Source: Methylocapsa palsarum (lineage in GTDB: Bacteria > Pseudomonadota > Alphaproteobacteria > Rhizobiales > Beijerinckiaceae). From it: a stretch of DNA of 64,000 nucleotides. The notes beneath the pieces are model-generated. The model was not told the origin of the DNA, did not search any database, and was given only the letters and a program-made list of their open reading frames with translations. The stretch spans positions 1 through 64,000 of the forward strand of contig NZ_FOSN01000016.1 of NCBI RefSeq assembly GCF_900114285.1. The letters run 5' to 3'. Shown here in pieces: positions 1 through 64,000 of the stretch. The position numbers and the translations under genes are program-made. Position 1 is the first letter of the stretch. Every line of letters starts with the position of its first letter.

Positions 1-1836
1 GCCGGCGGCGCCGATCCCTTCGGTCTTGGCGCGCCCTGGGCCGCCGATTTCGCGCCGCTCTCCGCAAACAAATACGACGTCAAGACCAGCACGGCACTGA
101 CGCTTCGCGCCAAGGGCGACGGCGTCGCCAACGACGCCCCCGCCATCCAGGCCGCGATCGATCTCGCCACGAAAAAGGGCGGAATCGTCTATCTGCCCGC
201 CGGAACCTATTACATCGGCGGGAACGGCTCCGCCGTGATCGGCCTCATCCTGCGCCCCAACGTGGTGCTCCAGGGACACAGCTCCGCCGACACCAAAATC
301 GTCTACGGACCAAGAGGTTCTGTAGGATCGTCCTACTATTTCATCGCCGTCTACACCAACCCGGCAACGAAGCTCGCCGGCATCGCCGATCTCTCCTTGC
401 AGAACACGGATACGACCAGCCTCAATATCTCTCCGCTCGCGATGGGCGACCCCAATGACAGCGAGAATTTTCTTCAGCGCGTGAACTGGGATCTCGGCTC
501 AGGCAAATCGCTCGTCATGGGAGGCGAAAGGATAGCCATTGAAAATTCGACCATCCGGCAGGCCGCGAACAGCCAATATCCCCGCTCGGACGGAGGGACC
601 GGCATCGGCCCGCTCATGCTTTGCCCGATCACGAATATTTATTTTTCCAACAATACCGTGTCCTGGGCGTCGGGAAACATCTGCCTGAACCACATGACCA
701 ACGGGATCATCGAGAACAACCACTTCACACGCATCGCTTCGGACCAGATCGTCGCCGGACCCGCCCAGACCTCGTGGCCCTATGTCGGCAAACCGATCGC
801 CGTCGGGGACGTCGTCCAGCGCACCCCGGGACGTGTGATCTCGGCTGATTTCGGGACCAACTCGGTCTTTCAGAACAATATTTTCGACACGTCCGGCGGC
901 GTCATCAAATACAACTGGAATGACGGCGAAACGATATTGAGCGAGGCGGGATCCTATCTGCCTCAGGAGGACAGCGGCACCGTGACGGCGAAAAAGGACG
1001 CCTATAATGTCATGGGTCAATCGGCGAATTCGCAACCATGGAACTATGACCCAACCGTTCCCTATGTGCTCGCCCTCGTCACCGGCCCCGGCGCTGGTCA
1101 ATGGCGGAACATCACCGGTTTCTCGAACAATACCTTCACCCTCGACAAACCTCTCGACCTTTACGCCGAGGTCGGAGATCATTTCATCATAGCGCATCCT
1201 GGCTACCTGAACGTGATCATCCGCAACAACACGATGAGCGGCAATCCCTTCGGCGTCGCCATGTTCGACGGAACTTTCATCAATGTGTCCGTCACCGGCA
1301 ATACAATGACGGATAACGGCGGCGTCTATCTCAGCCCCTCACAGAACACGAGGAGTTCATACAAGACCTTCAGCACCTACAGAAACATCGAAATCAACAA
1401 TAACATCATAAAGAACAAATCGGGATACTATCCGGCCTACATCAACATCAACTTCAGACTCGTCGATCAGACCACGTTTTTTGGACGCAGCCTTGACACT
1501 GTCGAAGTGCGCGGCAACCAGTTAACCGCGCGGCCCGGCACGAACCTGTCGATTTTCCCGTTCTCCGAGGGGTACGGAAACCTCGTCTGGTACCAGACTG
1601 GCATGAACACCTATGTCGAGCAGAACAAGACCCCTATAGTTGGGACCATGTTGCAAGGAAATTTCTGCACGAATTGCCCAGTCAATTACAAGCTGACCGG
1701 AGGAGATCTGAACACGGTCATCTGGAATGGGGCGTTAATCAACACCGGCGGCTATCAATCGACGTTCTCGACCGACCTGCGGATCGACAACAACACCAAT
1801 GTAACCTCGGTCGGAACGATCATCGGTTACGATTGA
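1..1836 (+). CDS. Secreted right-handed beta-helix (pectate-lyase-3-like) protein, 5' end missing
   Basis: The reading frame is open from the first base, so the N-terminus lies outside the window; 611 codons are visible. Near residues 38-72 it has the signature of the Pectate_lyase_3 family: DGVANDAPAIQAAID, then GGIVYLPAGTYYI. The rest is rich in Asn, with many short strand-forming stretches (NNTVSW, IRNNTMSG, VTGNTM, EINNNIIKN) typical of a parallel beta-helix. Such proteins are usually secreted or surface polysaccharide-acting enzymes or tail-spike-like proteins; substrate and catalytic residues cannot be assigned. It uses more AT-rich Asn/Thr codons than its neighbours. A strong hairpin follows 27 bp after the stop. 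The next gene is a sugar phosphomutase on the opposite strand. Confidence 0.8.
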   Translation, partial: AGGADPFGLGAPWAADFAPLSANKYDVKTSTALTLRAKGDGVANDAPAIQAAIDLATKKGGIVYLPAGTYYIGGNGSAVIGLILRPNVVLQGHSSADTKIVYGPRGSVGSSYYFIAVYTNPATKLAGIADLSLQNTDTTSLNISPLAMGDPNDSENFLQRVNWDLGSGKSLVMGGERIAIENSTIRQAANSQYPRSDGGTGIGPLMLCPITNIYFSNNTVSWASGNICLNHMTNGIIENNHFTRIASDQIVAGPAQTSWPYVGKPIAVGDVVQRTPGRVISADFGTNSVFQNNIFDTSGGVIKYNWNDGETILSEAGSYLPQEDSGTVTAKKDAYNVMGQSANSQPWNYDPTVPYVLALVTGPGAGQWRNITGFSNNTFTLDKPLDLYAEVGDHFIIAHPGYLNVIIRNNTMSGNPFGVAMFDGTFINVSVTGNTMTDNGGVYLSPSQNTRSSYKTFSTYRNIEINNNIIKNKSGYYPAYININFRLVDQTTFFGRSLDTVEVRGNQLTARPGTNLSIFPFSEGYGNLVWYQTGMNTYVEQNKTPIVGTMLQGNFCTNCPVNYKLTGGDLNTVIWNGALINTGGYQSTFSTDLRIDNNTNVTSVGTIIGYD

Positions 1837-1863
1837 CGAGCCTGCGTCTTCCTGCAATCGAAA

Positions 1864-1885
1864 GCGCGCCGCGAAGGCGGCGCGC
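1864..1885. terminator. Strong hairpin after the beta-helix gene
   Basis: A perfect 9-bp GC stem (GCGCGCCGC / GCGGCGCGC) with a GAAG tetraloop begins 27 bp after the stop codon of the upstream gene. No clear T-run follows, so it is a likely 3' stabilising hairpin or weak terminator, not a classic intrinsic terminator. Confidence 0.5.
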
Positions 1886-1908
1886 CGACGGATTTCGCTG
1901 GAGCCTAT

Positions 1909-2014
1909 TGCGATCAGACTGGTTCGGTCCGATTGACAAGACTATGCTCAAGCTTTTGACTCTGGAGCGATTTCTGATCGATCGCATGACTTCATGCGAT
2001 CGGAAAGCGCTCTA
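1909..2014 (-). repeat. Two-hairpin intergenic repeat, copy 1 (degenerate)
   Basis: Read on the minus strand, it starts CTAGAGCGCTTTCCGATCGC and carries the palindromic core GATCGCATGAAGTCATGCG. The second half (GAGCATA...) is recognisable but degenerate. It matches the copies at 6424, 14233, 40009 and 56541. Its first bases include the stop codon of the phosphomutase gene. Confidence 0.8.
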
Positions 2015-3511
2015 GATGGTCTGGTTATAGGCGCCGACTTCGGGGCTTTCGCGCAAGATCGCATCGACCTCCGCGAACATCTCCCTCATGCGTTTTTCCG
2101 AAACGGGACTTTCGACGACGACGACAAGTTCAGGCTTGTTCGACGAGGCGCGCACGAGACCCCACGTCCCGTCCTCCACCGTGACGCGAACGCCATTGAC
2201 GGTGACGAGGTCGCGGATCTTCTGGCCAGTGAGAAGCGATCCGTCCCGCCGCATCGCCTCGAAATGCGCGAGGGCCTTGTCGACGACTCCGTATTTCTTT
2301 TCGTCGTCGCAATGCGGCGACATGGTGGGCGATCCCCAGGTCTTCGGCAATTCGGCGTAAAGATCGTGCATGGATTTCGACGGATTTCGGTCGAGCATCT
2401 CGACGATATGAATGGCGGTGAGCACGCCGTCGTCATAGCCGCGTCCAACAGGCGCATTGAAGAAAAAATGCCCGGATTTCTCAAACCCGGCGAGCGCCTT
2501 GAGGTCGGTCACCCGGCGCTTGATGTAGGAATGCCCGGTCTTCCAATAGTCAGCCTTGACGCCTTGCGCCAGAAGCTCTGGATCGGTGGCGAAAAGGCCG
2601 GTCGACTTTACGTCGACGACGAAGGTCGCGCCGGGGTGGAGTTTCGAAAGATCGCGGGCGAGCATGACGCCGATTTTGTCGGCGAAGATCTCCTCGCCGA
2701 GGTTGTCGACGACGCCGCAGCGGTCCCCGTCGCCGTCGAAGCCAAGACCGACGTCGGCGCCGCACTCGCGCACTTTGGCGGCCATCGCGTGCAGCATCTC
2801 CATGTCTTCGGGATTTGGATTATAATTCGGGAAGGTGAAGTCGAGGTCGGCGTCGAGCGGAACGACCTCGCAGCCGATCCTTTCAAGGATTTGCGGCGCG
2901 AAGGCTCCCGCCGTGCCGTTGCCGCAGGCGGCCACGACTTTGAGTTTCCGCTTGATCCTCGGTCGATTGACAAGATCCGCGATATACCGGGAGGCAAAGT
3001 CCTCGACGAAACGATACGAGCCGCCGTCCGCATAGCGAAACGCGCCGGACAGGACGATGTCCTTCAACCGGCTCATCTCGTCGGGACCAAACGTCACCGG
3101 ACGCTGGGCGCCCATTTTGACGCCGGTCCAGCCATTGTCGTTATGAGAAGCGGTCACCATCGCCACCGCGGGAACGTCGAGTTCGAATTGCGCGAAATAG
3201 GCCATCGGCGACAAGGCGAGGCCAATGTCGTGGACCTTCACCCCCGACGCCATAAGGCCGATGATCAAAGCCTGCTTGATCGAGGCGGAGTACGACCGGA
3301 AGTCATGCCCGGTCACGAGTTCGGGTTTGACGCCCATTTCGCTCAGGAGGGTTCCAAGACCAAGGCCGAGGGCCTGAACTCCCATGAGGTTGATTTCCCG
3401 CTCGAAAATCCAGCGCGCGTCATATTCGCGAAAGCCGGTCGGCTTCACCATCGGACGGGTTTCGTAGTCGTAGGTGTTCGGGATCAGGAGAGGCGCGGGC
3501 TTAGGAAACAT
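2012..3511 (-). CDS. Phosphomannomutase/phosphoglucomutase
   Basis: A 499-aa alpha-D-phosphohexomutase, interconverting hexose 6- and 1-phosphates (mannose or glucose) to make nucleotide-sugar precursors for polysaccharides; cytosolic. Visible motifs are the phosphoserine loop VTASHNDNGW (Ser about 122), the metal loop DGDGDR (about 259-264), a sugar-binding EKSGH near residue 340, and a C-terminal phosphate-binding region with RASSNKPELVV. Length is typical of the family. The stop codon TAG is formed by the first bases of an intergenic repeat. It is the only gene on this strand here and diverges from ppk across about 370 bp. The split between mannose and glucose specificity cannot be read from sequence, so no symbol is given. 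Confidence 0.93.
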   Translation of the reverse strand: MFPKPAPLLIPNTYDYETRPMVKPTGFREYDARWIFEREINLMGVQALGLGLGTLLSEMGVKPELVTGHDFRSYSASIKQALIIGLMASGVKVHDIGLALSPMAYFAQFELDVPAVAMVTASHNDNGWTGVKMGAQRPVTFGPDEMSRLKDIVLSGAFRYADGGSYRFVEDFASRYIADLVNRPRIKRKLKVVAACGNGTAGAFAPQILERIGCEVVPLDADLDFTFPNYNPNPEDMEMLHAMAAKVRECGADVGLGFDGDGDRCGVVDNLGEEIFADKIGVMLARDLSKLHPGATFVVDVKSTGLFATDPELLAQGVKADYWKTGHSYIKRRVTDLKALAGFEKSGHFFFNAPVGRGYDDGVLTAIHIVEMLDRNPSKSMHDLYAELPKTWGSPTMSPHCDDEKKYGVVDKALAHFEAMRRDGSLLTGQKIRDLVTVNGVRVTVEDGTWGLVRASSNKPELVVVVESPVSEKRMREMFAEVDAILRESPEVGAYNQTI

Positions 3512-3721
3512 GAATTGTCCTTTGTGAGAATACTTGGCGAGAACACTTTGGCGAGGGCGCTTGCGGCTATGGCTGGGTTTTCGGTAGGGCTCCGTTCTGG
3601 TTCATGAGTGGAGGGAGCCGCCCCGGACGTCAAGACAGACGGGGAGAGAGGCGCGGGAGCCGTGGACGCAAATCCGTCACATCGCCGCGAGGCGCTCGCG
3701 TCGCTAAAACTCCAATCTTTC

Positions 3722-3757
3722 TCAGCGCTCATCGAATTTATATCAGCGCTCATCGAA
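3722..3757. promoter_or_regulatory. Two 15-bp direct repeats upstream of ppk
   Basis: TCAGCGCTCATCGAA occurs exactly at 3722-3736 and again at 3743-3757, a period of 21 bp or two helical turns, separated by an AT-rich TTTATA. It lies in the 371-bp divergent intergenic region between the phosphomutase and ppk, about 125 bp before the chosen ppk start. No other gene is seen in this gap (3512-3882). The layout suggests a tandem binding site for a regulator; its identity is unknown. Confidence 0.5.
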
Positions 3758-3882
3758 AGGTCCGACGCCAAATTTTTGCCCCGCCCGACGCGGCGTCACA
3801 TCATTGTCATCTCCTGATGTTGGGGTCCGTTCAAGAGGTCCGCTGCGGCGCGGCTGACCTGCCTGCCCCAGACCCGCGACCA

Positions 3883-6147
3883 ATGGAAACGAACATGGCT
3901 CCTTCGACCAAACGCCCGGCGGCGGTTCGCGCGCCCCGGCCCGCCTCGTCCGGCGAGGTCGATCCCAGTCTCGCCCAAGATCCCGCCCTTGCCCAAGACC
4001 CCAAGCTCTCCCAGGATCCCAAGCGCTTCGTCAACCGGGAATTGTCCTGGCTCAGTTTCAACCGGCGCGTGCTGGAGGAAGCGGCGAACGCCGCGCATCC
4101 TCTGCTCGAGCGGTTGAGATTCCTGGCGATTTCCGCGAGCAATCTCGATGAGTTCTTCATGGTCCGGGTTTCCGGCCTCATCGAGCAGGTCGGCGGCGGC
4201 GCGACCATGCCGTCCATGGACGGGCTCACGCCTTCCGAACTGCTCGAGAAGATCGGCGAGGCGACCGCTCAATTGACCCTCGATCAGGAGCAAAGCTGGC
4301 GACGCCTGCGGGAGGCTCTCGCGAACGAGGGCGTGCTCGTCGTCGATCCTGCGGCGCTCGACGCGGCCGACATCGCCCGCCTCGAGGTCTATTTCGCCGA
4401 TCATGTGTTCGCGACCGTGACGCCGATGGCGATCGACCCCGAACATCCGTTTCCGTTCATTCCAAATCTCGAACTGTCGCTGGCGCTTGAAGTCGTTCGC
4501 GAATCCGATCAGCGCGCCTTTGTCGCCCTTGTCCGTTTGCCGGGCAAACTCGCGCGCTTCGTCCGCCTCGACGACAGCGCCGCGGGAGCCGCGCGCTTCA
4601 CGCGTATCGAGGATGTGATCGCGCTCTTCGCCGACCGCCTGTTCCCCGGTTGTGCGCTTGGCCCGACCGGTTTGTTCCGGGTGGTCCGCGATCTCGATAT
4701 CGAGTTCGACGAGGAAGCAGACGATCTCGTCCGCGAATTCGAGGCCGCCCTGAAGGAGCGCCGCCTCGGCGCGGTGATCCGGCTCGAAGTTGACTCGACG
4801 ATGCCGGAGCGGCTCAAGCAAATGGTGTCGCGCGAATTGCGCATCGCCACCAAGGATGTGATCGTTCAGGATGGGATGCTGGCCCTCAGCGCCCTGTCGC
4901 AACTGATCGGCGTGGACCGTCCGGACCTCAAGTTTCCACCGTCGGTTCCGCGTTTCCCCGAGCGCATCCGCGAGTTCGGCGGCGATTGTTTCGCCGCCAT
5001 CCGCACCAAGGACATTATCGTTCATCACCCTTACGAGTCCTTCGACGTCGTCGTGCAATTCCTCCAGCAGGCGGAGCGCGACCCCAATGTCGTGGCGATC
5101 AAGCAGACCCTTTACCGCACCTCGTCCGACAGTCCCGTCGTCAAGGCTTTGATCGAGGCGGCGGAGGCCGGCAAATCGGTCACAGCGCTCGTCGAACTCA
5201 AGGCGAGGTTCGACGAGGAGGCCAACATCCGGCAGGCGCGCGCGCTGGAGCGCGCGGGCGTCCAGGTCGTGTTCGGCTTCGCCGAACTCAAGACGCACGC
5301 CAAACTGTCCATGGTGGCGCGCCAGGAGGCGGGACGCCTCGTCACCTATTGCCATATCGGCACCGGCAATTACCATCCGATCACCGCAAGGATCTACACC
5401 GATCTCTCGGTGTTCACGGTCGATTCCGCCGTCGGACGCGACGTCGCCCGCGTCTTCAACTTCATCACCGGCTATGGCGAGCCGGCTGAACTGGAGCGCC
5501 TCGCGATCTCGCCGGTTTCCGCAAAGTCCAGGATTCTCGGTCATATCGCCGCCGAAATCGAGCACGCCAGATCCGGCGGAACCGGGTCGATCTGGCTGAA
5601 ATGCAATTCCCTGGTTGATCCGGTCGTCATCGACGCCCTCTATGAAGCCAGCGGCGCCGGCGTCTCCATCGACCTTATCATCCGCGGCATCTGCTGCCTG
5701 CGGCCGGGCGTGCCAGGCCTTTCGGAAAACATCCGCGCGAAATCCATCGTCGGGCGTTTTCTCGAACATTCGCGCATCTACGCCTTCGGAAACGGCCGCG
5801 CCCTGCCCCACCCGGAGGCCGCCGTTTACATCTCTTCGGCCGACCTCATGCCGCGCAATCTCGACAGGCGGGTCGAAACCCTCTTCCCGATCGCCAATCC
5901 GACCCTGCACGAGCAGGTGCTTGATCAGGTGCTTCTCGCCAATCTGCTGGACAATGAGCAAAGCTGGGTCATCCTCGACGACGGATCGAGCCAGCGCATC
6001 AACCGGACAAGCGACGAGGAAGCCTTCGGGGCGCAGACCTATTTCCTGACCAATCCGAGCCTCTCGGGCCGCGGCAAGTCGCTGGCGGGCTCGTCGCCGC
6101 GCAACCTCGCGGGCGGCGGCGGCGAACTTGAAAAGGCCGCCGAATAA
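3883..6147 (+). CDS. ppk: Polyphosphate kinase 1
   Basis: Makes inorganic polyphosphate from ATP, storing phosphate. About 754 aa from the chosen ATG ([10 protein letters not shown]); the frame is open further upstream, and starts at 3817 or 3895 are possible. PPK1 features seen are the N-terminal [20 protein letters not shown], the [13 protein letters not shown] motif, the central [14 protein letters not shown] segment, RFDEEANI, and the histidine loops KTHAKLSMV and [11 protein letters not shown], the family's phospho-histidine region. An odd N-terminal stretch repeats [19 protein letters not shown] before the conserved domain. It sits just upstream of the pst phosphate-uptake operon, which fits a joint role in phosphate homeostasis. 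Confidence 0.95.
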
Positions 6148-6234
6148 ATTCGGATGACGCGGATCGAGCCGCAGCGCCGCGGTTCCAGCTGGCCCCGTTG
6201 TCTTGCGACAGCAGGCGCCGCATCGAAACCCGGC

Positions 6235-6252
6235 TCGTCATGCAAGTGTCAT
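6235..6252 (+). promoter_or_regulatory. Pho-box-like site upstream of pst
   Basis: TCGTCAT-GCAA-GTGTCAT has two 7-bp half-sites with 4-bp spacing (11-bp period), close to the PhoB Pho-box consensus of CTGTCAT repeats (5/7 and 6/7 matches). It lies in the gap 6148-6616 between ppk and pstS, about 365 bp before the pstS start, with an intergenic repeat in between. PhoB control of pst is well known; use of this site is inferred. Confidence 0.5.
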
Positions 6253-6423
6253 AACGAATGGTTAAGTTCACATTGTCCTGGACGTTCAGAAATGAAACGC
6301 ACCCGGTCCGGCGCGCCTCGATAAGGCAAGCGAAGCTTCTGGAGCGGAACATTGCCGCGCTGGCGGCCGGAACAGCCTCCCTCCCGCTGGTTTTCCGGGC
6401 GCGCGGGCGCGGCCGTTTCGACC

Positions 6424-6537
6424 TAGAGCGCTTTCCGATTGCATGAAGTCATGCGATCGATCAGAAATCGCTCCAGAGTCAAAAGCTTGAGCATATTCTT
6501 ATCGATTGGATTGATGCTATCCGATCGGAATATGCTC
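6424..6537 (+). repeat. Two-hairpin intergenic repeat, copy 2
   Basis: Starts TAGAGCGCTTTCCGATTGCA and ends GGAATATGCTC. The first half folds around GCATGAAGTCATGC and the outer GAGCGCTTTC/GAAATCGCTC arms; the second half has GAGCATATTC/GAATATGCTC arms. The inner second hairpin is degenerate here (TTGATGCTATCC). It lies between the Pho-box-like site and pstS. Confidence 0.88.
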
Positions 6538-6616
6538 AGGCCTTGCGTTGCGGCGGCGCCTCAAGCGCTGGCTCTCCGAGCCGGCGACCCTTAAACGAAA
6601 CACGAAAGCGAAATGC

Positions 6617-7642
6617 ATGAAGCGCAGTTTGACCCTTGTCACGGCGGCCTTTTTTGCGCTCGCCGTTCAGATGCCGCAGGCGATGTCCGCCGATTTGCGC
6701 CTGACCGGTTCGGGCGCGAGTTTCCCCTTCCCCCTGTACTCGGCGTGGTTCAAGGACTTCAGCAAGAAGACGGAGGGCGTCACGATTGACTATCAGGCCA
6801 AGGGCAGCGGCGCCGGCATCCAAGACTTGATCAACAATACCGTCGATTTCGCCGCCAGCGACGCCGCGATGACCCCCGAGCAGATCGCCAAGGTCGAGAG
6901 AGGCGTCGTCCTGCTGCCGATGACCGCAGGCGAGATCGTGCTCGCCTATAATCTGCCGGGTTCGCCAAAGAACCTGAAACTGCCCCGCGATGTTTACCCT
7001 GACATTTTTCAGGGCAAGATCACCAATTGGAACGACGCCCGGATCGCCAAGGCCAATCCCGATCTCAAGCTGCCCGACCTGCCGATCACGGTCGTCCGGC
7101 GCTCGGATTCGAGCGGCACGACTTTCGTCTTCACGAAACATCTCAGCGCCATCAGCCCCTCTTTCAAGGAAACGGTCGGAACCGGCACCAGCGTGCAATG
7201 GCTGAACAGCGACAAGATCGTCGCGGCGCCGAAGAACGACGGGGTCACCGCGACCATCAAGCAGACTCCGGGCGCCATCGGCTATATCGAATGGGGCTAT
7301 GCGAAGCTGACCAAGGCCGACACGGCGCTGCTGCAGAACAAAGCCGGCAAATATATCGCGCCCGGCGGCAAGGGCGGGCCGATCGCGCTCGCGGGCGCCA
7401 AGTTCCCGGAAGACCTGATCGTCTGGGTCGAGGATCCGGCCGAGGCTGAAGCCTATCCGATCGTGTCCTTTACCTGGATGCTATTTTACAAGACTCAAGA
7501 CGCCCCCAAAGGCGAGTATTTGCGCAAGATGGTCAACTATGGGTTGACGGATGGCCAAAAAATAGCTGAAAGCATGGGGTACATCCCGTTGCCGGCCAGC
7601 GTGATCGAGAAGGTCAAGGCTGCTTCCGCCAAGATTCAGTAG
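6617..7642 (+). CDS. pstS: Phosphate ABC transporter, periplasmic binding protein
   Basis: About 341 aa. The start at 6617 gives a signal peptide, MKRSLTLVTAAFFALAVQMP, cut near MSA-DLRL. It captures phosphate in the periplasm for PstCAB. Family phosphate-binding segments are visible: GSGASFPFPLYSAW, GSGAGIQDL, DFAASDAAM and RRSDSSGTTFVFTKHL. The C-terminus is complete (GQKIAESMGYIPLP...). First gene of pstS-pstC-pstA-pstB; a Pho-box-like site lies far upstream. A second, broken pstS-like gene follows pstB. Confidence 0.95.
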   Translation: MKRSLTLVTAAFFALAVQMPQAMSADLRLTGSGASFPFPLYSAWFKDFSKKTEGVTIDYQAKGSGAGIQDLINNTVDFAASDAAMTPEQIAKVERGVVLLPMTAGEIVLAYNLPGSPKNLKLPRDVYPDIFQGKITNWNDARIAKANPDLKLPDLPITVVRRSDSSGTTFVFTKHLSAISPSFKETVGTGTSVQWLNSDKIVAAPKNDGVTATIKQTPGAIGYIEWGYAKLTKADTALLQNKAGKYIAPGGKGGPIALAGAKFPEDLIVWVEDPAEAEAYPIVSFTWMLFYKTQDAPKGEYLRKMVNYGLTDGQKIAESMGYIPLPASVIEKVKAASAKIQ

Positions 7643-7729
7643 TCGAATATTCTCAAGCGTCATTACTCTTCAATGGCGCTTGAGGCGACCACTGCAATCT
7701 GACAGAGAGCCTTTGCAAGAGGAGTGTGC

Positions 7730-8698
7730 GTGTCGGTCCAATTCGTCGTCCCTGGAAGCAAGTCGGTGTCGCGGCCGCCGTCAGTCGCCGCATATTTGGT
7801 AGACCGCACCTTTTTCTTCATAGCGGCCCTCGGGGCTCTGATCATTATCGCCCTCGTCGCCTATATCCTTTGGGAAATCGGCGGCCAGGCCCTTCCCGCG
7901 ATCCGCACCAGCGGCGCCAAATTCCTCATCAACACCGGCTGGGACGCGCAACGAGGCAATTTCGGCATCCTGCCGCAGATCTGGGGCACGCTCTACAGCT
8001 CGCTTCTGGCGCTGGCGATCGGCGGCTTCATTGGGATCACCATCGCGATCTTCCTCACCCAGGATTTTCTGCCGCCGAGGATCGCGGTCATTTTCCGCAC
8101 ACTGATCGAAATGCTGGCCGCGATCCCGAGCGTCGTCTTCGGCCTCTGGGGCATTTTCGTCGTCATTCCCTTCGTGCGGCCCGGCGCCAACTGGCTTTTT
8201 GAACACGCGGGCTTCATCCCCTTCTTCGGTTCCTCGCTGAGCGGTCCGGGTCTTCTGCCCGCGGTGATCGTGTTGTCGATCATGATCCTGCCGACGGTCG
8301 CCGCGATCTCGCAAGACGCGATCGGGCTCGTCCCCTACAAGATCAAGGAAGCCGCCTACGGCATGGGCGCGACCCGGTGGGAAGCGATCCTGAAAGTCAT
8401 CGTGCCGACCGCGTCGGGCGGCATTTTCAGCGCGCTCGTGCTGGGTTTTGGCCGCGCCCTCGGCGAGACCATGGCCCTCGCCATGCTGATCGGCAACTCC
8501 AACCAGATTTCCCTCTCGCTGTTCTCGCCCGCGAATACACTCGCGGCGCTGCTCGCCTCGAACTTCCCCGAAGCGGCTCAGCCCGAACGTCAGGCGCTGA
8601 TGTATGCGGCTTTGGTGCTGCTGGCGATCACGCTGGTCGTCAACGTGTTCGGAACGCTGATCCTGATCTGGACCTCTCAAAAGGTTGCGAAGGCCTGA
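7730..8698 (+). CDS. pstC: Phosphate ABC transporter permease PstC
   Basis: About 322 aa integral membrane permease forming the channel with PstA. The GTG at 7730 is chosen because AAGAGGAG sits 6 bp upstream; a GTG at 7724 is the alternative. Six or so hydrophobic segments are seen, the first at FFFIAALGALIIIALVAYIL, plus the cytoplasmic ATPase-contact loop EAAYGMGATRWEAILKVIVP and the following GRALGETMALAMLIGN. The stop overlaps the pstA start (TGATG), so the two are translationally coupled. pstS ends 87 bp upstream. Confidence 0.94.
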   Translation: MSVQFVVPGSKSVSRPPSVAAYLVDRTFFFIAALGALIIIALVAYILWEIGGQALPAIRTSGAKFLINTGWDAQRGNFGILPQIWGTLYSSLLALAIGGFIGITIAIFLTQDFLPPRIAVIFRTLIEMLAAIPSVVFGLWGIFVVIPFVRPGANWLFEHAGFIPFFGSSLSGPGLLPAVIVLSIMILPTVAAISQDAIGLVPYKIKEAAYGMGATRWEAILKVIVPTASGGIFSALVLGFGRALGETMALAMLIGNSNQISLSLFSPANTLAALLASNFPEAAQPERQALMYAALVLLAITLVVNVFGTLILIWTSQKVAKA

Positions 8699-9603
8699 TG
8701 TCGAAAGTCTCCCAATACCAAGACGGCGGGATCTCCCGCGCGAGGAGCTTCGCGCCGGACCTGCGCCACAATGCGTTCGAGGCGCGCGCGATGGCGAACG
8801 TGCTTCTGACCGCCGGCGCCTGGTTCGTCGCAGCGCTCGGCGCCGTGCCCCTCGTGTCCGTCATCTACATGCTCGTCGTCAAGGGCGGCGCGCGGCTCAA
8901 CACGGAGCTGTTCACGGAACTGCCTCCGGCGGGTTTTGAAATGGGCGGCGGCATCGGCAACGCCATTCAGGGAACGCTGGTCACGGTCGGCATCGCGTCC
9001 GCGATCAGCATACCGATCGCCCTTCTGGCCGCGATCTATCTCGCCGAATTCCGCCCCAACAGCAACATAGCCGTCGCGGCGCGGTTTCTGTCGAAAGTAC
9101 TGACCGGCTTTCCCTCGATCCTCGCCGGCGTGTTCGTCTACGCGGCCGTCGTACTTTTGATGGGGACCTATTCGGCTCTCGCCGGCGGCGTCGCCCTCGC
9201 GGTGCTCATGCTGCCGACCGTCACGCTGACGGCGGAAGGCGCCATGCGGATGGTGCCACAGCGGATGAAGGACGCGGCCATTGGCATGGGCTGCACCAAA
9301 ACTCAGGTCGTGTGGAGCGTGACTCTCCCGACGGCGCTGCCGAGCATCGTCACCGGCGTCATCCTCGCGGTCGCGCGCGTCGCCGGGGAATCCGCGCCCC
9401 TGCTGTTCACCGCCCTGTTCAGCAATTACTGGCTGCGCAGCGTCAAGGAGCCGACCGCGTCGCTCTCGATCCTGATCTACAACTTCTCGAGCATGCCCTT
9501 CGAAAACCAGATCGAACTCGCCTGGGCGGCCTCGCTGGTGCTCGTCCTGATCGTACTCACCTTCAACATTCTCAGCCGCTTTATCGGCCGCCCCCAGGTC
9601 TAG
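8698..9603 (+). CDS. pstA: Phosphate ABC transporter permease PstA
   Basis: About 301 aa, partner permease of PstC. The ATG shares its A with the pstC stop codon. Transmembrane segments include NVLLTAGAWFVAALGAVPLV and IGNAIQGTLVTVGIASAISI. The ATPase-contact loop is DAAIGMGCTKTQVVWSVTLP, followed by ARVAGESAPLLFTALF, both typical of PstA. pstB starts 9 bp after the stop with a GGAGACC ribosome site. Confidence 0.94.
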   Translation: MSKVSQYQDGGISRARSFAPDLRHNAFEARAMANVLLTAGAWFVAALGAVPLVSVIYMLVVKGGARLNTELFTELPPAGFEMGGGIGNAIQGTLVTVGIASAISIPIALLAAIYLAEFRPNSNIAVAARFLSKVLTGFPSILAGVFVYAAVVLLMGTYSALAGGVALAVLMLPTVTLTAEGAMRMVPQRMKDAAIGMGCTKTQVVWSVTLPTALPSIVTGVILAVARVAGESAPLLFTALFSNYWLRSVKEPTASLSILIYNFSSMPFENQIELAWAASLVLVLIVLTFNILSRFIGRPQV

Positions 9604-9612
9604 GAGACCCCC

Positions 9613-10431
9613 ATGTCCACCGCCGCTGTTCTCAGGCGTCCTAAAACCGGCACGTCGTCGGATATCGCGATCGACTGCAACGTCAACAAAATCTTCTACG
9701 GCAACTTTCTCGCCGTGCGCGACAGCGCCGTTCCGATCGAGAAAGGCAAGATCACCGGCTTCATCGGACCCTCGGGCTGCGGCAAGAGCACCGTTCTACG
9801 CAGCCTCAACCGCATGAACGATCTGATCCCCGGCTTCCGCCTCGAAGGCAAGGTCGATTTTCTCGGCCAGGACATCTACGCGAAGGGCATCGACCCTGTC
9901 GTCGTGCGGCGCTATATCGGCATGGTGTTCCAGCAGCCGAACCCGTTTTCGATGAGCATTTTCGACAATGTTGCGTTCGGCCTGAGGCTCAACCGGTTCA
10001 AGGGCGACGTCGAGGAAAAGGTGGAGCACGCCCTGCGTCGCGCGGCGCTGTGGGATGAAGTCAAGGACAAGCTGAAAGCCAGCGGGCTGTCGCTCTCGGG
10101 CGGCCAGCAGCAGCGCCTCTGCATCGCCCGCGCGGTGGCGACGGAGCCGACCGTTCTCTTGATGGATGAACCCTGTTCCGCGCTGGACCCGATCGCGACA
10201 CGGCGCATCGAAGAGCTCATGCTCGAACTCAAGAAGGACTACACGATCGCGCTCGTCACCCACAACATGCAGCAGGCGCGCCGCGTCGCCGACGTGACGG
10301 CGTTCTTCTCGGTCGACATCTCGAAAGGCGGCCGCACCGGATTTCTCGTCGAGATCGGCGACACCAACAACATCTTCGATGCGCCGGAAACCGAACTGAC
10401 CAAACAATATATCCGCGGCGAGTTCAGCTGA
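9613..10431 (+). CDS. pstB: Phosphate ABC transporter ATP-binding protein
   Basis: A 272-aa ATPase driving phosphate import by PstCA. Walker A is GPSGCGKST (52-60), the Q-loop VFQQPNPF (about 105-112), the signature LSGGQQQR (161-168) and Walker B LLMDEP (182-187), then the switch histidine in LVTHNMQQA. The PstB-specific start ([15 protein letters not shown]) and [17 protein letters not shown] tail are present. A second pstS-like gene follows 23 bp later; phoU and phoB are not in the window. Confidence 0.96.
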
Positions 10432-10454
10432 ACCATAAAAACCGGGGGGGTTGC

Positions 10455-11510
10455 ATGTCCTTGTCTTTGAAAAAGCTGGCGGCTGTCCTGGCCGCCGGGA
10501 CTGGATTGTTTGGTCTCGTCGACGCCCCCATCGCCGCAAGCGGCGTCGAAATCCACGGGGCCGGCTCGACCTTCGCGGCGCCTCTTTACGAAAAGTGGAT
10601 GGCGGCGTTCGAGGCGGCCCAGCCCTCGATTTCGCTGCATTACGACGCCGTCGGTTCGGGCGAAGGGGTCGCGCGGTTCCGCGCCGGCGCCGCGGATTTC
10701 GGGGCCAGCGACGCGCCCTTGCCGGCCACGGACGCCTCGACCGTCGACCGGGGCGTCGTCCAGGTGCCGAGCACCGCCGGAATGATCGTGCTGGCCTATA
10801 ACCTTCCCGGCGTGCAGGGCCAGCTCAAGCTGCCGCAGGACGTCTATGTCGATATTTTCCTCGGCAAGATCAGGACCTGGGACGACCCCCGCATTCTTGA
10901 AGCCAACACGGACCTCGACCTTCCCTCCACCAACATCGCCTTGATCGGCCGGAGGGAATCCAGCGGGACGACCTACGCCCTGACCAGCCATCTCGCGGCG
11001 GTCAGTCCATCCTGGCGGGAGGAAGGCCCCGGCGTCGGTAAACTTGTTGAATGGCCCAACGTGGCCATGCTCGCGCGCGGCAACGAGGGCGTCGCCGCAA
11101 AAATCAAGCTCAGCGAAGGCTCGATCGGCTACGTGGAATACGGCTTCGCGAAAAGGCTTGGACTGCCCGCGGCGGCCCTTGAAAACAAGGACGGTCAGTA
11201 CGTCGTCCCGAGCGAGGACGCAGGCGCCGCCGCGCTCGCGGCGTCGGCCGGGCATGGGTTGGACGAACATGGGCTGGACGGACTCCCGGCGTCGTTGACA
11301 AACCCGCCCGGTCCGCACACCTATCCGATCGTGACCTACAGCTGGCTCCTTCTTCACGAACGCTATCCGGCCGCCCAGGCGCAAGCGGTCGCCTCCTTCG
11401 TCAGCTGGGCGCTCGAAGACGGCCAGCGTTAAGCGGCGGACCTTGGCTATCTCGCCCTGCCTGCCGCGGTGGCCGATTTAGGCAAGCGGGCTCTTTCCCG
11501 CGTCAAGTAA
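10455..11510 (+). pseudogene. Second PstS-like binding protein, interrupted by in-frame TAA
   Basis: The first 325 codons encode a signal peptide (MSLSLKKLAAVLAAGTGLFG) and a PstS fold with the same binding segments as the upstream pstS (GAGSTFAAPLYEKW, GSGEGVARF, DFGASDAPL, RRESSGTTYALTSHL). A TAA at 11430-11432 then falls inside the conserved C-terminus. Reading on in the same frame gives AADLGYLALPAAVADLGK and a second stop at 11508-11510, which aligns with IAESMGYIPLPASVIEK at the end of the intact pstS. The truncated protein lacks the last 25 residues plus the stopped one. It may be non-functional, a tolerated truncation, or a sequencing error. Last gene of the pst cluster. Confidence 0.8.
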
Positions 11511-11551
11511 AGCAGCCTAGATTCGGGTTCAAAGCCCGATTTACCGGGAAG

Positions 11552-12238
11552 GTGCATGATTTGGCGGTCCTCAACCTTTCTGCGATCGATGCCGCTCTAC
11601 ACGATCTCCAGCGCGACTTTCCCCGGATCAACAAGGAATTGTTCGACCGGCGCGACCCTCTCGACGACGAAGTCGTCGACAATATGCTGGAGGGCTACGC
11701 CGCGGTCGACCGCCTGATCCGCGACGGAACCGACATTTTCGCAATGGGCCAGCTCCATCATTGGCTGGAGCTGAACAACATCGTCCTTTGCGGACGCGAC
11801 CCCGCCGTCCGGGCGCGCCATCACCGGCTCTCGCAGGCGACAGCGTCGCGCTTTTACGAACATCCTGACGGCGGCATCCGCGAAGTCATCGACTGGTACG
11901 CCGTCAATTCCGCCAAAGGCCCCTGGCGGCGCGGCGCCGGCGTCTATATCCGCGTTCTCAGCGATCCACAATTGTTCATCGAGGGCAACCACAGAACCGG
12001 CGCGCTCATCGTATCCTACCTTCTCGCCCGCGACGGGCGGCCGCCGTTTGTCCTCACGCGACGGAACGCGCGCGAATTTTTCAACCCCTCCTCCGTGTTC
12101 AAGAAGAGCAACAAGCGCAGCGTCATGATGCGCCTCAAGATGCCCGGACTGACGAGCGCTTTCGCGGATTTTCTGAAGGCGCAATCGAACCAGGCCTTTC
12201 TCGCCGCGCCGGAACCCTCGCGGGCGCCGACGGCGTAA
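11552..12238 (+). CDS. Fic/Fido-like protein with altered catalytic motif
   Basis: Up to 228 aa. Starts are GTG at 11552, or TTG at 11561 with GGGAAGG about 8 bp upstream. Residues about 143-155 read PQLFIEGNHRTGA, which resembles the Fic motif H-P-F-x-[DE]-G-N-G-R, but Gln stands where the catalytic His should be and His replaces the second Gly. The helical segments around it (VIDWYAVNSAKGPWRR before; ALIVSYLLARDGRPPFVLT after) fit a Fido core. Fic enzymes transfer AMP or other groups to proteins; without the His this one may be inactive or do something else. The Fic assignment is inference from the motif; the gene itself looks real and precedes a hairpin terminator. Confidence 0.55.
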   Translation: MHDLAVLNLSAIDAALHDLQRDFPRINKELFDRRDPLDDEVVDNMLEGYAAVDRLIRDGTDIFAMGQLHHWLELNNIVLCGRDPAVRARHHRLSQATASRFYEHPDGGIREVIDWYAVNSAKGPWRRGAGVYIRVLSDPQLFIEGNHRTGALIVSYLLARDGRPPFVLTRRNAREFFNPSSVFKKSNKRSVMMRLKMPGLTSAFADFLKAQSNQAFLAAPEPSRAPTA

Positions 12239-12255
12239 CGCCCTTTGGCAGAAGA

Positions 12256-12284
12256 GCGGCCAACACCGGCCGCCCTCCTTTTCC
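12256..12284. terminator. Hairpin terminator between convergent genes
   Basis: GCGGCC-AACACC-GGCCGC makes a perfect 6-bp stem with a 6-nt loop, followed by CCTCCTTTTCC. It lies between the ends of the Fic-like gene (+) and the DUF1236 gene (-), where a terminator is expected. The T-tract is weak. Confidence 0.5.
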
Positions 12285-12293
12285 AGGGTGACG

Positions 12294-12740
12294 TCAGTTG
12301 ATGAACTCGGTCACCTTGCGCGACCTCGCCTCGACAAGAACCGCGCGGTCGTTGACGATCGTGTAGCGGAGGTCCTGCTTTGCGCCGATGTCGGCGGGCA
12401 ACGCATAGAGTTCGACGCTGTCCGGCAGGACCGCTCCGACCGCCACCTTGTCGGCGAATTTTATCGAAGGCTTTTTTTCCCTGACGACAAACTTCTGAAT
12501 TTTGCCGCGCTGCTCGGCGGAGGGAGAGCCGGTTTCAGCGGCGGCTTTCGGCTCCGTCATTGCTTTTGCGGGTCCCGCGGCTGATCCCTTCACAGCGGCT
12601 TCAGACGGCGTAGCTGGGGAGGCGGCCGCCGCCGGAGCGGCGCCTGGCGAGGCTGCGCCGGGAAGGGGCTGAGCATGCGCCGCCAGAGGAAGCGCGACGA
12701 TGGCGAGAAGTGCGCTGGCGTAAAAAGCGTGCTTGGTCAT
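12294..12740 (-). CDS. Exported DUF1236-domain protein
   Basis: 148 aa. A clear signal peptide (MTKHAFYASALLAIVALPLA, cut after AHA) is followed by a Pro/Ala-rich linker (about 25-90), then a C-terminal DUF1236 domain: VAVGAVLPDSVELYALP and YTIVNDRAVLVEARSRKV. DUF1236 proteins are small periplasmic or outer-surface proteins common in Hyphomicrobiales; their function is unknown. Single gene, divergent from the antiporter gene across about 220 bp. Confidence 0.82.
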   Translation of the reverse strand: MTKHAFYASALLAIVALPLAAHAQPLPGAASPGAAPAAAASPATPSEAAVKGSAAGPAKAMTEPKAAAETGSPSAEQRGKIQKFVVREKKPSIKFADKVAVGAVLPDSVELYALPADIGAKQDLRYTIVNDRAVLVEARSRKVTEFIN

Positions 12741-12846
12741 GTTGTTTGTCCTTTGGCAATCAGTTGCCGGATCTAAATTCCGCCAATCCGCCTGAAGGGA
12801 TGATGAAGCCGGCGTTCATGCGCCGTTCAAGCTTTCGAGCCTCTCC

Positions 12847-12913
12847 AGCCTTCCGCCTTGCCACGCCTTCCTCCTTGCCATGCCTTCCTCCTTGCCAAGC
12901 CTTCCGCTTGCCA
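12847..12913. repeat. 17-bp tandem repeat, four units
   Basis: Four adjacent units of the type GCCTTCCTCCTTGCCA(N): AGCCTTCCGCCTTGCCA, CGCCTTCCTCCTTGCCA, TGCCTTCCTCCTTGCCA, then a 16-bp last unit with one base lost. It lies in the intergenic region between the DUF1236 gene and the antiporter gene, about 50 bp before the antiporter start. No gene is seen in 12741-12961. Confidence 0.8.
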
Positions 12914-12961
12914 AGCCGCTCCGGTTCAGGTGCTATGGGCCACGCGGAGGAGAATCGGGGC

Positions 12962-14231
12962 ATGGAGCAGGCCGGCGCCGTCAATCTCATGGTTCTTGCC
13001 GTCGCGATGGCGCTCGCCGCCGCGATCCCTACCCTCGCCCCGCGGCTTCCTTTGCCCCGCCCCGTGATCGAGATCGTGCTGGGGGCAATTGTCGGGCCGC
13101 ACATCCTCGATCTCGTCCATCCGGACCTTATCTGGGATTTCCTCGCGGATTTCGGCCTTGGAATGCTCTTTCTCATGGCCGGCTTCGAGATGGACCCCGC
13201 TTCGTTGCGCGGCGACCCGATCCGCAATGCGGCGGCAGGCTGGGCGATCTCGCTGATCCTCGCCCTTGTCGTGTCGATGATTCTCCTCGTCGGGGGCGTC
13301 GCAGAGGCGCCTTTCCTGACCGCGCTGGCGCTCTGTACGACGTCGATCGGCCTGCTCTTGCCGGTGCTGCGCGACGGCGGCCTGCTCGCGCCTCCCTATG
13401 GCCCGGCCATGCTCGCCGCCGGCGCCCTCGGCGAAGCGGCGCCGCTCTTCCTGCTCCCGCTGGCGCTCGCGCATCAGGGCGGCGCGGGCGCGCAGGCGCT
13501 GATCATGATAGGCTTCGGCGTCGCCGCAGCCGCAGCCATCGTTTTCGCCTCACATGCGAGCCGGGGCGCGTTCGCCGCGGTCATCGAACGGACCATGAGG
13601 ACGTCGGGCCAGCTTCCGATGCGCCTCGCGATCTGCCTTTTGATCCTTCTGGTCGTGCTCTCGCAGCGCTTCGAAATCGACTTCGTCCTCGGCGCCTTCG
13701 TCGCGGGCGCCGTGGTTCGCGCCGCCCTGCCACGGGATTTGCACGAGGCCATGGCCGCGCGTCTCGACGGCATCGGCTCGGCCTTTCTAGTGCCTGTCTT
13801 TTTTCTGTCTTCGGGGATGCGCCTCGACCTCGCGGCGCTCATGAACGACCACATCGCCGCCGGCATGATCGCCATCCCTGCTGCTTTACGACCGCGAATT
13901 ACTCCCCAGGCAGACCGTAGGCCTGGCGCTGCATTCGGGCACGCAGCTCTCCCTCGTCGTCGCTATCGCCGGGATCGCCGCGCGGCGCGACCTGATGCCG
14001 ACAGGCCAGGCCGCCGCGCTGGTTGGCGGCGCCGTCGTGACCGTTCTGTTATTCCCCGCGCTCGCCGCGCGGGCGCTGAGGAAGCAGGCGGGGGAGGACT
14101 CAAACCTATCCATCGCCGCCATCGCGGCACCGCCCCCGGTCCCGGAGCTATGCGCCGTGGAGACAAACATTGTCGCGGCGACGGCGGTCGCCGACGTCCG
14201 CCGCCTTCGATTTTGGGAGCGCGCCCGCTAA
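12962..14231 (+). pseudogene. CPA2-family cation/proton antiporter (KefB-like), frameshifted
   Basis: From ATG 12962 the frame encodes about 308 residues of a Na+/H+ exchanger domain: about ten hydrophobic segments, with VIEIVLGAIVGPHILDLV, FLMAGFEMDP and FVLGAFVAGAVVRAAL typical of CPA2. After MIAIP (about 13879) the frame turns to Arg/Ala-rich nonsense. The next frame continues convincingly with LLLYDRELLPRQTVGLALHS, GTQLSLVVAIAGIAA and a final membrane segment, ending at 14231. The join also seems to lack roughly 8-12 residues expected in the family, so a small deletion plus frameshift is likely. Call: broken gene, unless the assembly is wrong here. Confidence 0.75.
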
Positions 14232-14232
14232 A

Positions 14233-14338
14233 GCAGAGTCCGATCAGACTGGTTTGGCCTGATCGACGAATATATGTTCCGGCTTTTGACTCTGGAGCGA
14301 TTTCCGATCGACTGAGATCCATCCGGTCGGAAAGCGCG
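14233..14338 (-). repeat. Two-hairpin intergenic repeat, copy 3 (degenerate)
   Basis: On the minus strand GCGCGCTTTCCGACCGGATG... then GGAAATCGCTCCAGAGTCAA, recognisable as the repeat family, but the central palindrome and the second hairpin are eroded. It follows the antiporter gene and precedes tRNA-Met. Confidence 0.6.
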
Positions 14339-14477
14339 CCAGCACCGCGGTTTTGCGCAAGCGAACCTTGCCGCCGGTTGCGCCTTCATTCCCCGGCGCG
14401 ACTTGGCTCTGCTTGACACTGCCGCGCGCCTTGCCTATACGGCGAACGCCTCGAAGCGCTTCGTGAGAGTGAACCAG

Positions 14478-14554
14478 GGCGGAGTAGCTCAGCCGGCTAG
14501 AGCAGAGGAATCATAATCCTTGTGTCGGGGGTTCGAGTCCCTCCTCCGCTACCA
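14478..14554 (+). tRNA. tRNA-Met (CAT), probably elongator
   Basis: 77 nt including encoded CCA. Acceptor GGCGGAG/CTCCGCT, D-arm GCTC...GAGC, anticodon stem GAGGA/TCCTT with loop ATCATAA (anticodon CAT), T-loop TTCGAGT. The paired first base and overall match to alphaproteobacterial elongator tRNA-Met argue against the initiator; tRNA-Ile2 (modified CAT) cannot be fully excluded. A disordered, decayed region starts directly after it. Confidence 0.93.
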
Positions 14555-14712
14555 CCTTTCCAATTCTCGTCAGCGATTCGTTAGCTTCCATCCGCCCCGA
14601 TCGACGTCCGGCCGAATTGTCATCTTAAACTCTATCGAGACAACGTCAGAACACGCGCTTCTCTACCTCTGCGCAGCAAATTCCGTCGTCAAAGCGCTGA
14701 AGTCCCGAAGCG

Positions 14713-14910
14713 TTACGGCACCTGGCTTGTGAATCCATGGATCGGCGGGGGCGCAATGGTTAACACCGCATCCAAAGCGACCGTACCGATGCAAGCGACC
14801 AAGAAGAGTGCGGCGAAGGCAGCTAAGCTAAAGTCGCTAACCTTGCAGGGGACGCAAGAACCAGAAAGGTTGTCGTCCGATTCGTAGATCGTGCTCTCAA
14901 GCATCGACAT
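14713..14910 (-). CDS. Small single-span membrane protein
   Basis: 65 aa, not recognised. Supported by a perfect TAGGAGG ribosome site 6 bp before the ATG and by one hydrophobic segment (FSLAAFAALFLVACIGTVAL), with a Cys pair (CVPC) just before it. The tail is Pro-rich. It stands alone in a poorly coding stretch. Confidence 0.45.
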   Translation of the reverse strand: MSMLESTIYESDDNLSGSCVPCKVSDFSLAAFAALFLVACIGTVALDAVLTIAPPPIHGFTSQVP

Positions 14911-15507
14911 TTGAGCCTCCTAGATCTCAGAGAACGCTTCCCGTGCTCACAGAGTTCCGAGACTTAGGTCCCCCAGCCCATGACGCTTGATCGAAGCCTG
15001 CTCCCGACGAGTGGCGACGTCCGCGCACTCGGCATGTCCGGCTTCGTTCTCGATTGCGCAGGCATCCATTGCCATGACACCGCACGGATCGAATTCTCGA
15101 TGCGGACAATTTGATCTTTATCGAAATCCCGAAGGTGCGGCGGTTCGTTTGCGCGGAATGCGGCGGGAGAGCCGTGAGTGTTCGGCCAGACTGGCTGGAG
15201 TATTCGGCCGCCGGGGCGCTGCGCCGGTATCCGAGGGCAAGCATTGTGTGATGAATATGCAATGACCATAAGAATTTGACGGCGCATATCGTCTCTGCAT
15301 CAATTTTTGAATTGACGTCAAGCTTACGTCGCCACACTATTGCCATGTTTCAGCACGTCAAAATTTCAGGTTTCTTTAAGGAAGCCTGCCAGGCACGACT
15401 GCAGACGTGCTTGGCAGGCCGATCGAGCACCGCACTCCGCAGCAACATTGGAAGGCGCTACACTGGCGCGCCATCCTTGACTTTCGCCAAGGCAGAGACG
15501 GACGCCT
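14911..15507. other. Stretch without a convincing gene
   Basis: No full-length gene is supported. At 15111-15249 (+) a short open stretch reads IFIEIPKVRRFVCAECGGRA followed by VSVRPDW, a zinc-ribbon-like CxxC piece with no good start codon; it may be a fragment of a small protein. GC content falls below that of the flanks. It probably contains decayed accessory DNA next to tRNA-Met. Confidence 0.4.
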
Positions 15508-15705
15508 TTAATTCAGCCTCAACCGGCGATCATTATGTTTCTTTGCTGTAGGGACCTTGGCGATCGAAACGTCCGGTAATTCTCGAAGAACAATCCGAGT
15601 CTTTTCCAACTTCTCAGAAACCTGAAGACCCATTGCCTCCGCGGCCTCCAACTCCCTCAACCTCTCCCAAAGGACGTAGAAAATCTGGCTCTTCAAATTT
15701 ATCAT
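15508..15705 (-). CDS. Small hypothetical protein, helical
   Basis: 65 aa. ATG with GAAGG about 7 bp upstream. The sequence (ERLRELEAAEAMGLQVSEKL) looks like a helical or coiled-coil segment. No family recognised. It follows two remnants on the same strand and could be the third member of a decayed small operon. Confidence 0.35.
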   Translation of the reverse strand: MINLKSQIFYVLWERLRELEAAEAMGLQVSEKLEKTRIVLRELPDVSIAKVPTAKKHNDRRLRLN

Positions 15706-15740
15706 GGCGCGCCTTCAATAGGGTTTCCAAGTTCGAGGAT

Positions 15741-16110
15741 TCAGAGAGCGAGAAGATCGCGGATGATCGATTCGGTTATCGCGTCATCGACAAAGCCAAG
15801 CTCAACGTATTGAGCCTTTAACTTCACCTCTTCGAAATTCGTGGCAACCGATTTTGCTATCTCATCCTCTAGCCTAAGGACCTCATCAAAAGCTGCGCCG
15901 ACAGCGCGATCCCCGGTCGACCGCGCTGGAAACGAGCTTTTCGAGGTTTCGATAGTACGCTTTCGTCTTATCGAGTTCGGCCGCGAGCGCCCTTAATTCT
16001 GGGTTGATGCTGCTCTCTGATTTGCCGAGCTCCGCTGAGGACGCGCTGCCGTGGCCGGTGGCGACGGATCCGGATGCGAGGAAAAGGCGGCGAGTTTGGT
16101 TCTCGGTCAC
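15741..16110 (-). pseudogene. Frameshifted small gene with Tat-like N-terminus
   Basis: GTG at 16110 has GGAGG 8 bp upstream. It reads MTENQTRRLFLASGSVATGH (TRRxFL, twin-arginine-like), then an acidic helical region (LRALAAELDKTKAYYRNLEK), and closes early at 15886. In a neighbouring frame the coding continues smoothly: VGAAFDEVLRLEDEIAKSVA, NFEEVKLKAQYVELGFVDDA, ending IIRDLLAL at 15741. A one-base shift around 15915-15935 would join them into a protein of about 120 aa. No family recognised. Confidence 0.5.
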
Positions 16111-16112
16111 GG

Positions 16113-16247
16113 TCACGCCCTCCAAGCTAGAAGGTCGGCGATGATCGACTGCGCCACGATCACGAATTCAGAAGTGTTGGCGAGTGTCGCCTTCAATTGA
16201 AATTCGGCCAGCGTGACTGCCCGGATGCTCGCGAATCGTTCGAGGGC
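16113..16247 (-). pseudogene. 3' fragment of a gene cut by the autotransporter gene
   Basis: About 44 residues of coding-looking sequence (ALERFASIRAVTLAEFQLKA ... VIVAQSIIADLLAWRA) end with a TGA placed just before the start of the next small gene, as in coupled genes. Its 5' part is missing: the frame runs into the end of the autotransporter gene. This suggests the autotransporter gene replaced or inserted into an older operon. Short, so uncertain. Confidence 0.35.
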
Positions 16248-16248
16248 T

Positions 16249-19200
16249 TTACCATGCGATCCTGACGCCGCCCGATCCTGCAAGCGCTTGGCCCTTGCCC
16301 GAGAAGTCTCCGAGGAAATTGCCGAACAGCGCCATGTTGGGAGTGAGGTCGAGCTTGAAGCCGGCGTTGACCCGGGCCGAGTCGCGCGGCGCCTTAGCGC
16401 CATAGACAGTGAAATCAAAGCCTGGCGCGGCGAGGAAAGACGCCGTCACCGGACGCCAGACGGAGAATTCATGCATCCACGACACCCGCAGCGAGGCCGA
16501 AAGCAGGGAGTCGCCGGGCAAGACAAAGCCGCCGCTCTCCAGTTTTACGCCGAGGAAGCTCGGCAGTGAGGCGACCGAACGGTCGGAGAAAGTGAGTCCG
16601 ATCACGCTCGGGCCGCGGTCGGCCGTCTCCGAGAAGCCATGCATGTTGAGGCTGGAGAACTGGAATGCGCCGAACGGGGTGATGTTCACGCCTGCATAGG
16701 CGCTGCGCCAGCCAGCCTCAAGCCGCCCGCTGACCGAATCAGCGCCAAAATCGCCGGCCAGATGCTCGGCGAAGCTGGGCGTCGGCACGATCGGTTGATT
16801 GGAGCCGGGGATCGCCGCGAAGCGATTCTCGTGCACATTGGAAAAGTCATAAGCGACGACGCCGGTCGCGTAGAAGGCGCCGGCGCGGCCCGCGCCATAG
16901 AGCGCGACATGACCGGTCTGAAGCGAACCGCTGGTCTCCCGCGCGGAGACGTTGAAGCCGGACGAACCCGCGCCGCCAGCGACGCCGAGAAGCACGTCCT
17001 GGGTCAGCTGGTAGTCGAGGCCGGCCGAGACGCCCGAGTTATTATCCTTCAGTTTGGCCGAGCCGAGCGGATATTCGCCGGCGACGCGCGAATTGCCGCC
17101 ATAGCCGGCGAACCAGGCGCGCCAGCTCCGCTCGCAAGGCGGCGGCGCTACGCCGCCGTTGGGAGCGACGTGCAGCGCCGAACCAGTGAGCACCGTATGT
17201 TCGCAGACGGTCTTCCCGCTGGCGTCGGCCGTACGGTCGGAAAGCCAGAAATCAGTCTGTAGCCCGACCGAGGTCAAAAACAGATCATTGGAGCCGAACG
17301 CCGTCTGTTCAAAGCCCGAGACGCCCTCGCCCGAAATGGAATCATAGACCGCGCCGAGCGCGGCGACGGTCGGCTGATAAAACAGCGCCGAGGCGATCGG
17401 CGTGAAGGCCGGCGAGATGCGCGCCACCTGGATGTTATTGATGGCGTAGCCGACCGCGTGCTCATTGACGGTAAGGCCAGACGGCGAAAAGTCGATCGCG
17501 TAGTCGAGGTTGATGTCGGTCGGCGTGAAAGAGAGGCCGTAGTTCGCGACCGCCGACGGCACATAGGTGAGGCCAAGCCCCGGATGGGTCTCGCCGCCTT
17601 CTGCATGGACGATGGTGACGACATGGCCGCCAGGCAGCGCGAGGCCGGGATTGAGGATGTTGATATTGACCCTTCCGCCGACAGTCGCCTTGCCGCCGAC
17701 GCCGGCGGTCTGAAGAACATTTATGCGGTCCGCGGTCTGGTTCTTGAGTTCGAGATCGAGTCCATAGACGCCGGTCGCGCTTTGCAGAAAATTGCCGGTC
17801 ACATTGGTGGTCAATACATTGAGATAGGCGCCGGGCGACATCAGGCCGTCGTTGGTGAGCAGATTGGCGCCGCCGAGCCAGACGACCGCGCCGGAATTGA
17901 ACACGCCGGTGGCCATGAATTTGTCGGTCGTCGCCTCGTTGTGGAGCGCATTGGCGCCAGCGGACAGATCAATCGAGCCGTCCATGTGGCCGAAATTGTC
18001 GATGGCGTCGTCGCCAAGGCCGCCGGTCACGGTGAAGCCATCGATCCCGGATCCTGTGGTGAGGATGCCGTGGTTGCTCAACATGTTCGCCGCGCCGCCA
18101 ATGAAGCGCACCGCATTGGCGGGTTCGTCGCCATGACCGGGTGTTCCGCCAACGCCGAGGCCGCCGACGATGGCGACGCCGGTTGCGACGCCGACATTGA
18201 TGGACCCCCCACGTCCGCTGGCGTCGGTCGATGCGGCGACGATGCCCGTCGAATCCGCGCCCATGGCGAAAATGCTCGCCGTCGCGTCGACAGTGACGAC
18301 GCCGGCCGCTCCGACCCCGCCAACGCTGCCGGCAAAGGAGCCGGCCGTCGGCAGGGTCGTCGCGAACTGACCCGCGCCGACGAGGCCGCCGCCGCCGCCG
18401 ACGGACTGCGCTATCACGCCATGCGCGCCGGCTCCGGTCGTGTTGATCTCTCCCTGCACCAGTACGGTCACGCCGCCGCCGGCGCCGCCGCCGCCGCCCG
18501 CACCCGCCTGCACAGTGGGCGACAGCAGCGGTCCGTCGAATGCCGCGAAGAAGCCACCGCCGCCGCCGACTGACTGCGCCAGAATGCCATGCGCGCCGTC
18601 CCCAATCGTGCGGATCGAGCCGCTGGACGTCACCGACACCAGTTTGCCGTCGCCGCTCGCGCCGCCGCTCGCGCCGAGGGTGATGATGCCTGATCCGGAG
18701 AGTCCATAGGCCTGCGCGGCGCCGCCGCCGCCGCCGATGGACTGGGCTATGATGCCAAGCGCGCCGGTTCCCGTCGTTGACAGCGAACTGGAATTGATGA
18801 GCGTGACGACCGAGCCATTGCCGACCGCGGCGCCCCCTGCGCCGAGGATGGCGCCAGCCAGCGGCGGCTTCTGCGCGCCGTCGCTGACGAAACCGGCGAG
18901 GCCGCCGCCGGCGCCGATCGCCTGCGCGACCAGCGCATCCGACAACAGGCCGGAGGTGACGATGTTGCCGCCGCCGATGGTCCAGGTCGATGCGCCGGTC
19001 GGGTCGGCGGAGCCGCCGGAGCCGCCGGTCGAGCCGAGCGAGAACAGAACGCCCGACGCGCTGAGGCCGGACGAGGCCGTGACCGCGCCGAAGCCGCCGC
19101 CGCCGCCGATGGTCTGACCGATCACGCCCGGCGCGAAGCGTCCCTGCGTCACCACATCGCCGCCAGTCGTAAGCGTCAGCAGGCCGCCATTGTCGACGCC

Positions 19201-22200
19201 GCCTTCGGAACCACCGAGCGTCAGGCTCACCGGCCCCGCCATTCCTTGCACCACGCCGAGGGCGTAGACAGCGCTGCCGCCGCCGCCGCCGATCGACTGG
19301 GCGAGAAGCGCCGCAGCCGGGTCGCCGCTCGCCGGAACGGCGAGATCCCCGCCGGTCACGATGAGGGCCGCCGTATTGGTGACGCTGGCGATCCCGCCCG
19401 ATCCCCCGCCGCTGCTGCTGCCGCCGACAACGAGCTTCAACGGGCCGGCCGCAGTGAAGGTCACGTCGCCGGTGACGCCCGAAGTGCCGCCGCCGCCGCC
19501 GATCGACTGGCCAACATAGCCGAGCGCGCCGGCGCCGGTGGTGCCGATCGAATTGGCGTTCTTGGCATCGAGCGGATTGCCGTCGCCGACGATCGAGCCG
19601 CTGGCTCCGACCATTTGGGTGCTGCCGAGAATACCGATGGTGAGGGGATCCGGCACGGAGAGCGCGCCATTGCCGCCGCCGCCGCCAATCGCCTGCGACA
19701 GCAAGCCGTAGGAGAGGTCGCCCGCGGTCACGATGTCTCCGCCACTGATGTCGACGATGACGTTGCCGTTGACGCCCTGCGTGGCGGCGCCGCTGCCGCC
19801 GATCTGCAGCGTCGAGCCGTCGAGCGCGCCGTCCTGGGCCGAGATCGCGAAGGCCCCGCTGCCGCCGCCGCCGCCGATCGACTGCGCGATCACGGCGACG
19901 GAATCCGCGCTCAGCGTTTCGATCGAGCCGGTGCTAATCACCGTCACGTTGCCGCCGGCGCCGCCGGCGCCGCCGCCGCCGACCGACTGCGCGTAAATGC
20001 CGACCGACCCGGCGCCCTTGACGAGGATCGAACCGGTGTTGGTCACCTTAACCTCGCCGCCGCCGCCGCCCGCCGCCCCCTGGCCGCCGACCGTCGAGGT
20101 CGCGCCGCCGGAGCTCGAATAGGCGCCGGAGACGCTGATGCCGCCGGCGCCGCCGCCGCCGCCGATCGACTGCGCGTAAATGCCATAGGAGAGCGCCGCG
20201 TCGGTCTGAATGGCGCCGTCGTTTTGAACGGTGACGAGGGCGCCCGCGCCGCCCTTGCCGCCGGTTCCGCCGACGCTCTGCGAGACGCCCGAGCCACCGC
20301 CACCGACGCCGCCGGAGAACGAGAAAGCGCCATTGCCGCCGCCGCCGCCAATCGACTGCGCCATGATGCCGGTCGAGTTCGCTTGCTCCGTATGGATGAC
20401 GCCAGCGACGTGGTTGATGACGGTCACCGCGCCGCCCGCGCCGCCCGCGCCGCCGGAGCCGCCGACCGAATTGCTCGTCGCGCCGCCGCTGGCGCTGAAG
20501 GCAAGGCCGCCAGAGAAGCCGCCGCTACCGCCGCCGCCGCCGATCGACTGCGCCAGAATGCCGATCGAACTCGCCCCGCCGGTGAGGATCAGGCCGGAAT
20601 TCTCGACCGTCACCTGCATCGCGAAGCCGCCGCCGCCGCCAGTTATGTGGGCCGTGCAGTTTGCGTTGCAGTCGCCGCCGATCTTCGAGGAAGCGTCGCC
20701 GCCGCTCGAGAAGCTGCCCGCGACGACAAAGCCGCCATTGCCGCCGCCGCCGCCGATCGACTGCGCCTGAATTCCATAGTCCATGGCGCCGCCGGTCACG
20801 ATGAGCGCGCCGGGGCCGTTCACGACCTTGACGACGCCGCCGTTGCCGCCGACGGAATCGCTCGCGCCATTGCCGCCGGTCGATCCGGCCGCGCCGATGG
20901 TGAAGCCGCCATTGCCGCCGCCGCCGCCGATCGACTGCGCGAGGATGCCGGTGCTGTGCGCGCCGTCCGCGAAGATCGCGCCAAGGTTGGTGACGTCGAC
21001 CTCGCTGCTGGAGCCGCCCTTGCCGCCGCTGCCGCCGACGGTGTTGGCCGCCGCCTCGGCGCCGAGCGACAACCCTGCGCCGATCGAGAAGCCGCCATTG
21101 CCGCCGCCGCCGCCGATCGACTGGGCGATGACGCCGGTCGAATTGTCCTTTACGGTATGGATGAGCGCGCTGGCCTGATTGGTCACCTCGACCTCGCCGC
21201 CGACGCCGCCATCGCCGCCGGCGCCGCCGACCGAGTTCGACGCCACTGAGCCGTTGAGGCTGAGGCTGGCCGACGCCGCGAAGCCGCCGGCGCCGCCGCC
21301 GCCGATTGACTGCGCGAGAATGCCGACCGAATTGGCGCCCAGAGTCTCGACGCCGCCGGCATTGTCGACCGTCACCATCAGCGAGGCGCCGCCGCCGCAG
21401 CCGGCGGTCATCTTGCAATCGGCATTCTTGTCTTGGCCGCCGATCGAGGATTTGGCGTCGCCGCCATCCGAGAAAGTGCCGGAGATGGCGAAGCCGCCAT
21501 TGCCGCCGCCGCCGCCGATCGATTGCGCCTCGATGCCGTAATCCATGAAGCCGCTCGTCGTGATCGAGCTGCCGGCGGAGGTCGTCACCTTGACTATGCC
21601 GCCCTGCCCGCCCTTGCCGCCCGAGCCGCCGACCGTGTCGCTGGCGCCGTCCGAATCGCTGACCGAGATGCCGGCGCCGATGGTGAAGCCGCCATTGCCG
21701 CCGCCGCCGCCGACCGATTGCGCAAGAATGCCGGCTGCATGCGCGCCGCCGACGGTGATCTTGTTGGCGTTGAAGACGTCGACCTCGCTGCTGAGGCCGC
21801 CGTCGCCGAGGCTGTTGCTCGCCGCCTTGCCGCCGAGCGACAGCGCCGCGCCGATCGAGAAGCCGCCGCCGCCGCCGCCGCCGCCGATCGACTGCGCGAC
21901 GATCGCATTGGCCGCGTCGCCGCCGACGGCGATATCGCCCTTGTTGTTGACGATCACCTGCCCACCGGCGCCGCCAGCGCCGCCCTTGCCGCCGATCGCA
22001 TTGCTCGATGCGTCACTGTCATTGGAGAAGGACCCGGCGATGGCGAAGCCGCCATTGCCACCGCCGCCGCCAATCGACTGCGCCAGAACGCCATGCGCGG
22101 CGGCGCCGGTGGTGGCGATGCCGCCATTGTTGTTAACCGTAACGATGAGGCCGTTGCTGGCGTCGCCGCCGCCGCCTGCGACCGCGCCGGTGGCGCCGAG

Positions 22201-23917
22201 GACGCTTGAGACGTCGTCGCCAGCCCCGCCTTCGATCGACACATTGAGGTCGATCGCGAAACCGCCGTTGCCGCCGCCGCCGCCGATCGACTGCGCCAGA
22301 ATGCCAACGGCGCCGAGGCCGTGGGTGGAGATCACGGTTCCCGGAATCGTCGAAGTGGCGGTCGCGTTGGTCGTGACCGTCACCGCGCCGCCGGTGTTGC
22401 CGCCGCCGCCGTCGCCGCCAATGGCGTTGCCCATGCCCGAGCCGCTCTCCGAGAACGCGCCGGAAATGGCGAAGCCGCCATTGCCGCCGCCACCGCCTAT
22501 CGACTGCGCGAGGATGCCGTAGGAGAGCTTGCCGAAGGTCTCGATCGTGCCGTTGCTGGTGACGTTGACGGTGTCAGAGGTGCCGCCCTCGCCGCCGCTG
22601 CCGGCCTTGCCGATGCCGATGGCGAAAGAATCGAGCGCGGCCGCGACAGAGAGCGAGAAGCCGCCATTGCCGCCGCCGCCGCCGATCGACTGCGCCTCGA
22701 TGCCGATGGCGTTGTCGGATGGCGCCCCAGCCGAGCCGGTTGTGATCGAACCATTGCTGGTGACATCGACCTTGCCCGCGGTGTTACCCATCCCGCCGCC
22801 CGCTGCCGCCGCCGCCGCCGACGCTTTGCGCATAGATGGCGGAGGCGGCGACGCCGCCGGTCTGGATTGAGCCGCCGTTGACCTGAACCGTGACGTCGCC
22901 GCCGGCCCCGGCGCTCGAGCTGTTGCCGCCAAACGATAGGCCAAGGCCGAAAGCCCCACCTCCGGAGCCGGCGAATCCGCCTATACTCTGGGCGAAAATT
23001 CCGAAGGCGCTGCCGCCTTGAGTCGTAATGTCGCCGGAGTGGGTCACCACGACGGCCCCGCCGCTCGATGCCGCAGCGCCATTGCCGCCATCACAAAAGA
23101 AGCAGGCAAGCGCCGCACCGCCGCCGCCGCCGCCGCCGCCGACGCTCTGCGCCCAGACGCCCGCCGCGCCGCTGCCGCTGGTGCCAAGGTTGAGAGCATT
23201 GTTGACGTTGACAGCGCCCGGCGCGCCGCCCTGTCCGCCCCTGCCGCCGCCGCCGCCGAGGCTGACATCGATGTCGCCGCCCGTACCGCCCAAACCACCC
23301 TTGCTCACCGCAAGGATAGCATGCGACCCGCTTCCGATGGTGCTGATCGCTCCGCTGCCCGACGCGGTGACGCTGACGGCGCGGCCAGCGCCGCCGCCGC
23401 CGCCATCGCCGGCGTTCCCTCCGAGGTATTGCGACCCGCCAGTTCCGCCGCCGCCGCCAACGCTCGAGGCGACTACGCCATAGGCATTGGTTCCGTTGGT
23501 GGAAATGCTGACCGCGCCGGTCGCCGTGAAGTTGACGCCGCCGCCCAGCGCCCCGCCGCCGCCGCCGCCGCCCGCGCCGCCATCGCCCGGCGAAAAGAAC
23601 AAGGCGCCATCGGCGCCGCCACCGCCCGAACCGCCGGTGCTGAGAAGCGTCACCGCAGGCGTCCCCGGAGGAGCCGCGATCGTCAGGTCGCCCCTCGTGG
23701 CGGTCTCGTTGGCGCCGTCGCCGCCACCGCCGCCGGTTGGATGGAGAACGTTGCCGCCGTCGCCGGACGCGCCCGTCGACTGCTGGTTAATCACCTGCGC
23801 CAAGGCGGTCGGCGTCTGCATGATCAACGCGATCACGGAGAAAGAACAAAAGCCGCCGATGCCGAGAAAGACTCCGCTGGCCGCCGCCAAGGTCCTTTTC
23901 GATCCGCCCTCAACCAT
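16249..23917 (-). CDS. Giant glycine-repeat autotransporter (type V secretion), one-base frameshift
   Basis: Starts at ATG 23917 with GGGGGAAG upstream and an extended signal peptide ending in TALAQ. The passenger contains about 28 repeats, 60-90 residues apart, centred on a variant of AQSIGGGGGNGGF, alternating with short beta-strand units (VTSNGSI-type), as in long beta-helical adhesins. The last 280 or so residues (from ERSWRAWFAGYGGNSRVAGE) form the outer-membrane barrel, ending in an aromatic (VRIAW). The frame breaks near 22800-22815: AQSVGGGGGSG then leaves frame, while the next frame resumes at GGGMGNTAGKVDVTSNGS. One extra G in AGCGGGCGGCGGG explains it exactly; corrected length is about 2,555 aa. 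Likely a surface adhesin. The IalB-like gene lies 47 bp upstream on the same strand. Confidence 0.88.
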
Positions 23918-23964
23918 TATCGCTTCCCCCTTGCGTCAAGGCCTGACCATGCCCCGGATCGAAC

Positions 23965-24549
23965 TTATTTTTCCTGCTGCCTGAAAAAAGCGTCGAGAGC
24001 CTGGTCGAGGCCGCGCAGCGAAATCGTCAGCGTCGCCGACTTGCCAGCGGCGTCGACCAAAGTCATCTGTCCCGCCGCCTTGGCTTGGCCACGGAACCCC
24101 TGCAACTGATCCTTGCTCAGCTCCGCCTCGGCGAGACAGCCCGCGGGCACGCAGGATTTGAACGGCAGGCTGATGTCCGCCTTGCCGGAATCGGCCGCGA
24201 TCTTGACGGCCAGGGCGGTCGATACATTGACGGGCACAAGGGCGATGAGGCGCATCGGCTTATCCTTCGCCAGGCGCGCGAAAGCGATGCGGGCGAAGGG
24301 CGACGACTGGCCGCGGATGGTCAGAGTGGTGTTGACCTCGCATGAGCGGTCAGCCGCGCTGGTCGGCGCTGCGCAGACGAGCGACCAGTCGGCGAAGTTC
24401 TCGGTCGTGCTGTCAGGCCCCGCCGGCGCCTTCGGCGCTTCGGCCGGCTTTTGCTTGGCGTCGCTAGACGATTCGACGGCTCGTAGCGGCGAAGCCGCGA
24501 GGCATAACAAAATGGCGACAGAGACGACGGCGGCCCAAGCTGCTCGCAT
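23965..24549 (-). CDS. Invasion-associated locus B (IalB) family exported protein
   Basis: 194 aa. Signal peptide MRAAWAAVVSVAILLCLAAS, then a Lys/Pro/Ala-rich linker and an IalB domain: NFADWSLVCA, SCEVNTTLTIRG, PFKSCVPAGCLAEAEL. The conserved Cys pattern is present, and a helical tail (GLDQALDAFFRQQEK) follows. IalB proteins are periplasmic or outer-membrane associated; in Bartonella they are linked to erythrocyte invasion, in free-living relatives their role is unknown. It is the upstream gene of a probable two-gene unit with the giant autotransporter (47-bp gap). Confidence 0.85.
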   Translation of the reverse strand: MRAAWAAVVSVAILLCLAASPLRAVESSSDAKQKPAEAPKAPAGPDSTTENFADWSLVCAAPTSAADRSCEVNTTLTIRGQSSPFARIAFARLAKDKPMRLIALVPVNVSTALAVKIAADSGKADISLPFKSCVPAGCLAEAELSKDQLQGFRGQAKAAGQMTLVDAAGKSATLTISLRGLDQALDAFFRQQEK

Positions 24550-25028
24550 GCGACTGATCCAAAGACGTTTGAGGATTATGGCGCAAGGCTATGAAACAGA
24601 GGGCCTTCTGAGCAATGACGAAGTCTGATGATTGTTACTATTGTCCGGTCCTGTGCCTTTTCCGCCACGATGACTTTCGCCCTCTGAGACGATCTCGACG
24701 ACCGGTTCCGCCGGACGTAAAGCTGAATCTTAAAGTCACCATGGCGCAGCATCGTGTCGCGGTCTCCTCCGGCGCGGCGGCGAACAAATCGAGGCGGCGC
24801 GCGAGACAGCCTTTGGTCTGCGGTTTGGCGTTTCCTGCTCCTGGTCTCTGTTGAGAGTTGGCGTCCAGAATCCTGCCGCGGCGGGTCTCGTCGTCAAACG
24901 CCTATCAGCGGCGCCTTCGCGATACTTGCTAAAAACTACGAGACTTTGCAAAAGACTGCGATTGTCGAAAACTCCCTCTCCGCCACAAATTTCGCGCAGC
25001 GGCCGCTGCATCAAACGCCGGTGCTCTG
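24550..25028. other. Intergenic region, no feature recognised
   Basis: 479 bp between the divergent IalB and FUSC genes. Short open frames are present but lack ribosome sites and typical codon use. It should contain the promoters of both genes; no clear operator was found. Confidence 0.4.
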
Positions 25029-26144
25029 ATGAATCGACCCACGAATCTGTGGCGGAAAATAAAGGCGTTCATACACAATCGACGGGTCGAACTCCGGTTG
25101 TGCGTCAGGGTCACGGCCGCAGCTATGCTGACTTATGTGGCCGCGATGTTTCTCCATGCGCCGCAGGTCCTCTGGACCGTGCTGACGGCCGTCATCGTGA
25201 CGCAATTGAGCGTCGGGCGATCGCTCAAGGCGACATTTGATTATTTCATCGGCACGCTCGGCGGCGCCATTTACAGCGCGGCGATCGCGACGCTTGTTCC
25301 GCATCAGAGCGAGGTCGCGTTTCTTATGGTTCTGGCGTTCGCGCTTGGGCCGCTCGCCCTTCTCGCCGCGCTCAATTCGAGTTTCTCCGTCGCGCCCTTC
25401 ACCGCTATCATGGTGCTGCTTGCGCCGGCGATCACCCATGCGGGTCCGATCGAATCCGCCATCTACCGGGTCTTTGAAGTGGCGCTGGGCGGCATGATCG
25501 GCCTCGCCGTATCCCTGTTCATCCTTCCCGCGCGCGCGCATGGATTGGCTATCGAGCGCATCGCCGACATCCTCGATGACTTTGCGGTTGCGCTGAGGCA
25601 GCTTGTTCGAGGCTTCGCGGGAGAACTCGACCTTGCGGCCATTCCCGGCATTCAAATGGGAATTGGCCGGGCTTTCGCCAGCCTCGAGACCATTGTGAGC
25701 GAAGCCAATCGAGAGCGGATCGCCTATTTTAGCGCCGAGCCCGAGTTTCGCGCCCTTCTGCGCACGCTGCTCAGGCTACGGCACGACCTCATTATAATCG
25801 GCCGCACGGCGGTCGATCCGCTTCCAGATATCGTCCGGAAGCGCCTCGCAGAGTCCGTTGCAGCGGCAAGCGCCGCAGGAGCGGAATTTCTGAACCAGAG
25901 CGCCGCCGCGGTCAGGGACCGTGTAACGCCGCCATCTCCCGGCGCATACGAGACCGCCCTACGAGGCTATGAGTCGGTAATCGCCGCGATCCGGCGCGAC
26001 GGGTTGACCCGGGAACTCAGCGTGGATGCTCTCGAGCGCCTCTTCGCCCTTGGTTTCGCCTTCGATCAGTTGCAGCAGAACTTTCGCGATCTCGAACGCA
26101 ACATTGGCGAGTTCGCCAAGCCTCCTGACGGCTCAAACGATTGA
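25029..26144 (+). CDS. FUSC-family inner-membrane transporter (aromatic acid exporter type)
   Basis: 371 aa. About six hydrophobic segments in the first 185 residues (VTAAAMLTYVAAMFLHAP, WTVLTAVIVTQLSV, VAFLMVLAFALGPLALLAAL, AFTAIM-type and GGMIGLAVSLFILPAR) form one FUSC unit, followed by a helical cytosolic domain with heptad-like regions. Family members export aromatic acids or other small toxic compounds. It lacks the second membrane unit of long FUSC proteins. Substrate cannot be inferred; it is a single gene. Confidence 0.85.
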   Translation: MNRPTNLWRKIKAFIHNRRVELRLCVRVTAAAMLTYVAAMFLHAPQVLWTVLTAVIVTQLSVGRSLKATFDYFIGTLGGAIYSAAIATLVPHQSEVAFLMVLAFALGPLALLAALNSSFSVAPFTAIMVLLAPAITHAGPIESAIYRVFEVALGGMIGLAVSLFILPARAHGLAIERIADILDDFAVALRQLVRGFAGELDLAAIPGIQMGIGRAFASLETIVSEANRERIAYFSAEPEFRALLRTLLRLRHDLIIIGRTAVDPLPDIVRKRLAESVAAASAAGAEFLNQSAAAVRDRVTPPSPGAYETALRGYESVIAAIRRDGLTRELSVDALERLFALGFAFDQLQQNFRDLERNIGEFAKPPDGSND

Positions 26145-26192
26145 AGAAACGTACGGAAAGAACGCGCTGCCCTCGCGATCATTTTCGTCCGC

Positions 26193-29090
26193 TTATCGAG
26201 AGCAACTTCCTTCCGCGGCGCCGCACTTTTTTTCAGCGGCGATGATCGCGTCCGCCTCGATGCGCGTCACTTCGATCGTCGCGCCGCCGCTGTTGTTCAT
26301 GTAGAACACGTTCATGCTGTTGGGCAGCGCCAGCACGGCGTCGTTGACATAAATGAAGAGCTCGCCGGTCGCGTCTGCCGTGATGTCGGAAATGAGAGTC
26401 TTTCTGGCGTCATGACCCATTGCATTCTCGCATGCGAGGTGCGCCTCCTTGAACTCCGCCGCAGCTTGATCCGGGATGTGTAGCAACGCGGCTGGAATGC
26501 CCCGAATGTAACCAGGAATGGTCTCAAAAGCCTCAAGCCATGACTGATCCTTCGAATTTTCTGGCCGACAAGAACCAGGTAATGGCGCGGAAGGCTTAAG
26601 CGGATGTTCGTAGTTACCAGCCACGCCAATGCGGGCGATCGGCTGGAACCATTTCTCTCCCCACCATCGTTTGAGCGGAGTCGCCACGGCATGGACGACA
26701 TCATCGGCTTCAAACCCGGCGACATCCGTACGCCGGTCCTTATCGAACCATGCGCCGCGCACGCCCTCGTCCGTTGTGATTTTAATGCGATATTCCCCAC
26801 CCTTGACAAGCCGGATTCCGGTCGGCTGGCACATCGCATTCGTACGAAACACGGGTCTTGGCCCGATATCCTCTTCGCCGCCGTCCTTGATAGTCCCCCC
26901 GCAATAAAGGCCACCCGAGCTTGCGAGATCGAAGGCGCCGCGATTGAGCAATAAAAGCGTTGCAAGAACCGACAAAAAGAGAACAATTCTTGGCATGAGC
27001 CTCTTCTCGACGTCTCCGTAAGCGCTCGCGGCCCAACCGTTTGTCCGCATTTTTCGTGCGATTCCAAGCAGAAAGCCCGGATGTTTCGGATCCAGCTCTT
27101 CGGATTTGGGCGGACGCGATTCCTGCGTCTGCGGTTCGTTCTGTTGAGCTATCTTGGCTTTGCGGCAGAGCGTGCGCCACAAAACATAAAAGCCGAAGCT
27201 CGTTGCGAAAAGGAACGCGATCACACTAAAATCAACCGGCTTCGCCCAACCAAGATGGGTGGACCAAGCCCCAATTGCGAGCCCGAAGAGGGACATCGCA
27301 AACCCGATGGCTCCGCCGCGACGGCCTGTGAGTCTTAGATAGTTCGACCGGATGCCCATGTTCCAGCCGGCCCGAGCGCGATCGCAGATTCGCGATTGCA
27401 GGACCGAGCTGATGCTGAGGTTCAGGAACAGCGCTGTCGCGACGAGCGCGGCCGAAACCGCATGTTCGCGGACGGCCATGAGCCAGGGGTCCAAAAACCT
27501 CGGCAGGAAGCCAGCAGCTAGATCGATAAGGGCGACCACAGGACCTCTCGCCGCCGCCTCGCCTGGAATATCTGGAATGGGTAGAAACGGAAAGAAAAGC
27601 GCGATGGAGACTAAGATAACCGATACAAGATAATTGAGTTCGCGCCACCACACCGTATCCTTGACCAACTCGAAAATTTCCGCGCGGTCTTTTCGCCTGC
27701 TCGCCGCATCCGCGACCTTTAACATATTCTCGAGGACGAGCTTTTCACCGAGTTCTTGTTCTGACCAAGTTTTAAAGCAGGGTCTGAACTTCGCCAGAGC
27801 GGCGTTCACCGCAGGCACGCTAAGAGCGACGGGCGAGCCGTGAGGCGGTAAAACATCAATCGTCTCCGGCAAGGAGATCGGCGCATAGCCTTCCGTTCCA
27901 GAAGCGATCCGCGTCATGACGCTTCCAAAGACAAGCGGATTGTTGTTTCCTTCTCCGTTCTTGTTTAAGAGCGCTTGAACATCGCGCGGCTGATAGCGGT
28001 ATAACGCGCCGAAACCGGAGCGCGGATCGTAGATTCGGCCCGTCGGATTGGCGAGCGCCTTGAATTCCTCGACGACTAGTGACTGGAACTTCAGGCCCTT
28101 GTCCTGCGCTTCGCCAATCATCCAGTTCAGCGCCACGAAGGAAATGCCGTCGTCCGGATAACCGCCGCCGACGGATGCATGCGCGCCGGCGAACCAGACC
28201 TGCTTCAGCCGCCCCGGATGAACGTCTGGCCTTAGCTTCGGCGGATCAGGTTCATGCTGTTTAGCCCAGAACGCTTTTTCGGCGGACTCGTCCCATGGAA
28301 TTGGAAAGAAGGTTCTGCGGTCATCATCGAGACTGAGAGCCTGACGGGCGTGCTCGACGCCCTCACACAAGGATGTGTCTTTGAATGTTAGCGGCCAGAC
28401 CCATTTGTCGAACGCGTCGGTCAATTCTTGTACCGGTAGTCCATAGGCCGCGACCGTGTCCCAAACGCCGATGAAACGAACGTTGATGTCCCGCCTTCCC
28501 GCGTGCTCCATATCGCGTGTGACGCTTTCATACGATTGCCCGCCCGCCAGATCGTTCCAGGCGTCGGTCCAACGGGCTCGGATGTACCGGTGCAGCTTGA
28601 CCCAGGGAAGCGACGAGTCGAAAGCTTTCTTGCGAAAGGAGCGGTAGGCCGCGAGCGCGTTACGGTCGAGGTCGGCCTCGGTTTCCCAGTTGACCAGTCC
28701 CTCCATTTCGATAAGGCCGACGAGAACCCTGATCGTGAAGGCGCCGCGGCTGAAGCCGAACGCCCATATCTGGTCGCCTTTGACGTAATTGCGGCACAGG
28801 AATTTATAGAGCCTGATGACGTGAAGCTGCACGCCGAAACCGAGCGCTTGCCCCAGAATGCGCACCGGCATGATGCTCGATGTGCCGACGCCGTCGCTGA
28901 ATGCGGCGATCTGGGCTCCATCGGTCATGTCCAGCGCCTGATACAGACGCCAGACATTCGTCTTGGACGCCGAGGCCGCGCTGTTTCCGGTTCCGTCGGA
29001 CAAAACCACAAGATTGCGCCCTGCGGGCGGGTTCGCCTTGTCCTTGGAGGCAAGGCCAGAATTATCTTGCAATTGCTCTGCGTTCGCCAT
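26193..29090 (-). CDS. DUF2235 (Tle1-like) alpha/beta hydrolase with membrane segments
   Basis: 965 aa, start supported by GGGGGGAAG. The N-terminal 350 residues are a DUF2235 hydrolase: LVVLSDGTGNS (28-37), nucleophile elbow GFSRGAF (Ser about 114), Asp in GVWDTV (about 211) and His in FAGAHASVGGGY (about 304), a full putative triad. Four or five transmembrane segments follow (for example SVILVSIALFFPFLPI, AALVATALFLNLSISSVL, IVLFLSVLATLLLLN), then a C-terminal extracytoplasmic-looking domain of about 230 residues. DUF2235 includes type VI secretion phospholipase effectors, but no Hcp, VgrG or immunity-type gene is nearby and the membrane domain argues for a resident lipid- or ester-acting enzyme. 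Promoter region has two palindromes. Confidence 0.85.
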   Translation of the reverse strand: MANAEQLQDNSGLASKDKANPPAGRNLVVLSDGTGNSAASASKTNVWRLYQALDMTDGAQIAAFSDGVGTSSIMPVRILGQALGFGVQLHVIRLYKFLCRNYVKGDQIWAFGFSRGAFTIRVLVGLIEMEGLVNWETEADLDRNALAAYRSFRKKAFDSSLPWVKLHRYIRARWTDAWNDLAGGQSYESVTRDMEHAGRRDINVRFIGVWDTVAAYGLPVQELTDAFDKWVWPLTFKDTSLCEGVEHARQALSLDDDRRTFFPIPWDESAEKAFWAKQHEPDPPKLRPDVHPGRLKQVWFAGAHASVGGGYPDDGISFVALNWMIGEAQDKGLKFQSLVVEEFKALANPTGRIYDPRSGFGALYRYQPRDVQALLNKNGEGNNNPLVFGSVMTRIASGTEGYAPISLPETIDVLPPHGSPVALSVPAVNAALAKFRPCFKTWSEQELGEKLVLENMLKVADAASRRKDRAEIFELVKDTVWWRELNYLVSVILVSIALFFPFLPIPDIPGEAAARGPVVALIDLAAGFLPRFLDPWLMAVREHAVSAALVATALFLNLSISSVLQSRICDRARAGWNMGIRSNYLRLTGRRGGAIGFAMSLFGLAIGAWSTHLGWAKPVDFSVIAFLFATSFGFYVLWRTLCRKAKIAQQNEPQTQESRPPKSEELDPKHPGFLLGIARKMRTNGWAASAYGDVEKRLMPRIVLFLSVLATLLLLNRGAFDLASSGGLYCGGTIKDGGEEDIGPRPVFRTNAMCQPTGIRLVKGGEYRIKITTDEGVRGAWFDKDRRTDVAGFEADDVVHAVATPLKRWWGEKWFQPIARIGVAGNYEHPLKPSAPLPGSCRPENSKDQSWLEAFETIPGYIRGIPAALLHIPDQAAAEFKEAHLACENAMGHDARKTLISDITADATGELFIYVNDAVLALPNSMNVFYMNNSGGATIEVTRIEADAIIAAEKKCGAAEGSCSR

Positions 29091-29119
29091 TTCGACTTCC
29101 CCCCGGATCGAGACGCGGC

Positions 29120-29136
29120 GTGATCTTTTTGATCAC
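29120..29136. promoter_or_regulatory. Palindrome upstream of the DUF2235 gene
   Basis: GTGATC-TTTTT-GATCAC, perfect 6-bp arms, about 30 bp upstream of the start codon. It resembles a repressor operator; the regulator is unknown. Confidence 0.35.
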
Positions 29137-29256
29137 TTCACTATCAAACTACACAAGTGACGGAATGCCAAGAGCCGGGGACGGGATTCGTCCGGGCCGG
29201 GCGTCGCAAACCGCGCGTTTTGTCGTTGGCGGGAAGCGCAGCAATAGTTTCAGAGA

Positions 29257-29271
29257 ATGATTTTAAATCAT
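29257..29271. promoter_or_regulatory. AT-rich palindrome upstream of the DUF2235 gene
   Basis: ATGATTT-T-AAATCAT, 7-bp perfect arms around one base, in the 230-bp gap between the aspartic-protease-like gene and the DUF2235 gene. Possible operator (a metal- or iron-type regulator site would look like this); unproven. Confidence 0.35.
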
Positions 29272-29320
29272 CTCACTCGACAACCCAACTACATGCACAG
29301 GTCAAGACTGGATTTCGGTC

Positions 29321-30262
29321 TCACGGGCGTCCCTCCGCTTGCTTTGTGAGCCAGACCGTTTCTGATGCGGGATCAAAAACCACGGGGCCGAACACGCGCA
29401 GGAACGATGCGCCCAATTGCGCGGCGGGAATCGCTACGGCGCCGATTCCGCCGCATCCGTTCGCGCGCTTCAGGATCAGATGATACATCTGCGTTTGCGC
29501 AATCGGCGCGCCTTCGCGATTTTCGATCGCGAGGGGAAGATCCTTGATTGTGTAGACGCTCCGGCGCTCGAGGCCCTCGCATGTCGAGACCTGAACATCA
29601 GGCAGAGGGCTCAACAGGAGTCCGCTGGCGCTCAGCCTGTCGAAAAAAGCTTCGTTGATATCGATGGAATGAGTGTAGGCGACGTCATCATACCCGGTAT
29701 CGATCTGAGCCCACGTCCGCACTTCGCCTATTCGAAGAAACACGACAGGCACGTTCGGAAATTTGCCGCTTGAGGGCGCCGCCGAGAAAAACCCTATCTG
29801 CGCGACCGGAACAAGCCCCTGTCCGCGTAGAGCCTCCGGCGAGCAAGGCGGCGGGCTCAGAAACGCGGCGGCGCTGGTGAGTTCGATGTTCAATTGCGAA
29901 AGGAGATCCGTTCCGAGGATTCCGAACCTTCCTTCGGCTTCAGCAACCGGCAAATCGTAGGCGCCTCGCTCAAATAATCCGGCGCGCGGGCCGTGAGGGA
30001 GAAGGCTGGCGGTCAACTCCTGCGGCTTTATGGGCGCGCCGCGCGCAATCGAACTCTTCGTCGAACCATAATCCAGCAGAAACAGTCCGGACGCGCCCTG
30101 TGCGCCAAGTTCAATGTAGGGCGACGCTCCATTTGGTTTGGCGCGCAGCTCATAGCGCCTGCCGCCGCAAAGGCTTTCATCGGCGTGGATCGCGCGCGCC
30201 GACGCGGCCAGGAAAACCGCCGCCGAAATCGCCAGCCCGGCGCTTTTGAGACGCGCAAACAA
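29321..30262 (-). CDS. Exported aspartic-protease-like protein
   Basis: 313 aa with a signal peptide (LAISAAVFLAASARAIHA). Two lobes each hold a D-x-G motif: FLLDYGSTKSS (about 61-71) and AQIDTGYDDVA (about 186-196), and each is followed by a hydrophobic-Gly motif (GILGTDLLSQL; LGASFLRVFGPVVFD). This is the pattern of pepsin/retropepsin-type aspartic proteases. The first motif has Tyr instead of Thr/Ser, so activity is uncertain. Cys residues (CGG, PPCSPE, STCEGL, NGCGG) could form disulphides in the periplasm. It is followed on the same strand by the DUF2235 gene after a 230-bp gap, so probably a separate transcript. Confidence 0.65.
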   Translation of the reverse strand: MFARLKSAGLAISAAVFLAASARAIHADESLCGGRRYELRAKPNGASPYIELGAQGASGLFLLDYGSTKSSIARGAPIKPQELTASLLPHGPRAGLFERGAYDLPVAEAEGRFGILGTDLLSQLNIELTSAAAFLSPPPCSPEALRGQGLVPVAQIGFFSAAPSSGKFPNVPVVFLRIGEVRTWAQIDTGYDDVAYTHSIDINEAFFDRLSASGLLLSPLPDVQVSTCEGLERRSVYTIKDLPLAIENREGAPIAQTQMYHLILKRANGCGGIGAVAIPAAQLGASFLRVFGPVVFDPASETVWLTKQAEGRP

Positions 30263-30368
30263 GGAAGGATATCCGCTCAGGGCGTTTCACTTTCATGTCA
30301 TCGACTTCGGCTTGCGCTGCTTTCCGCGCGCGCCGCTACCGTGTGTTCAGGCTCCGCGACGCGGACGC

Positions 30369-30905
30369 CTATTGAGGCTTTTGAGCCTCTCTTTGCGGCT
30401 CGACGTAACGCCGGTCGGGCAGCCCGACATGTTTGCGCAGAAGCGGTTCGAACTTGCGCTTTTGCGCCTCGTCAAGGCTGTCGTAAAGCGGCCCTGCGGC
30501 GTCCGCCAGCTTTTCAAACTCGCCAGCGATCACCGCCAGTTCGGCGGATTGAGCCTCGAGCTTTCGGGCGCGGTCCAGCAGGCGTTCGATCGGATTGCGA
30601 TTTTCCGGGCTTGTCTCGGCCTTTTCGTGCGCCTGCGCCGCGCGCTCCGCGTGGCTTCTCGCCTCTTCGCGAAGCGCCGCCTCGAGCGCAGGCCATTTCT
30701 TGCCTTGCGCCGTGTTGAGTTCAAGTCCCGATTTCAGCGCGGCGATGCGCATGTCCGAGTATGCCGCGAATTCGTCGGCCGAAAACCGGGCGGAGCGCGC
30801 TTCAGTCTTTTCCGGCGGGTCGGCCGGCCCCGCAAAGGTCGCGTTCGAGAGGCAAGGCGACAACACAAGCGCGGCGAGCGCTCCGGCAAGGACAGGCATT
30901 TTCAT
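30369..30905 (-). CDS. Spy/CpxP (LTXXQ-motif) family periplasmic protein
   Basis: About 178 aa from the ATG at 30905, chosen because it gives a signal peptide (MKMPVLAGALAALVLSPCLS, cut after FAG or nearby). The mature part is helical and charged; GLELNTAQGKKWPALEAAL fits the LTXXQ repeat and LYDSLDEAQKRKFEPLLRKH the second one. Family members are periplasmic chaperones or metal/envelope-stress sensors. It lies about 106 bp upstream of the aspartic-protease-like gene on the same strand. Confidence 0.75.
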   Translation of the reverse strand: MKMPVLAGALAALVLSPCLSNATFAGPADPPEKTEARSARFSADEFAAYSDMRIAALKSGLELNTAQGKKWPALEAALREEARSHAERAAQAHEKAETSPENRNPIERLLDRARKLEAQSAELAVIAGEFEKLADAAGPLYDSLDEAQKRKFEPLLRKHVGLPDRRYVEPQREAQKPQ

Positions 30906-31076
30906 GGGAGCCGCAATCCAGGTCACGGGATGTCCAAAGCGTCGGCGGCGAACCGGACGGAAAATGGTTCCATCGATTTGAGAAGGCCCGAGGTAAATCG
31001 CGCCCGGCCTGTCACCTCTCGCCGCTGTCGACGATGGAAAAGTATCCAATAATATTTTGCGATTGTCGACAAGACG

Positions 31077-32258
31077 TCAGTCGGCGGGTTGGAAATAGCG
31101 CTCCAGCACCGCCTTATAGATCTCCGCCAGCGCCTTCACATCGTTCACCGCGACATGCTCGTCCACCATATGCATGGTCGCGCCAGGAAGGCCGAATTCC
31201 AGCACGGGACAAAAGGCGCAAATGAAGCGCGCGTCCGACGTGCCGCCCGTCGTCGAAAGCTCCGGCGTCAGACCTGTTTTGTCCCTGATCGCCTGTGCGA
31301 CGAGCGTCGTGAACGCGTCCGGTTCGGTGATGAACGAAGGCGCGTTGCAGGGCTCGAACGTCAGATCATACCCAACGCCGTCCGTCCGCCCCCCGGCCGC
31401 CGCCGCCCTTCGCCGCAGCTCGGCCGCCAGACTTTCCGCGCTCCACAGATCGTTGAAGCGGATGTTGAACCGCGCCCGCGACTGCGCCGGAATGACGTTA
31501 AAGGCCGGGTTGCCGGTATCGACCGACACGACCTCGAGGTTCGAGGCGGAAAAATGCGCGGTTCCCTGGTCGAGCGGCGCAGCTGTCAGCGCGGCGAGCA
31601 GACGCAGCAGGAGCGGGATCGGATTGGCCGCGCGCTCGGGATAGGCGACGTGCCCCTGGCGACCATGCGCCTCGAGCGTTCCGTTGAGCGAGCCGCGCCG
31701 GCCGATCTTGATCGTATCACCGAGCCGCGCTCGGCTCGAGGGCTCGCCGACGATGCAATGGTCGAAGCGCTCGCCGCGCTCGTGCGCCCAGGCAAGCAGC
31801 TTTTGCGTGCCGTTGAGGGCCGGGCCTTCCTCATCCCCGGTGATGAGAAAGGCGATCGAGCCCTTTCCCTCAGCATATCCAGATCCGTGTCCGCCGACGA
31901 AATCCGCCGCGGCGGCGGCGAAAGCGGCGATGGCGCCTTTCATGTCGGCCGCGCCCCGGCCGAAAATCGCGCCCTCGGCGATCTCTCCGCCAAACGGGTC
32001 GAAGCGCCATCTGGCGGGATCGCCCACGGGAACGACGTCCGTATGTCCGGCGAACGCCAGCACGGGCGCCGTCACGCCGATGCGGGCGTAGAGGTTATCG
32101 ATGTCGGGCGTTCCCGGTTCGGAGAAAACGACCCGATGCGTGGCGAAGCCGGCCGCCTTCAGAAAGGCTTCGAGCACGCCCAGCGCGCCGCCGTCCTGCG
32201 GGGTTACTGACGGACAGCGCAGCAGCGCGCGGCAAAGGTCGATCGCGGAGGCGGACAT
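31077..32258 (-). CDS. dapE: Succinyl-diaminopimelate desuccinylase
   Basis: 393 aa M20-family zinc hydrolase, removing succinate from N-succinyl-L,L-diaminopimelate for lysine and peptidoglycan synthesis. Metal and catalytic motifs: FAGHTDVVP (about 68-76), GRGAADMKGAIAA, ITGDEEGPALNG and the C-terminal GLPGATMHMVDEHV. STTGGTSDARF is the DapE-specific substrate loop. Typical length. Other dap genes are not in the window. Confidence 0.95.
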   Translation of the reverse strand: MSASAIDLCRALLRCPSVTPQDGGALGVLEAFLKAAGFATHRVVFSEPGTPDIDNLYARIGVTAPVLAFAGHTDVVPVGDPARWRFDPFGGEIAEGAIFGRGAADMKGAIAAFAAAAADFVGGHGSGYAEGKGSIAFLITGDEEGPALNGTQKLLAWAHERGERFDHCIVGEPSSRARLGDTIKIGRRGSLNGTLEAHGRQGHVAYPERAANPIPLLLRLLAALTAAPLDQGTAHFSASNLEVVSVDTGNPAFNVIPAQSRARFNIRFNDLWSAESLAAELRRRAAAAGGRTDGVGYDLTFEPCNAPSFITEPDAFTTLVAQAIRDKTGLTPELSTTGGTSDARFICAFCPVLEFGLPGATMHMVDEHVAVNDVKALAEIYKAVLERYFQPAD

Positions 32259-32419
32259 GGCGGGGGGACCTGATAATGCAAAAAGAAAATTCCCGGATCG
32301 CTATCGCATGGCTATGCTGCGCCGGGCAAACCGGCGAAATCAGGGTCACGGCGTTCGAACCCGCAACCGGGCCCGCCATCTTGGCGTTCAACGGCGGCTA
32401 CGCCGTTTAGGGATAGACA

Positions 32420-33583
32420 ATGACGCAAACTCCCAGTCTCGATTTCGCCCTGAGCCCGGAAATCGAGATGCTGCGCGACATGGCGCGCAATTTCGCAGCG
32501 GCCAAGATCGCGCCCCGCGCGGCGGAGATCGACCGGCTCGACGAATTTCCGCAGGATCTCTGGCCCGCGATGGGCGCCCTCGGGCTTCTCGGGATCACCG
32601 TCGAGGAAGCGGATGGCGGCGCTGGGATGGGCTATCTCGCCCATTGCGTCGCGATGGAGGAGATCAGCCGCGCCTCCGCCTCCGTCGGGCTTTCCTATGG
32701 CGCGCATTCGAATTTGTGCGTCAATCAGATCCGCCGCCACGGCTCGAAAGCGCAGAAACAGCGCTATCTGCCGAAGCTGATTTCAGGCGAACATGTCGGC
32801 GCTCTCGCCATGTCCGAGACGGGCTCGGGCTCGGACGTTCTGTCGATGCGGCTTCGCGCCGACAAGGTTTTTGACCGCTACGTCCTCAACGGCGGCAAGT
32901 TCTGGATCACCAACGGCGCCTATGCGCAGACGCTGGTCGTCTACGCTCGCACGCAGGACTCTTCCGGGGTGAGCGGGATCACCGCTTTTATCGTCGAGAA
33001 GGACTTCAAGGGGTTTCGCCCGGCGCAAAAGCTCGACAAGCTCGGCATGCGCGGCTCGCCGACCTCGGAGCTTGTGTTTGAGGACTGCGAGGTTCCCGAG
33101 GAGAATGTCCTCGGCCAGCCCGGACATGGGGTCGCGGTGCTGATGTCCGGGCTCGATTACGAGCGCGCGGTTCTCGCCGCAGGGCCGCTCGGCATCATGC
33201 AGGCCTGCCTCGACATTTGCCTGCCCTATACAAGGGAGCGAAGGCAGTTCGGCCGGGCGATCGGCGAATTCGAACTGGTGCAGGGCAAGCTCGCCGACAT
33301 GTACGCCCGCCTCTCCGCTGCGCGCTCCTACGTCTACGCGGTGGCGGGCGCCTGCGATCGCGGCAAGCCGGCGCGCAAGGACGCGGCGGGAGCCTTGCTC
33401 TTTGCCGCCGAGGCCGCCACAAAGGCGGCGCTCGACGCGATCCAACTGCTCGGCGGCAATGGTTATATCAACGATTACCCCACGGGGCGGCTGTTGCGGG
33501 ACGCCAAGCTTTACGAAATCGGCGCCGGGACGAGCGAAATCCGCCGCATGCTGATCGGCCGCGAATTGTTTGAAGGACATTGA
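32420..33583 (+). CDS. ivd: Isovaleryl-CoA dehydrogenase
   Basis: 387 aa acyl-CoA dehydrogenase, converting isovaleryl-CoA to 3-methylcrotonyl-CoA in leucine breakdown (FAD-dependent, cytosolic). FAD/substrate motif MSETGSGSD (131-139), WITNG (162-166), and the catalytic Glu in [12 protein letters not shown] (about 248), the position used by isovaleryl-CoA dehydrogenases; C-terminal [20 protein letters not shown]. It is followed within 8 bp by mccB and then mccA, which gives the pathway. Confidence 0.93.
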
Positions 33584-33590
33584 TCCGGCG

Positions 33591-35198
33591 ATGAGCATTC
33601 TGAAATCGTCAGCCGACCCGCGCGGCGCCGGCTTTTCCGCCAATGCGGCCGCGATGCAAAGCCTCGTCGCGGATCTGCGCGCGAGGGTCGCGGACGTCAA
33701 ACAGGGCGGCGGCGCGAAAGCCCGCGCGAGGCACGAGGCGCGCGGAAAACTGCTCCCGCGCGAGCGCGTCGGCGCCTTGATCGATCCGGGCTCGCCCTTC
33801 CTGGAATTGTCGCAATTCGCCGCGCATGAGGTCTACGCCGAACCCATTCCGGCGGCCGGCCTCATCACCGGCGTCGGGCGGGTCAGCGGCCAGGAATGCG
33901 TCATCGTCGCCAACGACGCGACGGTGAAGGGCGGCACCTATTATCCGCTGACGGTGAAGAAACATCTGCGGGCGCAGGAGATCGCGCAGGAGAACAACCT
34001 GCCCTGTCTCTATCTCGTCGACAGCGGCGGCGCCAATCTGCCGAACCAGGACGAGGTTTTTCCCGACCGCGACCATTTCGGCCGCATCTTCTACAATCAG
34101 GCGCGGATGTCGGCGGCGGGCGTTCCGCAGATCGCATTGGTGATGGGCAGTTGCACGGCGGGCGGAGCCTATGTCCCGGCGATGAGCGACGAAGCGATCA
34201 TCGTGCGCGGACAAGGCACGATCTTTCTCGCCGGGCCGCCTCTCGTCAAGGCCGCGACAGGCGAAGTTGTGAGCGCCGAGGACCTCGGCGGAGCCGAGGT
34301 TCACGCCAGAACATCGGGGGTCGTCGATCATTACGCCCTGAACGATTGGGACGCGCTCGCCCGAGCCCGGCGCATCGTCGCCAATCTCAACCGGGTGAAA
34401 ACGCCAAACCTCGACATTCGAGCGCCGGTCGAGCCGCTGTATGATCCGCGCGAGATCTATGGCCTCGTCCCGGCCTCGGCGCGCCAGCCCTGCGACGTGC
34501 TGGACATCATCGCGCGGATCGTTGACGGCAGCGTGCTGGACCAGTTCAAGGCGCAATATGGAACGACGCTGATCTGCGGCTTCGCGCATATTTCCGGCTA
34601 TCCTGTCGGCATTCTCGCCAACAATGGAATCCTGTTTTCGGAATCGGCGCTGAAGGGCGCGCATTTCGTCGAACTCTGCGCCCAGCGGAAAATACCTCTC
34701 GTCTTTCTGCAGAACATCACAGGCTTCATGGTGGGGCGGAAATACGAGGCGCAAGGCATCGCCAAGGACGGCGCCAAGCTCGTCACGGCGGTCGCCTGCG
34801 CCAATGTTCCGAAATTCACCATCGTAATCGGCGGGAGTTTCGGAGCCGGCAATTACGGCATGTGCGGACGCGCCTTCGGCCCGCGCTTTTTGTGGATGTG
34901 GCCGAACGCCCGCATCTCGGTCATGGGCGGCGAACAGGCCGCCAGCGTTCTGGCGCAGGTGCGCCGCGACAATCTCGAAGCCGCCGGAACGCCCTGGTCC
35001 GCCGAGGATGAGGAAGCGTTCAAGACGCCGATCCGCGAAAAATTCGAACGCGAGGCGCATCCCTATTATTCAAGCGCGCGGCTGTGGGACGATGGAATCA
35101 TCGATCCGGCGGAAACCCGTACAGTGCTGAGCCTTTCCCTTTCGGCCGCCCTCAATGCGCCAATCGAGCCGACCCGGTTCGGCGTGTTCCGGATGTGA
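33591..35198 (+). CDS. mccB: 3-Methylcrotonyl-CoA carboxylase, carboxyltransferase (beta) subunit
   Basis: About 535 aa from ATG 33591 (an ATG at 33570 overlaps the ivd end). It transfers carboxyl from biotin to 3-methylcrotonyl-CoA. Carboxyltransferase motifs seen: [55 protein letters not shown] and [20 protein letters not shown], all typical of MCC/geranyl-CoA carboxylases rather than propionyl-CoA carboxylase. Middle gene of ivd-mccB-mccA, with 13 bp to mccA. Confidence 0.93.
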
Positions 35199-35211
35199 AA
35201 GCGGTTCCACA

Positions 35212-37254
35212 ATGCCCGCGATGTTCTCCAAAATCCTGATCGCCAATCGCGGCGAGATTGCCTGCCGGATCATCCGGACCGCGCGGCGGCTCGGCGTCGC
35301 GACGGTCGCCGTCTCTTCGCAGGCCGACCGCGACGCCATGCATGTCGCGCTCGCCGACGAGGCCTGGCCGATCGGTCCGGCGCCCGCTCAGGACAGCTAC
35401 CTCGCCGGGGAAAAGATCATCGCCGCGGCGAAGGCGGCAGGGGCGCAGGCGATTCATCCGGGCTATGGTTTTCTCGCCGAAAACGCAGATTTCGCGCAAA
35501 GCTGCGCCGAGGCGGATCTTGTCTTCATCGGTCCCCCTCCCGAGGCGATCCGCGCCATGGGCGACAAATCGACGGCCAAAACCCTGATGGAGCGGGCCGG
35601 GGTGCCGCTGCTGCCGGGCTATCATGGAAGCGTTCAGGAATCCCGGCTTCTGGAGCACGAGGCCGCGCGGATCGGCTATCCCGTTCTGATCAAACCTTCG
35701 GCTGGCGGCGGAGGCAAGGGGATGAAAATCGCGACGGGGCGAAGCGCCTTCGCCGCCCAGCTCGCCAGCGCGCAACGGGAGGCCATGGCCGCGTTCGGCG
35801 ACGCGCGCGTCCTCGTCGAAAAATATCTGCCGGCGACGCGTCATGTCGAGGTTCAGATCTTCGCCGACGCGCAAGGAAACTGCGTCCATCTGTTCGACCG
35901 GGATTGTTCGATTCAGCGCCGCCATCAAAAAATCATCGAGGAGGCCCCCGCCTCCGGCCTCTCGCCCGATCTGCGCCGCCGCATGGGCGAGGCCGCCGTC
36001 GCCGCCGCGAAAGCCGTGGGCTATGTCGGCGCGGGGACGATCGAATTTCTCGTTCCGGCCGACGCCGGCGCCGGTGAGTTTTATTTCCTTGAAATGAACA
36101 CGCGGTTGCAGGTCGAGCACACGGTCACGGAATTCATCACCGGCCTCGATCTCGTCGAATGGCAATTGCGCGTGGCGGCGGGAGGCTTGCTGCCGCTGGA
36201 ACAGGCGCGGATCTCTTGCGCCGGTCACGCCATCGAGGCCCGACTCTACGCCGAAGATCCCGAGCGCGAATTTCTGCCTCAGGCGGCCCGTCTCGAACGG
36301 CTCGATTTTCCAGCGCCCGCGCCCGACATTCGCGTCGACGCCGGCTTCCGGGCGGGAGACGAAATCCCGATCTTTTACGATCCGCTCATCGCAAAGATCA
36401 TCGCCTTTGGCCCGGACCGCGCCGCCGCGATCGCGCGCCTTCGCGGTTCGCTCGACGAGATCCGTATCGCGGGGCCCGCCGCCAATCTCGATTTCCTCCG
36501 GGCGATCGTCAGTCATGAGGAATTCGCGAACGCGGCGGCGGACACGTCCTTCATCGCGCGAAACCAACACCAGTTGCTCGCGGCGCGGCCGCCCGCCGCG
36601 AACGAAATCCTGGCGATCGCCGTCATCGGCCTCCTCGCCCAGCGCGTCGCTGAGGCGCAAGCCGGCGACGGCGCCGACCGATGGAGCCCTTGGCGAAATG
36701 CGAACGGCTGGCGCCTCAACGAGGACGCTGAGGAAAAACTAGTTTTGAAGGAACGCGCGCGTGAGGATTCTTCCTCGTCCCGGACCGTCGTGGCCACTTT
36801 TTTACGCGACGGCTGGCGCCTCGCGACGCAAGATGGCGCCGTCTACGCCGCAAGCGGCGATCTGGCGGCCGACGGCGCGCTGACCGTCAACCTCGACGGG
36901 CGCCGCCGCGCGGCGGTCTGGATGCGCTCGGGAAGCGAAATCCGCGTCTTCGTCAAGGGCGAGAGCGCGCGCCGCTTCAACCTAATCGATCCGGCGCGAG
37001 CGATGGAGCGTCCGGACACGAACAGCAAAGGCCAGGCTGCAAAGCTGGTCTCTCCCCTGCCCGGCCGGATTGCCGCCATCCTCGTCGAGCCCGGCGCGAA
37101 GGTCGAGCTCAATCAGCCGGTCCTGATCCTGGAAGCCATGAAGATGGAGCATGCGCTTTGCGCGCTAGGCAGTGGAATTGTAAGGGCTTTCCAATTCAAG
37201 ATCGGCGATCAGGTCGCCGAGGGCGTGGAGCTCGTCACGATCGAGCCCGCTTGA
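35212..37254 (+). CDS. mccA: 3-Methylcrotonyl-CoA carboxylase, biotin-carrying (alpha) subunit
   Basis: About 680 aa; start at 35212 or 35221. The N-terminal biotin carboxylase (MFSKILIANRGEIACRIIRT, ATP-grasp GGGGKGMKI, HVEVQIFADAQGN, EMNTRLQVEHTVTE) is followed by a linker and a C-terminal biotin carrier domain with EAMKMEH (Lys biotinylated). It works with MccB. The leucine pathway would need an enoyl-CoA hydratase and HMG-CoA lyase, which are not in this window. A hairpin lies 54 bp downstream. Confidence 0.93.
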   Translation: MPAMFSKILIANRGEIACRIIRTARRLGVATVAVSSQADRDAMHVALADEAWPIGPAPAQDSYLAGEKIIAAAKAAGAQAIHPGYGFLAENADFAQSCAEADLVFIGPPPEAIRAMGDKSTAKTLMERAGVPLLPGYHGSVQESRLLEHEAARIGYPVLIKPSAGGGGKGMKIATGRSAFAAQLASAQREAMAAFGDARVLVEKYLPATRHVEVQIFADAQGNCVHLFDRDCSIQRRHQKIIEEAPASGLSPDLRRRMGEAAVAAAKAVGYVGAGTIEFLVPADAGAGEFYFLEMNTRLQVEHTVTEFITGLDLVEWQLRVAAGGLLPLEQARISCAGHAIEARLYAEDPEREFLPQAARLERLDFPAPAPDIRVDAGFRAGDEIPIFYDPLIAKIIAFGPDRAAAIARLRGSLDEIRIAGPAANLDFLRAIVSHEEFANAAADTSFIARNQHQLLAARPPAANEILAIAVIGLLAQRVAEAQAGDGADRWSPWRNANGWRLNEDAEEKLVLKERAREDSSSSRTVVATFLRDGWRLATQDGAVYAASGDLAADGALTVNLDGRRRAAVWMRSGSEIRVFVKGESARRFNLIDPARAMERPDTNSKGQAAKLVSPLPGRIAAILVEPGAKVELNQPVLILEAMKMEHALCALGSGIVRAFQFKIGDQVAEGVELVTIEPA

Positions 37255-37308
37255 TTTGGAAGCCTCTTCGCCCGAACCGGGCGATAGTTCAGACCCGCGC
37301 CGAGCGGC

Positions 37309-37338
37309 AAGAAGCAATTTGCATCGAATTTGCTTCTT
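37309..37338. terminator. Hairpin after mccA
   Basis: AAGAAGCAA and TTGCTTCTT make a perfect 9-bp stem around a 12-nt loop, followed by AAAATAAC. It sits in the 233-bp gap between mccA and panD and could end the ivd-mcc transcript; there is no T-run, so it may also be a processed or regulatory hairpin. Confidence 0.35.
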
Positions 37339-37487
37339 AAAATAACTGGATTTTAGCGCCATTTGATGCATGGGTGCCCCGATCTTGGATTGAACGACCC
37401 TCGCCGCTCTGCATCCCTGCCCTTTCAAGGGCGGATCATGGGCGGCGGCTCTTTTTTGGCGCTGCGTTTGGAACGGAACTTGAGCGA

Positions 37488-37955
37488 ATGCGGAAGGTCA
37501 TAGGCGGAAAGCTACACGGCATCCGAGTCACCGAGGCGAATCTCGAATATCACGGCTCTATCACCCTTGATCCGGAGCATTGCGAAGCCGCGGGCATTTT
37601 GCCGCTGGAATTCGTTGAAATCTGGAACAAAAACTCCGGAGCGCGGATCTCGACCTATGTCATTTTGGGCAAACGCGGCTCGAAATGCTGCGTGCTCAAC
37701 GGCGCGGCGGCGCGAACCTGCCAGCCGGGGGACGAACTGATCATCTGCAGTTCCATCTATGTCGAAGGCGCCGGGATCAAGGATCTCAGTCCCGTGGTCC
37801 TGACCTTCGACGAGGCCAACAATGTCGTCGAGCATCTGCGCTACTCGGTCAGCCACGACGACGAAGGCCGTTATCAGTTCGCAATCCTCGACGAGCAGGG
37901 CGCCCAGCTGCCGACGCCGCTGCTGTCGCGCTCCAGCTCGAAGCGGGTCAATTGA
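37488..37955 (+). CDS. panD: Aspartate 1-decarboxylase precursor
   Basis: 155 aa from ATG 37488. Makes beta-alanine for pantothenate; self-cleaves to form a pyruvoyl group. Cleavage site Gly-Ser in EYHGSITLD (Ser about 24), then [43 protein letters not shown]. The core matches the family, but the C-terminus is about 30 residues longer than the 126-residue E. coli form ([18 protein letters not shown]). No maturation factor (PanZ) gene is seen. Single gene ahead of metX. Confidence 0.9.
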
Positions 37956-38043
37956 CGCTTCCGCGAAGCAATGGCTTTAGCGCGCGATAGAAAATTCTTC
38001 TCCGCGACGCATATCCCGAGGGAAGGAAATCGCCCGGATAACC

Positions 38044-38072
38044 TTGACTCCGCTTCCGGCGCGCTCCTAAGT
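38044..38072 (+). promoter_or_regulatory. Probable metX promoter
   Basis: TTGACT, a 17-bp spacer and CTAAGT, a good sigma-70-like match about 40 bp before the metX start codon. Confidence 0.45.
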
Positions 38073-38074
38073 AA

Positions 38075-38088
38075 CGAACGTATGTTCG
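38075..38088. promoter_or_regulatory. Perfect palindrome at the metX start site
   Basis: CGAAC-GTAT-GTTCG, perfect 5-bp arms around 4 bases, placed where transcription from the promoter at 38044-38072 should start. It fits the form of a repressor operator. It also matches the Gram-positive LexA box (CGAACRNRYGTTYG), although alphaproteobacterial LexA normally uses a GTTCN7GTTC direct repeat. Confidence 0.45.
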
Positions 38089-38112
38089 CCATATCGGACG
38101 ATCGGCAGGCCT

Positions 38113-39297
38113 TTGACTGTTCCGGTGAATAAAACGGCTGGACTTCGCGAGGTCGACGCGCCCCACAGCCTTGTCGCGCATTTTGGTCCTGATCGGCCGC
38201 TTGCGATGGATGCGGGCGCCGAGCTCAGTCCCCTGAGGATCGCCTACCAGACCTATGGCGTCCTGAACGCCGACAAATCCAACGCGATCCTGGTCTGCCA
38301 CGCCCTGACCGGCGACCAGCATGTCGCCAACGAACATCCGGTCACCGGCAAGCCGGGCTGGTGGCAGACCATGGTCGGACCGGGCCGTCCGATCGACACC
38401 GACCGCTATTTCGTCATCTCCTCGAATGTCGTCGGCGGCTGCATGGGCACGACGGGACCGGCCTCGCTCAATCCGTCGACGGGGCGCCCCTACGGTCTCG
38501 AATTGCCGATGGTGACGATCAGGGACATGGTCCGCGCCCAGGCGATGTTGATCGACCATCTCGGGATCGAGACTTTGTTTTGCGTCGCCGGCGGTTCGAT
38601 GGGCGGAATGCAGGTGCTTCAATGGGCCGCGACCTACCCGGAGCGCGTCTTCGCCGCCATGCCGATCGCGACGGCCGCCAAACACTCGTCGCAGAACATC
38701 GCCTTTCACGAGGTCGGGCGGCAGGCGGTGATGGCCGATCCCGACTGGCGCAAGGGCCGTTACCTCGAGGAGGGCCAGATCCCGACCAAGGGTCTCGCCG
38801 TCGCCCGGATGGCCGCGCATATCACCTATCTGTCGGACGAAGCGCTGCAGAATAAATTCGGGCGCAAACTGCAGGACAGGACGGCGCCGACGTTTTCATT
38901 CGACGCCGAGTTTCAGATCGAAAACTATCTTCGCTACCAGGGCATGAGTTTCGTCGACCGGTTCGACGCCAATTCCTACCTCTACATGACGAGGGCTTGC
39001 GATTATTTCGATCTTGCGGCGGACTATGGCGGTTCGCTCGCCCTCGCCTTCAAGGGCGCGAAGACCCGCTTTTGCGTCGTTTCGTTCAATTCGGACTGGC
39101 TCTATCCGACCAGCGCCTCGCGCGCCATCGTCCATGCCCTGAACGCCGGCGGCGCATCGGTGTCGTTCGTCGACATTGAAACCGATCGCGGTCACGACGC
39201 CTTTTTGCTGAACGTCCCCGATTTCATCGCGACGTCGCGCGGATTTCTCGACGCGGCGGCGCGCGCGCGCGGCCTTCCCCCCGCCAGAACAAGATAG
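38113..39297 (+). CDS. metX: Homoserine O-acyltransferase (MetX type)
   Basis: 394 aa from TTG 38113 (GTG 38125 is the alternative). Acylates homoserine in the first committed step of methionine synthesis. An alpha/beta hydrolase fold with [10 protein letters not shown] near residue 62, nucleophile elbow GGSMGGMQ (Ser about 162) and catalytic His in DRGHDAFLL near the end. Most MetX proteins use acetyl-CoA; some use succinyl-CoA, which cannot be decided here. metW follows after 7 bp, the usual alphaproteobacterial pair. A promoter and palindrome lie directly upstream. Confidence 0.95.
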
Positions 39298-39304
39298 GCT
39301 GAAC

Positions 39305-39958
39305 GTGAGCGACGCCACACTTGTCAACGCTCCCTCGCCGACTCCACCAGCGCCGCCGCGCGTCGATCTGCTGCTCGTGGCGGATATGGTGAAGCCGAAC
39401 AGCCGCGTCCTCGACGTCGGTTGCGGCGACGGCGCGCTCCTGCGTCTGCTCGCCGAAGAAAAAGGCGTCGACGCGCGCGGCATCGAACTGTCCCAGCGCG
39501 GCGTCAACGATTGCGTCGCCAAGGGTCTCTCCGTCATCCAGGGCGACGCGGACACAGACCTGGCGGGCTACCCTGACGGGGCGTTCGATTATGTGATTTT
39601 ATCGCAAACGCTGCAGGCTACCCGTCAGCCCAAGCAGGTGCTTGAACATATGCTGCGGATCGGCCAGCACGCCATCGTGTCGTTTCCCAATTTCGGGCAT
39701 TGGCGCATCCGCGCGCAGATCGCCGTCGGCGGCCATATGCCGAGGACGCGAAATCTTCCGTCCTTGTGGTACGAAACGCCGAATATCCATTTTTGCACGA
39801 TCCAGGATTTTATCGCTCTCGCCAAAACTCTCGACGCCCGTATCGAGCGCGGCGTCGCCCTCGACCGTTTCGGCAAACCCCTCGCCTACAGCGCGCCGTG
39901 GATCTGGAATTTCTTTGGCGAGCAAGGCGTATTCCGTCTGGCCCGTAAGCGGAGATGA
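39305..39958 (+). CDS. metW: Methionine biosynthesis protein MetW
   Basis: 217 aa, GTG start. SAM-methyltransferase-like fold: motif I VLDVGCGDGALL (about 38-49), FDYVILSQTLQATRQPK, then the MetW-specific SFPNFGHWRIR and LPSLWYETPNIHFCT. MetW partners with MetX in bacteria that carry this pair and is needed for full acyltransferase activity in those studied. It forms an operon with metX. Confidence 0.95.
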   Translation: MSDATLVNAPSPTPPAPPRVDLLLVADMVKPNSRVLDVGCGDGALLRLLAEEKGVDARGIELSQRGVNDCVAKGLSVIQGDADTDLAGYPDGAFDYVILSQTLQATRQPKQVLEHMLRIGQHAIVSFPNFGHWRIRAQIAVGGHMPRTRNLPSLWYETPNIHFCTIQDFIALAKTLDARIERGVALDRFGKPLAYSAPWIWNFFGEQGVFRLARKRR

Positions 39959-40008
39959 TCGGCGTGTTGGCCCGTCGCTGGCCGCGCCTTGATCAGGGCG
40001 CCCGCATT

Positions 40009-40123
40009 TAGAGCGCTTTCCGATCGCATGAAATCATGCGATCGATCAGAAATCGCTCCATAATCAAAGACTTGAGCATATTCTTGTCGATTGGATTGAT
40101 TCAATCCAATCGGAATATGCTCT
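40009..40123 (+). repeat. Two-hairpin intergenic repeat, copy 4 (well conserved)
   Basis: Starts TAGAGCGCTTTCCGATCGCA, core GATCGCATGAAATCATGCGA, then GATTGGATTGATTCAATCC and GAATATGCTCT. Both hairpins are intact. It lies between metW and the DUF4239 gene, about 40 bp before the latter's start. Confidence 0.9.
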
Positions 40124-40161
40124 AATGTCTTGATCAAGCCTCTCTCGGCAAAGGCGCCTTC

Positions 40162-41055
40162 ATGATCGACGCGTGGTTGAACCTGCCGCTTCCCTTGATG
40201 CTTCTCGCCGTCACCACATTCTACTGCGGATCGGCGCTTTGCATTTACGCCTTGTGTTTTGGCCCCCGCACACGCAACTGGATACTCTCGTTCAGGGAAA
40301 CCGTGCCTGAACTGTTCAGCGCGATCATGGTGATCTTCAGCATCCAGCTGGGATTCCTTACGAGCGACATCTGGGACATCAACCGGCGCGCGGCGACGGC
40401 CGTGGAGACGGAAAGCGCCAGTCTGACGATGCTCCGCGCGCTGGCGGCCGACAGCGGCCTTCCGATCGACGGCATTCATCAGGCCATTCGCGTCTACGTC
40501 ACCGCGGTCACCGAAAAAGAATGGCCCAGCATGGCGCAATATGGGGGCGGCGTTCCGGAGGCTGAAGAAGCGCTTGGGGCCTTGCTGAGAACGGTTGCCT
40601 CCACTCACCATGATCCCAACGACGCCAACGCCAAATTCGACGCTCTGCTTCTGGACACGGCGTTGAAGGTTCAAAGCGCGCGCGCCGCCCGGCTCGTGCT
40701 CAGCGCGCCCTTTTCAGAATCGACGAAATGGGCCTGCGTTCTCTTGCTCGCGCTCGCAGGTCAGATCAGCATCGCGCTGCTTCATCTTGACAAGCGGCGC
40801 CCGCACGTCGCCGCCATGGTCATATTGACATCGAGCATCGTCCTGATCATTGGCCTTGTCGCGGCGAACGAAGGTCCGTTTCAGCCGCCGATTTACGTGT
40901 CAAGCGACCCGATCGCCAAAGTCGGGGAGGTTGTTCTGGATCCGCGCGCCGCATCCCCGCCCCCTTTAATCCCGAGCGAGGCAAAAACCGTCGAGAAGGC
41001 GCCGCCCCCCGAGCCGGTTCATCGCCACGCCGGCGGAGGCGGCAAAAAACGCTGA
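40162..41055 (+). CDS. DUF4239 (bestrophin-like) membrane protein
   Basis: 297 aa. Membrane segments near 9-32 and 45-65 (FSAIMVIFSIQLGFLTSDIW), then a conserved-looking stretch DINRRAATAVETESASLTML typical of DUF4239, and two more segments (TKWACVLLLALAGQISIALL; AAMVILTSSIVLIIGLVAAN). The C-terminus is a Pro-rich, His-containing cytosolic tail (PPPEPVHRHAGGGGKKR). Function is unknown. An intergenic repeat precedes it; transcription is probably independent of metXW. Confidence 0.7.
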   Translation: MIDAWLNLPLPLMLLAVTTFYCGSALCIYALCFGPRTRNWILSFRETVPELFSAIMVIFSIQLGFLTSDIWDINRRAATAVETESASLTMLRALAADSGLPIDGIHQAIRVYVTAVTEKEWPSMAQYGGGVPEAEEALGALLRTVASTHHDPNDANAKFDALLLDTALKVQSARAARLVLSAPFSESTKWACVLLLALAGQISIALLHLDKRRPHVAAMVILTSSIVLIIGLVAANEGPFQPPIYVSSDPIAKVGEVVLDPRAASPPPLIPSEAKTVEKAPPPEPVHRHAGGGGKKR

Positions 41056-41124
41056 GCGCGGCGGACTTTTCTGTTCAAAACGACCGGAGGGAGATCGCCG
41101 TGGCGGGCGGACCAGCGCTCGTCA

Positions 41125-41661
41125 TCAGTATTTTTTATTTTTGGCTCGTTCAATCGCGGCGACGACAAAACCGCGCGCCTCGTCGGCGTCGCCCCAACGC
41201 TCGATTTTCACCCATTTGTTTGTTTCAAGATCCTTGTAGTGAGCGAAAAAGTGCTCGATCTGTTGCAAGGTGATCTCGGGCAGGTCGGTATAGTTTTCGA
41301 TCTTGGCGTAGCGTTTCGTCAGTTTCGCCGAGGGCACCGCGAGGATCTTCTCGTCGCCGCCCGCCTCGTCTCGCATGAGCAGCACGCCGACGACCTTGCA
41401 ACTCATGACGGCCCCCGGAATGATGGCGCGCGTGTTGGCGACGATCACGTCGCAGGGGTCGCCGTCCTCGGACAAGGTGTGCGGAATAAACCCGTAATTC
41501 CCCGGATAGCGCATCGAGGTGTAGAGAAAACGGTCGACGATCAGCGCGCCGGCCGCCTTGTCCAGCTCGTATTTGATCGGCTCGCCTCCGATGGGAACCT
41601 CGATGACGACATTCACCTCGGAGGGCGGGTTAGAGCCAATCGAAATAGCGTCAAGCCGCAT
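41125..41661 (-). CDS. ppa: Inorganic pyrophosphatase
   Basis: 178 aa from the ATG at 41661, chosen because GGAG lies 6 bp upstream and the protein then begins MRLDAISIG, as family members do. Family I soluble enzyme hydrolysing pyrophosphate. Active-site motif [10 protein letters not shown] (Asp triplet), VEVPIG-type substrate loop ([20 protein letters not shown]), [11 protein letters not shown]. Single gene, convergent with the DUF4239 gene. Confidence 0.95.
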
Positions 41662-41797
41662 CTTCATCTCCGGATTGTTCGGGGTTTTTGGCGCCGCGGC
41701 CGGCACTGCGGATCAAGGGCGCCGGTTCAAAGGGCGGAGCGCAATTCTAGTGGAACCCGCCCATTACGGGCAGGCTTTAGCTCGGCGGCAAAATAGG

Positions 41798-42304
41798 TCA
41801 CTCGAACGCAAATGCAAGGCGCGCGCGCGTCTCCGAGCCAAATCGCTCCTGAGCCTCCCGCACATTGCGTCCTCCAAGCCGCCGGTAAAACTCGACGGCC
41901 CGTTCGTTATCGGCGAGCGCCCAGACGACAAAAGAAGAATAGCCATGTTCGGCGAGATCTTTGCGGGCGAGTTCGAACAGCCGCTTGCCAAACCCGAGGC
42001 CTTGAAATTCAGGAGCGACATAAAGCTCGAAAACCTCGCCCCCATAACGCAGGGACGGCACCCGGTTACGGCCGTAGCTGGCGTAGCCGCCGATGATTTC
42101 ATCGAAATCGAGCACGAGCAGCCGGGAGCCGCGCATGATCGCCGAGTGCCACCAGCGCGGACCCCGCCGGGCGATCATCCGCTCCAGTTCACGCCCCGGT
42201 ATGACGCCGCGATAGGCGTCCCGCCATGCGGCGTCATGCACGTCCGCAATGCTCTGGGCGTCGCCTTCGCGCGCATTCCTGACGGTGATGACTGCCTCGA
42301 TCAT
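41798..42304 (-). CDS. GNAT-family N-acetyltransferase
   Basis: 168 aa. An acetyl-CoA-binding motif V-A-P-E-F-Q-G-L-G-F-G-K-R-L-F (about 95-109), a following helix with YSSFVVWALADNERAVEFYR and a C-terminal RRLGGRNV strand, as in RimI-type enzymes. The protein or small-molecule substrate is not readable from sequence. Single gene. Confidence 0.88.
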   Translation of the reverse strand: MIEAVITVRNAREGDAQSIADVHDAAWRDAYRGVIPGRELERMIARRGPRWWHSAIMRGSRLLVLDFDEIIGGYASYGRNRVPSLRYGGEVFELYVAPEFQGLGFGKRLFELARKDLAEHGYSSFVVWALADNERAVEFYRRLGGRNVREAQERFGSETRARLAFAFE

Positions 42305-42395
42305 TCCGTGATGTTAAAGCGGGTTCACCGGCTCCCGCAAGACCCCAATCGGGGATTTGTTCGGCGCGAGCGATGCCGAGCCAAGGCGTGGCCAA

Positions 42396-43703
42396 TCACA
42401 AGTCTGAGATTGGCGGGAAGGCCGGCTTCGAATTGAAGCCGGGCGGCGAGTCGGGTCCGGCGTTCTCATCCTCCAGCGCTCCTCGGGACTCGATGAACGG
42501 CCGCTGGGTCCGGTAAATGCCTTTGATGAGGATGACAAATGCGATCACCGCGCAATCGATGAGGGTCACCCACCAGATCTGGGCGGTCGCGACGCCCAGA
42601 AAGCCGAGCGTCAAAATCGCAACGAGTCCCGCCATCACGGCGGGCGCGACAAGCGGCGGGATTCTCCCCGCCAGCAAGAAAACCCGATGCGTCAAAATCG
42701 CGAAGGCGACAGCCCCGATCAGGCCCAGATCATACCAGACCACGAACAAGAGACTTTTGGGCGTCCGGACCGGCAGATACCCAAGGCTGAACCCTCGATT
42801 GGCCGCGTCGAAACCATGTCCCGTGACAAGCCGGGGCCATTGCCCCGTGGCGTTATCCGCCCAGACCGCCATTGTCGCGGTGATCGGCGCGGAGCCTTGA
42901 GGGCCGCCGTGACCGACCAGTCTCATAACAAGGCCGAACGCCAACGGGAGCGCGGGCGCCAGCAAAATAAGGCCGGCGGCCAGGCGGGCGAGAGCGCGGG
43001 CCGTTTTCGAGGGATCGGACATGGCGATGGCGAATGTCAGGGCCCCCGCGCCCATGGCGGCGAGAGCGATCTGGGCGAACCCCGCCAGCGCCGCGCCGGC
43101 CGCCAGCAAAGCGAGGCCCGCCGCCAGCGTCCAGTGTTCGCGCAACGACAATGCGCCAAGAGCCGGCCAGACCAGGACGACAATGGTGATGATGGAGCGT
43201 TCGAAGGTCGTTTCATCGAATTCGGAACCGCCGATGAACCACAACGGCCCATAAAGACCCAGAACGAGCGTCGCCGCGGACGCCAAAGCGACGCCCGAAG
43301 GCAGCAGATAAAGGTCGAACGGCTTGGTTTTTTCCGGCAGATAAGCGGCGGCGAAGGCGATCAGCAGGGTGGTGCCGACGGTTTGCAGGTAGCGCTGGAC
43401 GGCCTCCGTCAGAAACGGGGTCCAGACCAAGGACAGCCCGGCCCAGAACGCCAGAAACAAGGCCGTCGAGCCGGCTCTCGACGAGAAGGCTTTCCTCAAT
43501 TGTCCCGGGCCATGGGCCGCCTCGCCGACAGCGGCGCCCAGAAGCGTCAAAATCGCGCCTACCGGGACGAGAATATAAATCGCGCCCCGCGAAAAAACCC
43601 CGGCGCATGGCAGGGCGACCATCAGGCAGATCAAGCCTGCCCGGATCAGGACCTTAGCCGCGTCCTCGGCGGGCGTTGCAGTGTGACGAGTGGCGAGGGA
43701 CAT
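42396..43703 (-). CDS. O-antigen ligase/polymerase-like membrane protein
   Basis: About 435 aa from the ATG at 43703 (a TTG at 43718 would add five residues). At least ten hydrophobic segments span the protein, with a periplasmic-looking loop near 285-310 holding GHGFDAANRGF and SLLFVVWYDLGLIGAVAF, a layout seen in Wzy/WaaL-type O-antigen or exopolysaccharide polymerases. The N-terminal segment VFSRGAIYILVPVGAI is also family-like. The C-terminal tail is soluble. No glycosyltransferase cluster is nearby, so the polysaccharide is unknown. Confidence 0.65.
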   Translation of the reverse strand: MSLATRHTATPAEDAAKVLIRAGLICLMVALPCAGVFSRGAIYILVPVGAILTLLGAAVGEAAHGPGQLRKAFSSRAGSTALFLAFWAGLSLVWTPFLTEAVQRYLQTVGTTLLIAFAAAYLPEKTKPFDLYLLPSGVALASAATLVLGLYGPLWFIGGSEFDETTFERSIITIVVLVWPALGALSLREHWTLAAGLALLAAGAALAGFAQIALAAMGAGALTFAIAMSDPSKTARALARLAAGLILLAPALPLAFGLVMRLVGHGGPQGSAPITATMAVWADNATGQWPRLVTGHGFDAANRGFSLGYLPVRTPKSLLFVVWYDLGLIGAVAFAILTHRVFLLAGRIPPLVAPAVMAGLVAILTLGFLGVATAQIWWVTLIDCAVIAFVILIKGIYRTQRPFIESRGALEDENAGPDSPPGFNSKPAFPPISDL

Positions 43704-43849
43704 GATTTGCCGGGTCAAGAAGGCCTGAACGCCCTGACCTCATCCTAGCCCCGAAAAATCTCAAGCGCTGTGCTATTGGCGCAACACGCGACTGATTTCG
43801 TAACGCGCCGGCCGTCTCGTCGTCTGCGTCCTGAACGTCGCGCCGCGGG

Positions 43850-44518
43850 TCACGCTTTCTGGCCCGGCGTCCACAAAATATCGCCTTCGCCTTTCCGGTT
43901 GACATATCGCGCCGCGACAAACAGCATCTGCGAAAGGCGATTGATATACCGCACCGCGGGCTCCCCGATCGTTTCCCCCTGCGCGGCGGCCAGATCCGTA
44001 AGCCTTCGCTCGGCGCGCAATGTCGTCGCGCGGGCCGAATGCAAAGCCGCCGCGGCGGCCGACCCTCCCGGCAGAACGAACGAATTCAGCGACTGGAGGT
44101 CCATGCTCAGTTCAGCGATCCTGCTTTCGAGGCGATCCACCTGCGACTGAACGACGCGAAGAGGTTCGTAGTCTGGTCTTGCTCCGGTCGCCGGAAGGCA
44201 GAGATCCGCGCCAAGATCGAACAGATCGTTCTGGACGCAGAGCAAAGTTGCGTCCACCCTCGCCCATTCGGGATTCGTCGAGATCGCGAGGCGCGCAAGT
44301 CCGATGGCGCAATTCGCTTCGTCGATGGCCCCATACGCTTCGATGCGAAGTTCGTTTCTGGGGTTGCGCGCGCCCGTGATGGTCGGGGCGCCGATGGACG
44401 TGACGGCGAGAAGACTGACCGGCGAGTCGTCGGCAGAGTCCTGCGCCAACGCGCCCGAGGAAAACGCCGCGAACCAGGCGGCGGCGACGGAATCTGAATC
44501 TGAATCTGTCGAAGACAT
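43850..44518 (-). CDS. Cob(I)alamin adenosyltransferase (PduO/MMAB type)-like protein with atypical N-terminus
   Basis: 222 aa. From residue about 58 it matches the PduO-type enzyme that makes adenosylcobalamin: ELRIEAYGAIDEANCAIGLA, VQNDLFDLGADL, LNSFVLPGGSAAAAALHSAR, NRLSQMLFVAARYVNRK and DILWTPG. The usual N-terminal ATP-binding motif T-R-x-G-D-x-G-x-T is not recognisable; instead there is ADDSPVSLLAVTSIGAPTI after a DSDSDS start formed by a short tandem. Either the family motif has diverged and activity changed, or the start has been altered by a rearrangement. Neighbours are unrelated. Confidence 0.7.
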   Translation of the reverse strand: MSSTDSDSDSVAAAWFAAFSSGALAQDSADDSPVSLLAVTSIGAPTITGARNPRNELRIEAYGAIDEANCAIGLARLAISTNPEWARVDATLLCVQNDLFDLGADLCLPATGARPDYEPLRVVQSQVDRLESRIAELSMDLQSLNSFVLPGGSAAAAALHSARATTLRAERRLTDLAAAQGETIGEPAVRYINRLSQMLFVAARYVNRKGEGDILWTPGQKA

Positions 44519-44612
44519 GGACTGACCTTTTTGACAGGCTCGAACCAGGACGCAATCGATCCGCCCTGCGGGCGGCGCGCCGCGGAAAAGACGCGCTTGC
44601 GAAAAGCTGGAT

Positions 44613-44984
44613 TCAGAGGCTTTCCGGAGGGCCTCGCGCCAGAAAAGACGCGCTCACCCGCGAGACCGCTCCGAACCTTCCCCGAGCAAGCCACGCCAGA
44701 TTCGACGCGACGCGCGGCGGAGAGGCAACAGTCGCCTGTTCCGCCCCCGAAAAAATGTGGGCGCAGAAGACGGACGCAAGGATGCAGCAGAGCCCGTGGC
44801 CCGAATGCGGCCGCCCGGGCGACTCAGGCGAGTTCGAGTTTACTCCACAGAGAACGCCTTGGGCGGGCTTTTGATCCATCGGCGACGCAGCGGCGCCGAT
44901 CAACGCCTGAAGCGCGAACGCATAGGCCGCGACGACGACGATGGCGCCGCGCTTGAAAGCCGGTCCGTGGCGATCGCTGATCAT
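44613..44984 (-). CDS. Small DUF2946-like membrane/exported protein
   Basis: 123 aa. N-terminal hydrophobic segment (AIVVVAAYAFALQALIGAAA), then a Cys/His-containing stretch (GVLCGVN, HSGHGLCCILASVFCA) similar to the DUF2946 family, whose function is unknown and which is often found near metal or haem genes. No strong ribosome site. It lies downstream of pheS on the same strand. Confidence 0.5.
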   Translation of the reverse strand: MISDRHGPAFKRGAIVVVAAYAFALQALIGAAASPMDQKPAQGVLCGVNSNSPESPGRPHSGHGLCCILASVFCAHIFSGAEQATVASPPRVASNLAWLARGRFGAVSRVSASFLARGPPESL

Positions 44985-45045
44985 CCGAACCGTTTAACAT
45001 GCCGGGGTTTCGGCGCAAAGGATCAATGGCCGCCGGGGTCGCCGC

Positions 45046-46140
45046 TCAGGCTCCGGTCAGCCCGGCGACGAGGCTTGGAATATCAAGGGGCCTGAACCCG
45101 TAATGCCGGAGCCAGCGGATGTCGGCGTCGAAAAAGGCCCGCAAATCCGGGATTCCGTATTTCAGCATCGCGATCCGGTCGATGCCGATGCCCCAGGCAA
45201 AGCCCTGGTGAACATCAGGATCGATGCCGCAATTTCTCAGGACCTTCGGATGGACCATGCCGCAGCCGAGAATTTCGAGCCAGTCCTCGCCCTCGCCAAA
45301 CCTGATTTCGCCGCCCTTCCTCGAACATTGGATGTCGACCTCCATCGAGGGCTCCGTGAACGGAAAATAACTTGGCCGGAAGCGCATCTTCACGTCCGGC
45401 ACCTCGAAAAAGGCCTTCAGGAATTCCTCGAGAATCCATTTCAGGTGGCCAAGGTTCGCCGAGCGGTCGATCACCAGCCCCTCGACCTGATGAAACATCG
45501 GCGTATGGGTCTGGTCCGAATCGCAGCGATAGGTCCGCCCCGGACAAATCACCCGGATCGGGGGGGTCTGCCCGAGCATCGTGCGGACCTGAACTGGACT
45601 CGTATGGGTGCGCAGAACCTTGCGAACCCCGTTTTCATCAGGGTTGAAAAAAAACGTGTCGTGCATGTCGCGCGCGGGATGATCGGGCGGAAAATTCAGC
45701 TTGGTGAAATTGTAGTCGTCCGTCTCGATGTCCGGACCTTCCGCGATCGAAAACCCGAGGTCCGCGAAAATGACGGCGAGTTCGTCCATGACCTGGGTGA
45801 TCGGATGAATGCGCCCGAGGTCGATCGCCCGCGGGCGGGAGGGGAGCGTGACGTCGATCGTCTCGCTTTGAAGGCGGGCTTCGAGCGCGGAATCCTTAAG
45901 GAGGGCGCGCTTCTGCGCCAGCGCGTCGACGACGCAATCCTTGAGCGCGTTGATTTCGGCGCCATAGGTTTTGCGATCCTCGGGCGCCATCCTACCAAGT
46001 CCGGACAGCAGCGCGGAGATCGCCCCCTTCTTGCCGAGGGAGGCCACTCTCACCTCTTCCAGAGCGGCTTCGTCGGCGGCGGCCGCGATCTCGGCTAAAG
46101 TCTTGGCTTTGAGGGCGTCCAGCTCGGACATCTCAGACAT
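45046..46140 (-). CDS. pheS: Phenylalanine-tRNA ligase alpha subunit
   Basis: About 364 aa from the ATG at 46140 ([13 protein letters not shown]). N-terminal tRNA-binding coiled coil, then class II motifs: motif 2 region [37 protein letters not shown], and motif 3 [19 protein letters not shown]. Typical length. The usual partner pheT is not downstream; a small DUF2946-like gene follows instead, and rpmI-rplT is not upstream. The alpha2beta2 enzyme therefore needs a pheT elsewhere. Confidence 0.95.
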
Positions 46141-46284
46141 ACTCCGGATTTGCGAGCCCCGGCTTTTGCCATGGAGCAACCGCTTTGTCGAGAAGCGCCG
46201 CCGCGATCAAGGCGTTGACTTGGCCATGGCCGAAGGGTAGGAAATCGCGATCGCTGCGACGCAGCATATTCGGGAGGTTTTTCA

Positions 46285-47322
46285 ATGCTGAAGCGCGTGT
46301 TGGCCGCCGCCGCAGTCTCGGGCGTCGCCTTGGCCTCGCCCGCAGGCGCGGACGATCTCATGACGAAGGCTCGCCAGCTTTTCGAGCCGCTCCCCAAAAC
46401 CGCGCCCGCCCTGCCCGGAAACCCGTCGACGCCGGCGAAACTGGATCTCGGCAAGAAACTCTTCTTCGAGCCGCGGCTGTCCGCGAGCCACGCCATCAGC
46501 TGCAATTCCTGTCACAATCTCGGACTCGGCGGAGCCGATGCGGAGCCGACATCGATCGGACATAACTGGCAGCGCGGCGGCCGCAATTCTCCAACCGTGT
46601 TCAATGCGGCTTTTAACGTGGCCCAGTTCTGGGACGGCCGCGCCAAGGATCTCGAGGAGCAGGCCGGCGGACCGATGATCAATCCGGTGGAGATGGCATC
46701 CCTCGAATCGCAGGTCGGCGAGCAGTTGAAAGGCATTCCCGGATATAAAGCGGCGTTTTCGGACGCGTTCCCCGGCGAGGCGGACCCCGTCACGAAGTCC
46801 AACGCGCAGAAAGCCATCGCCGTCTTCGAAGCCACCCTGATCACGCCGGACGCGCCGTTCGACCGGTTCCTGAACGGCGACGCCAACGCGCTCTCGGCCA
46901 GCCAGAAGGAAGGGCTCGCCTTGTTCATGGAGAAGGGCTGTTCGGACTGCCACAACGGCATAAACATCGGCGGCGGCCGATACGCTCAGTTCGGAGCGGC
47001 GATCAAACCCGGCGTCGAATATCTGCCGCAATCCGACAAAGGCCGGTTTGCGGTCACGAAGGACGCCAGCGACGAAAACGTCTACAAGGTTCCGACGTTG
47101 CGCAACATCACCCTTACGGCGCCCTATTTCCACACCGGCAAGGTCTGGGATTTGCGGCAAGCGGTGCAATTGATGGCGGCAAGCCAGCTTGGCGAGCAGA
47201 TCACGCCCGGCGAAATCGACAAGATCACGGATTTCCTCGCCAGCCTCACCGGCGACCAGCCCCAGGTCAGCTACCCGATCCTGCCGCCGAATGTCGCGTC
47301 GACCCCGAAACCGGCGCTTTGA
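46285..47322 (+). CDS. Di-haem cytochrome c peroxidase
   Basis: 345 aa, good ribosome site GGGAGG. Signal peptide (cut after AGA), two c-type haem sites CNSCH (73-77) and CSDCH (219-223), and family motifs GKKLFFEPRLSASHAISC, QFWDGRAKDLEEQAGGPM, NPVEM and VPTLRNITLTAPYFHTG. Periplasmic enzyme reducing hydrogen peroxide with electrons from small cytochromes. It is complete, with the calcium-binding-type region and C-terminal Pro-rich tail. Convergent with pepP, 4 bp apart. Confidence 0.93.
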   Translation: MLKRVLAAAAVSGVALASPAGADDLMTKARQLFEPLPKTAPALPGNPSTPAKLDLGKKLFFEPRLSASHAISCNSCHNLGLGGADAEPTSIGHNWQRGGRNSPTVFNAAFNVAQFWDGRAKDLEEQAGGPMINPVEMASLESQVGEQLKGIPGYKAAFSDAFPGEADPVTKSNAQKAIAVFEATLITPDAPFDRFLNGDANALSASQKEGLALFMEKGCSDCHNGINIGGGRYAQFGAAIKPGVEYLPQSDKGRFAVTKDASDENVYKVPTLRNITLTAPYFHTGKVWDLRQAVQLMAASQLGEQITPGEIDKITDFLASLTGDQPQVSYPILPPNVASTPKPAL

Positions 47323-47326
47323 ACGC

Positions 47327-49141
47327 TTAAATCCGTTTCGTCGCGGCCTGAAGCCAGCGACGAACGGGCGGCTCGACCAGCGGCGAAATTTCACGGCGCA
47401 CGCGCGCGTGATAGGCATTGAGCCATGCGGCTTCCTCGGCGTCGAGGAGGTCGCGGGCGACCAGGGAGAGGTCGATAGGCGCGAGGGTCAGCGTCTCGAA
47501 CCCCAGCATGTCGCGTTCGGCGCCCGCGATCTCGCGAGGTTCGACGATGATCAGATTCTCGATGCGGATGCCCCAGTGACCCGCGAGGTAATAGCCTGGC
47601 TCGTCGGACAGGATCATTCCCGGCTCAAGCGTCGCCGAGCCGAGCTTGGAGATCCGTTGCGGACCTTCGTGAACCGACAGGTAAGACCCGACGCCATGGC
47701 CGGTCCCATGATCGAAATCGAGACCCGCGCGCCATAAGAACTGCCTCGCCAGCGCGTCGATCTGCGCGCCCGAGACGCCTTTCGGAAAGACCGCCCGGGC
47801 GATCGCGATATGGCCTTTGAGCACTCTCGTGAACCGGTCGCGCATTTCGGCTGTCGGGCGCCCAACGGCCAGCGTGCGGGTGATGTCGGTGGTGCCGTCT
47901 TCGTATTGGCCGCCGGAATCGATGAGGAAGATTCCTTTTCCGATTCTGCGGTTGGTTTTGACCGACACTTTATAGTGCGGAATCGCGGCGTTCGGCCCCG
48001 CTGCGGCGATAGTCGGGAACGACAGGTCCTTGAGTTCGAGCGTGTCGCGACGAAAGGTTTCTAGCGCCTGCGCGGCGTCGATCTCCGTCAGGCGCCCTGC
48101 CGGCGCGTTGACAGAAAACCAATGCAGGAAGCGCGTGACGGCGGCTCCGTCGCGCAGATGCGCGCGCCGGGTGCCTTCCAGCTCGACCGGATTTTTTCGG
48201 GCCTTCATGATGGCGATCGGATCGGCCGCAATGTCGCAAACGCCGCCGGAATTCTTGACGATGGCGACAAGTTTGTGGGGAACGGTTCCGGCGTCGAAAA
48301 CAACGCGGGCTCCCCGCGCCCCCAGCAATTCGAGATCGCGCTCGAGGCCGCCCGGCGCCTCGATCTCCACATAGCGCGAAAGCGTTTCGCGCGCCTTGCC
48401 GTCGAACTTCCGCGGATCTGCGTAAATCCGGGGCTTGGCCTCCTTGAGGATCAGGGCGAAGCAAAGCGGCAGCGGCGTATGCGACACATCTTGTCCGCGG
48501 ATGTTGAACGTCCAGGCGACGCAATGCGGATCGCTGATGAGGAGCGCGTCCTTGCCGCCCAGCGCCGCCGCCACACGCCCCAGCTTGTGCTTTGTGTCTT
48601 CCCCCGACAGTTTTTTGGCGTGAAGGCTGATCTTGCCAAGCGGCGGCGGCGGCCGGTCGGTCCAGAGGCCGTCGATGGGATTTTGTTCGACCGCGACAAG
48701 CTCCGCGCCGGCGCCGCTCAAGGATTTCATAAGCCGCTCGACCTGCCGGGGCGTGTGAAGCCACGGATCAAAGCCGATCCGCTCGCCGCCGCGGACGTTT
48801 TCTGCGAGCCATTTCTCGGGGCTCGTCTCGGCGAGCTCCACCGGCTGGAAGATCGCGACATCGACCTGATCCTTCACCGCCAGGACGTAGCGTCCGTCGA
48901 CGAAGATCGCGGCCCGGTCGCGCAGCACGATCACCAGACCCGCCGAACCGGAGAACCCGGACAGCCAGGCGAGTCTTTCTTCCGAACGCGCGACATATTC
49001 GTTCTGATGACGATCGGCGCGAGGAACAAGAAAGCCATGGAGATTCAGCCGCGACAGGGCCTCGCGCAGGGCGACGACTCGAGCGGACCCCACCGAGGGA
49101 TCGATTTCATCCTCGAACGACTGAAAGTGACTTTCAAACAT
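47327..49141 (-). CDS. Xaa-Pro aminopeptidase (M24, aminopeptidase P)
   Basis: 604 aa, the long three-domain form: two creatinase-like N-terminal domains and a C-terminal pita-bread metallopeptidase. Metal ligands lie in FLIDSGGQYEDGTTDITRT (Asp pair), HGTGHGVGSYLSVHEGP (His) and DEPGYY plus a late Glu. It removes N-terminal residues before proline. The end of the adjacent cytochrome c peroxidase gene is only 4 bp away, convergent. Confidence 0.92.
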   Translation of the reverse strand: MFESHFQSFEDEIDPSVGSARVVALREALSRLNLHGFLVPRADRHQNEYVARSEERLAWLSGFSGSAGLVIVLRDRAAIFVDGRYVLAVKDQVDVAIFQPVELAETSPEKWLAENVRGGERIGFDPWLHTPRQVERLMKSLSGAGAELVAVEQNPIDGLWTDRPPPPLGKISLHAKKLSGEDTKHKLGRVAAALGGKDALLISDPHCVAWTFNIRGQDVSHTPLPLCFALILKEAKPRIYADPRKFDGKARETLSRYVEIEAPGGLERDLELLGARGARVVFDAGTVPHKLVAIVKNSGGVCDIAADPIAIMKARKNPVELEGTRRAHLRDGAAVTRFLHWFSVNAPAGRLTEIDAAQALETFRRDTLELKDLSFPTIAAAGPNAAIPHYKVSVKTNRRIGKGIFLIDSGGQYEDGTTDITRTLAVGRPTAEMRDRFTRVLKGHIAIARAVFPKGVSGAQIDALARQFLWRAGLDFDHGTGHGVGSYLSVHEGPQRISKLGSATLEPGMILSDEPGYYLAGHWGIRIENLIIVEPREIAGAERDMLGFETLTLAPIDLSLVARDLLDAEEAAWLNAYHARVRREISPLVEPPVRRWLQAATKRI

Positions 49142-49241
49142 GAGACGAGATTAGATTCCGACGGAGGGGACTGCAACAGCGGGGCGAATTGTCCCCCGTT
49201 TGTTTGCGCCTCAGCTTAACTTATCGCGCCGCCCGCAGGAC

Positions 49242-49802
49242 TTATTCGACGCCGGGCTCCGGCCAGTCCTCCAGCGGATGCCCCGGCAAAACTTTCGCTT
49301 TCCAGCGGATGTCAAAATCGCGCAATTCGGCCTCGAGACATTCAACGTCAAGACGCAGGCCGCACCCGCCCGAAAATATCAGATGAATTTCACCGGCCGG
49401 GGCCGAGGTCTCCCGATAGCAGATGCTGAGGAGATTGAGGATCGCCGCCTTGTCGCGTTGCGCGAACCCCGTACAGGACGCTTTCGAGACGCGTCTGAAC
49501 TGCAGACCGGTCCGGCAGCGCTCCCAACTCCCCTCGGCGGCGCGAACCCAGTCGAAACGCGCCGCGACGATCACAAACCGCTTCGTCTTCGGCAGGTAGG
49601 CCATTTCCCCCACCCGGACCAGCGAATCCTGCACGTTGGCCGAAATGATCTTGAGGTCTTCCGTGTCGAAGGCGATCAATCGCAACTCTTCTGGAACCTG
49701 AGCCGCAGCAAATTGCCGCGTCGCGGGGCGTCCCGCAAAAGCCGCCCTGCGCCCCGCCATGGGCGTCTCCGTTGGCATTGCGTCCCTGAAAAAGCTCTTC
49801 AT
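49242..49802 (-). CDS. DUF2948 family protein
   Basis: 186 aa, possibly starting further in (MAGRRAAFAG). The conserved part reads LRLIAFDTEDLKIISANVQD, VGEMAYLPKTKRFVIVAARF, SGGCGLRLDVECLEAELRDF, which is DUF2948. Its function is unknown, but it is regularly next to murA in alphaproteobacteria, as here (117 bp downstream of murA, same strand). Confidence 0.85.
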   Translation of the reverse strand: MKSFFRDAMPTETPMAGRRAAFAGRPATRQFAAAQVPEELRLIAFDTEDLKIISANVQDSLVRVGEMAYLPKTKRFVIVAARFDWVRAAEGSWERCRTGLQFRRVSKASCTGFAQRDKAAILNLLSICYRETSAPAGEIHLIFSGGCGLRLDVECLEAELRDFDIRWKAKVLPGHPLEDWPEPGVE

Positions 49803-49872
49803 GCGTCTCGTTCCGTTTGCGTGAACTTCTCAGTTGGGGTGCTGGGGCGCTTCACTCAAGCGCAAAGACCGG

Positions 49873-49889
49873 ATTTTCCATTGGAAAAT
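49873..49889. promoter_or_regulatory. AT-rich palindrome between murA and the DUF2948 gene
   Basis: ATTTTCCA-T-TGGAAAAT, 8-bp perfect arms around one base, followed on the plus strand by TCTTTTTTT. It lies in the 116-bp gap between murA (ends 49919) and DUF2948. On the plus strand it would look like an intrinsic terminator but no plus-strand gene ends here; on the minus strand it may be an operator or a processed hairpin. Confidence 0.35.
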
Positions 49890-49918
49890 TCTTTTTTTGA
49901 TCGCGTCGCCGACTGCCC

Positions 49919-51214
<1,296 letters not shown>

Positions 51215-51244
51215 GAATCCCCCAGCTTCGAAATGATCTTGATT

Positions 51245-51466
51245 TTAATCGCGGCGGCCGACTGTCTCGGTCGGGCGTTCGGCGCCGGGGCCTGATTGCC
51301 CGGCGGCGCGGGCGCGGGTCTGCGCCTTCCGTCGGTTCAGGTTGGCGCGCAAGGCTTGAGCGAGACGGCTTTTTCGGGCAGCTTCCTGAAGAGCCGCCTC
51401 CTGAAGAGAAGTCTTCGCCTGGCCGCTCTCTGGCGCAGGACGATCGTCGTGTTCCGAAAATCCCAT
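51245..51466 (-). CDS. Small conserved-looking protein upstream of murA
   Basis: 73 aa from the ATG at 51466; an upstream TTG at 51559 would give 104 aa. The C-terminal part, ALRANLNRRKAQTRARAA, is Arg/Lys-rich and resembles the small protein found just before murA in many Hyphomicrobiales. Function unknown. It ends 30 bp before murA on the same strand, so the two are probably co-transcribed. Confidence 0.6.
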   Translation of the reverse strand: MGFSEHDDRPAPESGQAKTSLQEAALQEAARKSRLAQALRANLNRRKAQTRARAAGQSGPGAERPTETVGRRD

Positions 51467-51726
51467 TAAATCGAACTCAAAAGGTTCAGGTCTGAAAACC
51501 CTGGGGCGAACGCCCTCGCGCCGCTCCAAAAAGGCCTTGTAGAGCCAGGAGGCGGCCAAGACAAGGCTCGCGGTCAGGGCTCGCGGTCAAGGACACGGCT
51601 TCCGGTCGGGCGCGGAGGCGGACGGTCGACAGGTCCGCCGCCTCCTCGAAGCGGAACGCTTGCCTAACCAGCGAGCCTATGCCAAACACGCGCCCGGCGG
51701 CTCCAAACATCGACGCCTTTGTGAAC

Positions 51727-51801
51727 GCTGCGGTAGCTCAGTGGTAGAGCACTCCATTGGTAATGGAGAGGTCGACAGTTCAATCCTGTCTCGCAGCACC
51801 A
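51727..51801 (+). tRNA. tRNA-Thr (GGT)
   Basis: 75 nt with encoded CCA. Acceptor GCTGCGG/TCGCAGC, D-arm GCTC...GAGC, anticodon stem CTCCA/TGGAG with loop TTGGTAA (anticodon GGT), T-loop TTCAATC. An AT-rich region with a broken hydrolase gene follows. Confidence 0.95.
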
Positions 51802-52337
51802 TAAAAACAACGAGTTGACAAAGACGACGAAAATGTCGGTCGGTTCACATGAACTGGTCTTGTCGAAAAACCTTTCAAGCGAAAAAAGGAGCCCGCAAGC
51901 CGGCTCCGAACGCGCCATCGTATTGGCTTGCTGTTCGATGTCCTGAACAATCTATGTCCTGAACCGCGCGGTTGGCGGGTTGCCCAGGAATATGAGCAGC
52001 ACGAAGCCGCCCGCCTTCCGGTCGAAGGAGCGGGCGTTGTTTCCGGCGGCCCGCACCGCGCAGCATGGCCACTTATTTTTTCGTCTTCATCATTCCCCGT
52101 CTTCATCGCTGAAATCGTGGAACGCGGTTCGGAGCCGGACAAAAATATGATTTACTTTCCGTATTGGCTAAATTTAAGTATAGAAAGACTATAATACCGC
52201 ATTATTTCATGGCGTCGTCAAATATTTTAACGTTCAAAAACCGTATAATGCGCAGCTTGATAACATCCTATCAAATAGGGCATAATGCACAAATTATTAT
52301 AATACTATTTTTAAATACCAACATTGATGGAAATATC
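51802..52337. other. AT-rich intergenic patch, no gene recognised
   Basis: From about 52140 to 52337 the sequence is strikingly AT-rich (runs such as TATAATACTATTTTTAAA) compared with the rest of the window. Short open frames have no support. It probably holds the promoter of the SGNH-hydrolase gene and looks like DNA of foreign origin next to a tRNA gene. Confidence 0.5.
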
Positions 52338-53815
52338 ATGATCTACTTTCGATGCGCACTTTTAGGCATTGCCCTTTTCACGACACTCCTGACCTCTACC
52401 CTTCCGGCACACGCGACAGAAACGTTCGGCGCGAAAATGCGCAGATTGGCGGCCGCGGCTCAAATTTCAAACTCATTCACAAACATGCCCCTGCGCCCCG
52501 CTTCCGCATGGATCCCAAATAAGACCTACGCCGTCGGAGAGGCGGCCCAAAACGGCTCAAATCTTTACTTGTGCAGAACTGCAGGAACGAGCGCAGCCTC
52601 GGGAGGTCCGATTGGAACCAGCTACGCCGACATTGGCGACGGCACCGCCGCGTGGGTCTATCTTGGTCCTTCACTTGTCAACACACCGGATCCTGCGGCT
52701 CCAACGATTACTAGCGTCTCAACACTGGCGTCCTTGGGCCTGACACAATTTTTCAACCCATTAACCAGTCCTTCCAGCTTTAATTTTGGCGGGGGCGCGC
52801 CAACTGCGCAGCCGACCGGAAATTCGAGCTTCATCTCCTTTCCAGCCGTTCATTCGATCGCGAATGGGACGGGCGGAAACATCGGCTTTAACAATGGCGT
52901 CGACAATTTTTTTTGGTCCGCAAGCTTTGTTACGGACGCTCCGATTGTCGCAATCCTCGTGTCTTGGGGAGCAGAGCCCGCAAACATCATCATAGACGGA
53001 CGGAAGCTAAGCCCAGGAGGCGTAAAAGGATTGGCCGGCCCATCCTATTTTCTGCTCGACTTTACCAAGGCAGGCAGCCGGAAACAGCGTACAATCACAA
53101 TCGAAGATTACGGAAACATCAGATTCGGGGGCGTCAGCGTGGACGCAGCCAGCACTTTACGTGCGCCCTCCACGGTGGACAGATTTCGCGTCGCGTTTTT
53201 GGGCTCATCAATTGAGACTGGCGGCTATGGCTTCCCTCTGTTCGGCAGCCCCCATGGCCGGTATCAGCATCGAAACTTCTTGGCTGGTCCGATCCTTGGG
53301 TCCTAGGAATTGCTGCGACCGGCTACATAAACAATAATCAAGGCAAGTTTTTTAATTATGAAGGTCATGTTAATGACGCCATCCAAATCTCGCCCGATGT
53401 CGTTGTTGTAGGCGGTCCCATCAATGATGAAGGTTACGGGGCGACACAGATAACGGCTGCGGCTGTGTCCCTTTTCCGGAAGCTCCGCTCAGCCCTACCA
53501 GCCGTGCCGATCTTAGCGATGGGCACTTTTCCAGGCAGCCGCGGCCCGGATGCCGCCTCCGTCAACAGTGAATTGGCCATACAAGCCGCAGTGATGCAAC
53601 TTAACGATCCTCGCATCTATTTTATCCCGCTGATTTCAGGCCAGGACGGAGCTGTGATCACCGGGACCGGCAGCGTGACAGCGCCAAAGAATAATGGAAA
53701 CGGTGATTACTATATTTCTTCGGACGGCACCCACCCGACCCAGCTAGGGACGGACTATGAAGCTGGACAATTCGCAGCCAGGATCAAGTCGATTTTTGTG
53801 AACAGGGTTTATTAG
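52338..53815 (+). pseudogene. Secreted SGNH/GDSL hydrolase with N-terminal sugar-binding-like module, frameshifted
   Basis: The ATG at 52338 starts a signal peptide (MIYFRCALLGIALFTTLLTS). Next comes a module with WIPNKTYAVGEAAQNGSNLYLC, TAGTSAASGGPIGTSYADIG and DGTAAWVY, common in phage- and polysaccharide-related proteins, then a jelly-roll-like region and the SGNH block I FRVAFLGSSIETGG. Here the frame breaks: a stop follows at 53306, but another frame continues with WPVSASKLLGWSDPWVLGIA, PDVVVVGGPINDEGY and the His block SSDGTHPTQLG, ending at 53815. Adding one C to the C5 run at 53249-53253 restores one frame. Lower GC than its neighbours; a likely acquired esterase. Confidence 0.75.
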
Positions 53816-53894
53816 CCGCCTTTTGCGAGGCGTCACCGCGCCGACGGCTGCGCACCGCCCGGGATATAAGGAGGCGTCTCCCTCGCCTTCCCCC

Positions 53895-54299
53895 TTACCT
53901 CACCTTGACCGTCACGACATGGCGTCCGGCGGGCGCGCCATGCTCCCAGGGTCGGGAATAGACGAACATTGCGCGCGCGGCGCCGGATTTGCGGCCCTCG
54001 ATCTTGAATTGCGCCACGCCCGGCGCGCCGATCAGCGGAGCGCCGTTCCCGCCGCCAGACTTGAACCCCTCGGCCGAAATGACGAGCGCTCTGAGATTCG
54101 AGCTTTCCGCTGCGCTGAGGCTCCAGCTGTAGCCGGTGGATGGGTTTTCGGCCAATTCGACGATGGCGGAGCCGCCAATGGTGAGATCGAGGGTCTCGCC
54201 GCTGGTCTGCGCCCTGACGGCGCCGCCACAAACCCCGCGGGCCATTGCGCCAACAAACAGCGCAAAAACAAGACATTGTTGCAGGCGCGAGACGGCCAT
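53895..54299 (-). CDS. Chagasin-family (I42) cysteine-protease inhibitor
   Basis: About 134 aa from the ATG at 54299, which gives a signal peptide (MAVSRLQQCLVFALFVGAMA, cut near VRA). All three inhibitory loops of chagasin are seen: NPSTGYSW, a Gly-rich stretch with PLIGAPGVAQF, and RPWEHGAP, followed by VVTVKV. Such proteins block papain-like cysteine proteases, usually outside the cytoplasm. No cysteine protease gene is nearby. Divergent from the GlxA-type regulator gene. Confidence 0.85.
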   Translation of the reverse strand: MAVSRLQQCLVFALFVGAMARGVCGGAVRAQTSGETLDLTIGGSAIVELAENPSTGYSWSLSAAESSNLRALVISAEGFKSGGGNGAPLIGAPGVAQFKIEGRKSGAARAMFVYSRPWEHGAPAGRHVVTVKVR

Positions 54300-54446
54300 G
54301 GCGAGAAATCCTGCTGAAAACGGTCGATCATAATTGCGCGCCCGGTCCTGCGAACACAACGCCACAACAAGGATTTTCCGCTCTCATCGAAGTCGCGGGC
54401 GAATGCGTTTGGCCGAAAACGCAGGTTCTTTGTCCTTGCATCCCCC

Positions 54447-55514
54447 GTGACGCCGGCCGAACATTCACAAATGACAAGCAACATGACCACGCCTCTCCCA
54501 GATCAGGCGCCCCAAGAGATCGGGCGATCCCGGCGGATCGGGTTTCTGGTCTATCCAGACTGCGAAATTCTCGATGTTTGCGGACCTCTCGATACGTTTT
54601 TCTACGCCGACGCCTGGTTGCCCAGATTCGGGCGAGTCAACGAGCCTGGCTACCATTGCGATATACTCGCCGCGAAGCCGGGTCCGGTCCGCTCAAGATG
54701 CGGCATGGAATTTAACGCGACCCATAGTTTCCATGACTTTGGCGAAAGCCTCGACACTCTGGTTGTCGTTGGCGGCGCGATCAGCGTCGAAGAAGCCGGT
54801 AAAGATCCCGCCATGATCGAATGGGTGCGTTTTATCGCGCCGAAGGCGCGGCGCGTGGCGTCGATTTGCACCGGCGCGCTCATTCTCGCGGCGGCGGGCC
54901 TTTTGCACCACCGCCGCGTCACGACGCACTGGATGTTCGCCGAGGTCCTGAGCAGCGAATATCCATCGATAGAGGTCGATTCCAGCCTCCTCTTCGCGCG
55001 AGACGGCAACATCTACACTTCGGGCGGGATAACTGCGGGAATCGATCTCGGTCTTGCGATGATCGAAGAAGATCTTGGACGGGAAATCGCTCTCGCGGTC
55101 GCCCGCATGATGGTGGTGTTTCCGCGCCGTCCGGGAGGACAGTCCCAATTCAGCAGCTATATCCAGCATAACACGAAGAACAGGCCCGACATCATTGAAC
55201 TTCAGGTCTGGGTCCTTGGACACCCGGGAGAGAATCTCAGCGTGCCCGCGCTCGCGGAACGCATGGCGATGAGCCCGCGCAATTTCACTCGGCTGTTCCG
55301 GAGCGAGACCGGAGAGACGCCGGCGCAATTCGTCGAGCGCGCGCGGGCGGACGCCGCCCGCTGCAGGCTCGAAACAACCTCCTTGCCGATTGAAACGATC
55401 GCCCTGGAAAGCGGCTTTGGCGGCGCCGAACGCATGCGGCGCACGTTCCAGCGGCTTTTCACCGTCAGTCCGCACGACTACAGGGCGCGGTTTCGATCCA
55501 CGCTTCTGAACTGA
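54447..55514 (+). CDS. GlxA-family transcriptional regulator (DJ-1/PfpI plus AraC)
   Basis: Up to 355 aa; starts at 54447 (GTG), 54471 or 54483 are possible. N-terminal DJ-1/PfpI-like domain (RIGFLVYPDCEILDVCGPLD, and nucleophile-like Cys in SICTGALILAAAGLL, about residue 140) and a C-terminal AraC HTH (LSVPALAERMAMSPRNFTRL, then ETIALESGFGGAERMRRTFQ). Family members control amine or other catabolic genes in response to small molecules. The likely target is unknown; a divergent chagasin gene and a downstream DUF2189 gene are candidates. Confidence 0.88.
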   Translation: MTPAEHSQMTSNMTTPLPDQAPQEIGRSRRIGFLVYPDCEILDVCGPLDTFFYADAWLPRFGRVNEPGYHCDILAAKPGPVRSRCGMEFNATHSFHDFGESLDTLVVVGGAISVEEAGKDPAMIEWVRFIAPKARRVASICTGALILAAAGLLHHRRVTTHWMFAEVLSSEYPSIEVDSSLLFARDGNIYTSGGITAGIDLGLAMIEEDLGREIALAVARMMVVFPRRPGGQSQFSSYIQHNTKNRPDIIELQVWVLGHPGENLSVPALAERMAMSPRNFTRLFRSETGETPAQFVERARADAARCRLETTSLPIETIALESGFGGAERMRRTFQRLFTVSPHDYRARFRSTLLN

Positions 55515-55631
55515 CCAGGCTGACGCCGACAGTCGGCTCAACACCTGACTCCGCCCCCTACAATTTCTTCATCCGTTTTGATGATGCGGCGCCGCGAACT
55601 TCCGCAGATGCGCCTATGGGAGAAACACGCC

Positions 55632-56402
55632 ATGAACACGCAAGAAGTGTTTGCCTCTCCGGTCTGTCCGGAAGTGCGCAGGATCAAACCGTCCGATCTG
55701 ACGGACGCCCTACGCGAGGGCGTAACGGATTTTTGGCGCACGCTCGACGTCTTCGCCGACCCCTTCTCGGTCGCGATAATTGGCGTCCTCTACCCGGCCG
55801 TCTGTCTTTACCTGTTGGACGCCCACCCGCAGTTGCTGTTTCCGTTCATGTCTGGTCTCACTTTGATCGGCCCGTTTGCGGCGACCGGCCTCTACGAGGC
55901 GAAACGGCGGCAGGAACTCGGTCTTGACGCATCCCCTGCGGCGCGCGGATCGCCCGCGCTCCCCTCGATCCTGGCTCTCGGGCTGGCGCTTCTGATCATA
56001 TTCACGTGCTGGCAAGCTACGGCGGACTCGCTCTACCGCTGGCTGTTTGGTCCCGCGACGCCGATGTCCCTTGGCGGATTCCTGCGGGAGGTCTTGACGA
56101 CGTCCCGGGGCTGGACGCTGATTATTCTGGGCAACGCCATCGGCTCGGTTTTCGCCTTCGCGGCGTTGAGCATTAGCGTCATCTCTTTCCCGCTTCTTCT
56201 CGACCGCAATGTCGGCGAAGCCGTAGCCGTGGAAACTTCGATCCGCGCGGTTATGGCGAACCCTTTAACGATGATGCTCTGGGGTTTGATCGTCGCGGCG
56301 GCGCTGACGATCGGCTTTTCGCTCTGCTTCGTGGGAGCGCTCATCGCCGCGCCAATCCTCGCTTCCGCGAATTGGCGTCTCTACCGCAAGACAGTGCAAT
56401 AA
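55632..56402 (+). CDS. DUF2189 integral membrane protein
   Basis: 256 aa from ATG 55632, with GGGAG about 10 bp upstream. The family motif FPFMSGLTLIGPFAATGLYE is near residue 77, and about six hydrophobic segments are visible (VAIIGVLYPAVCLYLLDA; LALGLALLIIFTCWQA; FAFAALSISVISFPLLL; IVAAALTIGFSLCFVGAL). Function unknown. It follows the GlxA-type gene in the same direction. Confidence 0.82.
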   Translation: MNTQEVFASPVCPEVRRIKPSDLTDALREGVTDFWRTLDVFADPFSVAIIGVLYPAVCLYLLDAHPQLLFPFMSGLTLIGPFAATGLYEAKRRQELGLDASPAARGSPALPSILALGLALLIIFTCWQATADSLYRWLFGPATPMSLGGFLREVLTTSRGWTLIILGNAIGSVFAFAALSISVISFPLLLDRNVGEAVAVETSIRAVMANPLTMMLWGLIVAAALTIGFSLCFVGALIAAPILASANWRLYRKTVQ

Positions 56403-56540
56403 GCGCGGCGCCGGCGCTCCGCCGACGACAGACGCAACTCGTTCAGCTCTGTGTTTCCGACACGCTCCGCATCGCCCTTGGCGGCTCCTTATCCCCCTCA
56501 ATCGCCACCCTCCAAACGGGGAGCCCATGAACAAAGTCCG

Positions 56541-56654
56541 TAGAGCGCTTTCCGATCGCATGAAGTCATGCGATCGATCAGAAATTGCTTCAGAATCAAA
56601 GGTTTGAGCATAGTCTTGTCGATTGGATTGATTCAATCCGATCGGAATATGCTC
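56541..56654 (+). repeat. Two-hairpin intergenic repeat, copy 5
   Basis: Starts TAGAGCGCTTTCCGATCGCA and ends CGGAATATGCTC, both hairpins recognisable (GATTGGATTGATTCAATCCG intact). Its right end is directly followed by AGAGGAAAA, the ribosome site of hypX, so it forms the 5' leader of that gene. Confidence 0.9.
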
Positions 56655-56669
56655 CAGAGGAAAATTGCC

Positions 56670-58523
56670 ATGAAAATCCTTTTTTTGACCACCGCACACA
56701 ACAGCCTCAGCCAGCGCCTCTGGATCGAGCTTCGTGAGCGCGGGCGCCGCGTCAGCGTGTGCATCGCTGATTCTTTCGAGGCGATGGCCGACGCCGTCTC
56801 GCGCGAGGATCCAGATCTGATCATTGCGCCGATGCTCAAGATCGCCATTCCAAAAGAGATCTGGTCGCAGCGCCTGTGTCTGATCGTGCATCCCGGCGTC
56901 ATAGGCGATCGCGGCCCCTCCTCGCTCGACTGGGCCATCGCCAACAGGGAAGAGGTCTGGGGCGTCTCGGTCCTTGAAGCGGCGGAGGATTTCGACGCCG
57001 GCGCAATTTGGGCCTCGCACGAATTCGATCTCGAAACCGACCCGCCCGCAAAGAGCAGTCTCTACCGCGGAGCCGTCACCGAAGCCGCAGTGGCCGGCGT
57101 CCTCGAGGCGGTGGCCCGGATCGAGGCGGGCGAGTTTCAATCAGGCTCATGGCGACCACAGGCGCTCTCGAAGGTCAACGGTCCCTTACGCGGACGCTTG
57201 CGGCCGCCGATGCGTCAGGCTGATCGCGTCATTGACTGGGAGAAGGACAACAGCGCGGAGATCGTGCGGAAAATCCGCGCGGCGGACAGCGCCCCGGGCG
57301 TTCTTGGCGAAATTCTCGGAAGAACCTGCTTTCTGTACGGCGCGCATGTGGAAGATCGCCTGAAAGGCCGGCCTGGAGCGGTGATAGCCCGGCGCGACGG
57401 CGCAATCTGCCTCGGCGCCGCCGACGGCGCCGTCTGGATCAGTCATCTGAAAGCCAAACCCGTGTTGAAGGAGCCGGACTGTCTTCTCCAGGCGGATTTC
57501 GGCTGCGAGTTATGCGACGCCGAGGCCTGTCCGGCCGCCGGAATCAAACTGCCCGCGACTCAGGTTCTCGGGCCGCTGGTTCGCGGCGCGCCGGAGGCTC
57601 CCCTTCCCTTCGACGCGCCGGACGACCACCGCACTTTCCGCGAGATCGTCTACACCGAGGACGGCGAGGTCGGAACCCTTTCGTTCGACTTCTACAACGG
57701 AGCGATGAACACTTCGCAATGCGTCCGGCTCCGCGACGCCTTCCTTTACGCCCGCTCGCGCCCGACGCGGGTCATCGTATTGCTCGGCGGCCGCGATTTC
57801 TGGTCGAACGGCATCCACCTCAACGTCATCGAGGCGAACGCCGATCCGGCGCTGGAATCATGGCGGAACATCAACGCGATCGACGATCTTATTTTCGAGA
57901 TCCTCAACACCATGTCTCACTTCGTCATCGCCGGGCTGCGCGGCAATGCGGGGGCCGGCGGCACCATGATGGCGCTTGCGGCGGACGAGATTTACGCCCG
58001 GCCCGGCGTTGTCCTTAACCCGCACTACCGGAGCATGGGCGAATTGTATGGATCGGAATATTGGACCTACACGCTGCCGCGCCGCGTTGGAGAAAAACGC
58101 GCGTTGGAACTGACGCAATCATGCCAGCCGCTAGGCGCGCGCGCCGCCAGGGAGATGGGATTTCTCGACGACGTCTTCGGCGCGGACGCCGAAGCGTTCG
58201 AGGCCGAGGTGAAACGGCGGGCGCTGCGAATGGCGAAAAATCCTGATTTCCGCTCGGCCCTGCGCAAAAAGCACGAACGCCGCCTCGACGACGAAGCCTG
58301 CAAACCTCTCGCCAACTATCGCGCCGAGGAATTGCAGCAGATGCGGGTCAATTTCTTCGGACCGGACCCCGCCTACCACGAAGCCCGCCGGCGCTTCGTC
58401 TACAAGGGCGATTCCCTGCCGCGCGCGGCCTCCCCGCAGCCCTTGAAGGCTGAGAAGTTGTGCTTGCGCGCAGTCGCGGTTGCCTCCCTACCAAATGACG
58501 TAGATTACGCCGCCTCGCTTTAG
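56670..58523 (+). CDS. hypX: HypX/HoxX: CO-ligand synthesis for [NiFe]-hydrogenase
   Basis: 617 aa; ATG 56670 has AGAGGAAAA upstream. HypX supplies the active-site CO ligand from formyl-tetrahydrofolate in hydrogenases made in the presence of oxygen. The N-terminal half is a formyltransferase/hydrolase fold (VHPGVIGDRGPSSLDWAI, about 73-90), the C-terminal half an enoyl-CoA-hydratase-like fold (GLRGNAGAGGTMMALAADEI, about 421-440; VLNPHYRSMGELYGSEYW). Between them, at about 270-286, there is a Cys cluster (C-x7-C-x2-C-x4-C) that I do not associate with the family. No hydrogenase or hyp gene is present in the window. The 5' leader is an intergenic repeat. Confidence 0.9.
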   Translation: MKILFLTTAHNSLSQRLWIELRERGRRVSVCIADSFEAMADAVSREDPDLIIAPMLKIAIPKEIWSQRLCLIVHPGVIGDRGPSSLDWAIANREEVWGVSVLEAAEDFDAGAIWASHEFDLETDPPAKSSLYRGAVTEAAVAGVLEAVARIEAGEFQSGSWRPQALSKVNGPLRGRLRPPMRQADRVIDWEKDNSAEIVRKIRAADSAPGVLGEILGRTCFLYGAHVEDRLKGRPGAVIARRDGAICLGAADGAVWISHLKAKPVLKEPDCLLQADFGCELCDAEACPAAGIKLPATQVLGPLVRGAPEAPLPFDAPDDHRTFREIVYTEDGEVGTLSFDFYNGAMNTSQCVRLRDAFLYARSRPTRVIVLLGGRDFWSNGIHLNVIEANADPALESWRNINAIDDLIFEILNTMSHFVIAGLRGNAGAGGTMMALAADEIYARPGVVLNPHYRSMGELYGSEYWTYTLPRRVGEKRALELTQSCQPLGARAAREMGFLDDVFGADAEAFEAEVKRRALRMAKNPDFRSALRKKHERRLDDEACKPLANYRAEELQQMRVNFFGPDPAYHEARRRFVYKGDSLPRAASPQPLKAEKLCLRAVAVASLPNDVDYAASL

Positions 58524-58594
58524 CCGCCGGGCCGATGCCGGGACAGAACGCTTTACGACCGCCGTTTGACATAGCTTTTTAGTGAGCTATTGGC

Positions 58595-60367
58595 ATGAAG
58601 CCGATCCAAGTCATCGACAAGGCGCGATCGCGCTACAAAACCGATGCGCGCCTCGCGCCATTGCCGGTTTCTTCACTCCCCGCCGCCAGCGGCGTTGCGA
58701 AGCCAAGCGGTCCCAAAGACAGCGACGCGCGATACAGACTGACGCGCGTTCGCACCGCAATCCACATCATTACGGAAAGGCTCCCCCCCGCCTGGCGCGA
58801 GTGGGCCGCTGAATTTTACTTGCGGCGGCGGGACGCTCCTGGCCCAGCAGCCGAACATGTTTTTCAGTATCTTCTCGGCGCCGCCAAATGGAGGCGAAAA
58901 TCAGCCCCGCAAAACGAAGGCTCGATCGCAAAAGGAGCTGACCGTTTTTATGAACGGCAGTACAGGCAATATCTCAATCCCACAATGGGCGCGTTCGCCA
59001 TGACCGCCACACGCGTCCTGCTCGCCGCCGGCGGCGCTCCACAGGGCTTATTGTGGCGGCGGCGGCGAAAAACCGGGGCCGCAATGCTTGAGGAAACCGA
59101 AGCCGGCGCGCCCATTTTAGTGATCAGCCGCGAGATTGTGGCTGTTCCCATTGCGCTCCCGTGCCTCGAGACCCACGATGAATGCGCGGCGGCGATGCGC
59201 TGGCTACGCGGCTACGGAGCGACGCCGAGGCGATATCGCGAGCTGATCGACGGCCAAGCGCTCAATTGCGTCGAACCCAATGTTCGAGCCTGTGAACAGA
59301 CCCGTGACGGGGCGCTCCTCATGGTCTTAGGCAATGTGCTCAAGCGCAAAAAGCTGGCCCTCCTTGCTCTGCATCCGTGCGATCCCGACGCAATGGGATT
59401 GCACATCACGCTATTTGGGACGCAAATCCTCGAACCGAAACGGCTCGCTAGGGAATACGGCCTACCCGCGGGAGCGCTCGCGACATATGAAGCGGCCGCA
59501 TTGCGCCAAGGGAGCCTTCTTATGTTCTGCGTTGGAGCAACAGAAGAAGTTTTTACCCAATGTTCGCAAAACCTCTTTTTCAAACATCCTCTGGCCGATG
59601 ATGACTCGCGCAAAAAGGCTATCGCGCCGCAAGCATGGAGCCCTTCGCTTCCCCTAGAGCGTTTGCTGGAGGCCCAGTTCGAGACCTTTCAGATCACCGT
59701 CTCGGCCAGCGGTTTGCCAGGCGCGTCGCCGCGCAATGGAGACCGAGGCGAAGCCGCCTTTGTAACGCGCCGAAGCGGCAAAACCTTCATCCTCATTCCG
59801 TACTATCCTGGCAATTTCGTCCACGGCCATGCAGCCAAATTGTGGTCAAATCAATATGGATCGTTGATGATCTATGATGATCACACCGCGCGCACGGCAG
59901 TGACGATAAATGGGCCCTCGCGCGTCCTTTGGCGCGAGACTGTTGAGCGCGACTTCCCGGACATTGCGAGCCGTTCCGCCGCCACGCCAGGGCGAAGCGG
60001 CGATCCTACGCCAAGTCCTGAATACTGGTATCTCCAAGAGGCCGCCGAGCTCGCCCAACAAACCGAGCCGCTTGCCGCTCATGCTCTCGATCCGCAAAGA
60101 CCGACCTGCAGCATCAGCGCGGGAGGACACGCCAAGCACGACAAAAAGCCCACGTATTTCGCGACGATCAGCGAGAAGCCCTACGATGTCGCGCGACAGC
60201 ATGAACGCGAGGCCGCGGGTCGACCAAGGGATCCCGCGGGATTCGAGCATCGTCAATGGGCGCATGCTGTTCAAAGCTGTTTGGAACAGCGCCGGGCCCA
60301 TCTGAACGCTTGCCTTGGAGCAGGAGCCTTCAATCCAGCTCCACCACCAGCCCATCCTGCAAGGTGA
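58595..60367 (+). CDS. Unrecognised 590-aa protein next to hypX
   Basis: Open for 590 codons, with ATG 58595, 71 bp after hypX. No signal peptide or membrane segment is visible. It is basic at the start; a helical region ([20 protein letters not shown]) is followed by a mid-region of mixed alpha/beta character and a conserved-looking patch [20 protein letters not shown] then [15 protein letters not shown] with several His/Asp. The last 150 residues are low-complexity Pro/Gln/Arg-rich and may be less reliable. It overlaps the end of lolD by 38 bp (convergent). No family recognised; the nearest context is hypX. Confidence 0.6.
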
Positions 60368-61028
60368 CGCGGCGGTCCATGCGCGAGGCGAGCTCCATAT
60401 TGTGGGTCGCAATCAACGTGGCGAGCCCTGTCGCCCTGACGATGGCGTCGAGCGCCTCGAATACGTGATTGGCGGTTTTCGGGTCGAGGTTGCCGGTCGG
60501 CTCGTCCGCGAGCAGGACGCCCGGCCCGTTGGCGACGGCGCGGGCGATCGCCACCCGCTGCTGTTCGCCGCCGGAGAGTTCCGCCGGCCTGTGCTTGCCG
60601 CGCGCCGCAAGCCCGAGATATTCGAGCAGCTGCGCGGCGCGTTCGCCGGCCTCGCGTTTCGAATATCCCGCGATCATCTGCGGCAGCATGATGTTCTCGA
60701 TCGCCGAAAACTCCGGCAGCAGATGGTGGAACTGGTAGACGAACCCGATCTCGTTGCGGCGCAGCGCCGTCCGCTCGTCATCGGCCATATCCACCGTCGC
60801 GAAGCCGCCGACATAGACCTCCCCGGCGTCGGGTTTTTCCAGAAGGCCGGCGACATGCAGAAGCGTCGATTTGCCCGCCCCGGAGGGCGCGATGAGCGCG
60901 ACCGACTGGCCCCCCCAGAGCTGGAAATCGGCGCCGCGCAGAATGTCGAGCGAAAACCCCGCCTGATCGTAGCTGCGGCCGACTTTCTGAAGGGAGAGCG
61001 CAGGGACGGACATTGTTTGTGTGGACAT
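60330..61028 (-). CDS. lolD: Lipoprotein-releasing system ATP-binding protein LolD
   Basis: 232 aa ABC ATPase. Walker [10 protein letters not shown] (about 49-57), Q-loop [11 protein letters not shown], signature LSGGEQQR, Walker [12 protein letters not shown] and switch His in IATHNMEL. It powers release of lipoproteins from the inner membrane by LolC/E. Its start is one base after the lolC stop, so they are coupled. Confidence 0.95.
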
Positions 61029-61029
61029 G

Positions 61030-62298
61030 CTATTCGTAACGCAACGCTTCGACCGGATCGAGCTTCGCGGCGCGCCAGGACGGATAGATCGTCGCCAGGA
61101 CAGACAATGCGAGAGTCATCGCGACGACGGCGAGGACGTCGCGGGGATCGACCACCGACGGCAGGCGCGACAAAAAATACAGCTCGGCCGGAAACAGATT
61201 GGCGTGAAGCAGCCGGTTGAGAATCTGGCGCACGGCCTCGACATTGGTTGAAATCAGCAGGCCGAGGAGAAATCCCGCGAAGGTTCCCGCGACCCCGATC
61301 GAGGCGCCCGTGATCAGAAAGATGCGCATGATCGCGCCGCGCGACGCCCCCATGGTGCGCAGGATCGCGACGTCCCGGCCCTTGTCCTTCACCAGCATGA
61401 TCAGGCCCGAAACGATGTTGAGCGCGGCGACCAGCACGATCAGCGTCAGGATGATGAACATGACGTTGCGCTCGACGTTCAGGGCGTCGAAAAAGGTTTT
61501 GTTGCGCTCGCGCCAGTCGGTCATGATCATCGGCCGCATCACCGATTTCTCGATCTGCGATCGCACCGCGTCGAGTTCCTCCGGCTTGCGCAGGAAGATC
61601 TCGATGACGCTCGCCTCGTTGTCCTTGTTGAAGAACCCCTGCGCTTCCGGCAGGGCCATGTAGACGAACAGACTGTCGAACTCCGCCATGCCGATCTGGA
61701 AGATGGCGGAGACGGGATAGACCTTGCTGCGCGGAGAAACGCCGAACGGCGTCTGCGCGCCGTTTGCGGTCAGGATCTTGATCTTGTCGCCGATGCGCAG
61801 GCCGAGATTTTCCGCAAGCCTCTGGCCGATGGCGACCCCGCCTCCCGTATCGAACCCGTCGAGCGTCCCGAGTTTGACGTTGCCGGCGATGCCGGGCAGC
61901 CGCTTGATGTCGGCCTCCCTGATCCCGCGAACGAGGGCGAAATTCATGCTGGTCGTCGAGGCCGCGGCCGGCGCCTCGACCATTGGAATCACGAGATCGA
62001 CGCCCGGCGCGGCGGCGACCTCGCGCACCACCTCGTCATAATCGTTGAGCGGAGAATCGGCGGCCTGGAGAAAGATATGGCCGTTGATGCCGACGATCTT
62101 GTCGAGCAATTCCTTGTGGAAGCCGTTCATCACCGACATGACGACGATCAGGGTCGCGACCCCGAGCACGATCCCAAGGAACGAGAAACCGGCGATCACC
62201 GAGACGAAGCTGGCCTTGCGCCGCGCCCGCAGATAGCGGAAGGCGATCATCCATTCGAAGGGCGCGAACGGGCGCGTGCCGCCGGTCAGGCTTTCCAT
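61030..62298 (-). CDS. lolC: Lipoprotein-releasing system membrane protein LolC/LolE
   Basis: 422 aa. First membrane segment near residue 35 ([20 protein letters not shown]), a long periplasmic domain, then three segments ([59 protein letters not shown]), the FtsX-like fold. The signature [21 protein letters not shown] is LolC/E type. Many alphaproteobacteria have a single such protein that forms a dimer with LolD, which fits here. The start overlaps the proS stop by one base. Confidence 0.94.
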
Positions 62299-63620
62299 CA
62301 GGCCTCCGTCAATCGCGCGACGGCCTCGGCCAGCGGATAGGACTGGCGGTCCCCGGTGGCGCGCGTCTTCACTTCGACCTTGCCCTCGGCGAGGCCCTTG
62401 GGACCGACGATCACCTGATACGGCAGGCCGATCAGATCGAGTTTGGCGAATTTCGCGCCGGGACGCTCGTCCGTGTCGTCGTACAGCACGTCGACGCCGG
62501 CCTTTTGAAACGCCGCGTAAAGTTCGGCGCAGGCGGCGTCGGTCGCGCCGTCGCCGACCTTGAGATTGGCGAGGCCGATCCTGAACGGCGCCACCGCCTC
62601 GGGCCAGATGATGCCGGCCTCGTCGTGGTTGGCCTCGATCAGCGCGCCGACGAGGCGCGACACGCCAACGCCATAGGAGCCGCCCTGGAACGGGCGCTCG
62701 ACCCCGTCCGGCCCGGCGATCAGGGCCTGCATCGGCTTCGAATATTTGTCGCCAAAATAAAACACCTGACCGACCTCGATGCCCCTGGTGTGGATGCGCT
62801 TGTCTTCCGGCGTCTCGCGTTCGAAACGCGCGGCGTCATGGACGTCCTCGGTCGCGGCGTAAAGGCGCGTCCAGGCCTCGATGACGGGCGTCAGATCGGC
62901 GTCGTAGTCGATGTCTTCGCCGGGAACGGGCAGGTTCAGGACGTCGGCGTGACAGAACACCCCAGATTCGCCGGTTTGCGCGAGAATGATGAACTCGTGA
63001 CTGAGATCGCCGCCAATCGGCCCGGTTTCCGCGCGCATCGGGATGGCGCGCAGTCCCATGCGAGCGAAAATGCGTAAGTAGGACACGAACATGCGGTTAT
63101 AGGAGAGCCGCGAGGACGCCTCGTCGACGTCGAAGGAATAGGCGTCCTTCATCAGGAATTCGCGCCCGCGCATGACGCCGAAGCGCGGTCTCTGCTCGTC
63201 GCGGAATTTCCACTGGATATGATAGAGGATCTTGGGCAGGTCGCGGTAGGAGCGGATATAGGCGCGGAAAATCTCCGTGATCATGTCCTCGTTGGTCGGC
63301 CCGTAGAGCAGTTCGCGCTTGTGACGGTCGACGATCCGCAGCATTTCGGGGCCATAGGCCTCGTAGCGCCCGGTCTCGCGCCAGAGATCGGCCAGCTGAA
63401 GCGTCGGCATCAGGAGCTCGATGGCGCCGGCGCGGTCCATTTCCTCGCGGACGATCTGCCCGACCTTCTGCAGGACGCGAAGCCCGAGCGGCAGCCAGGC
63501 GTAAATGCCGGACGCCTCCTGCCGGATCATGCCCGCGCGCAGCATCAGGCGGTGCGAGACGATTTCGGCCTCTTTGGGGGTCTCGCGCAGGATCGGCAGG
63601 AAATAACGGGAAAGGCGCAT
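62298..63620 (-). CDS. proS: Proline-tRNA ligase (short alphaproteobacterial type)
   Basis: About 440 aa from ATG 63620 ([13 protein letters not shown]), the short form without the editing insertion. Class II motifs: [20 protein letters not shown], motif 2 region [32 protein letters not shown], and the C-terminal anticodon-binding domain ([40 protein letters not shown]). First gene of proS-lolC-lolD. Confidence 0.95.
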
Positions 63621-63880
63621 CGGCGGTTCGCAATCCTTCTTGGGCTCACCGGGCGGATCGGGCGCCCCCGGCGGGGACCAAACAATCGTAAAGGGCGTCA
63701 AAAGACAAGCCGTCAGGGCGCCACGCGGCGCGGGCGGAGCGGCGCGGCGCGGAATTGAGGCGCGAACGATTCGCTGCTAGCCTCTAACCGGTCCTCTCCG
63801 GACGATCGCCCGAACCTACGCCTGGGGCCTCGAGGGGCCCGCTCGATGGAGAGCCCATTTTTCGCAAAAAGACCGCCCGC

Positions 63881-64000
63881 ATGCGCGTTCTTCTCATTGT
63901 CGCCCATCCGCTCGACGATTCCTTCGCGAAGGCCGCGACGGCGCGGGTCAGGTCCACGCTTGAGCGGCGCGGCATGGAGGTCGATCTCATCGACCTTTAC
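63881..64000 (+). CDS. Flavodoxin-fold NAD(P)H oxidoreductase, 3' end missing
   Basis: ATG 63881; only 40 codons are in the window. MRVLLIVAHPLDDSFAKAAT and RGMEVDLIDLY are typical of the NQO1/MdaB/KefF-type flavodoxin-fold quinone reductases, which bind FMN or FAD. Nothing can be said about the active site. It diverges from proS across 260 bp (63621-63880), in which I see no other feature. Confidence 0.75.
   Translation, partial: MRVLLIVAHPLDDSFAKAATARVRSTLERRGMEVDLIDLY

What the first reader, a model, noticed from the sequence alone, without database searches (positions are those of the whole stretch)
11420..11510. In-frame TAA truncates the second pstS-like gene before a conserved tail
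The protein stops at DGQR, yet the codons after the TAA, in the same frame, continue AADLGYLALPAAVADL, matching the end of the intact pstS (IAESMGYIPLPASVIEK), and end at a second stop 26 codons later. A one-base change of a sense codon to TAA explains it. This supports gene decay or an error, rather than a naturally short protein.
Basis: seen in the sequence. Interest (0 to 1): 0.55.

Follow-up and report, generated by a model that had tools for sequence, protein, structure and literature searches.

The report
Phosphate-binding gene cut by premature stop
The second of two phosphate-binding-protein genes in a bacterial phosphate-uptake operon carries a premature stop codon just before its last 25 codons, most likely a recent loss-of-function mutation in a spare copy of the gene; this is ordinary.

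Summary
In the second pstS gene of a pst operon (10455-11432), an in-frame TAA at 11430-11432 is followed by 25 in-frame codons for the usual PstS C-terminal end, then a second TAA. Of 110 related loci, 109 have a sense codon at that column and at least 25 residues from it onward; one is cut by its contig end. A naturally short protein is therefore unlikely. The nearest relatives carry the intact gene at the same operon position. The tail is not decayed: 22 of 25 residues match the nearest relative, against 200 of 290 in the body. That means a very recent nonsense mutation or a base error; without reads I cannot separate them. Loss is plausible: the genome has three other PstS genes that run to normal ends, and another genome of the genus has a differently wrecked copy at the same site. 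No TAA-reading tRNA was among the 41 detected, so readthrough is unsupported. The lost part is a confidently predicted C-terminal helix region. An ordinary young pseudogene; interest is low.

The parts
10455..11432 (+). second pstS gene (pstS2), phosphate-binding protein, 325 codons up to the premature TAA
   Evidence: ORF; TIGR00975 285.4 bits, cut-off 205; Pfam PBP_like_2 129.6 bits
11430..11432 (+). premature in-frame TAA
   Evidence: sense codon at this column in 109 of 110 related loci, the other cut by its contig end
11433..11510 (+). remnant of the C-terminal coding region: 25 codons plus the presumed ancestral stop TAA
6617..7642 (+). first pstS gene (pstS1), intact
   Evidence: TIGR00975 377.7 bits over 1-314 of 315; runs to its normal end
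7724..8698 (+). pstC-like permease gene
   Evidence: named by order and by similarity to the same gene in four relatives of the genus, 80-86% identity; no family search was run on it
8701..9603 (+). pstA-like permease gene (start codon not settled)
   Evidence: 84-90% identity in four relatives of the genus; no family search was run on it
9613..10431 (+). pstB-like ATPase gene
   Evidence: 85-88% identity in four relatives of the genus; no family search was run on it
11552..12238 (+). conserved neighbour, weakly Fic-like protein of 228 aa
   Evidence: directly behind pstS2 in 12 of 80 loci; Pfam Fic only at E 0.18

Best explanation
The second pstS gene of this pst operon suffered a recent nonsense substitution just before its last 25 codons. 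Translation should stop after residue 325. The protein would lack most of a short helix, the conserved GY-x-x-LP segment and the last helix of the periplasmic binding-protein fold, so it is probably unstable or weak (inferred). The cell tolerates this because the operon's own first pstS and two further pstS genes remain. The stop, its place and its absence from relatives are shown; the youth of the mutation is inferred from the undecayed tail; the loss of function is inferred from the fold and not tested.
For: The TAA is seen only in this gene: 109 of 110 related loci have a sense codon there and at least 25 residues from that column on (106 distinct sequences). Three orthologues of the genus and a Rhodoblastus MAG carry the gene at the same operon position, between pstB and the Fic-like gene, and run to a normal end. 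The tail is still coding-like: 22 of 25 residues identical to Methylocapsa aurea and 20 of 25 to M. acidiphila, with NG86 dN 0.131 and 0.155 against dS 1.9 and 0.80. There are three other PstS genes in the genome, each running to a normal end. A relative, G004, has a wrecked copy at the same place: the match starts at residue 197, changes frame and holds a TGA, with pstB and the Fic-like gene still there. The lost segment is predicted with pLDDT 91-95 and holds the final helix, 332-342 of 346 in the M. acidiphila protein. A neighbouring gene, a probable cation/proton antiporter, also seems broken by a frame change, which suggests that decay occurs nearby.
Against: No raw reads and no second strain of the species were available, so a wrong base is not excluded. 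The body of the gene shows no clearly faster protein change than the intact orthologues, so there is no sign of a long-standing pseudogene. Against the most distant of the four orthologues, L032, the tail has dN 0.499 over dS 0.387, and against L007 dN 0.408 to dS 1.05; intact genes compared with L032 give dN 0.35-0.48 to dS 0.74-1.30, so the L032 value could be read as relaxed constraint, but 25 codons are too few to tell. The phosphate-contact motifs lie before the stop (motif roles recalled), so some binding could survive.
Confidence: 0.75

Rival explanations
1. The TAA is a sequencing or assembly error and the gene is intact.
For: The tail is well conserved against the two nearest relatives. 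The relatives have a sense codon. The other six genes of the block from ppk to the Fic-like gene show no interruption in their own frame.
Against: A single substitution in an assembly of 78 contigs rated 100% complete is less often an error than an indel is (general knowledge). The same gene is wrecked by other lesions in G004.
Confidence: 0.15
2. The shortened protein of 325 residues is functional, a naturally short PstS of this lineage.
For: The N-terminal region, and the ligand motifs by recalled position, come before the stop (no signal-peptide test was run). No clear rise in protein change over the body.
Against: 109 of 110 related loci keep the tail. The tail includes residues invariant in 12 aligned sequences, G326 and L330 of the M. 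acidiphila protein, and a confidently predicted helix. The tail DNA still looks like coding sequence against the two nearest relatives, so the state cannot be old.
Confidence: 0.07
3. The stop is read through, so that a full-length PstS2 is still made at some level.
For: The tail is conserved in frame after the stop.
Against: None of the 41 tRNAs found has an anticodon that would read TAA (the set may be incomplete). TAA is not the codon used for selenocysteine or pyrrolysine (recalled). 109 of 110 loci have no stop there, so there is no conserved recoding.
Confidence: 0.03

Closest known systems
PstS, phosphate ABC transporter substrate-binding protein (TIGR00975; E. coli PstS, PDB 1ixh and 9k3x)
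   Same: Sequence match of the translated frame to TIGR00975 above the curated cut-off and to solved PstS chains. The intact orthologue's model matches E. coli PstS (9k3x chain E) with TM 0.81/0.87.
   Different: The window gene stops before its last 25 codons; the E. coli PstS chains align with the orthologue's end beyond that point.
Young bacterial pseudogene by nonsense substitution in a redundant paralogue
   Same: One in-frame stop, orthologues and paralogues that run on, tail not yet decayed.
   Different: Nothing notable; that the change is in the organism and not only in the assembly is unproven.

Membership tests
PstS (TIGR00975) | profile score over the curated cut-off of 205 bits | tested here: met
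   285.4 bits truncated; 305.9 bits with the stop read as unknown residue
PstS (TIGR00975) | gene next to pstC, pstA and pstB | tested here: met
   order pstS1-pstC-pstA-pstB-pstS2-Fic-like in the window; same order in L030-L034 and L116
PstS (TIGR00975) | full C-terminal end of the fold | tested here: not met
   match ends at profile position 288 of 315; 109 of 110 related loci go on
PstS (TIGR00975) | binds phosphate | not testable with these tools
   needs a binding assay
Pseudogene by nonsense mutation | stop absent from orthologues, conserved coding sequence after it | tested here: met
Pseudogene by nonsense mutation | mutation present in the organism and not only in the assembly | not testable with these tools
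   no reads or second strain held
Programmed stop-codon readthrough | stop conserved in relatives | tested here: not met
   sense codon at this column in 109 of 110 loci, the other cut by its contig end
Programmed stop-codon readthrough | a tRNA that reads the stop | tested here: inconclusive
   no such anticodon among 41 tRNAs, but the set lacks some expected tRNAs

The most novel reading that the evidence does not exclude
The TAA is read through at a low, useful level, so that the operon makes a short and a full-length PstS2, with the tail kept under selection.
Probability: 0.03. Interest if true: 0.55.

Novelty: already known. Interest (0 to 1): 0.12.

Why it matters
It matters mainly for annotation: the gene should be marked as a probable pseudogene (or the base checked), not as a short PstS. 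It also fits a small pattern: the second pstS behind pstB runs to its normal end in three other genomes of the genus, is stopped here and is wrecked in a fourth, so the gene looks dispensable.

Tried and rejected
A naturally short protein was rejected as the main reading, because 109 of 110 related loci continue.

A frame change instead of a substitution was rejected: the tail lies in the same frame and lines up without a gap with the nearest orthologues.

General damage over the operon was looked for with ORFs of three relatives: 53 matched the window and 21 were flagged. Three of these are pstS2 with the stop at 11430. One is the natural end of the Fic-like gene. By strand and frame of their coordinates the other 17 are 11 antisense ORFs and 6 on the plus strand whose flagged part lies out of frame with the gene there. 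The comparison covers only the block from ppk to the Fic-like gene, because the matches end there.

A suppressor tRNA was sought and not found. The 41 tRNAs lack some expected kinds (for example none is labelled isoleucine), so the set is incomplete.

Four literature searches (of these only the listed papers and the starts of their abstracts were seen, 10 of 1482, 6 of 6, 12 of 166 and 6 of 14; no paper was opened) showed nothing on this gene.

dN/dS values are rough because the dS of the gene body is above 1 and the tail has only 25 codons. No structure of the truncated protein was predicted, because in my judgement such predictions rarely show the effect of a truncation.

Full report
Observation. 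The ORF list and the sequence show ATG 10455, 325 codons ending EDGQR, TAA at 11430-11432, then 25 in-frame codons and TAA at 11508-11510. The residues after the stop match PstS ends far better than those after any other of the 2594 stop codons examined in the window.

Identity. The frame is PstS by TIGR00975 (285.4 bits, cut-off 205) and belongs to Pfam PBP_like_2. It is the fifth gene of the order pstS1-pstC-pstA-pstB-pstS2, followed by a weakly Fic-like gene. The same order is present in Methylocapsa aurea (L030), M. acidiphila (L031), an uncultured Rhodoblastus (L032), a Defluviicoccus MAG (L033), a proteobacterial MAG (L034) and G003 (L116) (organism names).

Relatives. I compared 110 loci with the window gene: L002-L026, L028 and L030-L113. 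L027 and L029, the broken copy of G004, were left out of this count, and so was L001, the window gene itself. In 109 of 110 the column of the stop holds a sense codon and at least 25 residues run from that column to the end; L035 ends with its contig. By the last 150 residues 106 of the 110 are distinct. They include paralogues, three of them from the window's own genome. The four nearest orthologues (L005, L006, L007, L032) hold F, L, Y and Q at that column. In a wider search 6 of 199 genomes of the family, the window's own included, had a match at E 1e-80 or better.

Age. Against L005 the tail is 22 of 25 identical and the body 200 of 290; against L006, 20 of 25 and 186 of 290; against L007, 14 of 25 and 188 of 290; against L032, 12 of 25 and 185 of 290. 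Intact pairs behave much alike: L005-L006 22 of 25 and 208 of 290; L005-L007 14 of 25 and 193 of 290; L005-L032 13 of 25 and 188 of 290. So by identity the window's tail is no more decayed than the tails of intact genes. NG86 values for the tail are dN 0.131, dS 1.9 (L005); 0.155, 0.80 (L006); 0.408, 1.05 (L007); 0.499, 0.387 (L032). The last is against strong constraint, but rests on 25 codons. The whole fits a very recent mutation or a base error. The one odd feature that I noticed in the body is a 15-base near-tandem repeat (11253-11267 and 11268-11282, 13 of 15 bases alike by eye), which adds five residues that the seven compared sequences lack (alignment).

Consequence. A model of the M. 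acidiphila protein (mean pLDDT 88.1) gives helix 320-324, a bridge at 328 and a final helix 332-342; the window gene would lose everything from the residue aligned with 321 on (position by G318 Q319). The blocks 321-330, 331-340 and 341-346 have pLDDT 91, 93 and 95. The model matches solved PstS structures (best hit 9k3x chain E, TM 0.81/0.87), and phmmer aligns this end with E. coli PstS (1ixh) up to its residue 306. Loss of this part should harm folding; that is inference.

Redundancy and repeated loss. The genome has three other PstS genes, each running to a normal end. Of the 14 other genomes of the genus held, three (G001, G002, G003) have a close pstS2 (64-67% identity) that runs to a normal end. 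G004 has only remnants behind pstB: matches to residues 197-237 and 237-350 in two frames, with a TGA inside (sequence); the last part of the second match overlaps the Fic-like gene and is probably spurious. The other ten gave only hits of 42% identity or less. So the gene seems to have been broken at least twice in the genus, by different lesions.

Readthrough. ARAGORN on loci covering all 41 tRNA hits of the genome found no anticodon that reads TAA. 109 of 110 loci have no stop there. I give readthrough 3%.

Verdict. A confirmed premature stop in a redundant phosphate-binding-protein gene, most likely a young pseudogene, with a sequencing error as the main rival. Ordinary.

Noticed in passing
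window 11552-12238 (+): A 228-aa, weakly Fic-like protein with the motif PQLFIEGNHRTGALI sits directly behind pstS2 here and in 12 of 80 related loci, among them Methylocapsa, Rhodoblastus and Defluviicoccus. Pfam Fic scores only E 0.18, and the residue where Fic proteins carry the catalytic His (recalled) is Gln in all 12 adjacent loci and here. A conserved partner of the pst operon is possible; one paper search (6 of 14 listed, none opened) showed nothing on it.
   Followed up: partly
window 12710-14090 (+): A probable cation/proton antiporter gene (named from its sequence, no family search run) seems broken: three distant relatives (35-38% identity) match its start in one frame (two up to 13849, one to 13930) and its end in another frame. 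Against one relative (L181) the window is about 35 bases shorter at the junction; the other two alignments place it less clearly.
   Followed up: partly
L114 5700-6190 (genome G004): Remnant of pstS2 between pstB and the Fic-like gene: N-terminal part missing, frame changed, a TGA inside. Apparently an independent loss of the same gene.
   Followed up: yes
window 11253-11282: A 15-base near-tandem repeat inside pstS2 adds five residues that seven compared PstS sequences lack.
   Followed up: no
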